A DNA stretch of 64,000 bases from Thermothelomyces thermophilus ATCC 42464 (lineage: Eukaryota > Ascomycota > Sordariomycetes > Sordariales > Chaetomiaceae), in the NCBI RefSeq assembly GCF_000226095.1, contig NC_016478.1:796001-860000 (forward strand). Reading direction: 5' to 3'. A model generated the notes under the pieces. That model made no database searches, was not told the DNA's origin, and saw only the letters and a list, made by a program, of their open reading frames with translations. Below, in pieces: positions 1 to 64,000 of this stretch; positions within the stretch are counted from its first letter, which is position 1; the number at the start of each line of letters is the position of its first letter. Position numbers and translations under genes: made by a program.

Positions 1-518
1 TACCTCTCTACCGGCGGAACCACATTCCCCTTCCCCTCTTGATGCACGTTTATTTCTCCCTAGGTACCAAAACATCAGCAACACCAATGCCACACGGAAG
101 GCTTCGTGGCCGCGCTCTTGCCAAATGGTCGAGAGAAATACGAGCTTGCTGGGAATCGACAAGGGAGGCGAGGACCCGTCCTGCGGCGGCAATTAGTGGC
201 TATCGACCTATCGACAGGCCCTACCAGAGAGGCCGTGGCGTGGAAGCCGGAAAGGATGCTGGCGACAACGGCGGCGACTCCTGAGCATATTTTTCTTCTT
301 CTTCTTCTTCCCCTCACGAGAAATGATCCAACATGTCGTCGGCGGAAGGTCGGGGGAAAGTCGTGTGTAGCCATGCCCTTGGTGAGAGGGGGGGGGGGGG
401 GGACGAGCGCCTTAAGCAGGCGGTTAGTGCTTGGTCCTTTGACAACGGACGAAGAGGGAGGGTGGACGACGTACCTTGTAGGATTCCTATGCAGACAGCA
501 GGAGCCCGTGATTAGTGT
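1..518. other. Left-edge spacer, no gene seen
   Basis: This is the region 3' of the RBM39-type gene. It carries a TTC run near 293-310 and a 13-base G run near 389-401. Short open frames overlap on both strands, but none has a recognisable domain or convincing splice signals. It probably holds the 3' UTR of the minus-strand gene and the edge of a neighbour outside the window. Confidence 0.5.
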
Positions 519-2490
519 CTAGATCGCCTTGGTGCGAGAGAACAAACTGCTGTAGACCGCGTCCACAACCGGAGCAGCAGAGATCATCCGTCCGTCAAAG
601 TAGCGGCCGTTGAGGCCCTTGATGGCGTTTTCTCCGCCCGAAACCTTGTCGAACTTGAGGTAGATGTCACCCTGGGAGTTGGGGTCGACGGCGATGTGGA
701 CGACGTGGCCGTATTTTTCCTCGGCTTCTTGCCGGACTTCCTCCTCCAGCTCCTTGATCCAGCCCTCACCCTCTTGTCTACCAGCATCTGTCAGCAACTC
801 GTGGAAAAGATATAAAAACAAGGGACCGGGAGGTGACGTACTCGGTGGGATCAAACATGTTGTGGAGGACCACACAGCGGCTTGCCATGCTGACATTGAC
901 AGGGAGCGGTTGCGTCTCGGTCTTGGGCTTCAGAATCTGCCGCTCAGGTTGGCCAGTGCTGGGCTCGTCAGTCCTTGCCAGTTTCCGCATCAGAGCGTCT
1001 CGGCTGTAGTTGTTAAAGTTGACACCGGCCACGTCGGTGTCGTCCAGGGCGCTGGCGGCCGTGCCCTTGTCGCTGTCTCGGCCACCGGCCCGGTCGAAGT
1101 TGGACGCCTGGAGGCCCCTCCCCCCGGCTCCGGAGAAAGCAGATCCTTGATTCTGGCCTTGGAATCCCCGTAAGAGGTTGGCAGTTGACTCTGGGGTAAA
1201 CTTATCGTTTCCAAGCCCGACACGGATCGGGCGACCGGCCAGATCGAACCCGTTCATCTTCTCGAGAGCCTCTCGGGCTTGACTAGCATCACGGAATCTA
1301 TGCGCCATGTTAGAGACTGTCCGGCGGCACGGAGGGGGGAAAAAGAAGGGGGGAAAAAGGGGGGAGGGTTGGGGGGTCCCGGGTGAAGAACGTACTGGAC
1401 GAAGCCATAGCCTCGGCTGCGGCCGCTGTCATCCTTCTGCAGCTGCACAAACTCGAGCTCTCCAAAGGGCTCAAAGACGTTCTGGAGGTCTGTTTCAGTG
1501 ATACTGAAGTGGATGTTGCCCACATAGAGTCTGTGGAAGGGGATGGAATTCGGGTGACCAGATGATTCCGAGTTGCGCGCTTGGCGGTTCTTCTCAGCCT
1601 CGGTCGGCTGCACGATGACGGGAATACCTAGGAGTTTCTGACCAGTGAGCTGAAGGGCGGCCGCTACGGATTCTTCATTCTTGAACTCGACATAGCCGAC
1701 ACTGCGCGTCCTTTGTTAGCGTCCGGATGAAAATGAAACGGAAGCATTGGTGCACTGCACAGCGGGCGGAGAGAGAAACGTACCCTTTGGACCTGTTGCT
1801 AACGCGATCTTTTACGATTTGCGCCTCGGCAACGGGGCCAACCTTCTCGAAGAACTCCTTCAGCTCGCGGGTACGGAGGCGAGCGGCCAGCTGCTGGACA
1901 AAGACGGTGCGGCGATCACGCTCGTCTCCCGTCGGCGAGGGATCGCGGGGGGTGCTGTGTCGGCGGCCGCGGCGGTCGTCGTCACGGCGACGGTAGCCAC
2001 GGTCGTCGCGGTCGCGGCGGTCGTCCCCCGGCGGGCGGTAGTAGCGGCTAGGCGAACGGGAGCGCGAGCGGCCGCCGCGGCCCCGGTTGCTTCCCCGGTA
2101 GTAGTCTCCGTCGTTTCTATGACGGCGTGAGTGTCGGCCAGAATCACGGCTCCGGCTCCGGCGCCTACTTCTATGGCTTCCGGCCTCGCTTCTCGGGGTG
2201 TCCCGTCCGCTAGACGAGTTTCGGTAACGGCCGCTGCTGCGATCTCGGCGCCGGTGGCCTCGGTCTCGGCTGCGGTCGCGGCTGCGATCTCGGCTGCGAT
2301 CTCGGCTGCGGTCACGACTGCGGTCACGACTGCGGTCGCGGCTGCGACGGTCTTTATCTCGCTCACGGTCGCGATCGTACTCGCTGCGGCTTCCGTTCTG
2401 GGGCGAGTCGCCATTAGCGTTGGCCTTGCCGTTCTGCTCCTTGGACGAAGCAGTCGAGTCAAGGAGGGCTTCCACGTCCAAGCCTGACAT
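519..2490 (-). CDS. RNA-binding splicing factor, RBM39/CAPER (Rsd1) family
   Basis: Four exons (2490-1784, 1701-1396, 1297-842, 777-519) join in phase to about 575 aa. The N-terminus is an RS domain: residues ~40-160 carry tandem RDRS repeats rich in Arg, Ser and Asp. RRM1 follows with RNP2 'RTVFVQQLA' and the exon 1/2 join 'SKGVGYVEF'. RRM2 has RNP2 'LYVGNIHF' and RNP1 '[10 protein letters not shown]', the last formed across intron 2. A linker leads to a C-terminal UHM-type RRM ('[11 protein letters not shown]' to '[10 protein letters not shown]'). This order is that of RBM39/CAPER and S. pombe Rsd1, nuclear splicing factors that bind U2AF-like partners. All donors are GTACGT. The ATG at 2490 begins '[11 protein letters not shown]'. 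Family assignment is firm; the target transcripts are unknown. Confidence 0.93.
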
Positions 2491-3268
2491 GTTTTTGCAA
2501 GCTGCGCGATGGCGCAATTCCCCTTATCCGTTTCGCGCGCGGTTGCTCTGATAGTTCGGCAGCGACGATGGATCGCGTGGCGCTGGCGTCGTGGGCCTGG
2601 TTGGGCAAAAGATGGTGGTCGAAGGATGCCTGATGAAGGGGGAGCACCGCGAGGCGAAAGCGGGAAGTGGGCAAATGAGGCTCCAGGGTTGCTGAGCCGC
2701 TGTGTTGCGAGTCACGTGCGGGGATTGCGCTAGTAACTACATGCTTCTGCAAGATTGGCGTTGCAATTTTATTTGTATTCTGTATTCCAGTGTATTACTA
2801 ACCCGGAGGCGGCTCTCGGTTACTGTACGGAACCCAGGTGAATAACGAGATGAGCTAGAGTCAAACCATCTGTTTGTTTTACAGACGTAGCATTTGCAAC
2901 CCTCGGAGAATTGCGAAAGTTATATCCGCTGTTGTATAACAAAAAAAGAATCACAAGATTAGCATTAGGTAATTATTTCTCCCTAAGAACATGCCATCAA
3001 CAACCGGCCTTATTAGTAAGAGGAGATCCGCGCCCCTGGTGTACTCTTGGACCCTTTTTTCTTGCACCCAACAAGGCAGCAGACGCCCGGTGGCCCACAA
3101 AACGGGACGGCATGTCTCTTTGCTTTCCTTCCTTGTTTTTCGATCGTGATATAGCGAGTGAGAATTGCCGGAACATGTTGTGGCTTGTGCACACGTACTT
3201 CACGTGTGTGCCAGCCTCTCATTACAAGATATATGTACCCCAACCCGGTCGTTAACTCGTGCTTCATC
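2491..3268. other. Spacer between the RBM39-type gene and scs7
   Basis: This holds the promoter side of the splicing-factor gene (right of 2490) and the 3' flank of the hydroxylase gene. I see no coding signal. It is moderately AT-rich around 2750-2960, with a short A run near 2941. Confidence 0.5.
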
Positions 3269-3271
3269 CAG

Positions 3272-4461
3272 CTAAATCATCTTGGGCTTTGACTTCAGCT
3301 CTGTGCCAAATACCTTGTCCCAGAAGGGGCTGGTGACACCGAAGCCGTTCTCGTAGTCGAGGAAGTGGTGCTCGAGGTGGTACTTCTTGAGCTGTTTCCA
3401 CCACCAGGGGAGGTTCTGGTGGTGGAGGAAGTAGTGCGTCAGGTCATAGCAGACGTAACCAAAGACGCCGCCGCAGTAGACGGTCGTGGCAATGTGCCAG
3501 TTCCAGAAGAAGATGGTATGCGCCAGCCTCCAGAAAGGGGCCGCTAGTATCATGAACAGAGCTGGCGGCATGACCAAGCGGTACTTGTCCATGGGGAGGT
3601 AGTGGTGGATCCCGTGGAGGGTGAAGTGAAGCGTGATGCCAACCCGGTTGTCGGGGAGGTAGCTGAATAAGCAGGAGTTAGCAGGTGGCTCTTTGCAGTG
3701 GTTGTGCAGGCTGGACGTAGAACTCACTAATCAAGGTGGAACAAGAACCGATGCATCAGGTACTCGATCAGTGTCCACATGAAAAGGCCGAAGGCGAAGT
3801 AGGGGACTTCCTCCAGAGGGTTCTTGAACCCTTCGCTTGCGAGGTAGAGGCCGTACGAGACGAGCGGGAGCCAAATCAGCGGGACCACCCACCACGCGGT
3901 CTTGGTAAGAGGCTCGAGGAAGTTGCCGAATAGAGGGGCCGAAGCGCCGCCCTTGTAGTGGCGCGGCCGGTGGACCTGGTCGAGGTAGAACTCCTTTGAG
4001 AAACCGCCATACCAGACCTGCGGGAACAGCGGCCGGCTCAGGTCAAGGAACTTGTGGGTCTTGTAGTCCGAGACGATATCCGTATCCTTGGTCAGGTCCT
4101 CCTCGCAGGACATGCCCGTCCTGGGGTGGACGAATTTGCCGTTCGAGCCGTTGGCTGCCCCGTTGGTCTTCTCAGTGCCCGTTGGCTCTGCCTTGGCGTC
4201 GGCGGAAGCAAGAAAGCCGACATGCGACTCCTCGAGTACTTCATAGGCCGCCTCGGAATGCGCGTGCGACGTTTCATCCTCGAGAATGGCTTTGATGTCC
4301 TTGCCGGCGTATTCGAGTATGAGGTCGCCACCGCCAGGGTGCGAATCGATAAAGTCGGTCACGTCGTAAACATTATTCCCCAGCGTGACGAAGCAGGATT
4401 TCGTCGAGTTGTGCGACTCGACCTCGGCGAGCGTGAAGGTTGGGAGCGTCCGTCCAGGCAT
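3272..4461 (-). CDS. scs7: Sphingolipid/fatty acid 2-hydroxylase with N-terminal cytochrome b5 (Scs7/FA2H)
   Basis: Two exons (4461-3728 and 3662-3272) join in phase to 374 aa, the usual Scs7 length. The cytochrome b5 domain is at residues ~8-85, with the haem-binding 'HPGGGDLIL' and a second His in 'SHAHSEAAY'. The C-terminal half is an ER membrane di-iron hydroxylase with four transmembrane segments and the expected His boxes: 'HRFLFH', 'HGIHHYLP', 'HYFLHH' and 'HLEHHF'. The intron falls inside the box region, after 'HRFLFHLD'. The family alpha-hydroxylates the very long acyl chain of ceramides in the ER, drawing electrons through its own b5 domain. The gene is divergent from het-c across a 1.5-kb spacer. 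The ATG at 4461 is chosen because the b5 fold starts directly after it. Confidence 0.95.
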
Positions 4462-5990
4462 GGTTGCGATAGTCCGCTGCGGAACAAGTCGACCAGAGAC
4501 CGGCAGTATCGAAGGTGAGTGCGCTAACACTCGGGCGTAATTGGAGAAACGCCGCGGATGGTCGAGTAAAGAGCAATCGCAAAAGGAGCGACGATGGTAG
4601 TGTTTCGTTTTGGGGGGAGTCGCGGATTGGGCGGATGGGAAATTCGGCCAAGGGTCCAAGGGGTCCCGCGAATCACGGACGCGGATCGCTCGGGTCCGCA
4701 TGAAATCTCATCAGATGACAGTGGCGTTACTCGGCACTCCATACTGCCGGTACTGTACGCACCGCAGTACGGAATCTTCCGTGCACTACACTAGTTATGG
4801 ATTATCCGACATTTCGAACGACGCAAACTTGCCAATCTTTCCAAACCTCGAAGAACTCCCACCCGTGCAAAGCAAAATTTCTTCTGGTGCTTACCAAGTA
4901 TGGAACTTGTGGTATTAGGCTGATTTCTCGCCGAGCGATGCCATTTTCCTGTTCTGTCAGAAACAAGTCGAGGAAGCATTGGCCGCATCGGGCCAAAAGC
5001 GAAAATTGTATCAATCAATCTGGTGCGGTCTCAAACATCAATCAGCCTTACACGGCTTGTTCAGGACGCTAGTTCAGGACCAACTGCCGACAAGCTATAA
5101 AGAGTAGTACACAAAACATCATACGTGTCTCCAAATATGTATATGAGGAGGACCTGGCCCCCGGGGGACGGGAAGCATCACGACATAAGCAAAGTGCATA
5201 CTCGGGATATTCGCGTTAACTGTCACAGAGGTAGATATATATCTATGTGGCATGCTTACGGTGTGTTCCTCGCTATGTATGCACTACTTACTACATACTC
5301 CCTACACAGCTGCACGTACGTGGGACTCGCACATAGCCTGTAACCGATATCCGAAGTATGTTGAGCACCATGTCCGACTTGGCGCCCCAGGGTCTCTCGC
5401 CAATGCATGGCGGGGTTCAACGATGCCCCTCCTTAAGAAGAAAGTTCCAATCCTGGTATTCGTGTCAATCCGAGTCCAGCCATCGCGGGGCGTAATATCA
5501 AGACTCACTGGGGAGAGAAAAAAAAAAGAAAAAAAAACACGGCTCGGGTGTTGCACTATCATTACGCACATTGTACAGTACGGAGTACTTTCTAGACCAG
5601 ACAGTAGCCACGCTCGTGGTGGCGGGCAGTGCTGAGCTTCGGGATAAGCTTTGAAGGCGCGAGCAAGCCCAAATAGCGTGGCTGCGTCTGACGTAAAGCA
5701 AGGCCGGAGTCCTCTCCTTGGCGCCTCGTACACAAGCTCAACCAAGCTCAACTCCAGCCTCTTGAGCGTGCCGGTTAGCCGTGGTCTTTCGTTCTCAGAT
5801 CGGACTTTGCGCAAATATAACATTTTCCAACGGTCACGGCGCGCGACAGAAGGTTTAACCAGCCGACCACCTCTGGTAAAGACTTTAAGAATCCCACAAA
5901 TCTTTCGCAAAACGGCTCCGCGCTCCATTCATTCTTATTCTTATCAAAGACAGCGTTTCCCTCTATCGCACATCTCTCGCCAACGGCGCC
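4462..5990. other. Bidirectional spacer between scs7 and het-c
   Basis: A 1.5-kb divergent promoter region. It contains palindromic words: TACTGTAC near 4750 and an inverted GTACAGTACGGAGTAC cluster at 5573-5588. An A-rich stretch lies near 5520-5537. No coding exon was recognised. In particular I see no HET-domain gene here. Confidence 0.5.
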
Positions 5991-8730
5991 ATGGCAAGCC
6001 TCAGGTTTGGCTGGGGCAGTGCGCTCCTGGTTCTCGGGCTGCTGCTTGTGGTTCTTCCTGGCAAAGCTGCGGCATTCGGTGCCGGCAACATCCCGTCCAT
6101 CGCACAGGTCGAGGGTCACAACTGGAGGCATGGAGGTAAACGTTCTCACAAGTCGGTCCGGGTTATACGGTGCAGAAGGCTTACCCGCCGCTCCAGACAT
6201 CGAGGACATGCTCAAGACGGTGGCTTTCCTTTACGGCAAGAAGTGGTCTACTCTGATGGTCGGCCGCGTCTACTTTGGCAACTGGCTACGGGACTACTCG
6301 CAGGCAGTCGACGTCGGGAGCCTGAAGGGCATCAACGCGGCTACGATTCGAATTATCGTGAGCTCTCGCCACCGATCCCCATGCAAATGCAATGCAACGA
6401 ACGCACCGCCATCAGACGGATCGGATGATGACTGACCTTCCCAGGTTTGGGTCCTCTCCTTCATGGCCAACGGTTACGCGACGGAGGAGTTTGAGGTCAC
6501 CGAAGAGCGGCTGGGCGTCTACCGCCCCGAGGAGCACATCGACAACCCCCTCGGCTACGCCGACGGCAAGGATGCCCGAGAGTTCGATCCCCGCCTGCGA
6601 GGTCCTGTGGACCCGCGAGAGCTCGAGATCGACCCGCGGACCGGCATGAAGAACTACATCGCCAACGAGAGCGGTGGATGGGCCACCAGCGCCGGCTATC
6701 TGCGCTGGAGCTTCGCCCGCAGCATCCACTTTGGCCGCCTCTACACCAGCGGCGCGAACGGCACCTCGGGCAAGGAAGCCGATCTCTGCGAAGCTCTGCG
6801 CTGCCTGGGCCAAGCTCTGCACTGCATGGAGGTTAGTTCCGGCCCCGTTGGTTGGCCTCGACACGACGGGTCGCTGATGCTGACCTCCTCAGGACTTTGG
6901 CGCTCACACCAACTATTGCGAGCTTGCCCTCATCGAGATGGGCTATCACAACGTCTTTCCGCACTGCGGCAGTGCGACCAAGATCCCCCTGAATGGGAAG
7001 ATGGTGTATCCGCTCGTCACGGGTAGGCAGAACTGACAGGGGGAACACTGCCATGACGCACAGTCTGACTGACATTAAATACATCAGGCACCTTTGGAGC
7101 CGTTGACTTTCTGCACTCCGTTCTCGGGTAGGCATTCGATATTTCACCAAACTCGTTCCTTTCCTTGTAGGGACTCTTACTGATCCGGATCAGCGAGGCC
7201 ACCGACCACTTCACGCAATCTGAGGTTGACGAGATCGACATTGCCCTCAAAAACGCCGAGCAAGCCACCATGTCTGGCGACTCCCGACGCGGTTTCTTTG
7301 GCTCCGGCTCCGGCTCCGGCTCCGGCGGAAGCGACTTCATCTCGCTCTTAGGCCAACTTCCCGGCGTCGGCGATGGCTTCGCTGCGCAGGCCAGGGAACT
7401 GAAGGCCGCGTCGGCCGCCCAGGAGCAGGAGAACATGCGGGCCGCTGGCAACACCAACATCGTGCCCGGGATGAGCCCCAACTTCGATCCGGTCAAGGTC
7501 TCGGGGCAGATCTACCCCATCCTCCAGTTCCGCGACAAGATCGTCCGGTCCATCAACAGCATGATCTCCAAGATCCCGGGCCTGGAGAAGCTGCTCGAGC
7601 ACATCAGCGAGACGCTAACGGCCTTCATCCTCGGCCTTCTGGCGCCATTCGTGCGCCCCATCATCAACCAGGTCAACCAGACGCTCAAGGAGGGCTCGTC
7701 CGGTCTGTTGGCGACCAGCGCGAAGCAACAGTTCGAGCCATGGGACAACCCGCACTGCACCGACCCCACCCACTCGATGCTTTCCAAGGACCACTTCACC
7801 AACGTTCTCAACTCGTGCAGCGGCCGGGTTGCCGTGACCATCCTGCAATACGTCGTTCCGTAGGTTTTTTTTATTTTTATTTTATTATTATTTTGTTTTT
7901 CAAAAAAAACCCTTTTCAATCCCTCTCTTTCATTGGAGACAGGATCGCTAACGCAGGCGGGCCAAACAAACAGCCGCATCATGTTCGCGTGGGAGAACCC
8001 CGGCGTGCCTGTGGATGAGGTGGTCAACGACGTCCTGCGCGCCTTCCACCACCCGGCAGCGCGCGACGAGCGGATCGAGATCCAGCGCGACATGTTTGAG
8101 ACGGTGCGCAAGTGGGCCCAGGAGACGCCCTACCGCAACCAGCTCGACCACCTGCTGTCGTCCGAGTCCGTCAGGAACCACAAGAACCACATCCTCAACG
8201 GCCAGGCCGGGTCGCGGTCCGCGCCCGGCGGCGGGTGCGGGCACGGAGATGGCGGGCACGGCAAGCCGGCCGGGTCGCTGTGGTCGCACATCCAGAACGT
8301 GAATCGCGACGCGAGGGAGGCCGGGGCCAGCCCTGGTGTTGGTGCTGGTGTTGGTGCTGGTGGTGCTGGTGGTGCACACCATGCGCCACCCCCGATGCAT
8401 GGCGAGGCAGCGAGTTACTACGCGGCCAGTTCGCCCCAGCCGTCCCAACCGTATGCGGGCAGGCCCGGCCAGTCCGGGTATGCGGCGACCTATGAGCGGC
8501 CGACGCCGCCTGCGTCACAGCCTCCGTACGGCGGCGGGTATCCCGGCCAGGGAGGTTACGGACAGCATCCGCATCCACACCAGCACCAGCCACCATCTGC
8601 TGCTCATGGCGGCTATGGGCAGCCGCAGTACGGAGGGCATCATGGGGGTTACGGTGCGCCGCAGCCGGGAGGGTACCCGCCACATGGCCAGCAGCCATCC
8701 CCTTCGTGGGGGCAGTATCCTCGGTATTAA
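5991..8730 (+). CDS. het-c: HET-C, heterokaryon incompatibility protein C
   Basis: Seven exons (5991-6135, 6197-6357, 6445-6831, 6893-7022, 7088-7127, 7194-7859, 7974-8730) join in phase to 761 aa. A secretory signal peptide covers residues ~1-24 (core 'LLVLGLLLVVLPG'). The conserved HET-C body follows, with 'FGNWLRDYSQAVDVG', 'YATEEFEVTEERLGVYRPEEHID', 'CELALIEMGY' and the exon 6/7 join 'VVPRIMFAWENP'. A Gly-Ser run sits near residue 310. The last ~180 residues are a low-complexity Gly/Tyr/Pro/Gln/His tail, as in Neurospora het-c. In Neurospora, alternative het-c alleles trigger vegetative incompatibility together with a linked HET-domain partner (pin-c). Orthologues in most fungi are single-copy glycine-rich proteins. 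I cannot tell allele specificity here. The gene is convergent with the PP2C gene. Confidence 0.95.
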
Positions 8731-9245
8731 GGTGAAGCTACGTAACAGTCCTTGAGCGGGAGGTATATCTAGTATTGATATCCTATCTATTCACATCGAT
8801 TTCACCGAGGCACGGACGGGGGCGGCCATTACGATAGTTATCTGACAAGAGTGATACCAGCAATACCGACTACAACTACCCTAATGAGAATTGAAGATTC
8901 CACCAAAGAATGATATCTTGATTGTCTAGCCACCCAAACACCGTATCCTCGTGCTTTTTTTGCCCGGGGGGGGGGACTTTCCCGCTGCTAAAAATAATAG
9001 ATGATGATTCCCACATGACTCACTCATGCCATGCCATGCTATGCAAATCTCGCCGAACCCCAACGCAATGCGGTCACCAACCCGGATTTGAATGAGTATA
9101 CATACAAAGACAAAAGGAAAAGCCAGTAAGGCACGGAGAAATCTCTCCCTTCTTTCTGTTTCTCTCTTGCTCTCTCTCTCCCCCCCCCCCCCAAAAAAAA
9201 AACCCTCTCTCTCACTCTCTCTCTCTCAATCTCCCTCTACTTACT
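8731..9245. other. Convergent 3' spacer with CT/C/A low-complexity tract
   Basis: Spacer between the converging het-c and PP2C genes. A pyrimidine tract at about 9145-9240 (CTCTCT runs, 12 C, 10 A, then CTCTCT again) lies just past the PP2C stop codon. No coding signal. Confidence 0.6.
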
Positions 9246-10321
9246 CTACAGCCGTCCCCTGCGCCTCGGATCGCTCGCCTCGGCCCTCCTCATCTCCCTC
9301 ATCTCGCGGGTGCCCAGGCTGCCGACGCCGCCCTCGCTCCTGCGCTCCCAGCCGCCCAGGCGGACGACGAGGCAGGTGGCGTTGTCGCCGTCGGCCGAGA
9401 CCTCGGTGGCGTACTCGACCACCGCGCGGGCGCCCTCCTCCGGGGTGGCGGCCTCCTTGACGAGGTCGACGATCTCCTGGTCGGCGAGGGTGCCGCTGAC
9501 GCCGTCGCTGACGAGGACGAGGAAGGCGTACTGGGCCGGGCCGAGGTCGACGCGGGCGAGGTCGGGCTCGGCCGAGATGCCGACGCGCTTGCCCTGCATG
9601 TCGCCGAAGGAGCGGCTGTTGGCCAGGCCCTGGATGCGCTCCTCGCCGAAGGAGTCGGTGACGACCGAGTCGGCGGCGTAGCGGCGCAGGCGGCGCGACT
9701 CGGCCGGCGAGGACGGGTAGTGGTCCGACGTGAGCGGGCGCGGCAGGCCCGTGGCCGTCTCGCAGAGCAGGACGCGCGTGTCGCCGACGTGCGCGACCAC
9801 CAGGGTCGAGTGCGCGGCCGGGTGCCAGAACGGCGACGGCGTCGGCGTCGAGATGAGCGCGACCGAGGCGGTCGAGCCGCCCTTGAACCGGACCGGCCCC
9901 CCGATGCCGTGGCCCGACGGCGGCAGGTGCGGCGACCCGAGGACCTCGTCCTTGTTGAGCGGCACGTCCGAGGCGTACGGGTCGTCCGGGTCCGGCTTGC
10001 GGGCCTGGGCGGTGACGAAGTCGAGGTCGGCCCGGAGGAAGGCGTACGTGAGAACCGACTCGAGACTTACGCCGCCGGGTTGCGGTCCGGCCGGCTGTTG
10101 GCCTGGAGAGGTGCGTTCATTGGATGATGACGGAGAAGGAGAAGAAGAAGAAGAAGACGAAGACGAAGAGGCAGAGTTGCGCGTGGTGGAGGCGGCGGTC
10201 GTGAAGTAGTTGGGCCGGAAGCGGCGGAAGTACCCGCCTATTGTGCGCTTGTACTCGTCGAGAAGCTCCGACTCCAACCGCGCGGCCGTGGAAGGCTCGA
10301 CTGCCGGTTGCTGTTGAGGCC

Positions 10322-10352
<31 letters not shown>

Positions 10353-11048
10353 ACGCTCGGGGTCTTTCAAGGAATCGGGAGCCCCCGGGTCCCTCTCGAG
10401 GCTGCTCTTCAGCCCCAGCCGGGCCGCGGCGTCCTCGATATAGCCGTGGAGCTCGTCCCGAAGGAACTCGCTGCACTCGCTGCCGCCGTGCCCGTCAAAG
10501 ACACCAAAGTAAAAGACCTGCGGGTCGCCGAGTGCGCTGTCGGCACTGGTGCCTTCTCCGGCGGTCTTTGCGGCCTGGTGGCGCACCAAGCTGACGGGGA
10601 CCCGCCTCGCAAAGGCGGGGATGCTGATGGTGCCGGCCTGGTGTGTGTCCTCGTTGCGGGCGCGCTGCCCGCGGGAGTTGCAGACGCCGAAGTGATGTTT
10701 GGCGCTCCGGAGGGGGATGCGGACTACTGTCAAGTCGCGGCTGGGCATGTTCGGCGGAGCCGCGGCCGGAGCGGATCCCGGTGACGGAGTGTGGGGGGTC
10801 GATGCGGCCCGGGGCAGCTTGTGGCCTGGTCCAGCCGACGACCGCGAGTCGGGATGCAGCGAAGAGGAGGGGAGATGGGTCACAAAGTAGTTGTGGAAAC
10901 TCCGCCGGGTGGCCTGGTCCCTGAATTGCTGTCTCTGGTTGCCACGGTGCTGGGCTGCGTCCTGCAGGGTCAGCAACGCCGCTCCTTGCGCCGGGACCCG
11001 GAGGGGTCGCCGCCGCAACCCGGCGGCTCGTAACGCGCGCGGCCACAT
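9246..11048 (-). CDS. PP2C-type Ser/Thr phosphatase, probably mitochondrial (Ptc6-like)
   Basis: One uninterrupted exon of 600 aa from the ATG at 11048. In-frame ATGs at 11108 and 11204 would add Arg-rich, acid-poor sequence, also compatible with mitochondrial import. PP2C metal-binding and catalytic motifs are in order: 'RNEDTHQAG' (~165), 'YFGVFDGHGGSECSEFL' (~215), 'VAHVGDTRVLL' (~430), 'SRSFGDMQGKRVG', 'LVLVSDGVSG' and 'DNATCLVV'. Two low-complexity inserts, poly-Gln (~275) and poly-Ser (~340), interrupt the core as loops. The basic N-terminus starting 'MWPRALRAAGLRRRPLR' looks like a matrix presequence. Yeast Ptc6 is a mitochondrial PP2C linked to mitophagy and pyruvate dehydrogenase. 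Ptc6-like is my best fit; PP2C itself is certain. Confidence 0.88.
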
Positions 11049-11204
11049 GCTGGCGCTCCTTGCCTGCGTCTGCTGGCGGGCGTGAAAAAATGTCGCGACA
11101 TAGCCCATCAGGGTATCGAGCAGAGTCTCGCGCGACACGTGGCTCGCTCGCGTGGCGGTTTGGGCGAGAGCCCAACGACGGCGCAAGGGGCGCAAGGGGC
11201 GCAT

Positions 11205-12179
11205 CGTTCCGGCAACTAGCTCAAGCAAGTTTCCGACAAAGTAGCACGGAGGACGGAGTAGCTGGGTATTCGTTTGCCCACGGCCATTGCACAGCAGGGC
11301 GGGTCGCTGGCACATGCGTGTATTGTGTTCCGTATGTCCTGTACATGCACAGAACCGCTGCGCTGCTTTCTGCGCTGGCCGGGGCTATTTTGGTGTGCTG
11401 AGGGTGCGTGTTGGTCGCCCCCAGTTCTCGGAGCGGAACTCGATGACGGGAATTTCGAGGAGCTGTGGTAACGTAACTGACGAGCATATCGCGGCAATTG
11501 GTTGGCAGGAAAAGCTCCCCGAATGCTTATCAGGGTTCTTGGCACGCAGTCAGGGATCGACCACTCGGGCGAGCTTTTCCGCGTGCTTCTGGAGCTGCGG
11601 TGCCATACTGTGTACTCCGTATGTACGTAGTTAATAAGTCCGTACACTAGTTAAGAGTCTATAATAAAAGACAAGAAAGAGCTCGATGCAGTCTCTTGCT
11701 AGGAGAGCCCCTCTGAAGGTAGTATTCCCGTTGAGGGAACCGATGCCTTAGGAAAGCCCATTAAGTTTAAACCTTAGGCACAAATCAGCTTGGTACTTCT
11801 ACTCTCTACTATATGCGTAACACTGCTTCCATTCGTTCAGGCCCTGCACTGCCCAACCTTGCCTGCCGCTGAACTTGGCGGGGCAAGCCTAACGTCATTT
11901 TTTGTGGGCATTGGAGCATGTCTTGGCGGAAGCCTGTCCTTTTAGTTTATTCGTTACACTGCGTTCCGTTCAACATCGACACCGAATTGTTGTTGAAAAT
12001 GGTCTCCGGATCGCCAAACTTTCCTTTCGCAGGCATCTACAACTAGCGCACATAGCCGGCCAACAACTCTGGCTTAATATCCCTCCGTTCCACGCTCGGG
12101 GGACACGAGTGGGCACTGGCCGAACGCTCAATATCCCGAGTCGAGGTTGCCGTCTCCTAGTGACCGCGTGGTCATCGCG
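11205..12179. other. Spacer upstream of the PP2C gene, no gene seen
   Basis: This begins with the PP2C promoter side. It contains a TACTCCGTA word near 11614 within a short palindromic cluster and a TACACTAGT word near 11644. Overlapping open frames lack any recognisable domain. The stretch 11640-11880 is relatively AT-rich. Confidence 0.4.
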
Positions 12180-12185
12180 TCTTCT

Positions 12186-12331
12186 CTTTTTATCTACTCT
12201 CTTTTTATCTACTCTCTCTTTCTCTACTCTCTCTTTCTCTACTCTCTCTTTCTCTACTCTCTCTTTCTCTACTCTCTCTTTCTCTACTCTCTCTTTCTCT
12301 ACTCTCTCTTTCTCTACTCTCTCTTTCTCTG
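12186..12331. repeat. 15-bp pyrimidine minisatellite
   Basis: About nine tandem copies of ACTCTCTCTTTCTCT, the first two slightly divergent (with TTTTTAT). The period of 15 keeps all frames open, producing repetitive peptides such as (RVEKE)n that are not genes. The array stops at the remnant start of the BTB-family pseudogene. Confidence 0.95.
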
Positions 12332-12339
12332 ACGACCGC

Positions 12340-13146
12340 ATGTTTACCCTTGTGGATCATAGGCGACACGGCAGACGGCCCAGACGGCGACCCGGCGGAT
12401 TCATTCCCGACCAAGGCGGGCTTTCCAATTGTTGACATTGTGCTTGATGTGACTTTTGAGACGTCCAAAGAAACGCTGAAGGCGGCGAGGAGGGCGGCAA
12501 AGCCTCGGCCGCGCCAGAATGTTGCCCCCCCGCCAGCTCTGAAGCCCGAGACCCGGGTCGGTTATAGAGTGCAACTGTCGGCCCTGAAGCAGAACTCAAA
12601 ATACTTCGACAACTTGCTCAGTGACACCAGGTTTGCCGAGGCCAGGTCGATAGAGCAAGGCTTCAAGGAACTGTCCCTCAGAAACGTGAAGCCGTCAGAG
12701 GCCGACGCCGGCGATCTCCCCGTGGTGAGAATCCACGAGGATGACGAGGCGACCCGGTCGGCCGGCCATGTCTCGGTCTTTGAGGACCTGTTGAGGATCC
12801 TGCATAGGGAGCAGTCGACTTCCAAGGCCGTGATAATGCATTACCTCGCGGTCCTTGCTGTGCTCGCCGACCGGTTTGACTGTACTGGCATCGTGTCTCG
12901 CTACGTAAGCGCGCCCTGAAGTACAAGTGGCCGGCCACCCCAACCAGGCCGTCCCGGGATGACGGCCCTTCCATATCCAGGGCAGGTGAAGAGATCCTCC
13001 GGCAAAAGATCCTCGTCGGCCTGGCTGCTCGACCAACCCCTCAAGCTGCACGCGGCCACCCGCGAGCTGATCATGAGCGGCTCGCGGAGGTAGAGTGCCT
13101 CCTGGGAAGAGGAGCAAGCAGAAAGTAGCACGGCCGCGTGGTAGAT
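12340..13146 (+). pseudogene. Decayed BTB/POZ-domain-family gene
   Basis: Conceptual fragments match a fungal BTB/POZ-related family of unknown function: 'FPIVDIVLDVTFETS', 'YRVQLSALKQNSKYFDNLLS', 'LSLRNVKPSEADAGDLPVV', 'YLAVLAVLADRFDC', then 'LKYKWPATPTRPSRDDG', 'EEILRQKILV' and 'LLDQPLKLHAATRELIMSGS'. They do not stay in one frame. An ATG-led piece at 12340 ('MFTL') runs out of frame with the main body. The body changes frame near 12912 and again near 13011. TAG codons stand where Trp is expected at 13091-13093 and 13142-13144. Family similarity then stops. No intron arrangement I tried restores the frame. The two TGG-to-TAG changes fit C-to-T mutation, possibly RIP. The family ID comes from memory of related proteins. 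Confidence 0.7.
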
Positions 13147-13273
13147 CAATTACGGTCAGAGCGCGGCCCGGGAGTGACAGACGGACAGGAGACAGAATAG
13201 GCGAACGAAGAGCGGGGGGCCTTGGCTTACTCTCGAGGTCGTCAGGGAGGTCGCTCTTCGACCCGGCCGAGGG

Positions 13274-14560
13274 ATGTATCAGGATGTCAAAAGAAGACTG
13301 CCGTACGATTGGAGCGATATTGTTGATGCTTTCACTTACCGGACGGTTGCTAGCACCATCCGCATATACTTTGTTAAGTGCATGTTCGCGACGTACGCCT
13401 CTATTTCAATGCTAACCAACGGTATTCCGGCTTGACAGTCTCCTCCCGGCAATCGCCTGTACACTCGACGTGCGCCGTCGGACTGGAGAGTTCTTTGGCA
13501 TTAATGAGGCGTTATTTTCTTCCGCCCTCACGGCCGTTGTCCTCAGCATTCTTGGGACACAGCCCCTCACAATTGTTGGCGTGACAGGGCTGATTGCTCT
13601 CTTCAACTTCACAATCTACGACATCATCAGCATCTACGACGTATCGATTAATCACAATTCATGGCATGGACGGGAATCTGGGCAGCCGTCTTCCACCGGC
13701 TCGTTGCCATTTTCAATGCCTGCGACTATATGGGTTAATAATGTGGCGGATTTCTCGAGCGAGTCTTTCGGCTTCTATGTTGGTATCATTTACATCAGTA
13801 TGTACATACTCCATGCCATCGTCATTTTCAAGATTCAAGCAGGCTCCAGTGCATACAGATTCCTTGACGATCTATCAAACGGGGCTCGAGATCATTCCTA
13901 CCTTTGAAGGCGAAGACACCGAAATCCGCCGCCCTATTGTCGAGGCAACCGCGGTCGTTGAGCAGCGCATTTCACATTTGCTTATGGGACTAGCGCTCAT
14001 CGGGACGATGACACAACCCCTACTTGTCGTGCCACACACCATTCCTTCCGCCGTATTTGCTTGCCTTTTTTTTTTTTCATTGTTGGGGTATGTAAAACTC
14101 TACTTCCCTATCCCCAGCCTCTGCTTGATTACAACTGAACTACAGTGGGGATTCATCGAATCAAACGGCATCCTTCATCAGTTCATCTTTCTGCAGCGCG
14201 ACGAACCGCTTCTAAAGATTCGGAAACGGAAGATCATTCTCTATATCAGCCTGCAGTTCTTTGTGGTGGCCGCATGCGTCGCTATCTCCCATAATTACAG
14301 TAGCGGCAATTGGCTTCCCGTTGCTGATCATCCTACTTATTCCGCTCCGCACTCTCTTCATGCCACGTTGGTTTACGCTCAAGGAACTGCAGATCTTAGA
14401 CGACTTTACCGCTACTAACAAGACTGTTTTGGCGAGCCTTGGTGGGAAGCCTCAGTTACCGGAGCATTCATCCAAGGTAGAGGATTGGGGGCTGGAGAGG
14501 AGGAGGAGTGAGCAACGACATGGGGTTCCGAGGCAGCGTGCTGGAAGTCTCCATCGCTGA
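13274..14560 (+). pseudogene. Decayed borate/bicarbonate-type transporter gene (Bor1-like, SLC4 family)
   Basis: Strong Bor1-type sequence spread over shifting frames. The ATG at 13274 opens 'MYQDVKRRLPYDWSD', spliced (donor 13378, acceptor 13438) to 'NLLPAIACTLDVRRRTGEFFG'. The SLC4 hallmark 'TQPLTIVGVTGLIALFNFT' follows, then 'FMAWTGIWAAVFHRLVAIFN', 'SSESFGFYVGIIYI', 'RISHLLMGLALIGTM', 'ESNGILHQFIFLQ' and 'FPLLIILLIPLRTLFMPRW'. The frame changes near 13660, 13735 and 14290. A normal intron (about 14090-14145) is still visible. Intact relatives are plasma-membrane borate exporters with 10-14 membrane segments. Parts of the middle are missing or scrambled, so no functional carrier is expected. 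Sequencing error could mimic one shift but hardly three. Confidence 0.75.
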
Positions 14561-15522
14561 TCTCTCTAACTTGAGACAAGATATCTAGTGTATATCTGTC
14601 CTAGTCTTTTTTAGGTATGTACAAAAGCGCCACCTAGACTTTTGTCTATTCAGAGGTATCCCTATTTCGGAAAGAAAGGTGTGGATGGATGGATGCGGAA
14701 ACCAACGATCTTCGTATCTCTGCTACGGTGGTGATAGTTGTGGTGGTTGTGGTTGAGGAAGAAGGAAAAGGCTGACCAGAGCTATGTATCATGTAGGAAG
14801 ATGTGGGTGGTTGCAACCCTGGTGGGGCCGGGAACTCTAGTGGGGCCCGGTCCACCAGAAAGGGTAATTATAGTCCCAGATGTCAAAGCTGGCGCAGGGC
14901 ATTCCTGGCATCGGTCTGTGCAAAGGATTTAGCTTACACCGAGAACGGACTAATTAATTACACCGGGCCAGACCCGCTAGTGTTTCGGTGTGAGTAGGTC
15001 CCGAGTTATATGTAGGTGTAAATAAGTGGCTTGCCCTATAAACGAATGTGGTAATATACGCGAATCGCACATCGTTTCGCCCCTTTTCCATCCCGACCTG
15101 CCAGCAGAGGTATCGGCGACCAGAGGTGATCCCGGAGAATTGAGCAACTGGAGGGAAAGTGTCAAGTAGCTATATGGTAGGATGCCGACGTGCCAAGTCG
15201 GGGCCCAGAGCAGGAGAGCTCCGTAGCATTCGCAGGCCGTGATTTTGCGGCGGATAGCGGGGAGCGATAATGCATACGGGTCGTCCTCACTACACTATTA
15301 TACTGTATGCCCACTCTCTCGACTAGCTTTGGGGCTGCGAAAGGGAGCTAGGCATTATAGTCTTAAGATTGAGAATTAATACTAGCAGCCATCTATGTTA
15401 CTTATATATAATTTACACCAATTACAAAACAGGTATTAGGAACCGACGATAAAAGTATGAGGAAAGAGTCTGCCGGGAGCAATCAAAGCCATCTCGAGGG
15501 CGGTGCAGACTAATTATCGTGA
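14561..15522. other. Spacer after the transporter pseudogene
   Basis: No gene recognised. It holds TG-rich sequence near 14715-14760 and a short GGGGCCGGGAACT/GGGGCCCGGTCC near-repeat at 14824-14852. The part nearest the next gene (15350-15430) is AT-rich. Confidence 0.4.
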
Positions 15523-16737
15523 CTAATACTGCGTATTGACAATGTTTCTCTGAGACGAGTACGATGGCTGCCGCGCCTGTCCGATGCTGCCCTCGACGGC
15601 CGATTCTACCGTCGCGCCCGACCTGCCGCTGATGCTCTCTGCGTCCCTATCGCGGTCCGAATCCACGTAGAGCCTGTCGCGCTGGACGGTGACCTCGGTC
15701 GTCATGACCACTGACACGCCGTTGTGCTTCCCGTCTTCCGCGTCCGCGCCGGGGCCGCCCGCGCCGACGTACACCTTGTTGCCCATGTCGTTGCGGTGCT
15801 GGTGGGGGTAGTGGTGGTCGGCCGCGGCTCTCGACCTCCTGTTCTTCTCCCTCAACCCGTCCATCGTCTCCAATGGTAGGCTCGTGTTGTTGTTGGCTGC
15901 CGTCCTGGCGTACGAGCTATCGTGGCCGGAAGAACCGCCCTGGGTCATCTCGACTAACCGGTTCAGGATGCTGAACTCGATCTTGAGCTTGATGCTGTAG
16001 ACGAAGCCCTTGTATGCAGTCTGTATGGCGTACAGACCCGCGAACTCGAGGGCGAGGATGGTGATGTCGAGCACGACGATGACGGCGTTGACGACGACCA
16101 AGTGCGTCATGAGGCGCCGCCGCGTGCTGTCGCGGCCCTGGTTGCGGCCGCTTATGCCACTGCGGCTTCGCACGCGCATGAGAAGAACCGTCTCGTGGAT
16201 GTAGAGGCCCGAGATGATGATCTCCTGCAGGAAGAAGAGCGTCACCTGGACCCGCTCGTAGATGGAGTAGGGGACGATGAAGGGGGCGGGGTTGGACGAG
16301 TTGGAGCCGTAGGCGAACACGGCGGTAGGAATGTGGCCGATGACGGCGTTGGCGACGATCATGGCCAGCACGAGCCGCAGCCGGGACGTGTTGCGCATGA
16401 CGATGTGGAGGCGTGAGTACAGGACGACCGACTGGCCGGTCACCATGAAGCACCATCCCACCACGACCAGAGTCATATAGACCCCTCCGGGGCAGGCCGG
16501 CACCACGGACTTGATCAGGAATCCAACAGAATATACGGCTATAGCCCATGTCGCCACGACGAAACTCCAAAAGTAGAGGCCGCTGCGCCGCTTGAAGGTG
16601 GCTAGGATAATGAAGCTCAGGTCGACGACGTTGTAGAGCGAGATGCTGAGGAATGCTATGACGATAAACAGAGTGGTCCCTTTTGGCGTGCTGCCGGTCG
16701 AGTTGCCGCTGTCTGCTGGCGCCGTGGCAGTAACCAA
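15523..16737 (-). CDS. Fungal multi-pass integral membrane protein of unknown function (5' end unresolved)
   Basis: An open frame of about 404 codons encodes roughly seven hydrophobic segments in residues ~20-270, e.g. 'LFIVIAFLSISLYNVV', 'LYFWSFVVATWAIAVYSVGFL', 'MTLVVVGWCFMVTG' and 'VVVNAVIVVLDITILALEFAG'. A long polar, basic C-terminal tail follows (270-404). It resembles a large fungal family of 7-TM proteins of unknown function, possibly the one catalogued as DUF7703. I see no transporter or receptor motif that would assign a role. Position 16737 is a TTG codon. The frame stays open upstream to a TGA near 16820 without any ATG, so a short 5' exon is probably missing. The ATG at 16931 is one candidate but no donor is clear. 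Confidence 0.72.
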   Translation of the reverse strand: MVTATAPADSGNSTGSTPKGTTLFIVIAFLSISLYNVVDLSFIILATFKRRSGLYFWSFVVATWAIAVYSVGFLIKSVVPACPGGVYMTLVVVGWCFMVTGQSVVLYSRLHIVMRNTSRLRLVLAMIVANAVIGHIPTAVFAYGSNSSNPAPFIVPYSIYERVQVTLFFLQEIIISGLYIHETVLLMRVRSRSGISGRNQGRDSTRRRLMTHLVVVNAVIVVLDITILALEFAGLYAIQTAYKGFVYSIKLKIEFSILNRLVEMTQGGSSGHDSSYARTAANNNTSLPLETMDGLREKNRRSRAAADHHYPHQHRNDMGNKVYVGAGGPGADAEDGKHNGVSVVMTTEVTVQRDRLYVDSDRDRDAESISGRSGATVESAVEGSIGQARQPSYSSQRNIVNTQY

Positions 16738-16939
16738 GTCTTCTTCAGGCTTATGTTTTGCAGATATTCGGCGGGGCGGCGATGAGGGTTGATTATTAGA
16801 GGGATGACTTGGGCGATGGAATCAAGGAAGACGTCGGGCGAGACCCGGGAGTCTTGAATAACCCGGAGGCTCTCGAAAGTCCCGGGGGGGGGGGGGGGTG
16901 TAGCCTGCCATGGATCGTTGTCCAGCAACATCCTCTCGG

Positions 16940-18111
16940 GCAGGCATCAGTCAGGAAAGTAACTGATGAGGGTGGCTGATGATCAACGGTGCTCGGATGT
17001 CGGCTCAGGAAATGCGGCCGCAGAGCTTCTTCTTAAACGAAGATCGAAGAAAACGCAAGAGATCAGGCAAAGCCATTGGACCCTAGATCTATGATCCCTG
17101 CGTCCGGTGAGAGTGCAAACAGGTGCTCGTAGGATGCTGATGACAAAGTAATTAGCTACGAGTACTGATCACTTCCAGGTTAAGTCAAAGGCCTATGAAC
17201 TAAAACCAAACTTCCCCGGCCCCGAGCCGGAGAGTGAGGCATCGGTATGCCTGCTAGTTAGTTATTAGGCTCACTACCATATTTCGTTAGCGGCTTGGCG
17301 GTCAAAAAGGAGGGGGCCGCAGCCGTTGACCGGCCTCTGCTTCTTGGCCTTTGCGGACTCGAAGGTTCGGAAATCGAATGCTGAAGACCTGTTCTGCGAT
17401 TGACCTAGTCGGTTTAGTGTAGACGAAGCCCGAGGCTAATTATGCCCCGAACAGAATATGGGATGGTGTGGCTTGCAATAGGCAGGGGGGCCGGCGGATT
17501 GGAGTGGGGATCCAAGACGCACACTCGCAAAAGCCGGGGCGCTTCAAGGCAGGCTCTCCCAAAGCAGGGCTTTCTTTGGAGTGTAGTGTAGGCAGGGCCC
17601 GCTCTTAAAGTAAGGTATGTAGTCCGTAGTGTACATACCTGGGTAGCCCAACCCCGCCATTTTGCGGAGTAGCAGCTTCTTTGTTCCCAGAGGAGTGGTA
17701 ACACTCTAAGTAGACCCCACTCAAGATCGTACTGGAGAAATCCGCTTACCCTAAACATCCATGGCCCATTTTATCGCCTTATGGTTTTTGGTTAGATCAG
17801 CGATATCCAACCTTGCTCTTCGACACGGTCATTCAGGCGACTTAATGTTGATGTAGGGCCAGCTCTTATTGGCCATACGCGGCTGCAATCATCCACGATG
17901 GTCCCTATTTCTAGAAGCGTACGAAGAAGGGCCATGTCAGGAGGTGAGAATGAGCGATTCTCGTTCCACCTTTGAAGAAACAAATTTAGTTCCCAAGCAG
18001 GCCCCGGGATGGCGTCCTGGATGAGGGAGTGCTATACTTTGCCTAGGCCGTGCCGCTTCACCTCGCTAATTACCCCAGACAGTCCGCTTGTATCCTGTAC
18101 TACACTAATTC
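16940..18111. other. Spacer, no gene seen
   Basis: About 1.2 kb between the membrane-protein gene and the 3' end of the methyltransferase gene. A 114-codon minus frame at 17414-17758 has no family features and no ATG context of note. A 13-base G run lies near 16886. Nothing else was supported. Confidence 0.4.
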
Positions 18112-19296
18112 TCAAATGCCGTACGGAGTATAATTGACTTCTTGTTTAGCGCTGTATAGCGCCTTGGCATGGTAGACCGTGCGAAGAAGGTGGCCTTCCT
18201 TTGTCAGCCCCTCCCCTATGGAAAAAATAATCCTCACGATTACTTCCCTGGGGGCGTGCTTGCCCTGCGCCAATCTCATTCGAAATGAGAGAATGGCCGG
18301 CAGCTGCGTAAAAGTCGTGGTAGACTCGATCCTTTCCTCGGCATCCTCTTCGGTAAATGCTAGTTCTTCCATAGCATCCATAACCAGCCCAGCCTTGAAA
18401 AAGGTGGTGAAAAGCTCGTGCATTGGGCGATGGAAATAGATCTGCCAACGTTTAGTCCCTGCACCCTTAATTATACGGGGCCGCGACGTAGTCCAAGCCG
18501 ACTCAACTCACCTGCTTCTCGGGCTGCCCTGGTACAGCAATTCCCAGAGACGGTGGGACCGACATATACTCCCTGACAATCTTACCACGGACGATCTCGG
18601 ACTCGCCCGTCACGGGATCAAAGCGGACCTCGATATTCCGCGTCGCGTTGGACGTGAAGAAGACGGGGTGTAGCAGGGTGGCCACGAAGCTGCCAGTAAA
18701 TAAATAATTAGTCCGTCAACATGGTAATTGTTCCCTTCCGTGCCCGGAGACTTCTCGACCGTTCTCGACGGCTAGAAGTCTACACGTCTTCGGACTTACA
18801 CTCCATTCTCGACCAACAAGTCCCGCAATACCCCAGCAAGCGGTTCCAAGTCGGCGACGTCCATAATGGCCATGTTCATCAGCACTATCTCGAACGGACT
18901 TTCGTCCCGCGCGAGGGCCGTAAGATCCGACTTGCTCGTAACGTCTACCCGCCGCCACCGAATCTCCTTCCTTTCCAGTTCCGACTCCTCCCCGTCCTCG
19001 CAATGTGCCCGCGCCAGTGCTAGCATATTTTCGCTCGCGTCCGTGGCCAGCACGGAGGTCGCCCCGTTGCGTACCAGCCAGCGCGCGCATAGGCCGTTGC
19101 CAGTCGCTAGGTCCAAAGCACGGCATGGTGACGAGGAAGAGAGGGTCAGCTTCAGGAGGCGAGTCAGAGAAGGCTCCTGCAGGCGGCGCCAGTACTTGTT
19201 ACCCTGCTTCGTGATGGTGCTGTCCCAATAGGCCGCGTTGGCTTCCCAAGAGGCGATGGCGCGCGATGACAGGCTCGAGGTAGATTCGCAGGTCAT
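18112..19296 (-). CDS. Class I SAM-dependent methyltransferase
   Basis: Three exons (19296-18800, 18689-18512, 18441-18112) join in phase to 334 aa. The Rossmann-fold SAM-binding loop is 'ALDLATGNGLCARWL' at residues ~62-76. An acidic strand-2 end follows ('LATDASENML'), then 'EIVLMNMAIMDVADL', a motif-IV-like segment usual in Methyltransf_25-type enzymes. The last third keeps the typical C-terminal lid elements 'YFHRPMHELFTTFFKAGLVMDAMEE'. It is a stand-alone small-molecule-type methyltransferase; the substrate cannot be told from sequence. The C-terminus runs about 50 residues past the usual end ('LPAILSFRMR'), so a nearer stop may have been lost or the last exon extended. The ATG at 19296 is the only one near the fold's start. 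Confidence 0.85.
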
Positions 19297-20563
19297 ATTG
19301 GGGAATGGGTCTCCAAATTCCAAATGGGCCGACAGTCGTAGTGGAGGGTATTATCCAAGTCCCAAACTCGAAAATGCTGATTGAAAGAGGAAGATGCTCC
19401 CAAATAATTAGAGGGTTAAAAAGATAACCTAAAGAAAGTTTGACGTTTTTACAGCTGTTCCGAACAGTACTAGAGACTTTCTAGACTGCATCAATACACC
19501 TGTCGCCGAGTGACTCAATCGGTGGCCAAGATCTGCAGTGAATCTTGGCTTTTATTCAGGTAGGTACACTCTTGCTTCGCTGGTGCCATTCTGCACTCGA
19601 TGACTAGGAGCGAACCTCTAGAGGAGAAAGTGGAAAGAGCGCCACCTGATCTCTCCAAACTGCCGAAAGAAAAGGTAGCATTTTAGGTTAGGATGAAACC
19701 GGCTTACTTAAAATGACATCGCTATATAAGAACTCTATGCTTTCTCTTTATTCCCTCAGGTTCATATCGCCTGGAGTCGATTTGTAAAGGCATGCTTACT
19801 TGACATCTAGTATAGCCTCCGAAACCTTTATATTCGCGATCCGCCCTTGGAGAACTTACGAACGGGCGCCCAGTCCCCTGTATAATATTTGGTAGCTTGA
19901 CACGCCCATCGCGCAGTTGCTTATAGGCCCTTATCTACTCGGGTCGAGAGCGTAGCACCTACTTAGCACCCACTTGGCTAGGAAGTAGTAGTTATATATG
20001 CCTGCCTTAAAGTAGTGGCTAAACGGTTACACGCGGTGTATACTACCGAGTTTGATACGCGCGAGTCCCAGGTATTGTTTTCGCAGGCCGTAGTTCTACA
20101 TCAAGGACCGTATGAGAGGGACGAGCGATAACGTCCTTAGGGGAAGGGGGGTGGTTTGGTGTCCTAACAAGCATGCCCCAGGCGAGAACAAACGGTCTAC
20201 CGCGACGAGGATGTCAAACCAAAGGGGCGTCGGGAGTACAGAATAATACCTATCTACTTAGCCATTATGCAATACTCGGCTACCTAGCTAACAGAGGGAG
20301 AAAACCACGAGAACATAAAGGACAGGACAAGACGGAAAGAGACGACGAACTGGCAATCTGAGAGACGAGGATAGCAAACCGCAAAAAAAAAAACCACCTG
20401 CTTTGCCAACAAGGATAGCCCCAAAAAACCAGCAAACCCATAAAAACAAACAACATCAAAGAATATCATCGCAAAAAACAGTGCAGCAACAGTAACAAAC
20501 ATGCATACCGGGAGATCCTGCTCGCAGTCGGCCATGCGCCCTTCATGGGGTATCTTATTCCTC
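19297..20563. other. Spacer, AT-leaning, possibly degraded repeat
   Basis: About 1.27 kb with no supported gene. The part 19560-20130 is richer in A+T and in stop codons on both strands than its neighbours, and reads like old decayed sequence. I could not match it to an element family. Near 20370-20480 (minus strand) a T-rich tract follows the kinase stop codon. Confidence 0.35.
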
Positions 20564-22442
20564 CTACGCCCTCCCCGCATATGCCGCGCTCAACAATTCG
20601 GTATCGAGCGCATCCACGATCCGTTGCGACTGGGTGGGCGACCCGGCAGGTACGGCCCTCGATTTCCTGACGCCGCCGCCGTCCTGGCGTGGCGCCGCCA
20701 TCATCATCGGCTGCGGCGGCCTGGGATTTTGCGCGCGATTTTGCGCGCGGGCGACCTCGAAGAGGTTGGATGGCCCGACGGCCGGCTCCTTCCCCCGCTG
20801 ACGACGGTGGCGCGAGTCGTATACGATCAGCGGCGGTGCCTTGGGTGCCCTCTGCGGCAGCGGGCGGGGTGACGGGGAGCGAGCGTTGGCAGGCGGCGGA
20901 CTGCCGAGGTTTGCCGGCGGCGGCGCCTGTTCTCGATAGGCCGGCGGCTGCGAGGGGAGCGGCGGGATTGCCGACTTCCGCGTCGTCAGCCCCCTGCCGC
21001 CAAAGTGAGCCACCAGCAGCTGGGCGGCCGAGGCGCGCTGGGCGGGGTCCTCTCGCGCCATGTCGGCCAGCTTGGGAATCAGAGGCACGGCAGCCCGGAC
21101 CGCCACCAGAATGTCGTGGTAGGACGTGGCGTTCCAGGGGGGGAAGTTGAACTTGGGGTGCACATCGAGGATGGTGCAAAAGAGAGACCAGATGTCCATC
21201 TTTGGGCTCTGGATCCCGGCAGTGCCGTAGTCGCGGTAGAGCTCGGGAGCTTGGTAGAATTTGGTGCCGCACATGGTGCCGGCATTCGCCTGGTGATTGG
21301 CGAGACCAAAGTCTGCGAGTTGGAAGGTATATGTGCCTTGCTCGGCGTGCTCGTAGTACAGAATGTTCTCGGGCTTGATGTCCCGGTGGCAGTAACCGCG
21401 ATCGGCCAAGTAATCGAGGGCGCTCAGCATCTGCTCGAGAACCTGCATGCAGAGGCTGTCGTCGGTGCAGCGCTTGTCCTTGTCCCCTGCGAGCACCCTG
21501 AGATTGCCCGGCCGTAGCGGCATAAAGATCTCGGGCTGGTCGCTGTCGAACTTGGCAGTGCCCAGACATTCGACGATGTGTTTCTGTTCCCGCCTGCTGT
21601 TAGCAAATAACCCCACCGCGGAGTATGGGCGTGTGCAAGTACTCCGGGAGACGTACGTGTTTGAGATACTCCAGAGTCTTCATCTCTCGGTGGACGGCGG
21701 CTCGTGCCTGCTCGACATATCGAGCCCCGTAAACATACAACTTGACCACCTTCACAGCAAAGGGGTTCCCGGATTCGAGATCGATAGCTCGGTACACGGC
21801 GCCGAACGTGCCCTCTCCGATAAGTTCACGAGGCGCCCCCACGGCCTCGCGAAACAGAATGCGCCGGGCGGTGTGCAGCCGGGTGTTGTGCCAGGAGTGG
21901 AGCTCCGAGCTGTCGCCGTCGGTTGGGAGGTCCCGCGAGCGGACGGTTTGGAGACGCTGAAGAGAGATTTGGTAGCCCTCGATCGCGAGCTGACGCAGGG
22001 CTTCCACCGATCCCAGATCTCGCCACATCAACCGGAAGTCGTAGGAGGCGATGGAGATCCTGTAGTCGGTTCCGTAGACGATGACACAGTCTCCCTCAAC
22101 CGGCTCCATGGTTTGGCCAACGTCAGGGCTGACGGTGACCGAAGACGAATACTTGGACCGAACGGACAGCAGCACGACGAGGGTCTCGGGGTGTATCTCA
22201 AAGGCTACGTGGACCGCCGAGACAGAGCGACCGCGGAGGATCAGGTCGGCGTCTCGGCCGAGTCTAGTGATAACGCGGCCTTTGGGAATGGACGGGACAT
22301 GGAACCCAATCTCGAGCCCGTCGAGACCTCTCTTGCTGGTCGACACAAACCGGGCATTATCGGGATGGAGAAGAGCATCGCTGGCAGCCGCGTTCTCTGG
22401 CACCAGGTGGAAGAGCGTACTTGAGTTGGCGTTTCGGGTCAT
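20564..22442 (-). CDS. FHA-domain serine/threonine protein kinase
   Basis: Two exons (22442-21657 and 21583-20564), phase-consistent, give about 601 aa from the ATG at 22442. The FHA domain (residues ~40-140) has 'RLGRDADLILRGRSVSAVHVAFE' with the Arg, Ser and His that read phosphothreonine. The kinase domain (~205-470) has Gly loop 'IGEGTFGAVYRAID', Lys in 'FAVKVVKL', the splice join 'LEYLKHKHIVECLG', catalytic 'HRDIKPENIL', 'LADFGLA' and 'YQAPELY', so it looks catalytically competent. The C-terminal ~140 residues are Pro/Arg-rich and disordered. N-terminal FHA plus kinase recalls Rad53/Cds1 checkpoint kinases, but the core is divergent and orthology is not claimed. An ATG-led open stretch 22651-22475 ending in a GTAAGC donor may be a 5' exon; its phase does not match the nearest acceptor. 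Confidence 0.85.
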
Positions 22443-22651
22443 GCCGGAGGGGAGAACATACAAAGATAGCTTACCCCAGAACGGGGGCTAGGAGGAGCTG
22501 TGGTTCGCATGGTCGCCGCGCCTGATAGATATACCTCTGATCCAGGAAAGAGTCCTTGCGGCCTGTTTCCATTTTCCGCCATGGATGTGTTGGTCGCCTT
22601 ATCGGTCTCGCTTGGAAAAGCATCCAACAACGCAAATTCATTGGGCCTCAT

Positions 22652-23178
22652 GAGCTCTGAGCGAGGCGCGCGCCACTGGATGTTGTGACACTCAAACTAG
22701 GCTGATGCAAGCGCCGGTGTTGTCAAGGAAGGGTCGCGTTGGGCGGCAGCGGATTGCAAAGGGTGGAAGGTACTGTAATCCGTGTATATGTACTGTACGT
22801 CTGTACTGTACATACAGCGGGGAGCTGTGTGGCCGTGGATTCCGAGGTTGCAATCTACCCAAACGGGCATCCATCCAAGCTCCCCTGTTAGCCGCTGCGT
22901 GGCCTGCTCTCTGGCGCGCGCGTTTGAGAGCCATGCATGCAGTGTTACATAAGCAAATGCGGGTAAACAATGCTCTGCTCCCCTGTGTAACGCTAACATT
23001 GGTCAACCCAATCAATCAACCGAAAGAGTGACCAGCTTGAAAGCCACCCTGAAGCATACATACCGAGCCATGTTACCATGCAATCCGTCGAACGAATTTT
23101 CAAATACACACCAACCCGCCTCGGCGAGAACGTCACCAGAAACTGAAGTGGCGATCGGCTGAACAGACATGAGAAAAG
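22652..23178. other. Divergent spacer with palindromic TACTGTAC cluster
   Basis: Divergent promoter region between the FHA kinase and the Trp-repeat protein. The stretch 22789-22816 holds three close copies of the TACTGTA/TGTACTGTAC word around a TATATG. No coding signal seen. Confidence 0.5.
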
Positions 23179-24768
23179 ATGCCGCCTTTATTTGACGAGG
23201 CACAGATTCACAATGCTCTGCGAAACGAAGCGTTGCCAGAGCTGGCGCGTCTTGCTGGCGACCAACGCCTGCGGGAACGCGCCCTGGACCGCTTCGATCG
23301 CGACGAGCCGCCGCCGTACCTATCCTCGACCGACGACGAGGAGTATCTCGAAAACGAGCTACCCCTGGGTTCCGACGGCAGCGGCGTGCTGCAAGAGTTT
23401 GTCGATTTGATGAAGCAGCCGTTGACCGACGCCGAACGAGACACGGTCGCCATGGACCTGCACTTTTCCGGCAAAGTATACCAACCCGGCCATCGATACC
23501 ACCAGGAAGCTGTTATCGAAGCACAACGGATCCGGCGTGTCTGCCGGGAGCTCCGGCCCGCCAACGCCGAGGCCCAAAAATTCCTCGACTTCCAAGGCAG
23601 GGCCGGCGATGAGCGCCTGAACATCCTTGTACGGCGCAACATCAAGCGCCGCTGGCGGAAGCTCGGTGTGTGGAATCCCCAGTGGGGGATCCCCGGCCGA
23701 CGCAACGGTACGAATCCCGACGACGACGCGTCCAAGTGGAAATGGAGGTGGCAGCACGGCGACGCCGCCGCCGAGTGGACTCCGTCTGCTACCGCCACCG
23801 CCGCAAACCCAAAACATCCCATAACACGGGCTTTAGCATTGCGCCAAGGATTGCTGCATGGGGAGCATGCACCGGTCCCCCCCCGATCACGCCTTCCAGA
23901 CGACGCCTCGGCCTCGCAAGCCGAGTCTTTCATCATCTCGCGGCCCTGGTTCGTGTTCATGGCCGAGTACTTTGAGGAGCGTGAGCGATTTTACCGCATT
24001 CCTCCGATGAAGCGACGGCATTACCGAGAGCCGATTGCAAAGCCCGTTATTGAACGGTGGAAGAGCCGAGGGGATTGGAGGGATGAATGGGACCAACCGG
24101 TCGAGGGAGCATACGTCCCTGGCTGGAAATGGAGGCACGAGAGCCCTTCCCCAGAACCCGAGGATCTGACGCCGCTCGAGACCATGGATCTCGAGTTCAC
24201 GCCCTCCGAGGTCGATGCGCTCGAGGCCATCCGGCCTCCTACGCCTCCGCCTCCGCCCCCGCCTCGCTCGCACTCGCCGCGGCACTTCCCATCCGGCGAC
24301 CAGACCGTGCACTCGGGGACAGGGCTCTTCTCTAGCCACCCGCTTCCACGCGCTCCCCCCACTCCCCCGGCCGCGGACGATTCTGCGCCGGAGGTTCCGG
24401 AGCCCGCCCAGGCCGCTCCGCAGCAGCAGCAGCAGCAGCCCCGCCGGCGCCCGCGCCAGCGGAAAGACGAGCAGCCCGTGCAACCCGTCCGGCGCAGCGC
24501 CAGGATCGCCGCCATGAACAAAACCAAGGCCAACCCCCCACCGCCGCCGGCGCCCGCCCCCCCACCGCAGGCACGTCAGAGCCGCCAACGCGCCGCCCGG
24601 GCTCCGGTGGGAGAGCAACCCGCCGGCCGGCCCAAGACGGACCGGTCGACGAGGGCGCAGAGGCGGGCCGCCGCGTCGGACAAGCCGTCGGCTCGGTCCA
24701 TGCAAGCGGAGAAGCCGACTACCGCGCGGTCGAGAGGTCGCCCCAAGAAGAAGACGGGTCGTCGGTAG
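23179..24768 (+). CDS. Unknown protein with two Trp-rich repeats and C-terminal AT-hook
   Basis: A single 529-aa exon I do not recognise. The start ATG at 23179 is in good context (AAAGATGCC). The N-terminal third is charged and helical. Two related Trp-rich blocks follow: residues ~155-193 ('RRWRKLGVWNPQWGIPGR' then 'WKWRWQHG') and ~290-322 ('ERWKSRGDWRDEWDQP' then 'VPGWKWRHES'). Each has the pattern W-x(5)-W-x(2,3)-W, then PG and W-K-W-R. The C-terminal 200 residues are Pro/Gln/Arg-rich and disordered, with 'RRSARIAA' and a terminal AT-hook-like 'RSRGRPKKKTGRR', suggesting a nuclear DNA- or chromatin-associated role (inference). It may be a lineage-restricted protein. Long coding length, sensible codon use and repeat symmetry support a real gene. 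Confidence 0.75.
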   Translation: MPPLFDEAQIHNALRNEALPELARLAGDQRLRERALDRFDRDEPPPYLSSTDDEEYLENELPLGSDGSGVLQEFVDLMKQPLTDAERDTVAMDLHFSGKVYQPGHRYHQEAVIEAQRIRRVCRELRPANAEAQKFLDFQGRAGDERLNILVRRNIKRRWRKLGVWNPQWGIPGRRNGTNPDDDASKWKWRWQHGDAAAEWTPSATATAANPKHPITRALALRQGLLHGEHAPVPPRSRLPDDASASQAESFIISRPWFVFMAEYFEERERFYRIPPMKRRHYREPIAKPVIERWKSRGDWRDEWDQPVEGAYVPGWKWRHESPSPEPEDLTPLETMDLEFTPSEVDALEAIRPPTPPPPPPPRSHSPRHFPSGDQTVHSGTGLFSSHPLPRAPPTPPAADDSAPEVPEPAQAAPQQQQQQPRRRPRQRKDEQPVQPVRRSARIAAMNKTKANPPPPPAPAPPPQARQSRQRAARAPVGEQPAGRPKTDRSTRAQRRAAASDKPSARSMQAEKPTTARSRGRPKKKTGRR

Positions 24769-25367
24769 CCATATCATATAACCTTGCTCGTGACTTCTCT
24801 CTACCAACCATTGATTGTCTTTTGTCAAAGCGCAGCTGGCTTTTGTTTATCTTTTCTCCTTTTTTTTTTTTTTGGTTTTCCCCCCTCTTGCGTCGTTGGC
24901 CACTGTGATGACATCGATGTTGAGACCTCCATTCCAGGTTCACATTGGTGGGTGGTACCATAATAATTACAACTGAAATCGCAAGCAAGCAGAAAGGCAG
25001 AAGGGTGATGCATAGCAATGATCGTTAGTTAGTAGTCAGTGGTTCGTCAAAGCAAGCTCAGGAAAAGTAAATATCAGTCACGAAAAGCAGCGACAAAGTG
25101 TATGACGTGAAGTGAAACCTGTGGTCGTGGTCGTATTTGGAACCATAATGTGTCTCGTGTGATGCTTGCTTCCCTCCCGCGGCTACCAAAACATTCAAAG
25201 AAACACACAGCCCTGCCTAACCTTGATACACACCGTAAGACCCACGTACAAACATCAAAGCAACAACCTGTTTACCGGGAGTGATGCGTTCTAATATTAT
25301 TGTGCATCAACGACTACTACTCATTCCCATCTCGCCCGTCCCTGACGCCCAGGGATTTCAGTTTTGA
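24769..25367. other. Convergent 3' spacer
   Basis: Convergent untranslated region between the Trp-repeat gene and the Zn2Cys6 factor gene. A run of about 16 T lies near 24859-24874. No gene seen. Confidence 0.55.
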
Positions 25368-28300
25368 TCAAAATGGGGAATACTGATTCAGCAGGTTCCA
25401 CACGCTATCGTCCCCGAAATCGCCTCTGAACTGACAATACGGGAGGGTCGTCGCCCCTCCGCCGTCGGGTGCCGTCGCCGTCCCCATGCCCATTCCTCCT
25501 CCCCCGCCTCCCGCCGTCATGTCTGGGCCGTTGCATTGGAGACCCGTGCCTCCTCCTCCTCTCCCATCGTACGTGCCCTGTTGGGCCTGGTAGTCCCAGC
25601 CGACCCCGTTTTGCCCGCCGTCGCCGCCGCCGGGGGCCCCGGGGGCCCCGGGAACGGTCCTGGTCAGGTTGTGGTAGACCAAGTCGCTGGTGGCATAGAT
25701 GGGCTGCAGACTGGACCAGTCGAAGTCGCTTGGCGGGTTCCACTCGAACGGGTTGTCGTTGGAGGACGGGTTGACCGTGAACAAGTCCGGATCCGGATCC
25801 CAGTTGAAGCTGAAGCCGGTAGCGGGGTCTTCGGGCGGAGTTGTCGTCGTAGTCAGCTCCGCGGCGCTGGTTTGTTGAGTGCTGCCGTTTAAGCCCGAGT
25901 GCTGAGGGGGGGAGAAGTCGTGCCCGGGCGTAGACATGGCTGTCGAACTCATGGCCGTCCCGGACCCCGTAGACGGGGATGGGTTGTAACTCGTTGTCGC
26001 GCAGGGACTGAACCCACTAGATGACGCTATGCTGCTGTTGGCGCTTCCGTTCGCCTGGAAGTTGGAGTTGGACGCAGACCCCGGGAGCAGCATCCTCTTG
26101 GCGGCCAGTTTGGACAGCCCCAACGCCTTCGTCATCCGCATGTAGATGGCATGGAGCACGCCCAGGGCCGATTTCGCCAGCGAGTTGCGGGTCGACATGG
26201 CCTCGAAGCGCTCGACGGCCCAGTGGAAGTGCTGAACTGCCCGGGGCACCATGTCGGGGTGCTCCTTGGGAAAGAGGATGTATATGGAAGCCATCAGCAC
26301 GATGGCATCAAAGGTTCCGAAAAACATGGAGAAACTGCCAAGGCGGGTCAGCGAGTCGCACGCCGGCGTAGCTTTTGGGAGAGGTCGGAGGGAGACCTAC
26401 GTCTTGTACATTTGCGGCCTGAGCGACTGGAAATGCAACCGCTGCGCGTCCAGCATATCGAGGCTCGCCTTCAGCGCTTCTGTCCTGCTCTTTGGCCTCG
26501 TGAAGATGTACGGTCGGTGCAGCGCCATCAGCTCGAACGAGATCAGCTGTGGAAAGACCACCCTGGCCAGGGGAAGCCAGGCGCACTTGGGCAGTGCGTC
26601 GAACCGGATATCGGGGTTCTCCAACCTGAAGAATGCCGGCGTCCTGGCCTCGAGATCCAAGAGCTCGTTGTGCAAGCGGTCGACCCTGCTGAAGTCCTTC
26701 GGACAGGGTCCTTCCTTCTCCAGTTCCAGTATCTCCTTCAGCGGACGCGTGACGTGATATGCCCAGATAGCCCTGGTCACCGGCGTGGGCGGGTCAATCT
26801 CCCCTCTCGGCAACACGGGTGTCTTGGAGCGGTCCTTGGGCACCGGCGCGTCCACGGCTAGCGAGGGGGGCGCCATCCTGAGGTCGGTGGTGGTCGGGCG
26901 GCCCAGCACAGACGCCATGTGGATGTCCCACTGGACGAGCGTCATCCACGCCTTCCTGCGGCGTTGGACTTCCCACTGGTTCTCCAGCACCGCCTCGGCG
27001 TCGTTGCTCGCCGGTTTGGGATCCAGGCTGTCCCGGTGCAAGCCGATCTCCTGGGCGTCGCGGACCGCCGAGCCGACCGCATGCCACTGTGTCATCTCCA
27101 TGTGAGCCAGCCTGTCATTGGACAACAATGTACGACGACAAAGGATGGCCAAACAAACAAGAAATGACAAGAAATGAGAAGAGAAAGGAATAGAAGGGAA
27201 AACAGAGAGAGTTAAAGGAGAGAGAGAGGAGGGGGAAGAAAGTGAGAGAAGAAACAGAAAAACAAACAAGAAATGACAAGAAATGACAAGAGAAAGGAAT
27301 AGAAGGGAAAACAGAGAGAGTAAAGGAGAGAGAGAGAGAGGAGGGGGAAGAAAGTGAGAGAAGAACAGAAAAAACAAAACGTACCGACTCGGTGACCAAG
27401 CCGACATACTTCAGCCAGCTCGCCCTCATCCAGCCGGCCAGGACCGTGTTGAGGGACATCTCGCGCTTGCCCAGGACGGTGAGCAGCTCGACGCCGCAGT
27501 CGCTGTACTCGCGGGCCAGGTCCTCAAAGGTCATGCCGCCGGCGTACTTGAGGCCCGAGAACCACGCGGCGTCGCCGCCGCCGCCGCCCGAGTCGAGCGC
27601 GTCCTCGTCCTCGAGGACGAGCAGGGCGACGGCGCAGACCTGGAAGACGACGGCCGGGAACGCGCGCATCTCCCGGCTCAGCGCGGCCGGGCCGGGCCCG
27701 CTCGAGAGCAGGCTGAAGGGCAACCGGTACCAGGCGGCCAGCTGGGCGTCGAACACGTCGCGGTCGAGCATGGCGTAGTGCGTGTTGAACTCGGCAAAGT
27801 AGAGGGCCGACAGCTTCTCGATGGCGCAGCGGCCGGGGAGCTGGCGGATCAGCGTCTTGTAGCGGTCGCGGGTGGCTCTCTCGGCCGGGGTGAGTGTTGG
27901 GGTGTTGTTTGTGGTATTTGTCGTCGTCGTTGTCGCGGTCGTCGTTGTCGTCAAGTCTGAAGAGTTGGCCGTCGTGGTCGTGCTAGTTCTGCTTAGGGGG
28001 TTGTGCAGCTCGGCGATGATCGCCGTCACGTCGGCGACATTATTATCGTTGCTGTTGCTATTGTTGCTGTTGCTGTTGCTGTTGTTTTTGTCGTCGTCAT
28101 CGTCATCGTCATCGTCGTCGTTGTCTGGGTTGGCGGAGGTGGCACTGGTTGTTGATTCAATGTGGTGGAGGAAGCCGAGGGTGTTCGCGCTGGTGTGGGA
28201 GTAGCCAAAGGTTGCCGCTGCTGCTGTCGTGGTAGTGCGCTCCTGGCTTAGCTCTTGCTTCCCGGCCATGTCGCTAGGGGCGGCCGTCATGCCCGTGACT

Positions 28301-28649
28301 GCTCGCCTCCCATGTTGTTTGGCAGTCGGGGCACCCGTCTCGTACCGGCACGCACTGTCCTTGTTGCGCGAAACGCAGTTTGTGCAGGGAAACTTGCGGT
28401 CGCACTGCAAGCAAGGTGTTGGTCAGTCTCCGTGTGAACTTGGAATCCCAGAAGTGCAAACCAGAGCCAGGGAAGCGAGCGGGCAGCAGGCAGCACCTTT
28501 TGCTTTCGACGGTGGCACTCGGTGCACGAAATGACAATCCTCCTCCGTTTGCGGGGTGGCGGCCGGGTCTGTTGCTCCTTAGAAGCCGAAACAGGCGGCC
28601 ACTCCAAGCCGGCGCCGGGCGCCACGCCCTCGACACTCGTTGCTGGCAT
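25368..28649 (-). CDS. Zn(II)2Cys6 fungal-specific transcription factor
   Basis: Four exons (28649-28497, 28404-27385, 27086-26401, 26334-25368) join in phase to 941 aa. The binuclear zinc cluster (residues ~40-70) is split by intron 1: 'SCTECHRRKQK' joined to 'CDRKFPCTNCVSRNKDSAC' gives the six Cys of CX2CX6CX6CX2CX6C. A long acidic/Asn insert follows. The fungal transcription factor middle-homology region (~200-600) includes 'ESWHAVGSAVRDAQEIGLHRD' formed over the intron 2 join, plus 'RRKAWMTLVQWDIHMASVLGRPT'. The C-terminal 250 residues are Ser/Thr/Gly/Pro-rich, a likely activation region. This is a DNA-binding regulator of unidentified targets; I do not assign a named orthologue. Intron 2 is unusually long (298 bp) and contains a tandem duplication. 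Donor 1 (GTGCTG) is weak. Confidence 0.88.
27151..27370. repeat. Tandem ~109-bp duplication inside intron 2 of the zinc-cluster gene
   Basis: Two adjacent purine-rich copies start at about 27151 and 27260 (AAACAAACAAGAAATGACAA...). They differ by only a few substitutions and short GA-repeat length changes. Both lie wholly inside the 298-bp intron. Confidence 0.92.
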
Positions 28650-28677
28650 GGATGAGTGTTGCGGGAGGTGGGCTTGG

Positions 28678-28722
28678 CTGTGGATGTGGATGTGGATGTG
28701 GATGTGGATGTGGTTGTGGGCG
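28678..28722. repeat. GTGGAT microsatellite
   Basis: Six or so copies of the hexamer TGGATG upstream of the zinc-cluster gene's ATG, in its probable 5' leader. The frame through it is open in some readings (His-Ile repeats) but lacks an ATG upstream. Confidence 0.85.
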
Positions 28723-29628
28723 ACAACTTGGCGAGCTGTCGGAGATGAGATGCCTGCGTGCGGAATGCTTCGAAGGGGCCCGGGGCCTCGGCGGGGCAGC
28801 TCGCGCGCGCTGCGAGAATGACACGTCTTTCGGATCGATCGATCGCGCAGTGTACCCGGTGCGCTAGCCCATCGCAAGTCGATGGCTCTGATGATGCCGC
28901 GCGATAGAGGATTGGTAATCGGGCACCACGCCCTCAGTGTTTCCCTACACTAACTAACTACACTAGGAATCAGTGGGGGGACTTGGCCAACGGTCCCTTA
29001 CCGCCAAGCTTTTTGCCTTACACTAGTGTACGCAACGGCACTGGCCATCCCCGCCCGTGGCCTTGGGAGGGCCGTGGGGACGTTCTTAAGTCCGGGCCTT
29101 GGCTGGCCGCCTTTACTTGTATGTATGTATGTACGGAGGTATGGAGTAGTAGCCTTCTCTTTTCCGTTATCGCCGGCTCCTTTGAGTCACCCGGTGAGCC
29201 TCGGGGCCAGACGGATCTGTACTGTACCTGGACGGAACCGGGATTGGTACTGTATGTACGAATTACATACACTAACTACTCAGTACTAAGCCTGTTGGGG
29301 TACGTCCTGCGTAACCTCAAAAGCCGAAGAAAAGGCCGCTAGTGTATGTGGGGACGCACGGATCAGTACTTGTACAGTACAGTACGTCCGTAGTGTAAAT
29401 CTGTATCCAGATGCAACGAGCTGTACAGTACACTACGGATTAAAGCCCTCTTGTTTCTCTCCGTGTCTCAGTCCAGCATTACACCACAGATATCCGGCTT
29501 CAAGTCTATGTGTGAGGCCCGAAAACGCCCTGAATAGCCGCGCCCTTTAGTAACCTTCACCCCCCATGGTTGAAACGAGGACGGAAATGAGAAAAGGAGA
29601 AGAGAAAAGAGCGGGGGAAAAAACCGAT

Positions 29629-29661
<33 letters not shown>

Positions 29662-29836
29662 CAGAGAGCTCACAACACTTTTTTCAACAACTTAACCCTT
29701 TTTATTTATTTATTTTTTTCCCCCTTTTTCTCCCTCTTTTGGGTGCTGCCCCGGTGACGAATCCGCTGCAGGACACACACAAGACTGACCAAGGCGACCC
29801 CTCCCCTCCCCCATTTCCTCTCCCCCTCCCCCCAAA
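28723..29836. other. Spacer between the zinc-cluster gene and pyr4, with palindromes and poly-T
   Basis: It holds the promoter side of the zinc-cluster gene. It also contains a dense set of palindromic words: TACACTAGTGTA near 29026, TGTACTGTAC near 29219, ACAGTACAGTAC near 29374 and GTACAGTACAC near 29422. A 30-base T run occupies 29630-29659, just 3' of the OMP decarboxylase gene. No gene supported. Confidence 0.5.
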
Positions 29837-31018
29837 TCACGCCAGACGCGCCAGATAGGCCTTCCAGGCTTTTCTCCTGTACCTCTCAGCCTCGGAGGGC
29901 GGGTCGCCGGCGGCGGTGATGCCACGCCCTACGATGACAATGTCGGTGCCGCAAATGTTGATCAACTTGCTCGGCGAGTTGTACTGCTGGCCGAGGCCAT
30001 CGCCCTCGATCTGGCTGGTCTCTTCATCCTCGCCTGGCGGCGGAAGCTTGCATCCGGGGGTCATGTGGATGAAAGTGTCGTCCGGGGCCGAGTTGAGCGA
30101 CTCCTGTGAGACGAAGCCCATGACAAAATCCTTATGCTCGCGCGCGGCCTCGACGCAGGCCTGGGTGTACTCCTTGGTCATGAGGCAGCCCTTGGACGAC
30201 ATCTGGGCGAGCAGAAGCAGGCCGCGGTCGACGGGGGCCTCCTCGATGCCGGGGAAGACGGCGTCGTCGCCCAGCTCGTTGCTCTTGGACAGGCGTGGGG
30301 AGTGAGCGGGCTCAAACGACTGCGTCACCGTAGTGATCGAGACAATGCTCCCTTTCCGGCCGTCACCGTCTCCGTTGTCCTGTTGGTGCTGCTCCTCCCG
30401 AGTGCCGAGCCTGCGGGGCCCACCTTTTTCATCTCGCTGTTGCTGGTACTGCTGCTGCTGGTGCTGCTGGTGCTGCGGCCATTGCGCTTGCTCCTCCGCA
30501 TCGTCGAACTGGTCCGAGACGGGCGTGCCCACCGTGACGGACGTCTTGACCTCGTAGTTGATGCGTTCCTTCCACTTGGCGGCCGCCTCGGCCATGGCGC
30601 GCACCATGTCCTTGCCGGCGTCGATGTTGGCGTTGGTGATGTGCGCCCACTCTATTATGCGCGCAGTGCCAGCCGTGTACTGCATCTGCACCGTCTTACC
30701 AATGTCGACAAACTTGCGGTCCTCAAAGATGAGGAAGCCATGCTTCCTCGCCAGGGCGGCCAGCTTCGCGCCGGTGCCGGTTTGCGGGTTGTAGTCCCAG
30801 CCCGAGATCAGGTCGTAGTGCGTCTTGAGCACGACGATCGAGGGGCCGACCCGGTCGGCCAGCGTCAGAAGCTCGCGCGCGGTGGACACGTCGGCGCTCA
30901 GGCACAGGTTCGAGGCCTTGAGGTCCATGAGCCGAAAGAGGTAGCGGGTGAGCGGGTGGCTAGCCGTCTTCGCCCGCTCGGCGAAGGACTGGGATAGAGT
31001 AGGATGGCGGTCCGCCAT
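29837..31018 (-). CDS. pyr4: Orotidine 5'-phosphate decarboxylase
   Basis: A single 393-aa exon from the ATG at 31018. It carries out the last step of UMP synthesis, decarboxylating OMP in the cytosol. The catalytic Asp-Lys-x-x-Asp tetrad region is '[19 protein letters not shown]' (~residues 94-112). The substrate Lys lies in '[11 protein letters not shown]', and the phosphate loop near the C-terminus is 'DIVIVGRGI'. As in Neurospora pyr-4, the filamentous-fungal enzyme carries an insertion (~residues 175-255), here Gln-rich ('[13 protein letters not shown]') and absent from yeast Ura3. Upstream of the ATG the sequence is GC-rich with a short TG repeat at 31194-31211. The stop lies about 180 bp from a 30-T run. 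Identity is certain; pyr4 is the usual fungal symbol (pyrG/ura3 elsewhere). Confidence 0.97.
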
Positions 31019-34000
31019 CTCGGGTCCTGGTCGGCGAGACCGTCTCGTCGGGGGGGATCAGAGGTAACAAAAGTTATCAGGCCGCAGAGATGAGGCAGGC
31101 GATAACTGCAGAGGCGAGAGACGGGATGGCCAGAACAAGCGGTCGTGGGGAGTGCCTGCCGGTCTCTTTTGTAGCGTTCGCGCTAGACAGGGTGGGTGTG
31201 TGTGTGTGTGTCGGCCGGTATTTACCGGCGGCTTGGATGCGACCCACGGGGGATGCAGGCCTGCCCAAGCGATGGTGGATTATGAGTTGTCGGACCAGTG
31301 ACGCCCCGGCAAAGGGTCGAGGTGCGAGAAGCTCGCCTGGGGTGCGTGAAGCTCGCCTGGGGTGCGTGAAGCTCGCCCGGGGTGCGTGTAACTATGCCCT
31401 TGAGCACCTTAGCCACACCGTAGACTTGAACTTGCGGGCGTAGTAGCACCGACTCCTTCGTACTGCGTAGTGTTATCCGGACGTAACGCAGATTCAGATG
31501 ACGCCTATAGTATGCGCAATCGCGGATTGGGGAAATGCCCTGGGGTGGGCACTATGTACCTACAGTACTGTACACACACACACACAACAACCAGCGAACG
31601 ACGGACGGAGGGTGCTCCGGCAGAAAGGACAGGGGAGACTTTTACCTCTCCTGATCCGCGTTGGCGAAGCGGGTCCCGCTCGAATCGCTGCGGGTGCAAA
31701 ACTGCGAAAGTTTGACAGTGCCCAGAGCCCCGCAGGCGGAGGTCGAAGCCAGGAAGGCAGGGTACTTTCGGGAAAAGGACCGAGCAGCAGCGAACGGCAC
31801 CTGCTGTTACCGCCAACGGCGTCTTCCGTTGATTATTAGTTATTGCTTTTTGGTGCGAGCGGTAAGGAAAAGGAAGGAGGCTCTGCACTATAGTAATAAT
31901 GCGCGCGCAGCAAGAGAAATTGACCGACCCGGCGAGAACTCGTGAGTTGATCATCATTGCTTGCACATCTACGAATACGGAATCGCGTCCCGCTGGGTCG
32001 GGCCAGACTTGTGGCTCGTCGGGTTCTCGCCTCCACAACAGGCGCACAGAGCGGCGACAACGCAACAGCGGACAAGAGGCCATTCTACACTAGCCATTGT
32101 AGTCGATCGTGTCTTGGCGAAGCCCCGAATTAGCTGTACTAGCACTCTGTACGGAATCAACTACTGCGTACTATGGGACGACCGCGGCGTGACCGCACTG
32201 GGTTCGACGAGCAGCAAAGGAGACGAGGATACATACATTATACTCTGGTACTGTATATACATAAACGGCACATGTTTGCTTACACGCAGTAATCCCCCGC
32301 CAAAATCTTGCGATCTTCTACTCCGTACCCTACCAAGTCGTTCAACGGGTGCGCTGTGACCAATTGCGTAAAAGAATTGTTGGCTCCCGGTCTGCCGTCT
32401 CCCCGCGCCAATTATTATCGTCCAGTCGGCGCAAGAACCGCTCGGCCAGAAGAACCCTTGCCCGCACAGGGTCCTACGAAGGTACTGTACAGACAATCTT
32501 ATTTTTAAGCCCTGGTCTTCGTGGGGTCGAGGCACACAGACATGCCTCGGCGCGCGCATTTTAAAGTGCTGAACTCGGCACTCCGTGCACTACTAGTACT
32601 CCGTTCCTGTGGCGCACTGCTGTATAATACATCCACTTCATGAGGGAACTCGCACTTGCAGCGTCTCATCATCCCTTATACAAGGAACCTCCACCGAACT
32701 TAAAAAGAAAGAAAGAAAGGAGCCGGCTGTGGTCCGTTCGTGTAAGTCCATCTGATACTTCCGCGTGTAACTAATGCACTGGCGTTTTCACAAAGGCACC
32801 AGCAGTATTGTGGAGTGAGTGTAGAAGCAGTTATGCGCAGAATAGTTGCAACCTCACCGCTGCAATCATCGAGGCACCGGATCGGATCGCGCAGATGTGA
32901 CGGGGGGGTTGAGCTAGCGTTGGCTGAACTTGGCCGCTCAAGAGGAAGGAAAGGGAGCGGAGTTGCATCTGCATCGCCCCCAGCCGTTGGAGATCACCAT
33001 GTCCGCGATCCGAGATGGCGGTGCCGCAGCGAGTCTCTTTACGAGGGTTGCCGTATCAAAAGCCAGCATGGGAGTCCGTACATGGAGTTACCCTATGAAC
33101 ATCGTTCCGTTTTCGTCAAAAAATTCCCTAAGGCGGGCTCCGTGGTATATTGATGCGGGAAAGAAGATCCGGACCCGAATAAAGCACATCCAACGGTTCC
33201 ACCTCCGCAGGTTTACTGTGTCAACTCGTGGTGCGCTACGTCGTACTTACACATCCTGCGACGGAAGCCCTGTGAGTCTGGATGAGGCATGAATGCATAA
33301 CTACCAGGTAGAAGTGCGTGTACCTATGTATGCACATACTTGCACGTAGATCGATGCAGATGACTTGAGCTTCATGCAGCGGAGCAGCCGCCACGATCAA
33401 TGACAGGCAGGAAGTGGGTAGTTTCTCCGCGCAGGCAACGACGGCCCCCCTTTCCAGACGCGAAGGGGGCTGCATCAAGAAGCAACAAGAGCCACATCCG
33501 CCAACAGTGCCATCGGTTGCCGCGGCGTTGGTGAGTCCGGTGCGCACAAATAACGGATGGGCAATGTCTCCCCCTCGCTGCCGCGCAAGCACTGGCAGTT
33601 CGGCTTATCTAGTGCACGTATGTACTGTACTCTACATTCAGTACACTCTAGCATAACCTGCGGCTTGCTCATCGCTGATGGTTAGCGCTTGCTTTAAGTT
33701 GTGCAAGCTCCGTGTAGACAGCCATATCGGATGCAAACCGCAGCAAGCCTTGGGATGCTCTATCGACTTGAACCTGGGCGTCTTCAACGGACATCACGCG
33801 TAGTTATTAGACAAACAGCGTGCGATGTGACCGGTAAGGGCTCGCGTATTTGTAGGCATTCGTAGATACCAAGTCGGTTGAGGCCCGTCTTGGCTCTACT
33901 TCTTGGCTACTGTGGATGCTAACGCGAAACCGATGGGCACTGGTGCTACACCTCTTCCAGCATTAGTGTAGGGCAACGATTGCCGAAGATCTGGTGTACT

Positions 34001-34606
34001 TGTGCATGTACGGATTAACTACGCAATACACGGCAAGCATCACAGAAGGTCAACTTGTGCGCTAGGAGTGGACGGATTAGACGGTCACGCGGTAAGGTAA
34101 TTACAAACCCTCCGTTCAGATAACTACTATGTATGCCCTGCCTAATCAGGCGCGCTTATCGCAACCCCTGCGACGCGCTATCTCGCCAGGCCCTGATTGG
34201 AATGCCAAAATTTCGGGTCGATGCAGGCCACCATCGTCACCATATCACGCTTATTATCCTAAGGGTTTTGGCTGCCGTGCACAGCGTGTCTGAATCTCGA
34301 GTCCGATAGCCCAAGCAATCCACCCTTTGTCATCGAATCATCCAACGGACGAACGCCGAGAGCGCTCCCGGCGTTGCGAACTCGATCTGCAAGGAGCCCG
34401 TTCAACCATCCCCCTGCTTTCCCCCTGCTCCCCCTGCTTCGGTCCACACCTCTCACCCCGAACACGCATTTCCGCGCCATCCGGATTGCTCGGTTCTCCC
34501 ATCGCCAGACACACCCGCGCAGACGTTATCGATCTCGACAACCGGCCAGGACGGTAACGACCCCGATTGCTGTATTTTGCGGGTGCCATCCGACCAAACA
34601 GCAATC
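31019..34606. other. 3.6-kb spacer between pyr4 and PIS1, no gene seen
   Basis: Divergent intergenic region, unusually long for this window. It includes a TG repeat (31194-31211), three 20-bp repeats (31328-31387) and palindromic TACAGTACTGTA near 31561. TACTGTAC words recur near 32481 and 33621, and CTACTCCGTA lies near 32319. Open frames of 60-130 codons overlap on both strands without domains. The part 33650-34260 is lower in GC and may be old decayed sequence. Confidence 0.45.
31328..31388. repeat. Three tandem 20-bp units
   Basis: Three head-to-tail copies of GAAGCTCGCCTGGGGTGCGT, the last with one C/T change, about 310 bp upstream of pyr4. This spot may lie in or near its promoter. Confidence 0.93.
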
Positions 34607-35817
34607 ATGGCTGGATCCAAGAATCGTCGTCAGGGCACGGCCGCCTCCCCCGAGCCCAAGGCGCAACAGGACGACAACAACAACGGCACTGCGCCGATCG
34701 CCCATGGCAATGGAAGCGCCAACATTGCCGCCAACGCGAAAAGCACCGTCGAGGGCCCGCGCGAGAACATATTCCTTCTGTGGCCCAACATCATCGGTGC
34801 GCACTGCCAAGTGGTGAATGGACGATGGTTTTTGTTTTTTGGTTGGAATCTCGACGCTAACAGTTTCGCCTTCCCCCAATTTCCGCCCCGCGCACAGGCT
34901 ACTCCCGCATCATCCTCGCCGTCGCCTCGCTCTATTACATGCCGCTGCACCCGCGCACCTGCTCGCTTCTCTACAGCGTGTCGTGCCTCCTCGACGCCCT
35001 CGACGGCTACGCGGCGCGGTACTTTGAGCAGTCGACCCGCTTCGGCGCCGTCCTGGACATGGTGACGGACCGGTGCACGACATCCTGCCTGCTGGTCTTC
35101 CTCTCATCGGCCTTCCCCCGCTGGGCCATCGTCTTCCAGGGCCTGATCGCCCTCGACTTCGCCAGCCACTACATGCACATGTACGCGACCCTGGCCATGG
35201 GCGGTAGCGAAACCAGCCACAAGAACGTCGACAAGTCGCGGAGTCGCATCCTGTCGCTGTACTACACCAACAAGGTATGTGCCAATAATATAATATGTGC
35301 ACCCCTTTTTCTCCCTTTTCATCTCTTCTATTCTACCCCGGGCTTGGGATCTTGCCGGCGGCAACACAAGCGCTAATCTCGGACCTCTTTTTTTTTTCCT
35401 CACTCTTTCTCACTCCCTCCCTTCTAGACGGTCCTCTTCGTCGCCTGCACCCTCAACGAAGCCTTCTTCATCGCGCTGTACCTGCTCTCCTTCTCGTCGC
35501 CCCTGCTCTCCCCGTCCCTCCTCCAGACCGTGCCGGACCAGGCGGCCGAGGCGATCAACCGGGGCGCGGAGGTCGACTCGTCGCTGCTCCGGCAGCTCTT
35601 TGCGAACCCGCACAGCGCCGGCGCCCTCGAGCTCGCCCGCGCCAACAAGATGGACAGCTTCTGGCCCTGGGTCCTCGCCGGCGTCAGCTTCCCCGTCATG
35701 GCCTTCAAGCAGGTCGTCAACGTCATCCAGCTCGTCAAGGCGAGCCGCTGGCTGGCCGAGGGAGACGTCGCCTTGCGCCGGGCGCAGGGCTTGCCAAGGA
35801 AGAGGAAGACAAACTGA
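34607..35817 (+). CDS. PIS1: CDP-diacylglycerol-inositol 3-phosphatidyltransferase (PI synthase)
   Basis: Three exons (34607-34796, 34898-35274, 35428-35817) join in phase to 318 aa. A polar, disordered N-terminus of ~50 residues precedes 'ENIFLLWPNIIGYSRIILA'. The CDP-alcohol phosphotransferase signature DGx2ARx8Gx3Dx3D is complete in 'LDALDGYAARYFEQSTRFG' followed by 'AVLDMVTDR'. Several membrane helices follow, with the PI-synthase-type 'DFASHYMHMYATLAMG' and 'HKNVDKSRSRILSLYYTNK'. The enzyme makes phosphatidylinositol from CDP-DAG and inositol in the ER. The last exon carries an extra loop ('AINRGAEVDSSLL' region, ~215-250) and a basic C-terminus 'RKRKTN'. Introns have GTGCGC and GTATGT donors. 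Confidence 0.94.
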
Positions 35818-37038
35818 AGAGGGGAAGTGACGGGAAAGAGAGGGAGGGGCCCATAACTTGATTCTCTTACCGGGGAAAGGGAGGTTGGGGGGGTTGGGGC
35901 GATGGTTGGTCTTTTGAGGGTAATTGCATGCATGGACCTTGGATCGGTCTCTCTGGGCGTTCAACGGATCGGAGGCGGGTCGGTAAGGCTGGCTGGCAGG
36001 TGGGCGGGCAAGCAGGACACGGCGGGCGGGGAAAGAAGAGCTCATGTCCGCAACAGAATTTTGGCGGGCAGGTTGCTGGTTACTTGTGGAAACTTTTTTT
36101 AACTAGTGTAAGCTATCTAATTCTGTCGTTAAGGATTTCTTTTCGTTGGGTGTTTTCTTTCTTTCTTTCTTTTTTTTTTTTTTAGAGTTGCAACAGGATC
36201 AATTGGAACATCGACGGCTTGACTGGAGAGTTGACTTGATCTAATGCTAGCTGCTTTCTCTTCCGAGAGTTTCAGTCCGCTCTAAGGGTCGAGAGCAGTG
36301 CAAACTGGAGTGGATGCGTGGTTGCCCAGGAGGATAGCATGGGCTTTGGCGATAACCTCGATTTCCCGGCATGACTCTGCGCTATTCAAGGAAAAACAGG
36401 TTAGATGTTGCCTGTTGTGCGCACGGCGGAAGGAGCATGGGCCATGTCAGTGGAAGAGCCAGGCCAGCCCAAACGATTGAAGATGCTGCTTGCTCGAAGA
36501 ACGCTTCCCAACGAACGCAATCGCATGATACCTGGGGTTTCTAGCCTTTACAGTACAAGACTCTCGTAGTTAGTGTCTAGCAGGCTGAATATAATACTCC
36601 GTACATATATATGGTTCTCACTTGGGAAGCTACCCTAGGCCGAAAGGTCAAAATACGACTTCTAAATTCCCGTTGCTAGGATTTTGCAAGACCCAGAAGT
36701 CTGGAGATGGGAAGGGCGAAAGCTGCAACAAGACACGCATAGATCTCATCTTGAAAAATCAGGGATGTATGTCCAGTACATACAATACAATACGTGCGAA
36801 TTCAACGGCAGCTATACCTACAGTCTTGGAAATTTGATTCAAGCATTGATTCTATTGGCTTTGGCCCCCCCGCCATTAGCAGCACAGACCGAACCTTATT
36901 TGCACCTGGGACCCCACTATGAACCTCTGTTCCTCTCTCCAGGCCACAATTCCCCACGATCTCTCTCTCTCTCTCTCTTCCCCAGTGACACCTACTACCT
37001 AACCCCTCCTCCCCCTCCCCCCCCCAAAAGCGCCCGCC
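35818..37038. other. Spacer between PIS1 and SRP19
   Basis: It holds the 3' UTR of PIS1 and the promoter of SRP19. A T-rich tract lies at 36158-36183 and an ATACTCCGTAC word near 36594. No gene supported. A 35-codon minus frame near 36280-36384 following an AG was considered and not accepted. Confidence 0.45.
36961..37027 (+). promoter_or_regulatory. CT-rich tract before the SRP19 start codon
   Basis: An almost pure pyrimidine run (CTCTCTCTCT, then CCCCTCCTCCCCCTC with 8-9 C) sits within 80 bp of the ATG. Such CT blocks are typical of core promoters and transcription start regions of highly expressed filamentous-fungal genes. The role here is inferred from position and composition. Confidence 0.5.
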
Positions 37039-37188
37039 ATGTCCCACCCGCGGGTAGAAGAAGTTTCCGACAGCGATGTCGACATGTCGGACCCCTCCGA
37101 GGGGGACATTGACGAGTTGATCGAATCCGACATCATGCGGCGAGTAGACAGCAAACCACAGTCTTCACGACCACAGCCTCCTCGACCC

Positions 37189-37219
<31 letters not shown>

Positions 37220-37998
37220 AACAACAAAAACAAAAACAGCAGCAGCAGCAGCAGCATGCCCGCCCAGGCCCCCCACCTCCCTACCCCCGAATGCAGACCA
37301 CGACCGACGAGAAGGCGTACAAGTCGTTCCAGTGCCTCTACCCGGTCTACTTCGACGCGACCCGCTCGCGCGCCGAGGGCCGCCGCGTGCCCCGCTCCAT
37401 GGCGGTGGCCAACCCGCTGGCGTTCGACATCGTCCAGGCCTGCGCCAGGCTGGGCCTGCACACCGTCCTCGAGGCCGGCAAGCTGCACCCCAAGGACTGG
37501 GCCAACCCGGGGCGCGTCAAGGTCGACCTGCGCCATCATCACCAGCAGCAGCAGCAAGGCGAGAGCGGCGGCGGCGGCGGCGGCGGCGGCGGTCCTCCCA
37601 AGATCAACAACAAGCACCACCTCTACCTCCTCGTCGCGCAGCACCTGCGCGCCCACCCGACCACCGACTCCTCCCGCTCCCTGCGCGTGGAGGTCCGCGG
37701 CGCCCCGATGCCGCCGCAGGCGCTCGAGCCCGGCAAGCCCTGGCCCCGCCCCGCCGTGCCGCGCGGCTGGAAGATGGGCGAGCTGCTGCCGTACTACAGC
37801 CCGGCCATGACGGGCGGCGGCGTGAGCGAGAACTTCCTCAAGGACATGATGAAGGAGATGCAACAGCACGGCGGCGGTGCGGGCGGCATGCCGGATATGG
37901 CGAGCCTGCTGGCTGCTGCGGGCGGCGCCGGCGCCGGCGGACTCGGGGGCGCTGGGAGCTCGGGACCAGGTAGCAAGAAGAAGGGCAAGGGGAAATAG
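37039..37998 (+). CDS. SEC65: Signal recognition particle subunit SRP19 (Sec65)
   Basis: A single 319-aa exon from the ATG at 37039. The N-terminal acidic segment (~1-30) is followed by a disordered Gln-rich stretch (poly-Gln ~55-72). The SRP19 fold starts at 'FQCLYPVYFDATRSRAEGRRVP', the conserved RNA-binding face, and continues 'VANPLAFDIVQACARLGL' and 'HPKDWANPGRVKVDL'. A His/Gln/Gly low-complexity insert interrupts it before 'HHLYLLVAQHLRAHP'. The C-terminus is Gly/Ala-rich and ends in a Lys tail 'SKKKGKGK', as in fungal Sec65. It binds helices 6 and 8 of SRP RNA and lets SRP54 dock for co-translational ER targeting. It is convergent with the dynactin gene. Confidence 0.92.
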
Positions 37999-38480
37999 AG
38001 AGAAACTAAAGACGCAAATGCAGTAGACGTGTGGTGTTATTCTGACCTCACTGTCTAATTACCTCTCTAATTACCTGTCTGCTTACCTCTCCGCTGTAGA
38101 ATGTTAGCGGCCTCCTGGGTCTTAAGAAGGAACGAAACGCACATTATGCACCAAGTTAACCGAAACAACCCATGCCTCCCTTGTTTTTTCTCTTGCTCAC
38201 TCTCTACCATCTCACATGCCTTACTACACCACCGCCCATTGCTTTCTCGGGATATTCCTCTCGTGTACCTGGGTATAGCAAGAGTAGCGTGGCGTTGCTG
38301 AACACATCTCGTCACGAAAAAATGTGAGGTAGGTGCATGTGATGTGACCAGAGAATCCAACCCAAGCTCGAATTGTGGCGGTTCCTAATATCCAAGCCCA
38401 GAGGGGTATCTCGAAAACATCGCCACCTTTCCCAACGCCCCAAACTCCTCGCACCCGATGCCCAATCCAATCCAAAACCA
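37999..38480. other. 3' flank of SRP19
   Basis: Unique sequence after the SRP19 stop, with three near-repeats of CTAATTACCT at 38055-38085. No coding signal. It leads into the repeat block downstream. Confidence 0.5.
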
Positions 38481-38484
38481 CCAA

Positions 38485-39174
38485 CAAGCCCTGATCCTCC
38501 TTTCCAAAAGAGAGCAAGGCCCCGGCAAATAGAGCAAGGCCCTGACAAATAGAGCAAGGCCCTGGCAAGACCAGAACCGAACGACAACATCGAATCCCTT
38601 CCTCCCGCTTCAACAAATCAACGCTTTCCCACCAAGACCAAGCCAAACGCTGAATCCCTCTCCCCCACTTCCCCCCTCCCCCCCAAAAAAAGAGAGGATA
38701 TACATGAAAACCCACCCGCCCTCCCGAAATGAAATAATGTACAAGAAAACCCGCCCGCCCGCCCGAAATGAAATAATGTACAGGAAAACCCGCCCACCCT
38801 CCCAAAGAAAAAAACCAACCCCCTATCGTACCCTCAAAAGTAGCCTCCTCCCCTGGACACTCATCCTCCCCAAACTTTCTCCCCCTTCACTCGCCAGGAC
38901 CTTGCTCATAAACCTCCCTCCCTCCCTCGCCAGGACCTTGCTCATAAACCCACCCGCCCTCCCTGGCCGGAACCCTGCTCACCTCCCTCCCTCCCTCGCA
39001 GGAACCTTGCCCGTGTTAAATGCCCTCCCCCCTCCCACAGTTTCCACCTTCCATCGCTTCTGTCAACAAAAAAACAGCGCTGAACCCCCTTTCCAAAACA
39101 GAGCAAGACCCCGGCGAGACCCAAAAAAAAAAACCAAATCAAACCAAAAAAATCAAACCAAAACAAACCAAACC

Positions 39175-39205
<31 letters not shown>

Positions 39206-39350
39206 AAAACAAACCAAACCAAACCAAACCAAAAAAAAATCTTTCGCTGGTCCCTTCCTCACAATTCACAAAAGACTTCCTTCGCTGGTCCCTTCCTCAC
39301 AACTCACAAATGACTTCCTTCGCTGATCCCTTCCTCACAATTCACAAACG
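38485..39350. repeat. Compound minisatellite block, apparently copied from the dynactin 3' coding end
   Basis: At least four arrays lie side by side. They are AGAGCAAGGCCCTGGCAAAT (~22 bp, three copies, 38511-38575), a ~43-bp unit around GAAATGAAATAATGTAC (38700-38815), a ~40-bp unit with CGCCAGGACCTTGCTCATAA (38885-38960), and a 41-bp unit CTTCGCTGGTCCCTTCCTCA (three copies, 39240-39345). A CCAAA/A-rich tract (39120-39235) lies between. On the minus strand, 38865-38930 reads 'SKVLASEGGESLGR'. The end of dynactin, 3' of its stop in the same orientation, reads 'GKAPASEGGESSGR'. The units therefore look like diverged duplications of that gene's last codons. The long plus-strand open frame through the block is not a gene. 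Confidence 0.85.
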
Positions 39351-39353
39351 AAT

Positions 39354-42300
39354 TCACCTCCATGGCCTCCTTCCCGAACTTTCACCTCCTTCGCTCGCCG
39401 GGGCCTTGCCCTTCCTAAGTGCCTTCCCCTTTTTCACAGTGGCGACCTTCCGACATTGCCAATCCGCAAATTCCTCCATTTGTTTTGCCGCGTGATACTG
39501 AGGAGTGCTCTTTGCAGGCTTCCAAGCCACCTTATCGGCTGGCAGGCTCGTCATGTCGAAAATCTTGGCCCTGCTTGCTAGGTTGACCAGTTCACCGAGC
39601 ACAGCCCTACTCTCGCTGATGACCTGGGCCTTTCGTTGCTCTGCCGGCGGCGGATTCTCAGTGAGTGGCTCGGCGAGCCAGTCATAGTTCGGCTGTTCCT
39701 TCGTGCGAGCGCGGTGGTTATCCTCGTTTAGGAAGCGTACCGTGGACTGAAGATCCTCGAGCTCCGCTCTAAGGTTGTCGAGCATCCTGCCCAACTCGAG
39801 TGATGAGGCGACTGCACGAGCATAGCCATCCTTAGTGTCAGATTCGTCGTCGTCGTCGTCTTCAGCACTGCCGCTGGAGACAATCCGCCTGCTGCTAGCG
39901 ACTTCCTTCCATTTGTCGCGCTCAGTCTCGAGTAATTTGAGTTCGCGATCTTGTTTTTTGATGTTTTGTGTGAGAGTAATGATCTCCTCCTTTTGGACTT
40001 CGATCTGTTCTTCCAGCTCAAAGATGCGCCATTCCTTGGTTTTGACGTCGCTCATGCGGGACTCGAGCGTCTCAATCCTCAGGTGAGCTGTGCTGAGATC
40101 TTCATTCCGAATGGCGATGGTGCGTTTGGCCTCCGCCAGATCTTCCTTAAGACGACGGGTCTCGATCTCGGCCTCGATCGGAATAGACTTCAGCACCTGC
40201 ATCTCTTCCCTGCGCAGGAGCCACGGGGCCGGCTTGCGCTCGAATTCTTGGGTCTGGGAGAGATCGGCGCTGAGTGCTGCGAGGTCCGAAATCTGTGAGG
40301 TAACGGTTCGTAGCTTGTTGAGATAGGTAGAGAAAAGCTCAGCCTCGTCCGAGCTGAATGCGGACGCGGCCGTCTTCTTCGTGCATGACTGAACGTCGGA
40401 ATAGGTGTATGGGTCTGTCCTGCCCTCTTCGTGCAGGAATTCGTGGAGATCGAGCCCGATTCTCCGTGCCATGTCGGCAAGCTCCGCAGTCGCAGTCTCA
40501 CACTGCTCAAACTTGTCGAAAGCACTGGGAAGCAGAATGAGGCATCTCGACTTCAGGTCCTCCAAGGCGCGCACGGTCTTGCCGGCAATAACCTTGGCGC
40601 TGCGTGTCTGGGTCACGACGCTCTCAATCTTGTTCGAGAAGTGCTTGGCATGCTCCTCTTCTTCGTCTTGCGGGACAACCCGCTGAACCATGGCTGCCGT
40701 GGCCGCAAAGGAAACGGCTGCCGACTCCAAGTAGCTTTGCATGAGCGAAGCCTTCATGTGAATGTCGTCTGCAAAGCTCTCGAGATCATATGAAATGTGA
40801 ACCTCGCCGAGGTGGGTCATGAGGGCAATGGTCCGCTGCAGCTCGGCGGCACACTGCTTCTCCTTGAGGTTGTCTTGCTTGAGCCCTTCGATCCAGCCGT
40901 TCAGGGCTCGCTCGACGGGCTCGAGCTCGTACAGAGCCGCGTGATACTTACCGAACTGCTCGAGGGAACAGTGGCTGATCGAGTTGATGAAACGATCGCA
41001 CATGCACGACACCCAAGCGAGCTTGTCCATGGCGGCGCATCCCTCAAACTGTTCGTTTTCGTGGCCCGGATGAGGCTGACGGTTGATCCGCTCCTTGATG
41101 AAGCGGCGAAGGATATCGGCCTTTGAGGCCAGTCTCTTGAATCGGAGCAAGGCAAGAACAGAGTCCTTGTCTTTTTGGTATGTGTCGTGAAGGAACATGC
41201 TGACGATCTCGAGGTGTTGTTCGGCTTCCTGAGCTTCCATGCGGCGGAGTTCGAGATCGATGGTCTTGGCTTGGGCCTTGGCGGCCGAGACCTGCAGTTT
41301 CATGTTGAGATCCTGCATGGCCCTGGACCGCTGGTTGAGCTGCTCCGATTCCTTCTCCGTGACGGTGTGGGAAGCACGCATGTCTGCCAAGTCGCTCTGC
41401 AAACTAGTGACCAGCTCCCTAAAGCGAGACACCGTGTATTCCATGTCTTCGTTGGCCTTCTGCTGCAATGCGGCCTGGCGGATCTGCTCGGCAATAACGG
41501 CATCCCGCTTGTCGATTTCCTCTTGCATTTCTTTCTGGTTGTGGATGTGGTTGATCTCAAGCTCGTCACTAACTTCCTTGAGCTCCTCGAGATCGCGAAT
41601 GGTAGCTTGGAGTTCCTTGATCTGCTCTGACTGGTTCATTGTCTGCTCCGTCAGGGTCTCAATGAGCTCCTCCGCTCCTAGTGCATTGTCGAGCTGCTCT
41701 CGCAGGTCCTCGACGGCGGCTTCTTTCTGGGCCAGCTCCTCCTTGCACGCATGGAGCTGCTCCTTGACCGCCTCAAACTCGGAAAGGTCTTGCTGCAGCG
41801 ACTTGACCTGAGCCTTGAGCTCCTCCTCCTGGTCACGAGAAATGTCGCGGAGCCGGATCAGAGCGTCCCGGAGTCGTTCATTATTCTTCTCCAGTTGTAG
41901 CCATCCGGTGCTGGCGCGATCCTCGGACGACACGCCCTTGGTGAGCTCAGCGTTCTCCTCGCGGAGGATGTCGACTTCCAGCTGGAGTTCCTCTGTCTTC
42001 TGCTTCAGAGCATCAAGCTCGGTCTTGTAAACCTCAGCCATCTCTTCAGCCATTTCCCGGTCGAGCGTGGCAAGTTCCATGGCCGCTTCGTGCTCCTGCT
42101 GGAGCTCCTCGACATTGTTGAGACGAGTCTCAGCTTCCTTCAGCTGGCGCTTGAGGTCGGCAATCTCCTGTTGCTGAGGCTGATACTTGATTTGCAGAGT
42201 CTGGATGATCCTCTCAAATCGGTCGCGTTCGCTTTTGGTCTTCTCAAGATCGTTGAGCTTCTCTCGGTCCTCCATTCTCTTCTTCTCGAGGACGCGGAGC

Positions 42301-43555
42301 TTGGCTTTGAGCTCTTCAATCTCCTTGTTGGGGGCCGTGCTAGTGCTGGCCGTGGGCCGCGAGGGTGCCACAATGGCACCCGGCGGTTTGATGTCGGTGG
42401 GGGACCTGGTCGCCGTGGTGGGCTTCATGGCTTGCTTGGCAGCCGGTGCGCCGGTGAGTTTCTCCAGTGCCATGGTCCGGGACTGGACGGGACTGATAAG
42501 GGGCGGCGAGGCGACCTCCTCATCGCTGCTCTTTGGAGCTGAAGCAGTGCTACCGGAACTTGAGCGTTTGCCGGCAAGAGACCTGGCGGCACTCAGTAGC
42601 GAGCTGCTCGAGGCTTTGGTAGAGGGGCGAGCGATGCCCGGCTTGGTGGTGGCAGCGGCGGCGAGGCGACCGCTGGGGGTGCGCGCAGGGGCACCGGCAG
42701 CTTTGGGATTGACGGAAGCTGCCTTGGGACCGGTGCCTGGAGAAGATGCCTGCCGGGCTTGTCTGGCAGGCATCGGGGGCGGGCCCATGGAGGTGCGACC
42801 CGCCGAGACAGACAGACGGGGACGAGCCCCCGGCGCAGGTTTTGCATTGGACGGTGTGGTGGTGCGAGAAGTGGCTCCACTGGCCGATGCGGAGCCCAGC
42901 TGCTTCGTGGGCGATCTGGTGGGAGACTGAGACGGCACGTGAGCAAAACTGAACTTGTGCTAACACAAGACGAGGAGGACTTACTCTGATGCCGCTGGGT
43001 GGACGCGACGGCTTCTGGCCTGGTGTCGGACTAGGATCATTCAGGCTGATCCGCTTCGTCAAGCCGGGATCGGCAGGGACCGAGCCGCGCGACGAGCCAG
43101 ACGAGAGCATGCTGCTCGGACGTGCCGTCTTCTTGGCGGGCTGCGGCATGAACGGCGCGGGGGGCTGCGCGAGTAACTTGAGCGCGTTGGGCCGAACAAA
43201 CATGCCGTAGCCCATGGGGCAGTCGAAGTAGCGGACGTCATTGACGCTGCCGTCGTTCTTGCCGGTGGCGTCCTCGAGCTCGACGCCGACCCAGAAGCCG
43301 GGCGCGAACGAAGTCTGGCCGGCAAACCGGATGGTGCCTGGCGAAGGAAGGTTAGCCCAGACTTTCCATTCCGCGCCCCGTCGGCTGCTGCAGAGCTAGT
43401 AGCTCAGAGCAGACGCGGCGGCGGTTCCAAATCTGAAGCTTGCTGCCACGAGAAGGCACGAGACGTGCCAAAGGAACGCGGGCAAGAATGAACCTACCGG
43501 CACGCTGGTCGGCCAGCTGGACCTTCCGGCCAATGGCCAACTCCGTCAGAGACAT
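39354..43555 (-). CDS. ro-3: Dynactin large subunit p150Glued (ro-3 type)
   Basis: Three exons (43555-43498, 43337-42985, 42926-39354) join in phase to 1327 aa, the expected size. The N-terminal CAP-Gly domain (residues ~5-72) is split by intron 1. It includes 'GTIRFAGQTSFAPGFWVGVEL', with the tubulin-binding 'GKNDGSV' intact. A basic Ser/Pro/Lys-rich microtubule-binding segment (~80-260) follows. Coiled-coil 1 (~290-600), a globular central domain (~610-900, 'DKLAWVSCMCDRFINSISH') and coiled-coil 2 (~1000-1230) follow in turn. p150 links cytoplasmic dynein to cargo and microtubules and drives nuclear movement in hyphae; Neurospora ro-3 mutants are ropy. The last ~35 residues are Lys/Gly-rich ('KVATVKKGKALRKGKAP') and appear to be repeated in the DNA downstream. 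Confidence 0.97.
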
Positions 43556-43830
43556 GGTGCCGTCAACAGATACCTAATTCTGGGGCATCTTGGTCTCGGT
43601 GTTGTTTATAATTTAAAATTTAAAAACTGGAAATGTTAGCTTAACTAGATCACCTGTGTTGGCGTGGGTGCAAGAAGTCGTGATCCTGGTAGCTGTGTTG
43701 ATCGACTGCTGTCGACAACACAAGCTGGCGTTGACGATCGCGGCTGCCGAGACGGCACGCGCGTGATCGCTGTGATTGTAGATGATTGTCTTGGATCACG
43801 ATTACCTTTAAAAAACGTTTTTCGAACGCG
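43556..43830. other. Dynactin upstream region with nested inverted repeats
   Basis: Just upstream of the dynactin ATG. CGTGATCC (43681-43688) is repeated inverted as GGATCACG about 100 bp on. Inside it an imperfect hairpin TGTGTTGATCGA/TCGACAACACA lies at about 43693-43724. TATA-like words (TTTATAATTTAAAATTTAAA) stand at 43606-43625. Confidence 0.6.
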
Positions 43831-45455
43831 TTGGTTGTCTTGATGCTTTCGAAGCTCAATTGAACTTTCTTGTTCAGAAGATGAAAGTGGGAGGAAGGAG
43901 GCGCGCCTCGAGCAGCGTATAAATACTCGAGAGCGACCCACTTTGCACATGCCCCGAGTTGCCAGCCGAGCGAGGGTGTCCGGTTTCAAGACTCACCCCC
44001 TTTGCAGAACCAATATGTCATCGATCAAAAACAGGAAGGCACGGCATTTTAAAGGGAAGGAGCGGCACTTCGGAAGGAAGGAACAAGTGCTTTGGGAGGA
44101 AGAAGCAGCCCGGTAGTGTTGTTTCCAGCGCGACGACGCGGTTGCTTCCCTCTCCCCTGTATTACTTCTCTCTCACCCATATCCAAAGGCAGAGCACTTT
44201 AAAAGGAGGGAACAGTTCGTTACTATCTCACCCATATCCAAAGGCACAACACTCTAGAGGGAACGGCTCTTTAGACAGAAGTTATAAGTGTCTTAGGAAA
44301 AGGTAGTGACCCGTTAGTATTGTTCCTAGGGCGACGAGCTCGTTCGGCTGCGTGTTGTTGTTTCTAGCATGACCCGCTCGCTTCTCCCTCGCCCGCGTCG
44401 CTTTCGGCCCGTAGTGTTGTTTTAGGGGCGACATACTCGCTCCTCCTTCGCCCGCGTCGCTTTCGGCCCCGCGGTGTTGTTTTGGGGGCGACATACTCGC
44501 TCCTCCCTCGCCCGTGTCGCTTTCGGCCCCGTGGTGTTGTTTTGGGGGCGACATACTCGCTCCTCCCTCGCCCGTATCGCTTTCGGCTGCGTGCTGTTGT
44601 TTCCGGGACGACCCGCTCGCTTCTCTCTCTCCCGCGTCGCTTTCGGCCCTGTGGTGTTGTTTTGGGGGCGACATACTCGCTCCTCTCTCGCCTGTGTCGC
44701 TTTTCTCGCCCCTATCGCGCAACCCCCCCCCCCCCCCCCGGGCTCCTCTTGCGTCAAACGAGCTCGACCTGGCCTCCTTGTTTTGGGGGCGACATACTCG
44801 CTCCTCCCTCACCCGCGTTGCTTTCGGCCCCGTGGTATTGTTTAGGGGGGAATATACTCGCTCTTCTCTTGCCTGTATCGCTTATTGATAAGTTTGAGGT
44901 TTATAGTTATAGTACGAGGAGACCTTGAGCTTTGGGAATTGGCATTACGTATGTGCCTTATGTAGCTTGAATAGGAACAAGATAGTTTTCTAAGTCTTAA
45001 GTGTAGACTAGTTCTCCTTGTTAGGGTCGAAAAGCTAGCGCCGCGGACCGGAAGGGGAGTCACTAATGGCCGACCTAAGCGTAGACAGGACTCGGGCGGT
45101 AGGACTAGAGGCAGGCTAGCCGGAGAAAGGGATAACATCTGACTATTATAAAGCCTGTTTACTAGCAGACTTGCCAGATTTCTTATTATCTTTACTAGCA
45201 GGCTGCGTTGTCCTTGTAGGTGGCCTAGTAATGGCCTTATAAGCAGTGGGCTTTTGTGTGCCTACCTCACTCGAGGCGGTAAGAGTGCCTCTCTTGCCTG
45301 TATCGCTTTTCTCGCCGCTACCGCGTAACCCACCCCCCCCCCCCCCCGGGGGGCTCCTTTTACGTCAAACGAGCTCAACCTGGCTTTCTTCCTCCCACTT
45401 CTATCTTCTGAACTAGTAAGTTCGTTGAGCTACCAAAGCATCGTTTGGAAACCAC
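43831..45455. repeat. Composite repeat element, about 1.6 kb, with imperfect inverted ends
   Basis: The left end (about 43831-43900) read in reverse resembles the right end (about 45375-45450). CCTTCCTCCCACTT...ATCTTCTGAAC...AAGTTC..TTGAGCT..AAAGCATC is shared in inverted orientation with scattered mismatches. Inside lie the 60-bp satellite and a ~80-bp direct repeat at about 44693-44770 and 45297-45378 (CGCTTTTCTCGCC, poly-C, GGGCTCCT, CGTCAAACGAGCTC). A minus-strand open stretch of ~46 codons, rich in Lys/Ser/Thr, ends in two stops near 45145. No transposase was recognised. It may be a non-autonomous DNA element or a fold-back repeat; the family is unknown. Confidence 0.6.
44341..44715. repeat. 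60-bp satellite (about six copies)
   Basis: The period is exactly 60 bp. The consensus contains GTCGCTTTCGGCC, GTGGTGTTGTTT, GGGGGCGACATACTCGC and TCCTCCCTCGCCC; a further diverged copy lies at 44778-44885. Two variants occur: one with ACATACTCGCTCCTCCC and one with ACCCGCTCGCTTCTC. Because 60 is divisible by three, several frames stay open. The minus strand reads a 20-residue repeat such as 'GEGGASMSPPKQHHGAESDT'. I treat this as satellite DNA, not a gene. Confidence 0.9.
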
Positions 45456-45853
45456 CACCCGTGGATAATGATTTGTTCACGCTCTAGGACAATTATATAA
45501 CAAGCTGCGATGCCTCTGGGGATTGGCCCTGTAACAGTCTTGGAATCGACCACGAGGCTCCTGACCCGGCTGGTAGTGTTTGTTTATTTGTTTATTTACT
45601 TTGTTAGGGCTAAGTTGCCAGCGCCCCGTTCATATCGTGTATTGGCGGAACTGATTGCTTCTCATTGACAACCTATCTTAGACTGCCAGTGTTAGATTTG
45701 CCTAGGCTGTAATTATCACTGGGGTTAGTTGAGATGCAGACTGTAGAGGAGCTCTCGCGTGTGTGGACGTGTATTTACACACAGCGCGACTTCTTCATTC
45801 GGTTTCCCATTCATGTCAGGACAAATCAACTTCCTAAATCTGCGTAATCCGGT
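45456..45853. other. Spacer right of the repeat element
   Basis: Unique sequence with a TTTATTTGTTTATTT tract near 45583. It contains the 3' flank of the HMG-box gene. No coding signal. Confidence 0.45.
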
Positions 45854-48800
45854 CTAATATTCCACATTAAATCCCCCATCCACTCCCCGTCCAGCAGTTG
45901 TCCATCCGCCGCTCCTTACCCACTCAACGACCTCGAACCCCAGTCGCCTCTCCATCTTTTGATCAATCATCATCCTCTCTGCCTCTGCGAATCCCAGCCC
46001 AGAGCCACGACTACCACTACTACCGCCAGAAGCAGCAGCAGCAGCAGGAATCTTGACAACTATTAGACCCTCGTTCTTAACCTCCACCGAGCCATTCCAA
46101 GGACCAACACCGCCGCCACCCAGCGCCGAGGTTGCATCTTTGCCAGCAACCGATCCGGGAGACAGAGTGCTAGTTCCCGAGACATAGATCACCAAATCGG
46201 GCCCGACTATTCCCCGCCAAAGCGTCGCCATCCACTGCCAATGGTCGACGGGCGCGTAGGCGTCCGAGATGAGCACCGCGCTGGCGAAGCGATCAGACAA
46301 GGTGAGGGAAAAGCCCGAAGGAAGGAGGGCGATAGGTAGCCTGCTGACGTTTTTGTTTATGGCGCTGGTGGTTGTTCTCGATGCTCCCGCAGCGTCCGCG
46401 GAACCGGAAGGGAGCGCGCGGCAGTCGGACGAGCGCACGGCGGATTCATCTTCCCCTTCGGGTTCGGTCCTGTCCGACTCTGTACGGCCCTCTGCGGAGG
46501 AAGAACTCGATGCGGCGGTCGCGGCGGAGGACGTGGACAAAAGGCGGGTTTGGCGTGTCGCAGTTGAGGCTGGCGCTGGCGCTGGCGCCGAAGAGGTGAC
46601 GAACTGGACAATCTCGGCCGACTTGGCGTGCCAATCGGCAATGGTGCGGAGGTAGGCCGTGAATGGGTTGAGGTTGGCCGACGGACTAGAGATGGCGCTC
46701 GCCTGGCTGCCGTGGCGCGAGGCACTCTGCTGCCCGGCGTTGTTCAGCGCCTCATCCTTCTCCTGCCCGCCGCTGACTGACCCGCGCCGCTGGAGAGACG
46801 CGTTCTCGTCCTCCCAACATCTCACCTCCCACCCCCCGCCCTTGTCGTCCGCCGCCGGCGACGCAGCCCTCAGCGCGCGTTCCACGACCCGGGAAACAGC
46901 CCGCACCATCCTCGCATCTGGCCCCTCGACCGCGATCACGGGGCCTCTGCTCATCCCGCTGCCGGGAGCTCCCGGGACGGCCCCCAGCGGCGGACTGATC
47001 CTTTCCAGCACCCTCAACTTGCTCACAAATGAGATGCTCATCACCTTCGCCTCGACGCTTCGCGCATGTGTCCTCTCCGCTGCCACGTCCCGCTCTACCT
47101 TGACTTCCTCCTCTCCTCTCCCCGCCATTTTACCTCCGTACGAAGGAATCGTCGGCGTCGGATGGAGGATTCCCAGGCCCGTCTCGGTTCCTGCTGCTAC
47201 CGTGGCGGCGGCGGCGGCAGCGGCTGCTGTCGCGGGTTCGCTGTTCTCGTCCGGAGAAGCGGGCAGGTGTGTTTGCAGGGGTGGGAGGCGAAGGGATTCA
47301 TCAAAGTCGGGATGGTGGCGGCGGTGATGGGAGTAGTGGTGGTGGCGGTGTTGGTTGGGGGAGGAAGAGGAAGAAGAGGACTTGTACGGGCCGGCTGAGG
47401 CTGAGGTCGGTACGGGGCCCGCGACGGGGACGGCGTGGCTAGGGCGAGGCGGAGGGGGCATTATCGCGGATAGGCCGGATAACGAGGGAGAGGGGTGAGC
47501 GGTTGCTGCCGGTGTGGTGGGGTTGCTGAGCGAGGGCCGTCGCGAGTAAGAATGGGGAGTTGCGTGATGGTATTGGGCGTGGTGGCCGGGCTGGGTGAAC
47601 GGAGTGGGAGGGGACGGTAGGGCGTGGAAGTTGTGGTAGCTTCCTGTGGTGTTGTACCGGCGCCGCTTGACGTCGTTGGGAGACATGGCGGCCTCATACC
47701 TCTCATGGACGTCGTACGCATTGGAAGGGTAAGGATTTGAGGTGGCGGCGCCCCACTGGGCCGCCGGGTGGGAGCGATTCTGCCGGCTCATGTCTCCTTT
47801 GGATCCGAGATTGTGATCCCCCGGAGGAGAACCGTACGGTGTACTCCCTATCTTGGAACCCGTGGGCATCATGAACGGCGTCGAGGGAGTCCTCGGCGTG
47901 GCGATGTACCTGCCGCCGCACTTGGGACAGTGGTGCGGGTCTTCGCCCGGGGTGGACGTGGGCCGAGAGGAATGTAAGCTTCCGACCTTGTTGCCACGCC
48001 GCGGCTGGTACCGGTAGTCCGGATGTTGGCGCTGATGGCGCTGCTTCTCCTCCTCGGCGAGCAGCTTCCACTGGCTCTTCGCCTCTTCGGACTCGGCGCG
48101 CCACTGCTCCCCAATGATTTTGGAGATCTCAGGGTTGGCCAGGCCCGGGTTCTGCTGCACCACCCGGGCCTGATGGTGCTGGCGGTAGAGAATGAAGGCT
48201 GGGAGAACGTGTTCCGAGTCAGCGGTTGCCAATCGGCGAGGCGTCCCTCAGACGACGAAGGATGGGGCAGATGTCGCGGGTAATAAAGGAGTGATGAGAG
48301 AAAACGGAATGAAAGCAAAGTTGGGAAAAAAAGGGGACAAGAAGTGATTGAATTTCGGTATGGTTTTATCTACAACAAGCAAGTAGATAGAGCAGCACAG
48401 CAGGCAGCGAGGAAGACGTACCGTTCCGGGGCCGAGGAATCTTCGGGGCCGGTGTACAGAGACAGATCCTCCCCCCGTTAGTATCGAAGGGCCGCGGGCT
48501 CGCAGTGCTCGGCGTGCTGAGATCGAGGACTTCGACCTTGGGCCGGTTGGCCTCTTCCGTGTTGATGGAGGCGGCACGTTTTCTACTTATAGGCCGCCGG
48601 GGTGACTCCTCGGCAGGCTCCGGAGGTGGAGGTGGAGGTGGGCCAGAGGAAGAAGAGGAAGAGGAAGAGGAGGAGGAGGAGGAGAAGGAGGAGGCGGATA
48701 AAGGGACATCCGAGGAGGTCTCGGATTCATGCTGTTTCGCAGCCGATGGTGTTGGTTCATCCGTTCTCGCAGCCATGGCTGAGCGAGTAAGGGGCCCGGT

Positions 48801-48854
48801 GGAAACTGATGGGCGCCGCCGCTGGTACGAAGATGCGACTGTTGCTTCTGTCAT
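45854..48854 (-). CDS. HMG-box (MATA_HMG/SOX-type) transcription factor
   Basis: Two exons (48854-48422 and 48198-45854) join in phase to about 925 aa. The N-terminal 140 residues are Ser/Pro/acid-rich. The HMG box is built across the intron, 'IPRPRN' joined to 'AFILYRQHHQARVVQQNP', continuing 'NPEISKIIGEQWRAESEEAKSQW' to 'HPDYRYQPRR' (~residues 140-210). The RPxNAFILYR start and the YxYxPRR end are hallmarks of sequence-specific fungal HMG proteins of the mating-type/Ste11/Rox1 group. A zinc-ribbon-like 'CPKCGGRYIATPRTPSTPF' follows closely. The rest is disordered with poly-Ala and poly-Ser, apart from a conserved-looking hydrophobic segment near the C-terminus ('HWQWMATLWRGIVGPDLVIYV'). Relatives regulate sexual development or hypoxic genes. 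Which applies here is unknown. The start ATG at 48854 ('MTEATV') is likely; 48775 is an alternative. Confidence 0.87.
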
Positions 48855-50069
48855 TTTTTCCCGACCCTGCGGAACGGACAACGGACGTTGTGCGCAAACG
48901 GAAAGGCGAGAAGAGGAGTCCGAAAAGACCATCCACAGCAATGGCCGAGATGTCCTGCTCTTCCAGCAGTGGACGGGTGGGTGGACTGGAAGTCCGGTGA
49001 TCTGTGTGTCTCTGCTTACACGGACGGGGAGGAGAAAGGACGGGAACAACGAGGGGTCTTGGAAGAAGGAAGGTGAAGTAGGGGAGGCAAAGAGTGGTCT
49101 GTTTCAACCATTCGCCTCCCCAGAGAATAATAACACATCAGAGCGTGGCTGTCTGGTTGGATTGTCTCCTTTGTGAGCTATCCCTTCATCCCAAAACTCA
49201 TCGGCCGGGACAATGACTCCCGCCGGCGGCAACGTGAATGGCCCTATCCCATTGGCAAACCATGGCTTGCCATGGCTATTATGACGGGCACGCAACGGAC
49301 GGCACACCCCCCACCCCCCCAAAACCGGCCGTGAGCCAAAGTTAGTGGGTTCTCTCTTAGATGTTTCGGGAATGCGCCGCCGGACGGTGGAGTTGCTCGT
49401 TCCATGGTTCTTTGTCCCCAGCGTTTGCAGAAATCCGTTCGCAGTCGTTCCGGTGCGGAGGCAGCTCAATTACCCATGCCAGTCCCTCCCTCTCAGCCAC
49501 GGGACAATGCCAAAGCAAATGTCCCAGGATCCGGGCGCGTCTGGAATGCAAAGAATTAAACAAAGACCATGTCAGCCGAATCGGGCCTAGCCACCTCCTT
49601 TCCGCTTGCTCTTAGTCGTTCGCTTCCGTTCCCCAGCCTCATGCATCGACCGGGGAGGCGAACTAGATGAGGAAGACAAGGCTGCAGGGCGTTGCTGTTG
49701 CGATCATAGAGGATATCAGCGATTCTTTGAAGGACGACAACCGCGCGCGCAACCAACTGCCTGTCGGATGCCAACGGAGGAAAGGAAAGAGAATACGCAG
49801 GCAGCATGACGGGAACAGGTGAACAACAAAAAGAGGGAAGGAATCAAGAAAGTCAGAATTTTCAAGACAGCAGCACCCCCGCGCCAACTCCGATCTGCAA
49901 CGCAGTTTTCCCAGACCTGCCCGTGCGTGCCCTCAATTTATCATACATGCCAAAGAACAAAAGAAATCGGAAATATGACTAGTTGCGCCCCCTGACCCCC
50001 GTCAAGCCCCGATACTGAGTGAGCCGATCGCTAACTGGAGGCGCTCCCCTGGTGGCCGCGAGAATGTAA
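48855..50069. other. Spacer between the HMG-box gene and RVB1
   Basis: It holds the promoter of the HMG gene (left) and the 3' flank of RVB1 (right). No gene supported. A short C run lies near 49307-49320. Confidence 0.45.
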
Positions 50070-51703
<1,634 letters not shown>

Positions 51704-52337
51704 GGTGTGCGGGTTGCTGCACTGTTGATCGAATTTGATCGAATCCGCTTCAGTGGTGAATTGGCGCAGGATGGCGGGTTGCGGTCAGTCTGGTGTTGCA
51801 GGAAAAAGGACCAGGCTGAAGCGGATGCCACTCAATCAGCAACAGTGCACTTGAGTGGTGGGACGCGAGTTTGGAAGCTCTACCAAGTAAATTTCCACAG
51901 CAGACGCGAAGTCGAAGCAAACCAAGCTAGGCAATTGGTCCGTGCACCGGGTTGTGTGTGCCTGCGTGTGGCCACTTCCATTTGATGCTGATTTATTACA
52001 GATTTAGATGGATGATGGAGGTTTTAAGAGTTTGGCGCTCGCAGCCAAGGGTGAACGCCAGGGGAAGGATAGCCATTGTTTTGTGAGATCATGAGGGACG
52101 AGAAGGGATCACGAGCAGGGAAGCCAGGCAGTCGAGAAAGGAATCTTTAGCGCACCTTCCTTGACTGAAAGTCCCTGATGAAGCCCATCTACCTACCCTA
52201 ACCCTGCTCCTACTCAACCTAAGTATATGAGGTATAGTTGCGACCATGGGATGTCTATCCGTTCGGTTTACGCCTCACTGCACAACTGCAAAAGAAAAAA
52301 GAGCGAACGAGGGTGCAACCTCAGCCGACTGCGCTTC
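51704..52337. other. Spacer between RVB1 and the DMT transporter
   Basis: It holds the RVB1 promoter and the 3' flank of the transporter gene. No coding signal. A CCTACCCTAACCC string near 52191 resembles two telomere-like repeats but is too short to mean anything. Confidence 0.5.
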
Positions 52338-53921
52338 TCACCTCTCACGCGCGAGGCCCTCTCTTCCATTAAGCCTGCCCTCCTCTTCCTCCTCAGCCCC
52401 ATCCAGCATCGGCGCTGCCTCCTCGCTCACCCTCCCCGCGCCCTCAACGTCCTCTTCCTTCCTCCTTCCTTCGGTGGGCGCCTTCTTCCCCAGCGCCGCC
52501 CACAGCGCGCTCCCCACGATCATTCCACAGCCCAACAGGCTTACCAAGCCCATCTCGTGCCCAAACACCCACTTGTCAAACCCTGCCGCAAACAACATGT
52601 GCGTATACACCATCGCCGTTGCCCGGTTCGACTTTTCTCCGCTGATCCCGGCCGTCATCATGAACTGCATCACAAACCCGCACACGCCCAGCGCCAGCAG
52701 CAGGAACCACTCATGCGCGGAAAGAGGCCGCAGCAGGGCGCGGAAGTTGATGATGGGCTGCTCGGCCTGTCCGATCCCGAGCAACGGACAGAGCAGCAGC
52801 GCGGCCGTGCTCACCAACGTACTCCACGCCGAGAAATAGGTGACGGTGATAAGCGCGTGGGCGCGCTTGCCGACGTATCGGATCGTAGTGTAGGCGCCGG
52901 CCGCCCCGAGGACACCGATGAGGGCAACTAGGATGGCGAGGAGGCGTTGGGCTGAGGTAGGCTCTTCCCCCGCTCCAGGCTGAGATGTTGTGGTTGTTGA
53001 GTCAGGTTGTGCTTCATGCAGCGTTTCCGAATCTGCGGCTATGCCGCTGGAGCCGAACAGGGAGGCTGGTCTCGCGATGAGGACCACCCCGGCCAGGGCG
53101 ACAAGAAAGGCCAGTTGCTCTTTGCGGGTGAAGGGGTCCTTCATCAGGATATGACACATGTACCCTGCCAACATAGGGGCGAGGAAGGTGATAACTGTTG
53201 CTTCGGCGAGCGGGAGGTACATCATCGAAAACCACATCCCGTAAATTCCAAACTGGTTGCGTCAGTAAGTTGTTGGCCACGCCAGACATGGTTACCGTGG
53301 CGCCGTAAAGATGAAAGAGAGAATAAACGGGTGGGATTTTGTTGGGATACGGAGGGAAACACACAAACGTCGACAGGGAAGGCGTCCAAGGGGGTATGCA
53401 CTTACGAATCCGGAGATGCCTCTCACAACCAGCACGCCCCTAATTCCCCTGGCACCGAGAGGGAAATCTGGCACTTGGTTCCACCACATGTACAGACAGG
53501 AGAAGACCGTTGTCATGCTCATGCGTACAAAGAGGATATGCAACGGATGCATATCTGATTCCAGTTCCAGCAATCTCGCCGCAAGATTCATCAGGGCCCC
53601 AAAGAGCTGCGAGACGGCGACCAGAATCACCCCGCGGTTCCGATTCCAGAAGCGTTTCGCCATTTCCGCCACCGTCATCTTCCGTCGCGGGTAGAGAGGA
53701 TAAGGAGCCGGCGACAGGCCCCGCGGGTGACTCGGTGCCGGTAGGCCAAACTCGGACATGGGACTGGCCGAATGTGACCGAGGGACAACGGGGCTCAAGA
53801 AGGGAGATGATGGTTTGCTGCTGACTTGCGCTAGGAGAATAGAGTCGATGGTGTTCCTATCATCGTCATCCTCTCCTGGCTGTGTCGTTGCTTTCGACGC
53901 TTGCTGTACAGAGGACGCCAT
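52338..53921 (-). CDS. DMT-superfamily (EamA-type) transporter, SLC35G-like
   Basis: Two exons (53921-53406 and 53252-52338) join in phase to 476 aa. A polar cytosolic N-terminus (~90 residues, Ser/Pro-rich) precedes ten predicted membrane helices arranged as two EamA repeats. These begin 'GVILVAVSQLFGALMNLAARLL' and 'LLAILVALIGVLGAAGAYTTI'. The intron joins 'VVRGISGF' to 'FGIYGMWFSMMYLPLAEAT', a typical EamA helix 3/4 segment, followed by 'VITFLAPMLAGYM' and 'FLVALAGVVLIARP'. The tail is acidic and Glu-rich. Relatives sit in the plasma or Golgi membrane; the substrate is unknown. It is divergent from the macro-domain gene. Confidence 0.88.
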
Positions 53922-55053
53922 GGCTGCGTTAACTGGATCGAGCGGCCCTTTTTTTTTTTTTTTTTTGTTGACAAGAAGTGTGAGGCTAGTATTCCAGGAC
54001 GACTAACTCTCGTTTTGTTATGGATAACTGGGTCGAGTAGGTCGAATGAGAGCGTTCTGGGTGTTGCAGACTCAACAATATGCAAGTTGAAGGCATCTCC
54101 GAGTGGGGAGAGGGGCGTGTGCCTGTGTATTAGTTATTCCCGAAGTCATGGCGCATACGCAGCACATACTACGTGCGTAGAAACAGGATCAAACGAAAAC
54201 AGCAGGTCACAGCAGGTCCGCCAGTAAGAGAATTGATTACGGCATCGGTTCCGTCACCGGGCCATGTCCCCGGACATCGGAGCCAGAACATCGGGTAAAG
54301 GCCGTCATCGGGAGGCGGGGGAGCCGGTCCCCGTTGCAACCTCACCACCAACAGCAAATACTGCATCTGTCAACCTGCATCCCGACCGCCTTAATTTCTC
54401 GCAGTATCCGTTGCGGTCTGGCCCTCGGTCATGGGTCACGGCCAAAAAGGTGACAATAGCAGGGCGCGTTCTAGGCACTCCGGCGCACGGGAGATGAAGA
54501 GCGCGTCGAGAACTTTAGCACCCAATTACGCATTGGCTAGGTTGCCGAACATCATGAGCGGTGAGCCTGAGAGCGCCATCTTAGAGTTGGCAGCGAGCGT
54601 TGGAAGTACACGGTTGGAGTTGAACATTTCAAAGCATGTGCTGTGCGAGTCCTTCTCTGGTAAGTGCCAGCCAGATGGACTTTGGAACTTTGGAGTCTAG
54701 GCTTGAGTCAACGGCTCCGAGTCAACGGCTCCATCTTCTGCATGCCGAATCCCCGATTCCACTGCACCATTACCAAAGGTCGCTCCTGCTGAGTGTGAGA
54801 GACTTCGTGCAACACTGCGGCTAAAAGCTTGGCAACGCTCCAAGCCCGGCATTTCCTAAAGGAGCTGGCCGATTCGCAACTTGTCTCCAATCTGAGTAAT
54901 TCTGCACCTTTGGTTTTGTACAGGAAGAGAGAACGAGGTTGCAAAAACGAGACGAACTGAACAGTCAAACAAGCATAGGCTTCAAGGTGCTTCTCTTTTA
55001 TTGCCAAACGTACGGCAGCAGATTTGAATAAGATCATTGTCAGGCGTCACAGG
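53922..55053. other. Divergent spacer, no gene seen
   Basis: Divergent promoter region between the transporter and the macro-domain gene. A run of 18 T lies at 53949-53966. A 14-bp direct repeat (GAGTCAACGGCTCC) occurs twice near 54705-54732. An ATG-led open stretch before a GTAAGT near 54660 was considered as an exon but nothing suitable follows. Confidence 0.45.
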
Positions 55054-56025
55054 ATGCCCAGCAAACGTCCGGCCGCAGCGTGTGAATCGCTTGGTAGGCC
55101 ACGTTCACTGAAACAGACCAAGTTGAACTTCTTTCCTTCCACATCCACTCCAAAACCACAGCCAAAGAAGCCGATGTCTGTAGTAGAGCGTCACCAAGGA
55201 AGCCCGACCGCTACAGAGGACAGAGGTAGCAGGGCGGTCCCAGAAGGGCAGCAACGAGGATCAGACCAAACCGAACAGAGCATCACCGCTAAGAAACCCT
55301 CGATGAGCCCTTCTGAGCCCACTGAATCCGGGTCAAGTCGCACCCCAATCCCCAAATCAGCCAAGTCACAAGTCCCGCCGCCGCCGGCGGCGGCGGCAGC
55401 AGCAGCAGCAGGAACAGGAGCAACGAACATCACGCTCGCTCCAGACCCGTCACCGCCCACCGCCCGGATCCGCATCGCCGACCGGATCGGCGACCTGTTC
55501 GCGGCGCCGCCCAACAGCGTCCTCATCCACGCCTGCAACACGGTCGGCTCCTGGGGCGGCGGCATCGCGCTGGCCTTCCGCAGCCGCTACCCGGACGCCT
55601 TCAAGGTCTACCGCGCTCACTGCGCCCGCTCGATCCCCGACCAGCTGGTCGGCACCGCGCTGCTCATCCGCCCCCCTGCTGCTGCTACTGCTGGTGGTGC
55701 AACGGGAGGTTCGCGGGGGATGGGGCACTACATCGGCTGTTTGTTCACCAGTCGGGGCTACGGCAGGTCGCGAGATCCGCCCGAGAGCATCCTGGGCGCC
55801 ACCGGACCGGCCATGAGGCATTTGATGAGGCTGATTGCGGAGGAAGAGGAGAGGACAGGGGCGCAGATTGGGGAGGTGAGGATGTGTAGGATCAATTCGG
55901 GATTGTTTGCTGTACCTTGGGACAGGACAAAGAGGGTGGTGGAGGAATTGGAGTTGGCGGAGGGAGAGGTGCCGGGGAATGCTGAGGGGGGTGTTGTGGA
56001 GATTGTCGCTTGGGAGAGGGAATGA
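55054..56025 (+). CDS. Macro-domain protein, Poa1-like ADP-ribose-phosphate phosphatase
   Basis: A single 323-aa exon. The ATG at 55054 is the first true ATG in the frame. The N-terminal ~130 residues are disordered and contain 'KQTKLNFFP' (~20-28), close to a PCNA-binding PIP box but one residue short of its QxxLxxFF spacing. The macro domain (~140-323) has 'RIADRIGDLF', the ADP-ribose loop 'LIHACNTVGSWGGGIALAFR', 'IPDQLVGTALLI', 'YIGCLFTSRGYG' and 'INSGLFAVPWDRT'. This matches yeast Poa1, which removes the 1''-phosphate from ADP-ribose 1''-phosphate made in tRNA splicing. The catalytic-loop Asn and Gly triplet are intact. A poly-Ala run and a Gly/Ala/Thr insert add length. Confidence 0.88.
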   Translation: MPSKRPAAACESLGRPRSLKQTKLNFFPSTSTPKPQPKKPMSVVERHQGSPTATEDRGSRAVPEGQQRGSDQTEQSITAKKPSMSPSEPTESGSSRTPIPKSAKSQVPPPPAAAAAAAAGTGATNITLAPDPSPPTARIRIADRIGDLFAAPPNSVLIHACNTVGSWGGGIALAFRSRYPDAFKVYRAHCARSIPDQLVGTALLIRPPAAATAGGATGGSRGMGHYIGCLFTSRGYGRSRDPPESILGATGPAMRHLMRLIAEEEERTGAQIGEVRMCRINSGLFAVPWDRTKRVVEELELAEGEVPGNAEGGVVEIVAWERE

Positions 56026-56387
56026 GCGTGGACTTTGCGAAGCGTACATGTATCGTACAGATACCCGGTCATGTTGATGCTGGCGTAAGGGAGGCGTTTG
56101 GGGCGGGCGGACCAGGGCTTTAATAATATATTAAAGTTTTATATCGTTGAATTTGTCGAAAACCCAGCTTAATTTCCGGATCAGTCGTTGATCTCACCGC
56201 GGTAATGGTGGAGAAGAGCACCTTCTGACAATTTTTTGATGACCTACATACCCCCGAACGCCGTTTTATATGCTTCTCGTGATAGCCCAGCCCGTCAACC
56301 CAGCCCTAACGCCAACGCTATGCATAAAAAAAAATCCACACTCCAGCCGAAACAGACCGGTTCACCGCGACCTCGCCCCTCGCCCTA
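56026..56387. other. Convergent 3' spacer
   Basis: Convergent UTRs of the macro-domain gene and TAF13. It is AT-rich near 56118-56150 (AATAATATATTAAAG, polyadenylation-like). No gene. Confidence 0.55.
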
Positions 56388-56946
56388 TCAGGATCCATCT
56401 CCGACCAAGTCTAAATCATCATCCCCATCCTCCAAGTCCTCCTCGCCGATTTGCATCTGCGACGTCGCCTTGCGCCCCCTCTTGGACCCGCCCTTCTCCC
56501 TGTCCTTCTCCGCGGCCTTTTCTTCCTTATCCGCGTCTCTGACCAGCTGCTCCTCAATATTGAACCCCTTGCGCGCGGCTTCGATCTCCTTCTTCTTCTC
56601 AAACATCTCCTGGATCTTGCCCATGTAGTCCGGGTTGCGGCGCATGGCGAACTCAAAGTCCTCGAACTTGACCTTCTGCCTCCCCGCGTGCTGCGCGGCG
56701 CGCGCCGCCTCGAAGCTGACGCCCTGGATGAACTCGGTCAGGATCTCGTCCAGCACCCGCACCGTCTCGTTGAGCGGCGCCCGCACGTCGCCGTGTCCGT
56801 AGAGAAGCTGGGCCACTGTAGTAGAAGGGGGCGTTAGGGTTCACGTCTTTTTGGGGTCCAGAAAACAAACGGGACCAAGCCGTACGCTCATTATGGCCAA
56901 AGTTCATCTTGCCGACATTCTTGCCGGCACGAGCTCGCGGCTCCAT
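56388..56946 (-). CDS. TAF13: TFIID subunit 13 (TAF13, histone fold)
   Basis: Two exons (56946-56886 and 56815-56388) join in phase to 162 aa. After a basic N-terminus ('MEPRARAGKNVGKMNFGHNE') the histone fold (~residues 22-105) runs 'LAQLLYGHGDVRAPLNETVRVL' and 'DEILTEFIQGVSFEAARAAQHAG', then 'KVKFEDFEFAMRRNPDYMGKIQEMF'. This is diagnostic of TAF13/TAFII18. TAF13 pairs with TAF11 in the TFIID lobe that contacts TBP. The C-terminal ~50 residues are a charged tail ending in acidic Asp/Glu blocks, a fungal addition. It shares a 505-bp divergent region with KSH1. Confidence 0.95.
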
Positions 56947-57451
56947 CTTGACGAGCGTGAACTGGCGTCGTGGTGGTCGTGGTGGGAGGGAAGGGTGTTT
57001 TGCACCCTTAGGGTAGTAATCGGCGTGCTTCGAGTTGCGGCGGCGTTTGTATTTGATGGAATTTGGTATGAATCAATAAACCGCAACCAGCAAGACTCGT
57101 AAATCCCGTGGGGATTGTGCTGGCTGATGAGAAATGTTGACTTCGAGGCGAGTTCACGGAGGTTCGGTGTTGCATTCGAGGAAGGCGGAACGAAGGTGAG
57201 GTTGCTATCTTCCCCACAATTCCTTGTGGGGTCTGCGACCTCGTGCAGCCGCAGGCCCCATCGTCAAGCTGGTCCCACTCACCAAGGCAACTCTTGGGCG
57301 AACTTGGGGGTCTTGCGAAGCAGGAAATGGTGTCAGGAACAGCTCCTCCTACCCCAAGTGCCCAGCATTCGGTTCCAAATTGCGAAGCCACAACAACACG
57401 CTACACCAACTCGCCGTCGACTGCAGCTTCGCTTATTGGAACGGCCACAAG
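56947..57451. promoter_or_regulatory. Divergent promoter region TAF13/KSH1
   Basis: A 505-bp region between two divergent start codons. It must hold both promoters and 5' leaders. No conserved box stands out by eye. Confidence 0.5.
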
Positions 57452-58014
57452 ATGGTATTTCTCCAGTTTCTCACAAGCCAAAAGAAAGACGAATGGGCAG
57501 CATCCCAAGCTAACCCCGTCCTCTCGTACAGACCGCGCTGTTCAACTTCACGAGCCTCCTGCTTGTCATCCTCCTTCTCATCTGGTATGTCAGCTCGAAA
57601 CTACTCCTCAGACAACAAACTGCGATATTTTCGCGACCCGGTTGCCTCCAGGTCCCGTCAACACTGAGAATCTAACTCGCTCCGTCGCAGCACCTGCGCC
57701 TATGTCCATCAGCTCTTCCCCGCCATCCTCGACCGGAATAAGACAGGGTTGGTCTCTTATGAACCCGCGCCGAAACGGCGCAACAGTGTTTTTGTTTTCG
57801 GGATTGGTGCTTACACACGCACTCGCGGCGACAGAATTACGGGCACTTTCTGGAAGTGCGCTCGAATAGGGGAAAGGCTGAGTCCCTACATTAGCTTGTG
57901 TTGCGGGTTTATGGCGGTAAGAGCATCTCCGCACGAGCCCGGGTGCATGGGCGTAACGAGACGGAGTTGGCACAGGCTGACGCAGTACAGATTTCCATCT
58001 TTCTGGGCATGTAA
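57452..58014 (+). CDS. KSH1: KSH1/kish (TMEM167) secretory-pathway membrane protein, five exons
   Basis: A small gene seen only when spliced: exons 57452-57454 (ATG alone), 57532-57584, 57691-57747, 57835-57916 and 57991-58014. Phases agree at every junction and the product is 72 aa, the family's length. It reads 'MTALFNFTSLLLVILLLIC', 'TCAYVHQLFPAILDRNKTG', 'ITGTFWKCARIGERLSPYIS', 'LCCGFMA' and 'ISIFLGM'. An N-terminal signal-anchor helix, the conserved 'RNKTG' and 'F/WK-ARIGERLSPY' blocks and a C-terminal helix define KISH/TMEM167/Ksh1, a Golgi/ER protein needed for early secretory transport. Donors include GTATTT, GTATGT, GTTGGT and GTAAGA. It is divergent from TAF13. The exon boundaries are by eye but leave little freedom. 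Confidence 0.92.
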
Positions 58015-61000
58015 GGGGACTTTCGATATCACGAGGCGGAGGCCACCGCCACCGCAAACTTTGCGAGGAGTTTGGGATTCGGGGCGTTGCTGTCATTGTT
58101 TGGCTCCTGGGAAGATTTACGACTTTATTGACGAATTCTTTGGCATTTAATGATAGCAAGCAATGGGATGTGTTTGCGGGCAACAACAATGACGGTCAGG
58201 AGTGACCATTGCGCACCAAGGGATCCGGTTTGCCCCTTCGAATCGGCCATCAATGGACGCGAGAACAAAAGCGCTCCATCAGCACGAAAGCGACATCCCT
58301 TGCACCCCACAGCTTCGCCGCGACATTGAACGACAAACGCCGGACGCTTGTGCCCCTGCCGGAGCAAAGCCTCCGGGTTTGTGCTGTGTTTGCCTTCCAG
58401 TTCCACGAGAGGGAAAAATAAAAAAAAAAAAGAATCCACAGCCAAGCCGCATGTAACTTTCCCGCAACGTCAGGTGAAAGAATCGGTCCGAGTCAGAAGG
58501 GATCGAAAGTCCGGGAAACTGCACTGCTTCGGGCAATTCACATCCGCCCGGAGCATCGAGATCGGATGTGACGGTGGGTTTCGAAGCAAGACAAGCCGAC
58601 TAGGGCAGAGCCATCCCAGGCCATAACTCGCAGAAAGAGGAGAGAGCCAGCTCTAGGCACGGGCCAAAGAAGTTTCATGTCGCGAGCCGCGGCTGGCTAC
58701 ATTGGAATCGGGCACAGGACATATCATGTAGGGGAATTTTGCGTCATTCAGAAAAGATGTACTGGTCCTGTCCAAGAAGGTAAAGGGGTGGGGGAGGGGT
58801 TGAGGGCTTCATTTCCCGGTATGCGGGCTTCCTTCGGCCGCCTGGTTGCCTTGTATTCCATACCCGTCATAATATGGGTGTCTTCAGCGGCTGGTGTTTC
58901 GACACCGGCCACGTAAGGAAATCGACGGAGAGCTCCAGGGCAGCGAGGCTTGTCCGTCATCCGCAATCCGATCAATCGAGAGGCTGGCATGTCCGGTTCG
59001 TTATCGTTTACAGCCTTAGAGAGCCGTAACGAAGCCTCATTCGGAGACTCGCGACGCTCGTCGTCGTCCGATCCTTTGGGCCAACCTCACGAATGTTCTG
59101 ACACCCCTCCTAAAGATTGGGCAGTCACATTTGGCGAGGCGACAGCGCAGCAACCGCGCAAGATATCCCCCGTCCACAACCCCTCAAGTTCTGGCAGAGA
59201 GACGGAATGTCGCAGTAAGAAAAGGTCGAGTCGCGTGGTATCAACCCGAGTTCGCGCATCACGCACGACGTTCCAAAGTCGCGATAAGCAAGTGACAGAC
59301 GGGTTGCCGCAGGACGGGAGAGGAAAGGGCCAAAGCCATATCACACCGGCCGGGCCAAAAGTGGCTATTGTGGGATGCCTGAACGCCTCGTCATTTCCGT
59401 CACTGGTGATTGTTCGTTCAGATCCAGTCAATCAAATAATACGCCAAGATTGCCACACGACGGCCTCTTCCCAAGAGAAAAACCTTTGGATATTAATATT
59501 TCTGTTCTTGAATTATCGAAACCATCGAGTCATTGTTATTTTTTTTCAGTCTGAATTCACGGGTCCTATTGCAGCTCTCGCCGAGAGGCCAGGGCCCAGT
59601 TGGATGGTCTTAGCCGATCCCCGACGAGCGGGAGATTGAAGGCAGGCGCGTGGGCGGTGATCCTCGGCTTGCCTCGCCTCTGTGGTGCGAGTCGGGAAAT
59701 TCTGCTCAGTGTAGTTGTTAGCGTGCCAGGTGTGTTGCGCATGCCTCTCTCTCTCGCGCGCGCGCTTAAAAAGTGATCTGTGCCTTTCCTATCCGGGCAG
59801 GCGGTGGCGGGACCGCTTCGTCTCGAAAGAGATCCTTTTTTCTGCTATCGGTACCTCATCCATTTCCTGCGCATGGCCGGACGAGAGAGACGACCGTGCG
59901 AAGGAAGAACCATGGTTAGTTAGTCGGCCGACTCCAAATTTAGAGCTTGGTGCTAGGTTGGTCTGTCAGAAAAGTAAACAAGTGGCTCCTGCAGCATGAC
60001 AGTAGGGGTATGCGTAGTGTATACTTGCAATGCATACAAACACTACGGTGGTTGGTGAGGCTTGTGCTGTAAGGAGGTTACATCGCGCCTGCGGTCTTCT
60101 ATAGTGTAGGAGAATCTTGAACCGTGAAGCTGCAAGCCGCAGCAATGCAGCGCGGAGGATCTGGGTGCTGGCCAACTGACAAGGCTGGTTTAACCAACTA
60201 CTGGAGCCTCCCGAATCGCTGGCTTAATTCAGTCGAGTCAAGTTACGGAATATGTGCGTGTGTGGCATGGAGAGTTGCAACGTGCAAGGATACATAAAAT
60301 AATTGGTGTATTTCATATAGTTAGAGGGAATGTAAGCAAGAAGTTAAGACTCCCGTGGACTCCACAAGTTATTCCGTACGCTACCGGGATCGCTGTTGGC
60401 TGAGACAACATGGTTGTATAACGACCGGCTACGTAGTCGGAGACGACTTGGACTGGCGCAAGCAGTACTCCGCACGGGATTATGCATAATAATGAAGCAC
60501 GCCTGGTTTCTCTCCAGATTGGTTGGACGGCTCCTGAAACAGGATGACCGATGTGGCCGGTTGGGGTCAACTTGAAACAGGCGCTGGAGACTTTTTGCCT
60601 GGCTCAAGCGGAGAGAGTGAACAGCACGGCTTACCAAGTATGGAGCAGAGGAAACAGGGTTGAAGCTTCTGGATGAAATGCCGTTCACGGCGTTACTGTG
60701 CGCTGATCCGTGGTTTCATCCAAAATCCGTGCCCTCTTCTTCTGCCGGCCACCGCCAAAATAAACTCCACCCGCGAACCGAGGAGGAGCACGCTTTGTGT
60801 CTGAGAAAGCTGCAGGAAGAATTCAGATCTCGACCGGATACTTTGATCCAGCGTTAAATGTACCGCCTTGCATGGACTCATTACCTATTTAGTCTACGTA
60901 CTGTACAGCAGGCCCGGGCCCGGGCGGGCGGGGGTGGGCAACGGGATCGGCTCGGGCGAGTCGCGCCCCAAACGGCGGATGAGACGGAGATGGTGAACTA

Positions 61001-64000
61001 CTGCGTAGTGTGCAGGAGGCAGGCAGCAATCCAGAACGGCGCTCTTGCCGACGGAGGACGAGGCGGGGCTGGGGCGGGTCTCAAAAACAAGATGCACCCT
61101 GTTCTGGGAAGGCGACTACTGGCTTTGTAACACCCGTAGTGCAACCTCCATGCAGCAGACACCGACGGCGACGTTCTCGCCCTGCCTCCTAAATGGTTGA
61201 AGTCCGGCGTTCCGCAGGTGCTTTAATTTCCTGAGGCCCTCGTCGGGTACGTAGTGAAGAGGCGTCGAGATCTCCGAGCGTCGACGACGGCGCAGACGTC
61301 AACAGAACATGACGACTAGGCATCACTTAAGTAGTACGGTGTAATTATATTAACTATATTGTTTTGATAAGTAATGCTCTCCCCGTAATATCAGAATACC
61401 GCCTTTATGAGCTGGGGGACCTGTCTCTCGGGGTCTACAAAGGGCATGTGCAGGTATCAGGTATACGCATCATACTTGGCCCCGAAACCCACTACCGACA
61501 ACTGGCGCTATCTTGGCCGTGGGGTCTCGGTCGTCTACTAACGAGCACATCCGGCGTCAAGTGGTGGGGCCATCGTCGGTGCCCCCGGACACGGCGGTGG
61601 CAACGGCAACGGCGGCGAAACAATCAACTGCGCCGTGCAAGGCAGCCACAAGTGTTGGCCTCGTTTAGCGGAGCGTTCGGTTTAGCAAACAGGAAGGCAT
61701 CAGCCGCCACCAACGTCAACCCTCAGTCCACCACCGCCTGATGACCCAGCTGCGGTGCAAGATTACCACGGTACTCCGTAGTGTACGAATTACATTGCAC
61801 AATGAACGCGCTGTACTCGGTGTCGCGCGACGAGTAGACGACGGCGGTTTGGGTTTCGGATGACGAGGCTCTGAACGGAAAAGGAGAAACCGTCGCATCA
61901 TCTTGCTGCCCTGCTTGTTCACCGCTCTGGAGGCCCCTCCCCCCCACGGTTGAAACCCAAAAAAGATGGAGAGATACAGGCGATGTACCCGTGCTACATC
62001 GGTAACTTCTGTAATTCCCCCCCCCCCCCCCAAAAAAAAAAAAAAAAAAAAGTCTGTGCAATACACTACAATACGGACCTGCCTCTATACGTCCCTTACG
62101 GACATGGGGGTGAGTTGCATCTGGGGTCGCGCTGCCGCTGCAAGCCTGAGCAAGCGAACTCTTTCGCTTTCGTTTCTGCAACATAAACCATGTCTTTTTT
62201 TGCGCGTCAGGTTGCGTTCACCATGGCACACGCCGGCATTCTCTCTCAGGGCATCGCACATGAGAGCTAATCTCAACATGCAGGTCGCGTGCACACACCA
62301 GGCCAGGATCCAAGCACCCCGGCTGCAGCGGTTGGTCGGGACGGTGTGGGATGGTTTGATTCGCTAAAATGGCGGCCAATCTCGCGACTTGGCGGGCCCG
62401 CGGCCACATGGCTCATGCTGGGATCTGGATCCGCCCGCCTGGAAATGAAAGTCGCCCAGTTTCCACTTCACCACGCTAACAGTACATCAGGAAGCAGAAG
62501 CATCTGGTACTTGTACTGGCGACGTCACGGCCTCCCATCTGCACCTTCAAGTCGATTGGGTAAAACGCTCCTGTCGCTGCACCTGCGATTCCAGTTCATT
62601 AACCCATCGCTGGGCTGAACAAATCGTGCAGCTGCCAGCCTTCCATGGTTTTTTTTTTTTTTGAGGGGGCGGGGCATGAATCCTCTGACCCTGAGATACA
62701 AACTGCGGTACGAAGTAACTACTCCGTATTTGGGTCACCTGCGCAGTGGCCACAAGTTGCCGAGATCTGGATTCGTTCGATGCCTCTGTCGCTGCTTGTG
62801 GGCCTCTTCCCTTCTGTGGCAGGCCCCTTGGCGAAGGGTCGGCAGATGCCGCAGAAGATAATAGTGTACAAGTAGGTACGCTACCGTAGTGGTCCGTGGC
62901 CACCGAGCTCTCCGGCGTCGACCAGAAAGGACAAGCCCAAACGCCGAGACGGGGGTCGGACCACTCGTATGTGGACTCTCCGCAGGACTTCGCGCAACGC
63001 AGTTCACTTTGTGGTGTGCTCGAGCAAAAATTGCCAAGCGACGATATGCCAACTAGCGTAGGCTGGGTTACGGGTGCTTGTAAAAGGACTGGATGTATGT
63101 ACGTATGTATGTACATACTTTACAAGCATGGAAGGATTCCGTCCTGAGTCATCTGCTGGCCCCTTGGGAGCTGAATGAAGAGCTGCAGAGGACAAGGAGC
63201 TAACGATACACGGCTGACCGGTCCCGCATCATTCGACCTGCGACTGCTCGAGTGAGAAAGCAACATCGCAATTACCAGGCGCGCCGGGAAATGGGGCTCA
63301 TCAATGCGGAATTCACAGCGTGTACTATGTACTGTGTATGCATGCTACACAAGGTAGTGTCCTGCTGGAGGCGCTAGTCCCAATCATCGCAAACCAGATC
63401 GGCAAAAGTTGAACTACACTACTGCCACCAGACTGATGATCAGGATTATTTTGGGAGGTTCCAGGCGACTGGAACTGTCCCGCTCCATTCATTCTCCAGC
63501 CACTTTTACACTTCGCAACCTCTTCCTCCCCTTCCCCCCCCCAACCCAACCCTTCGCTCCGCGGGACTGCTGCGTGTCTCGGGCGTCCAGGGGCAGCTCA
63601 GCACTTCAGCTTGCTGCGCGGGTCTGAGTGTCTTTTATTGCTCCTTGCCACCTGTCGGCTCTTTGCAGGTCACTGACGCGATGGTAGCGCGCGGACGACG
63701 CTGCATGTGGAGGCCCATGACGCTAGCGGTCGCAGTCGCTAAAATACGGAATAGTGCCTATGCATGTTGATGCCTGCGGACTTCTCCGCCATGCCTTGAT
63801 TCCTTTTAGTGTACACTGCCTACACTACATTACACGTACACTAGTGTAAGCGGTCAAGGAGGGCCAGCCATGCCGAGTCGGGGGCCGTGGAGACGAGTTG
63901 ATGTTCGAAAATCGTCGATCGCATCTGCAAAGATCAGGCGAGCGATCATTCCCACCCCTGAACAAAACTCGAGGGCGCGGGCTCGTGCTCTCGAAAATTG
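58015..64000. other. 6-kb right-hand region without a supportable gene
   Basis: No conserved protein, tRNA or rRNA recognised. The longest frame with an ATG (58989-59639, plus, 216 codons) is Ser/Arg-rich with a hydrophobic patch near its end and no domain; I do not call it. Landmarks are a poly-C/poly-A junction (62019-62051), TACTGTAC at 60898, GTACTCCGTAGTGTAC near 61770, CTACTCCGTA near 62719 and ACACTAGTGTAAG near 63838. Multi-exon or lineage-specific genes could be missed. Confidence 0.4.
62019..62051. repeat. Poly-C/poly-A junction
   Basis: About 15 C followed directly by about 20 A. The same C-run/A-run arrangement occurs, shorter, near 9181-9203. Confidence 0.9.

Follow-up and report, generated by a model that had tools for sequence, protein, structure and literature searches.

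The DNA that follows the stop codon of a dynactin gene in the 64,000-nucleotide stretch analysed here (the window) holds several short repeat arrays and, on the strand of the gene, a peptide resembling the end of the dynactin protein. This raises the question of how an intergenic spacer came to look like the coding sequence beside it. The gene is recognized by its main 3' coding ORF on the reverse strand, which matches the Dynactin family of Pfam in a profile search (PF12455, E 7.5e-106) and dynactin subunit 1 chains in the PDB (best E 5.8e-64). Farther upstream, at about 43338-43200, lies what is presumably a CAP-Gly-like exon of the same gene, picked out by eye from its motif. The SRP19 gene on the forward strand and the dynactin gene on the reverse strand are convergent, so that the spacer sits between two stop codons. 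Runs of CAA/CAG (polyglutamine) and of the GCG type (polyglycine) occur in the SRP19 gene at 37189-37244 and 37565-37592. The 5' flank of the dynactin gene holds a 60-bp array of 5.5 copies (TRF 44377-44703), accompanied by more diverged units (44343-44883 in all), which places arrays on both sides of the gene. No report of the locus was found in the open-licence literature, dynactin being covered by only part of that search. Table 1 collects the features; the segment that contains the last dynactin codons is termed unit A and the more distant segment unit B.

Table 1. Features at the 3' end of the dynactin gene, in window coordinates
Feature	Position	Strand	Remarks
SRP19 gene	37039-37998	+	Pfam PF01922, E 1.8e-30
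Unit B (distal, 566 bp), probably a decayed copy, now spacer	38487-39052	-	50/67, 35/42, 17/18 and 35/40 identical to unit A
20-bp x3 array	38507-38568	+	In unit B; motif inverted relative to gene
39-bp x2.9 array	38701-38810		TRF; in unit B; unmatched in unit A
36-37 bp array, about 4 units	38864-39010	-	TRF 38879-39010; inside unit B
Unit A (proximal, 376 bp)	39076-39451	-	Blocks 39451-39368, 39137-39120 and 39115-39076 recur in order in unit B
Inverted motif copy in unit A	39096-39118	+	39100-39118 is 17/19 complementary to coding copy 39394-39412
GGTTT / poly-T tract (AAACC/poly-A on other strand)	39121-39239	-	In unit A
38-bp x3 array	39243-39355	-	TRF score 191; in unit A; edge falls at stop codon
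Dynactin p150Glued main 3' coding ORF	39354-42938	-	1194 aa; stop codon 39354-39356

Self-comparison of the spacer with the coding end, a check that the sequence-only reading of this locus had set for itself, gave similarity well above background, and the three parallels that it had drawn were all recovered. The spacer peptide that it had likened to the true C-terminus is SKVLASEGGESLGR, encoded at 38906-38865 on the reverse strand, against GKAPASEGGESSGR at 39410-39369 (coordinates counted from the frame translation); the underlying DNA (38864-38905 and 39368-39409) is identical at 35 of 42 positions in an ungapped alignment, with a gapped score of 28. The resemblance that it had noted between 39005-39065 and 39400-39455 corresponds to a slightly longer ungapped match of 38986-39052 with 39385-39451 (50/67 identical, best ungapped score 29.6). 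Likewise, the sequence at 38500 that it saw recurring near 39080 is a 40-bp element, 38487-38526 against 39076-39115, with 35 of 40 positions identical in an ungapped alignment (best ungapped score 29.0). The scores of the last two blocks are about twice the best obtained in 300 dinucleotide-preserving shuffles each (maxima of 14.4 for the 50/67 block and 15.4 for the 40-bp element). A T-rich tract ending in GGG on the gene strand also recurs (39137-39120 and 38818-38801, 17/18 identical), but this match is of low complexity and its score of 15.8 lies only narrowly above the maximum of 15.0 reached in 300 shuffles. When the last 150 coding bases were compared with the 950 bases downstream, the gapped score was 33, as against a mean of 11.5 and a maximum of 18 among 2000 shuffles. 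The longest exact run common to the coding end and the spacer is 9 bases. No third unit was detected in 38400-38487, the part beyond unit B that was aligned with the coding end; the best score there was 11, which equals background.

Chance similarity within a spacer biased in its purines and pyrimidines is the first alternative to be weighed. It should be noted that dinucleotide shuffles lose longer-range bias, and the odds drawn from them are therefore somewhat generous. Moreover, bias can lift scores of this kind, as seen in a comparison of 75 ORF ends with their own downstream DNA, in which the only outlier besides the dynactin end, ranked second with a score of 25, is a GA-rich low-complexity match. 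The dynactin end nevertheless ranks first of the 75, scoring 33 where the mean of the whole set, dynactin included, is 11.5. These ORFs have at least 250 codons from stop to stop with little overlap and come from the window and 200 kb of the same chromosome, those without 950 downstream bases in their stretch having been skipped before the count; they were chosen mechanically from two stretches of one chromosome, and some of their ends may not be gene ends. Since none of the 2000 shuffles attains even 28, each block exceeds all of its own 300 shuffles, and one block is found genome-wide at these two sites only, we give chance almost no credence.

The last of these observations comes from searches of the genome (38,744,216 bases in 7 contigs). 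The 28-position core of the 40-bp element, allowing up to 3 mismatches, occurs at two places only, 38499-38526 and 39088-39115, with 0 matches for the control, the two known copies acting as the positive control. A 16-base motif, GCAAGGNCCNGGCRAG, has 6 exact matches in the genome, 4 of them within this 1 kb; with up to 1 mismatch it has 62, of which 6 lie here and 56 elsewhere, compared to 45 for the reversed control. Genome searches with stretches of DNA, in which simple repeats are skipped, returned the query's own place only; two of them missed the known match between units A and B even at E 10, and hence these searches exclude near-identical copies only. The same block at unrelated loci, which the sequence-only reading had named as an outcome that would count against it, was thus not found, the core being present at 2 sites and the short motif occurring elsewhere at about the control rate. 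In a scan of 264 kb for repeat pairs 60-1000 bases apart, the dynactin locus was one of 5 clusters kept; of the 36 pairs in the window, 19 passed the complexity filter and 17 were dropped, and of the 23 pairs in the 200 kb, 2 passed and 21 were dropped. Other repeats were also observed, namely a nearly perfect 15-bp array of 9.9 copies at 12183-12330 (TCTCTCTTTCTCTAC, TRF), a diverged 58-base direct repeat at 16077-16395 (43/58 identical, offset 261), and a perfect, self-overlapping 90-base repeat at L027:4635-4805, whose offset of 81 is a multiple of three and which may therefore be an in-frame coding repeat.

The arrangement of the matching blocks is as informative as their similarity. On the gene strand, the late codons, the T-rich tract, and the 40-bp element follow one another in both units with order and orientation unchanged, unit A matching pieces of 39052-38864, 38818-38801, and 38526-38487 in unit B. 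The coding part of unit A that is matched comprises 28 of the last 32 dynactin codons (39451-39368), after which come the stop codon and trailing DNA. The units nearly abut, unit A ending at 39076 and unit B beginning at 39052 with 23 bp between them, as expected from a short head-to-tail duplication. Shared block order and orientation together with adjacency are the marks of a tandem duplication, and both are present here, with the reservation that one block is weak and one match falls out of order. The latter, also weak, joins 38595-38617 to 39251-39273 in the 38-bp array (18/23 identical). Much of both units has no in-order partner, including the 38-bp array, the 39-bp array, and about 130 bp at 38570-38700. 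In addition, an 18/18 piece is common to the 39-bp array (38708-38725) and the 36-bp array (38946-38963). These two matches mean that further local copying has to be allowed for, or that the 18/23 match is due to chance.

Judged from the sequence, unit B is probably a decayed copy that arose in one short tandem duplication of the dynactin 3' end and was followed by separate growth of arrays. Under this proposal, a segment with 28 of the last 32 dynactin p150 codons, the stop, and the DNA following it would have been duplicated head to tail. The original segment may have measured perhaps 0.2-0.4 kb, since the 376 bp of unit A today would partly reflect later array growth. The gene would have gone on using the adjoining copy, unit A (39451-39076), while the farther copy, unit B (39052-38487), freed as spacer, would have decayed to about 75-88% identity in its surviving blocks. 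Thereafter, short arrays may have grown separately in each copy through replication slippage or unequal exchange; in unit B, the KAPASEGG codons would have been amplified to about four units of 36-37 bp, which would account for the C-terminus-like peptide in the translation of unit B. That one duplication preceded the other events is our inference, as is the growth of the arrays by slippage or unequal exchange.

The arrays bear directly on this order of events. That several of them lie past the dynactin stop had been noted before, and we find units of 38, 36-37, 39, and 20 bp as well as the AAACC/poly-A tract; their head-to-tail units fall within the range of about 10-60 bp of minisatellites. 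Their descent from the last codons of dynactin, also proposed earlier, is clear for the 36-37 bp array alone, which matches those codons, and not for the other two compared. The 38-bp array scores 12 in its best alignment to the coding end, which is background (shuffle mean 11.5), with one exact 9-base run in common, and the 39-bp array is absent among the best 6 alignments to the coding end. Within the 36-37 bp array, whose units start at 39010, 38978, 38941, and 38905, the flanks of the coding copy are divided between the outermost units, the upstream one lying on the first and the downstream one on the last, which suggests that the array grew within a segment that had already been copied. 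Several independent small events, with slippage seeded in the last codons and short template switches scattering pieces over the spacer, would readily account for the many small arrays side by side, for the 18/23 match that falls out of order, for the 18/18 piece common to two arrays, and for a motif present in both orientations, which plain tandem duplication does not produce. On the other hand, a single event accounts both for the shared order of three blocks and for their near-abutment, and the inversion, being carried by both units, may predate the duplication. We therefore regard a series of small events as unlikely, while granting it a real minority chance. The sequence-only reading, according to which the spacer was reduplicated from the last codons, is thus upheld in that the spacer holds a copy of the coding end and that one array derives from it; in place of repeated slippage seeded in the codons, block order and near-abutment are better fitted by a single tandem duplication followed by array growth.

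The motif in question, GCAAGGCCC(C/T)GGC, runs in the gene sense in the dynactin codons and the 36-bp units; it stands in the opposite orientation in the 20-bp array, where one copy has GAC in place of GGC, and at 39096-39118. Both units carry an inverted copy beside the 40-bp element, and for this reason the inversion is probably older than the duplication. The 19-bp arms at 39412-39394 (the motif) and 39118-39100 (its inverted copy), complementary at 17 of 19 positions, could alternatively be taken for the inverted terminal repeats of a MITE-like element inserted at the gene end. The inverted pairing score of 17 at the dynactin end is indeed the highest of the 75 ORF ends, yet 2000 same-strand shuffles reach up to 18. 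There is also no sign of a family, given the 56 occurrences of the motif elsewhere against 45 for its reversed control, and the core of the element beside the inverted arm has no further copy in the genome. Furthermore, the similarity between units A and B on the coding side continues for about 40 bp past the arm, and inspection by eye alone revealed no target-site duplication. Insertion of such an element is accordingly hardly credible as the origin of the repeats.

In the predicted RNA fold of 39080-39460 on the reverse strand, the 19-bp pairing of the last codons with the trailing DNA does form. A special RNA structure in unit A was considered and rejected, its fold energy being like that of shuffled sequences (z -0.14, 46 of 100 folding as well). 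The predicted fold of unit B is more stable than its shuffles (z -2.19, 0 of 100 as good), a stability that inverted arrays would give it. Between 37900 and 39600, no Rfam family reached its gathering score and no tRNA was found. Inspection of unit B by eye shows a C-to-T step, in one or two columns only, that is common to sense units 3 and 4 and to 2 of the 3 inverted motif copies; copying from one inverted repeat to another, or pairing, might be behind it.

Repeat-induced point mutation (RIP) was also considered as a cause of the divergence of unit B, as duplicated DNA in a fungus is a possible target and C-to-T is, besides A-to-G, the commonest directed change here. In the coding block, the changes from A to B are lopsided, with 7 C>T and no T>C. 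However, not one of the 7 C>T changes lies at CpA, and TpA/ApT is not raised (B 0.67, A 0.11, window 0.72), so that RIP of unit B is not supported. The lack of support is in keeping with the size of the unit, as the 376 bp of unit A fall below the limit of ~400 bp that is quoted for linked repeats in a passage of PMC5555474.

In the coding block, differences between A and B are distributed 3/10/11 over codon positions 1/2/3 (the two alignments counted have coding bases in common), a split unlike that of maintained coding sequence. The earlier suggestion that read-through of the stop could extend the C-terminus finds no support here, as the frame past the stop adds only IRL before it meets further stops. 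Replacement of the C-terminus, suggested at the same time, is conceivable by deletion between copies, since of the four unit offsets only 431 breaks the frame and 399, 468, and 504 preserve it. Against this, the coding end and the spacer have no exact run of more than 9 bases in common, which makes present-day exchange unlikely, and there is no sign of present-day activity. The last 36 residues of dynactin form a basic tail (11 K/R and 3 D/E); the C-terminal basic region of Neurospora p150 was reportedly linked to membrane binding by Kumar et al. in 2001. Between metazoa and fungi, a passage of PMC3583065 describes no conservation of the dynactin1 C-terminal region. One could imagine the A/B pair as a slow cassette in which in-frame deletion between A and a unit of B swaps the last residues of dynactin, so that C-termini may differ among lineages of this fungus, but we consider this very unlikely. 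For dynactin, the locus would matter only if related strains showed changes in the tail by this deletion route. The locus shows no sign of changing the dynactin protein, and most likely it has no function beyond that of 3' flank or untranslated sequence.

Its value is rather that of a readable fossil, in which intergenic DNA and minisatellites of a compact fungal genome appear to have been made from the end of the neighbouring gene. For annotators it carries a warning that a peptide which looks like part of a protein, when met in a spacer, can stem from a decayed copy of the gene end next to it. We would like to stress that the event is of a known kind and its mechanism ordinary, with an anatomy that is well preserved. 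As in partial tandem duplications of the 3' ends of genes, copies of a gene end lie adjacent and head to tail, the proximal one staying in use and the distal one decaying. The dynactin case differs in being very short (putatively 0.2-0.4 kb at its origin), diverged, and overgrown by arrays. It likewise resembles minisatellites within duplicated segments in its units of 36-39 bp present in 3-4 copies and in a 36-bp array with edges set by a single-copy ancestor, but differs from them in that one coding-derived array now lies outside the coding region.
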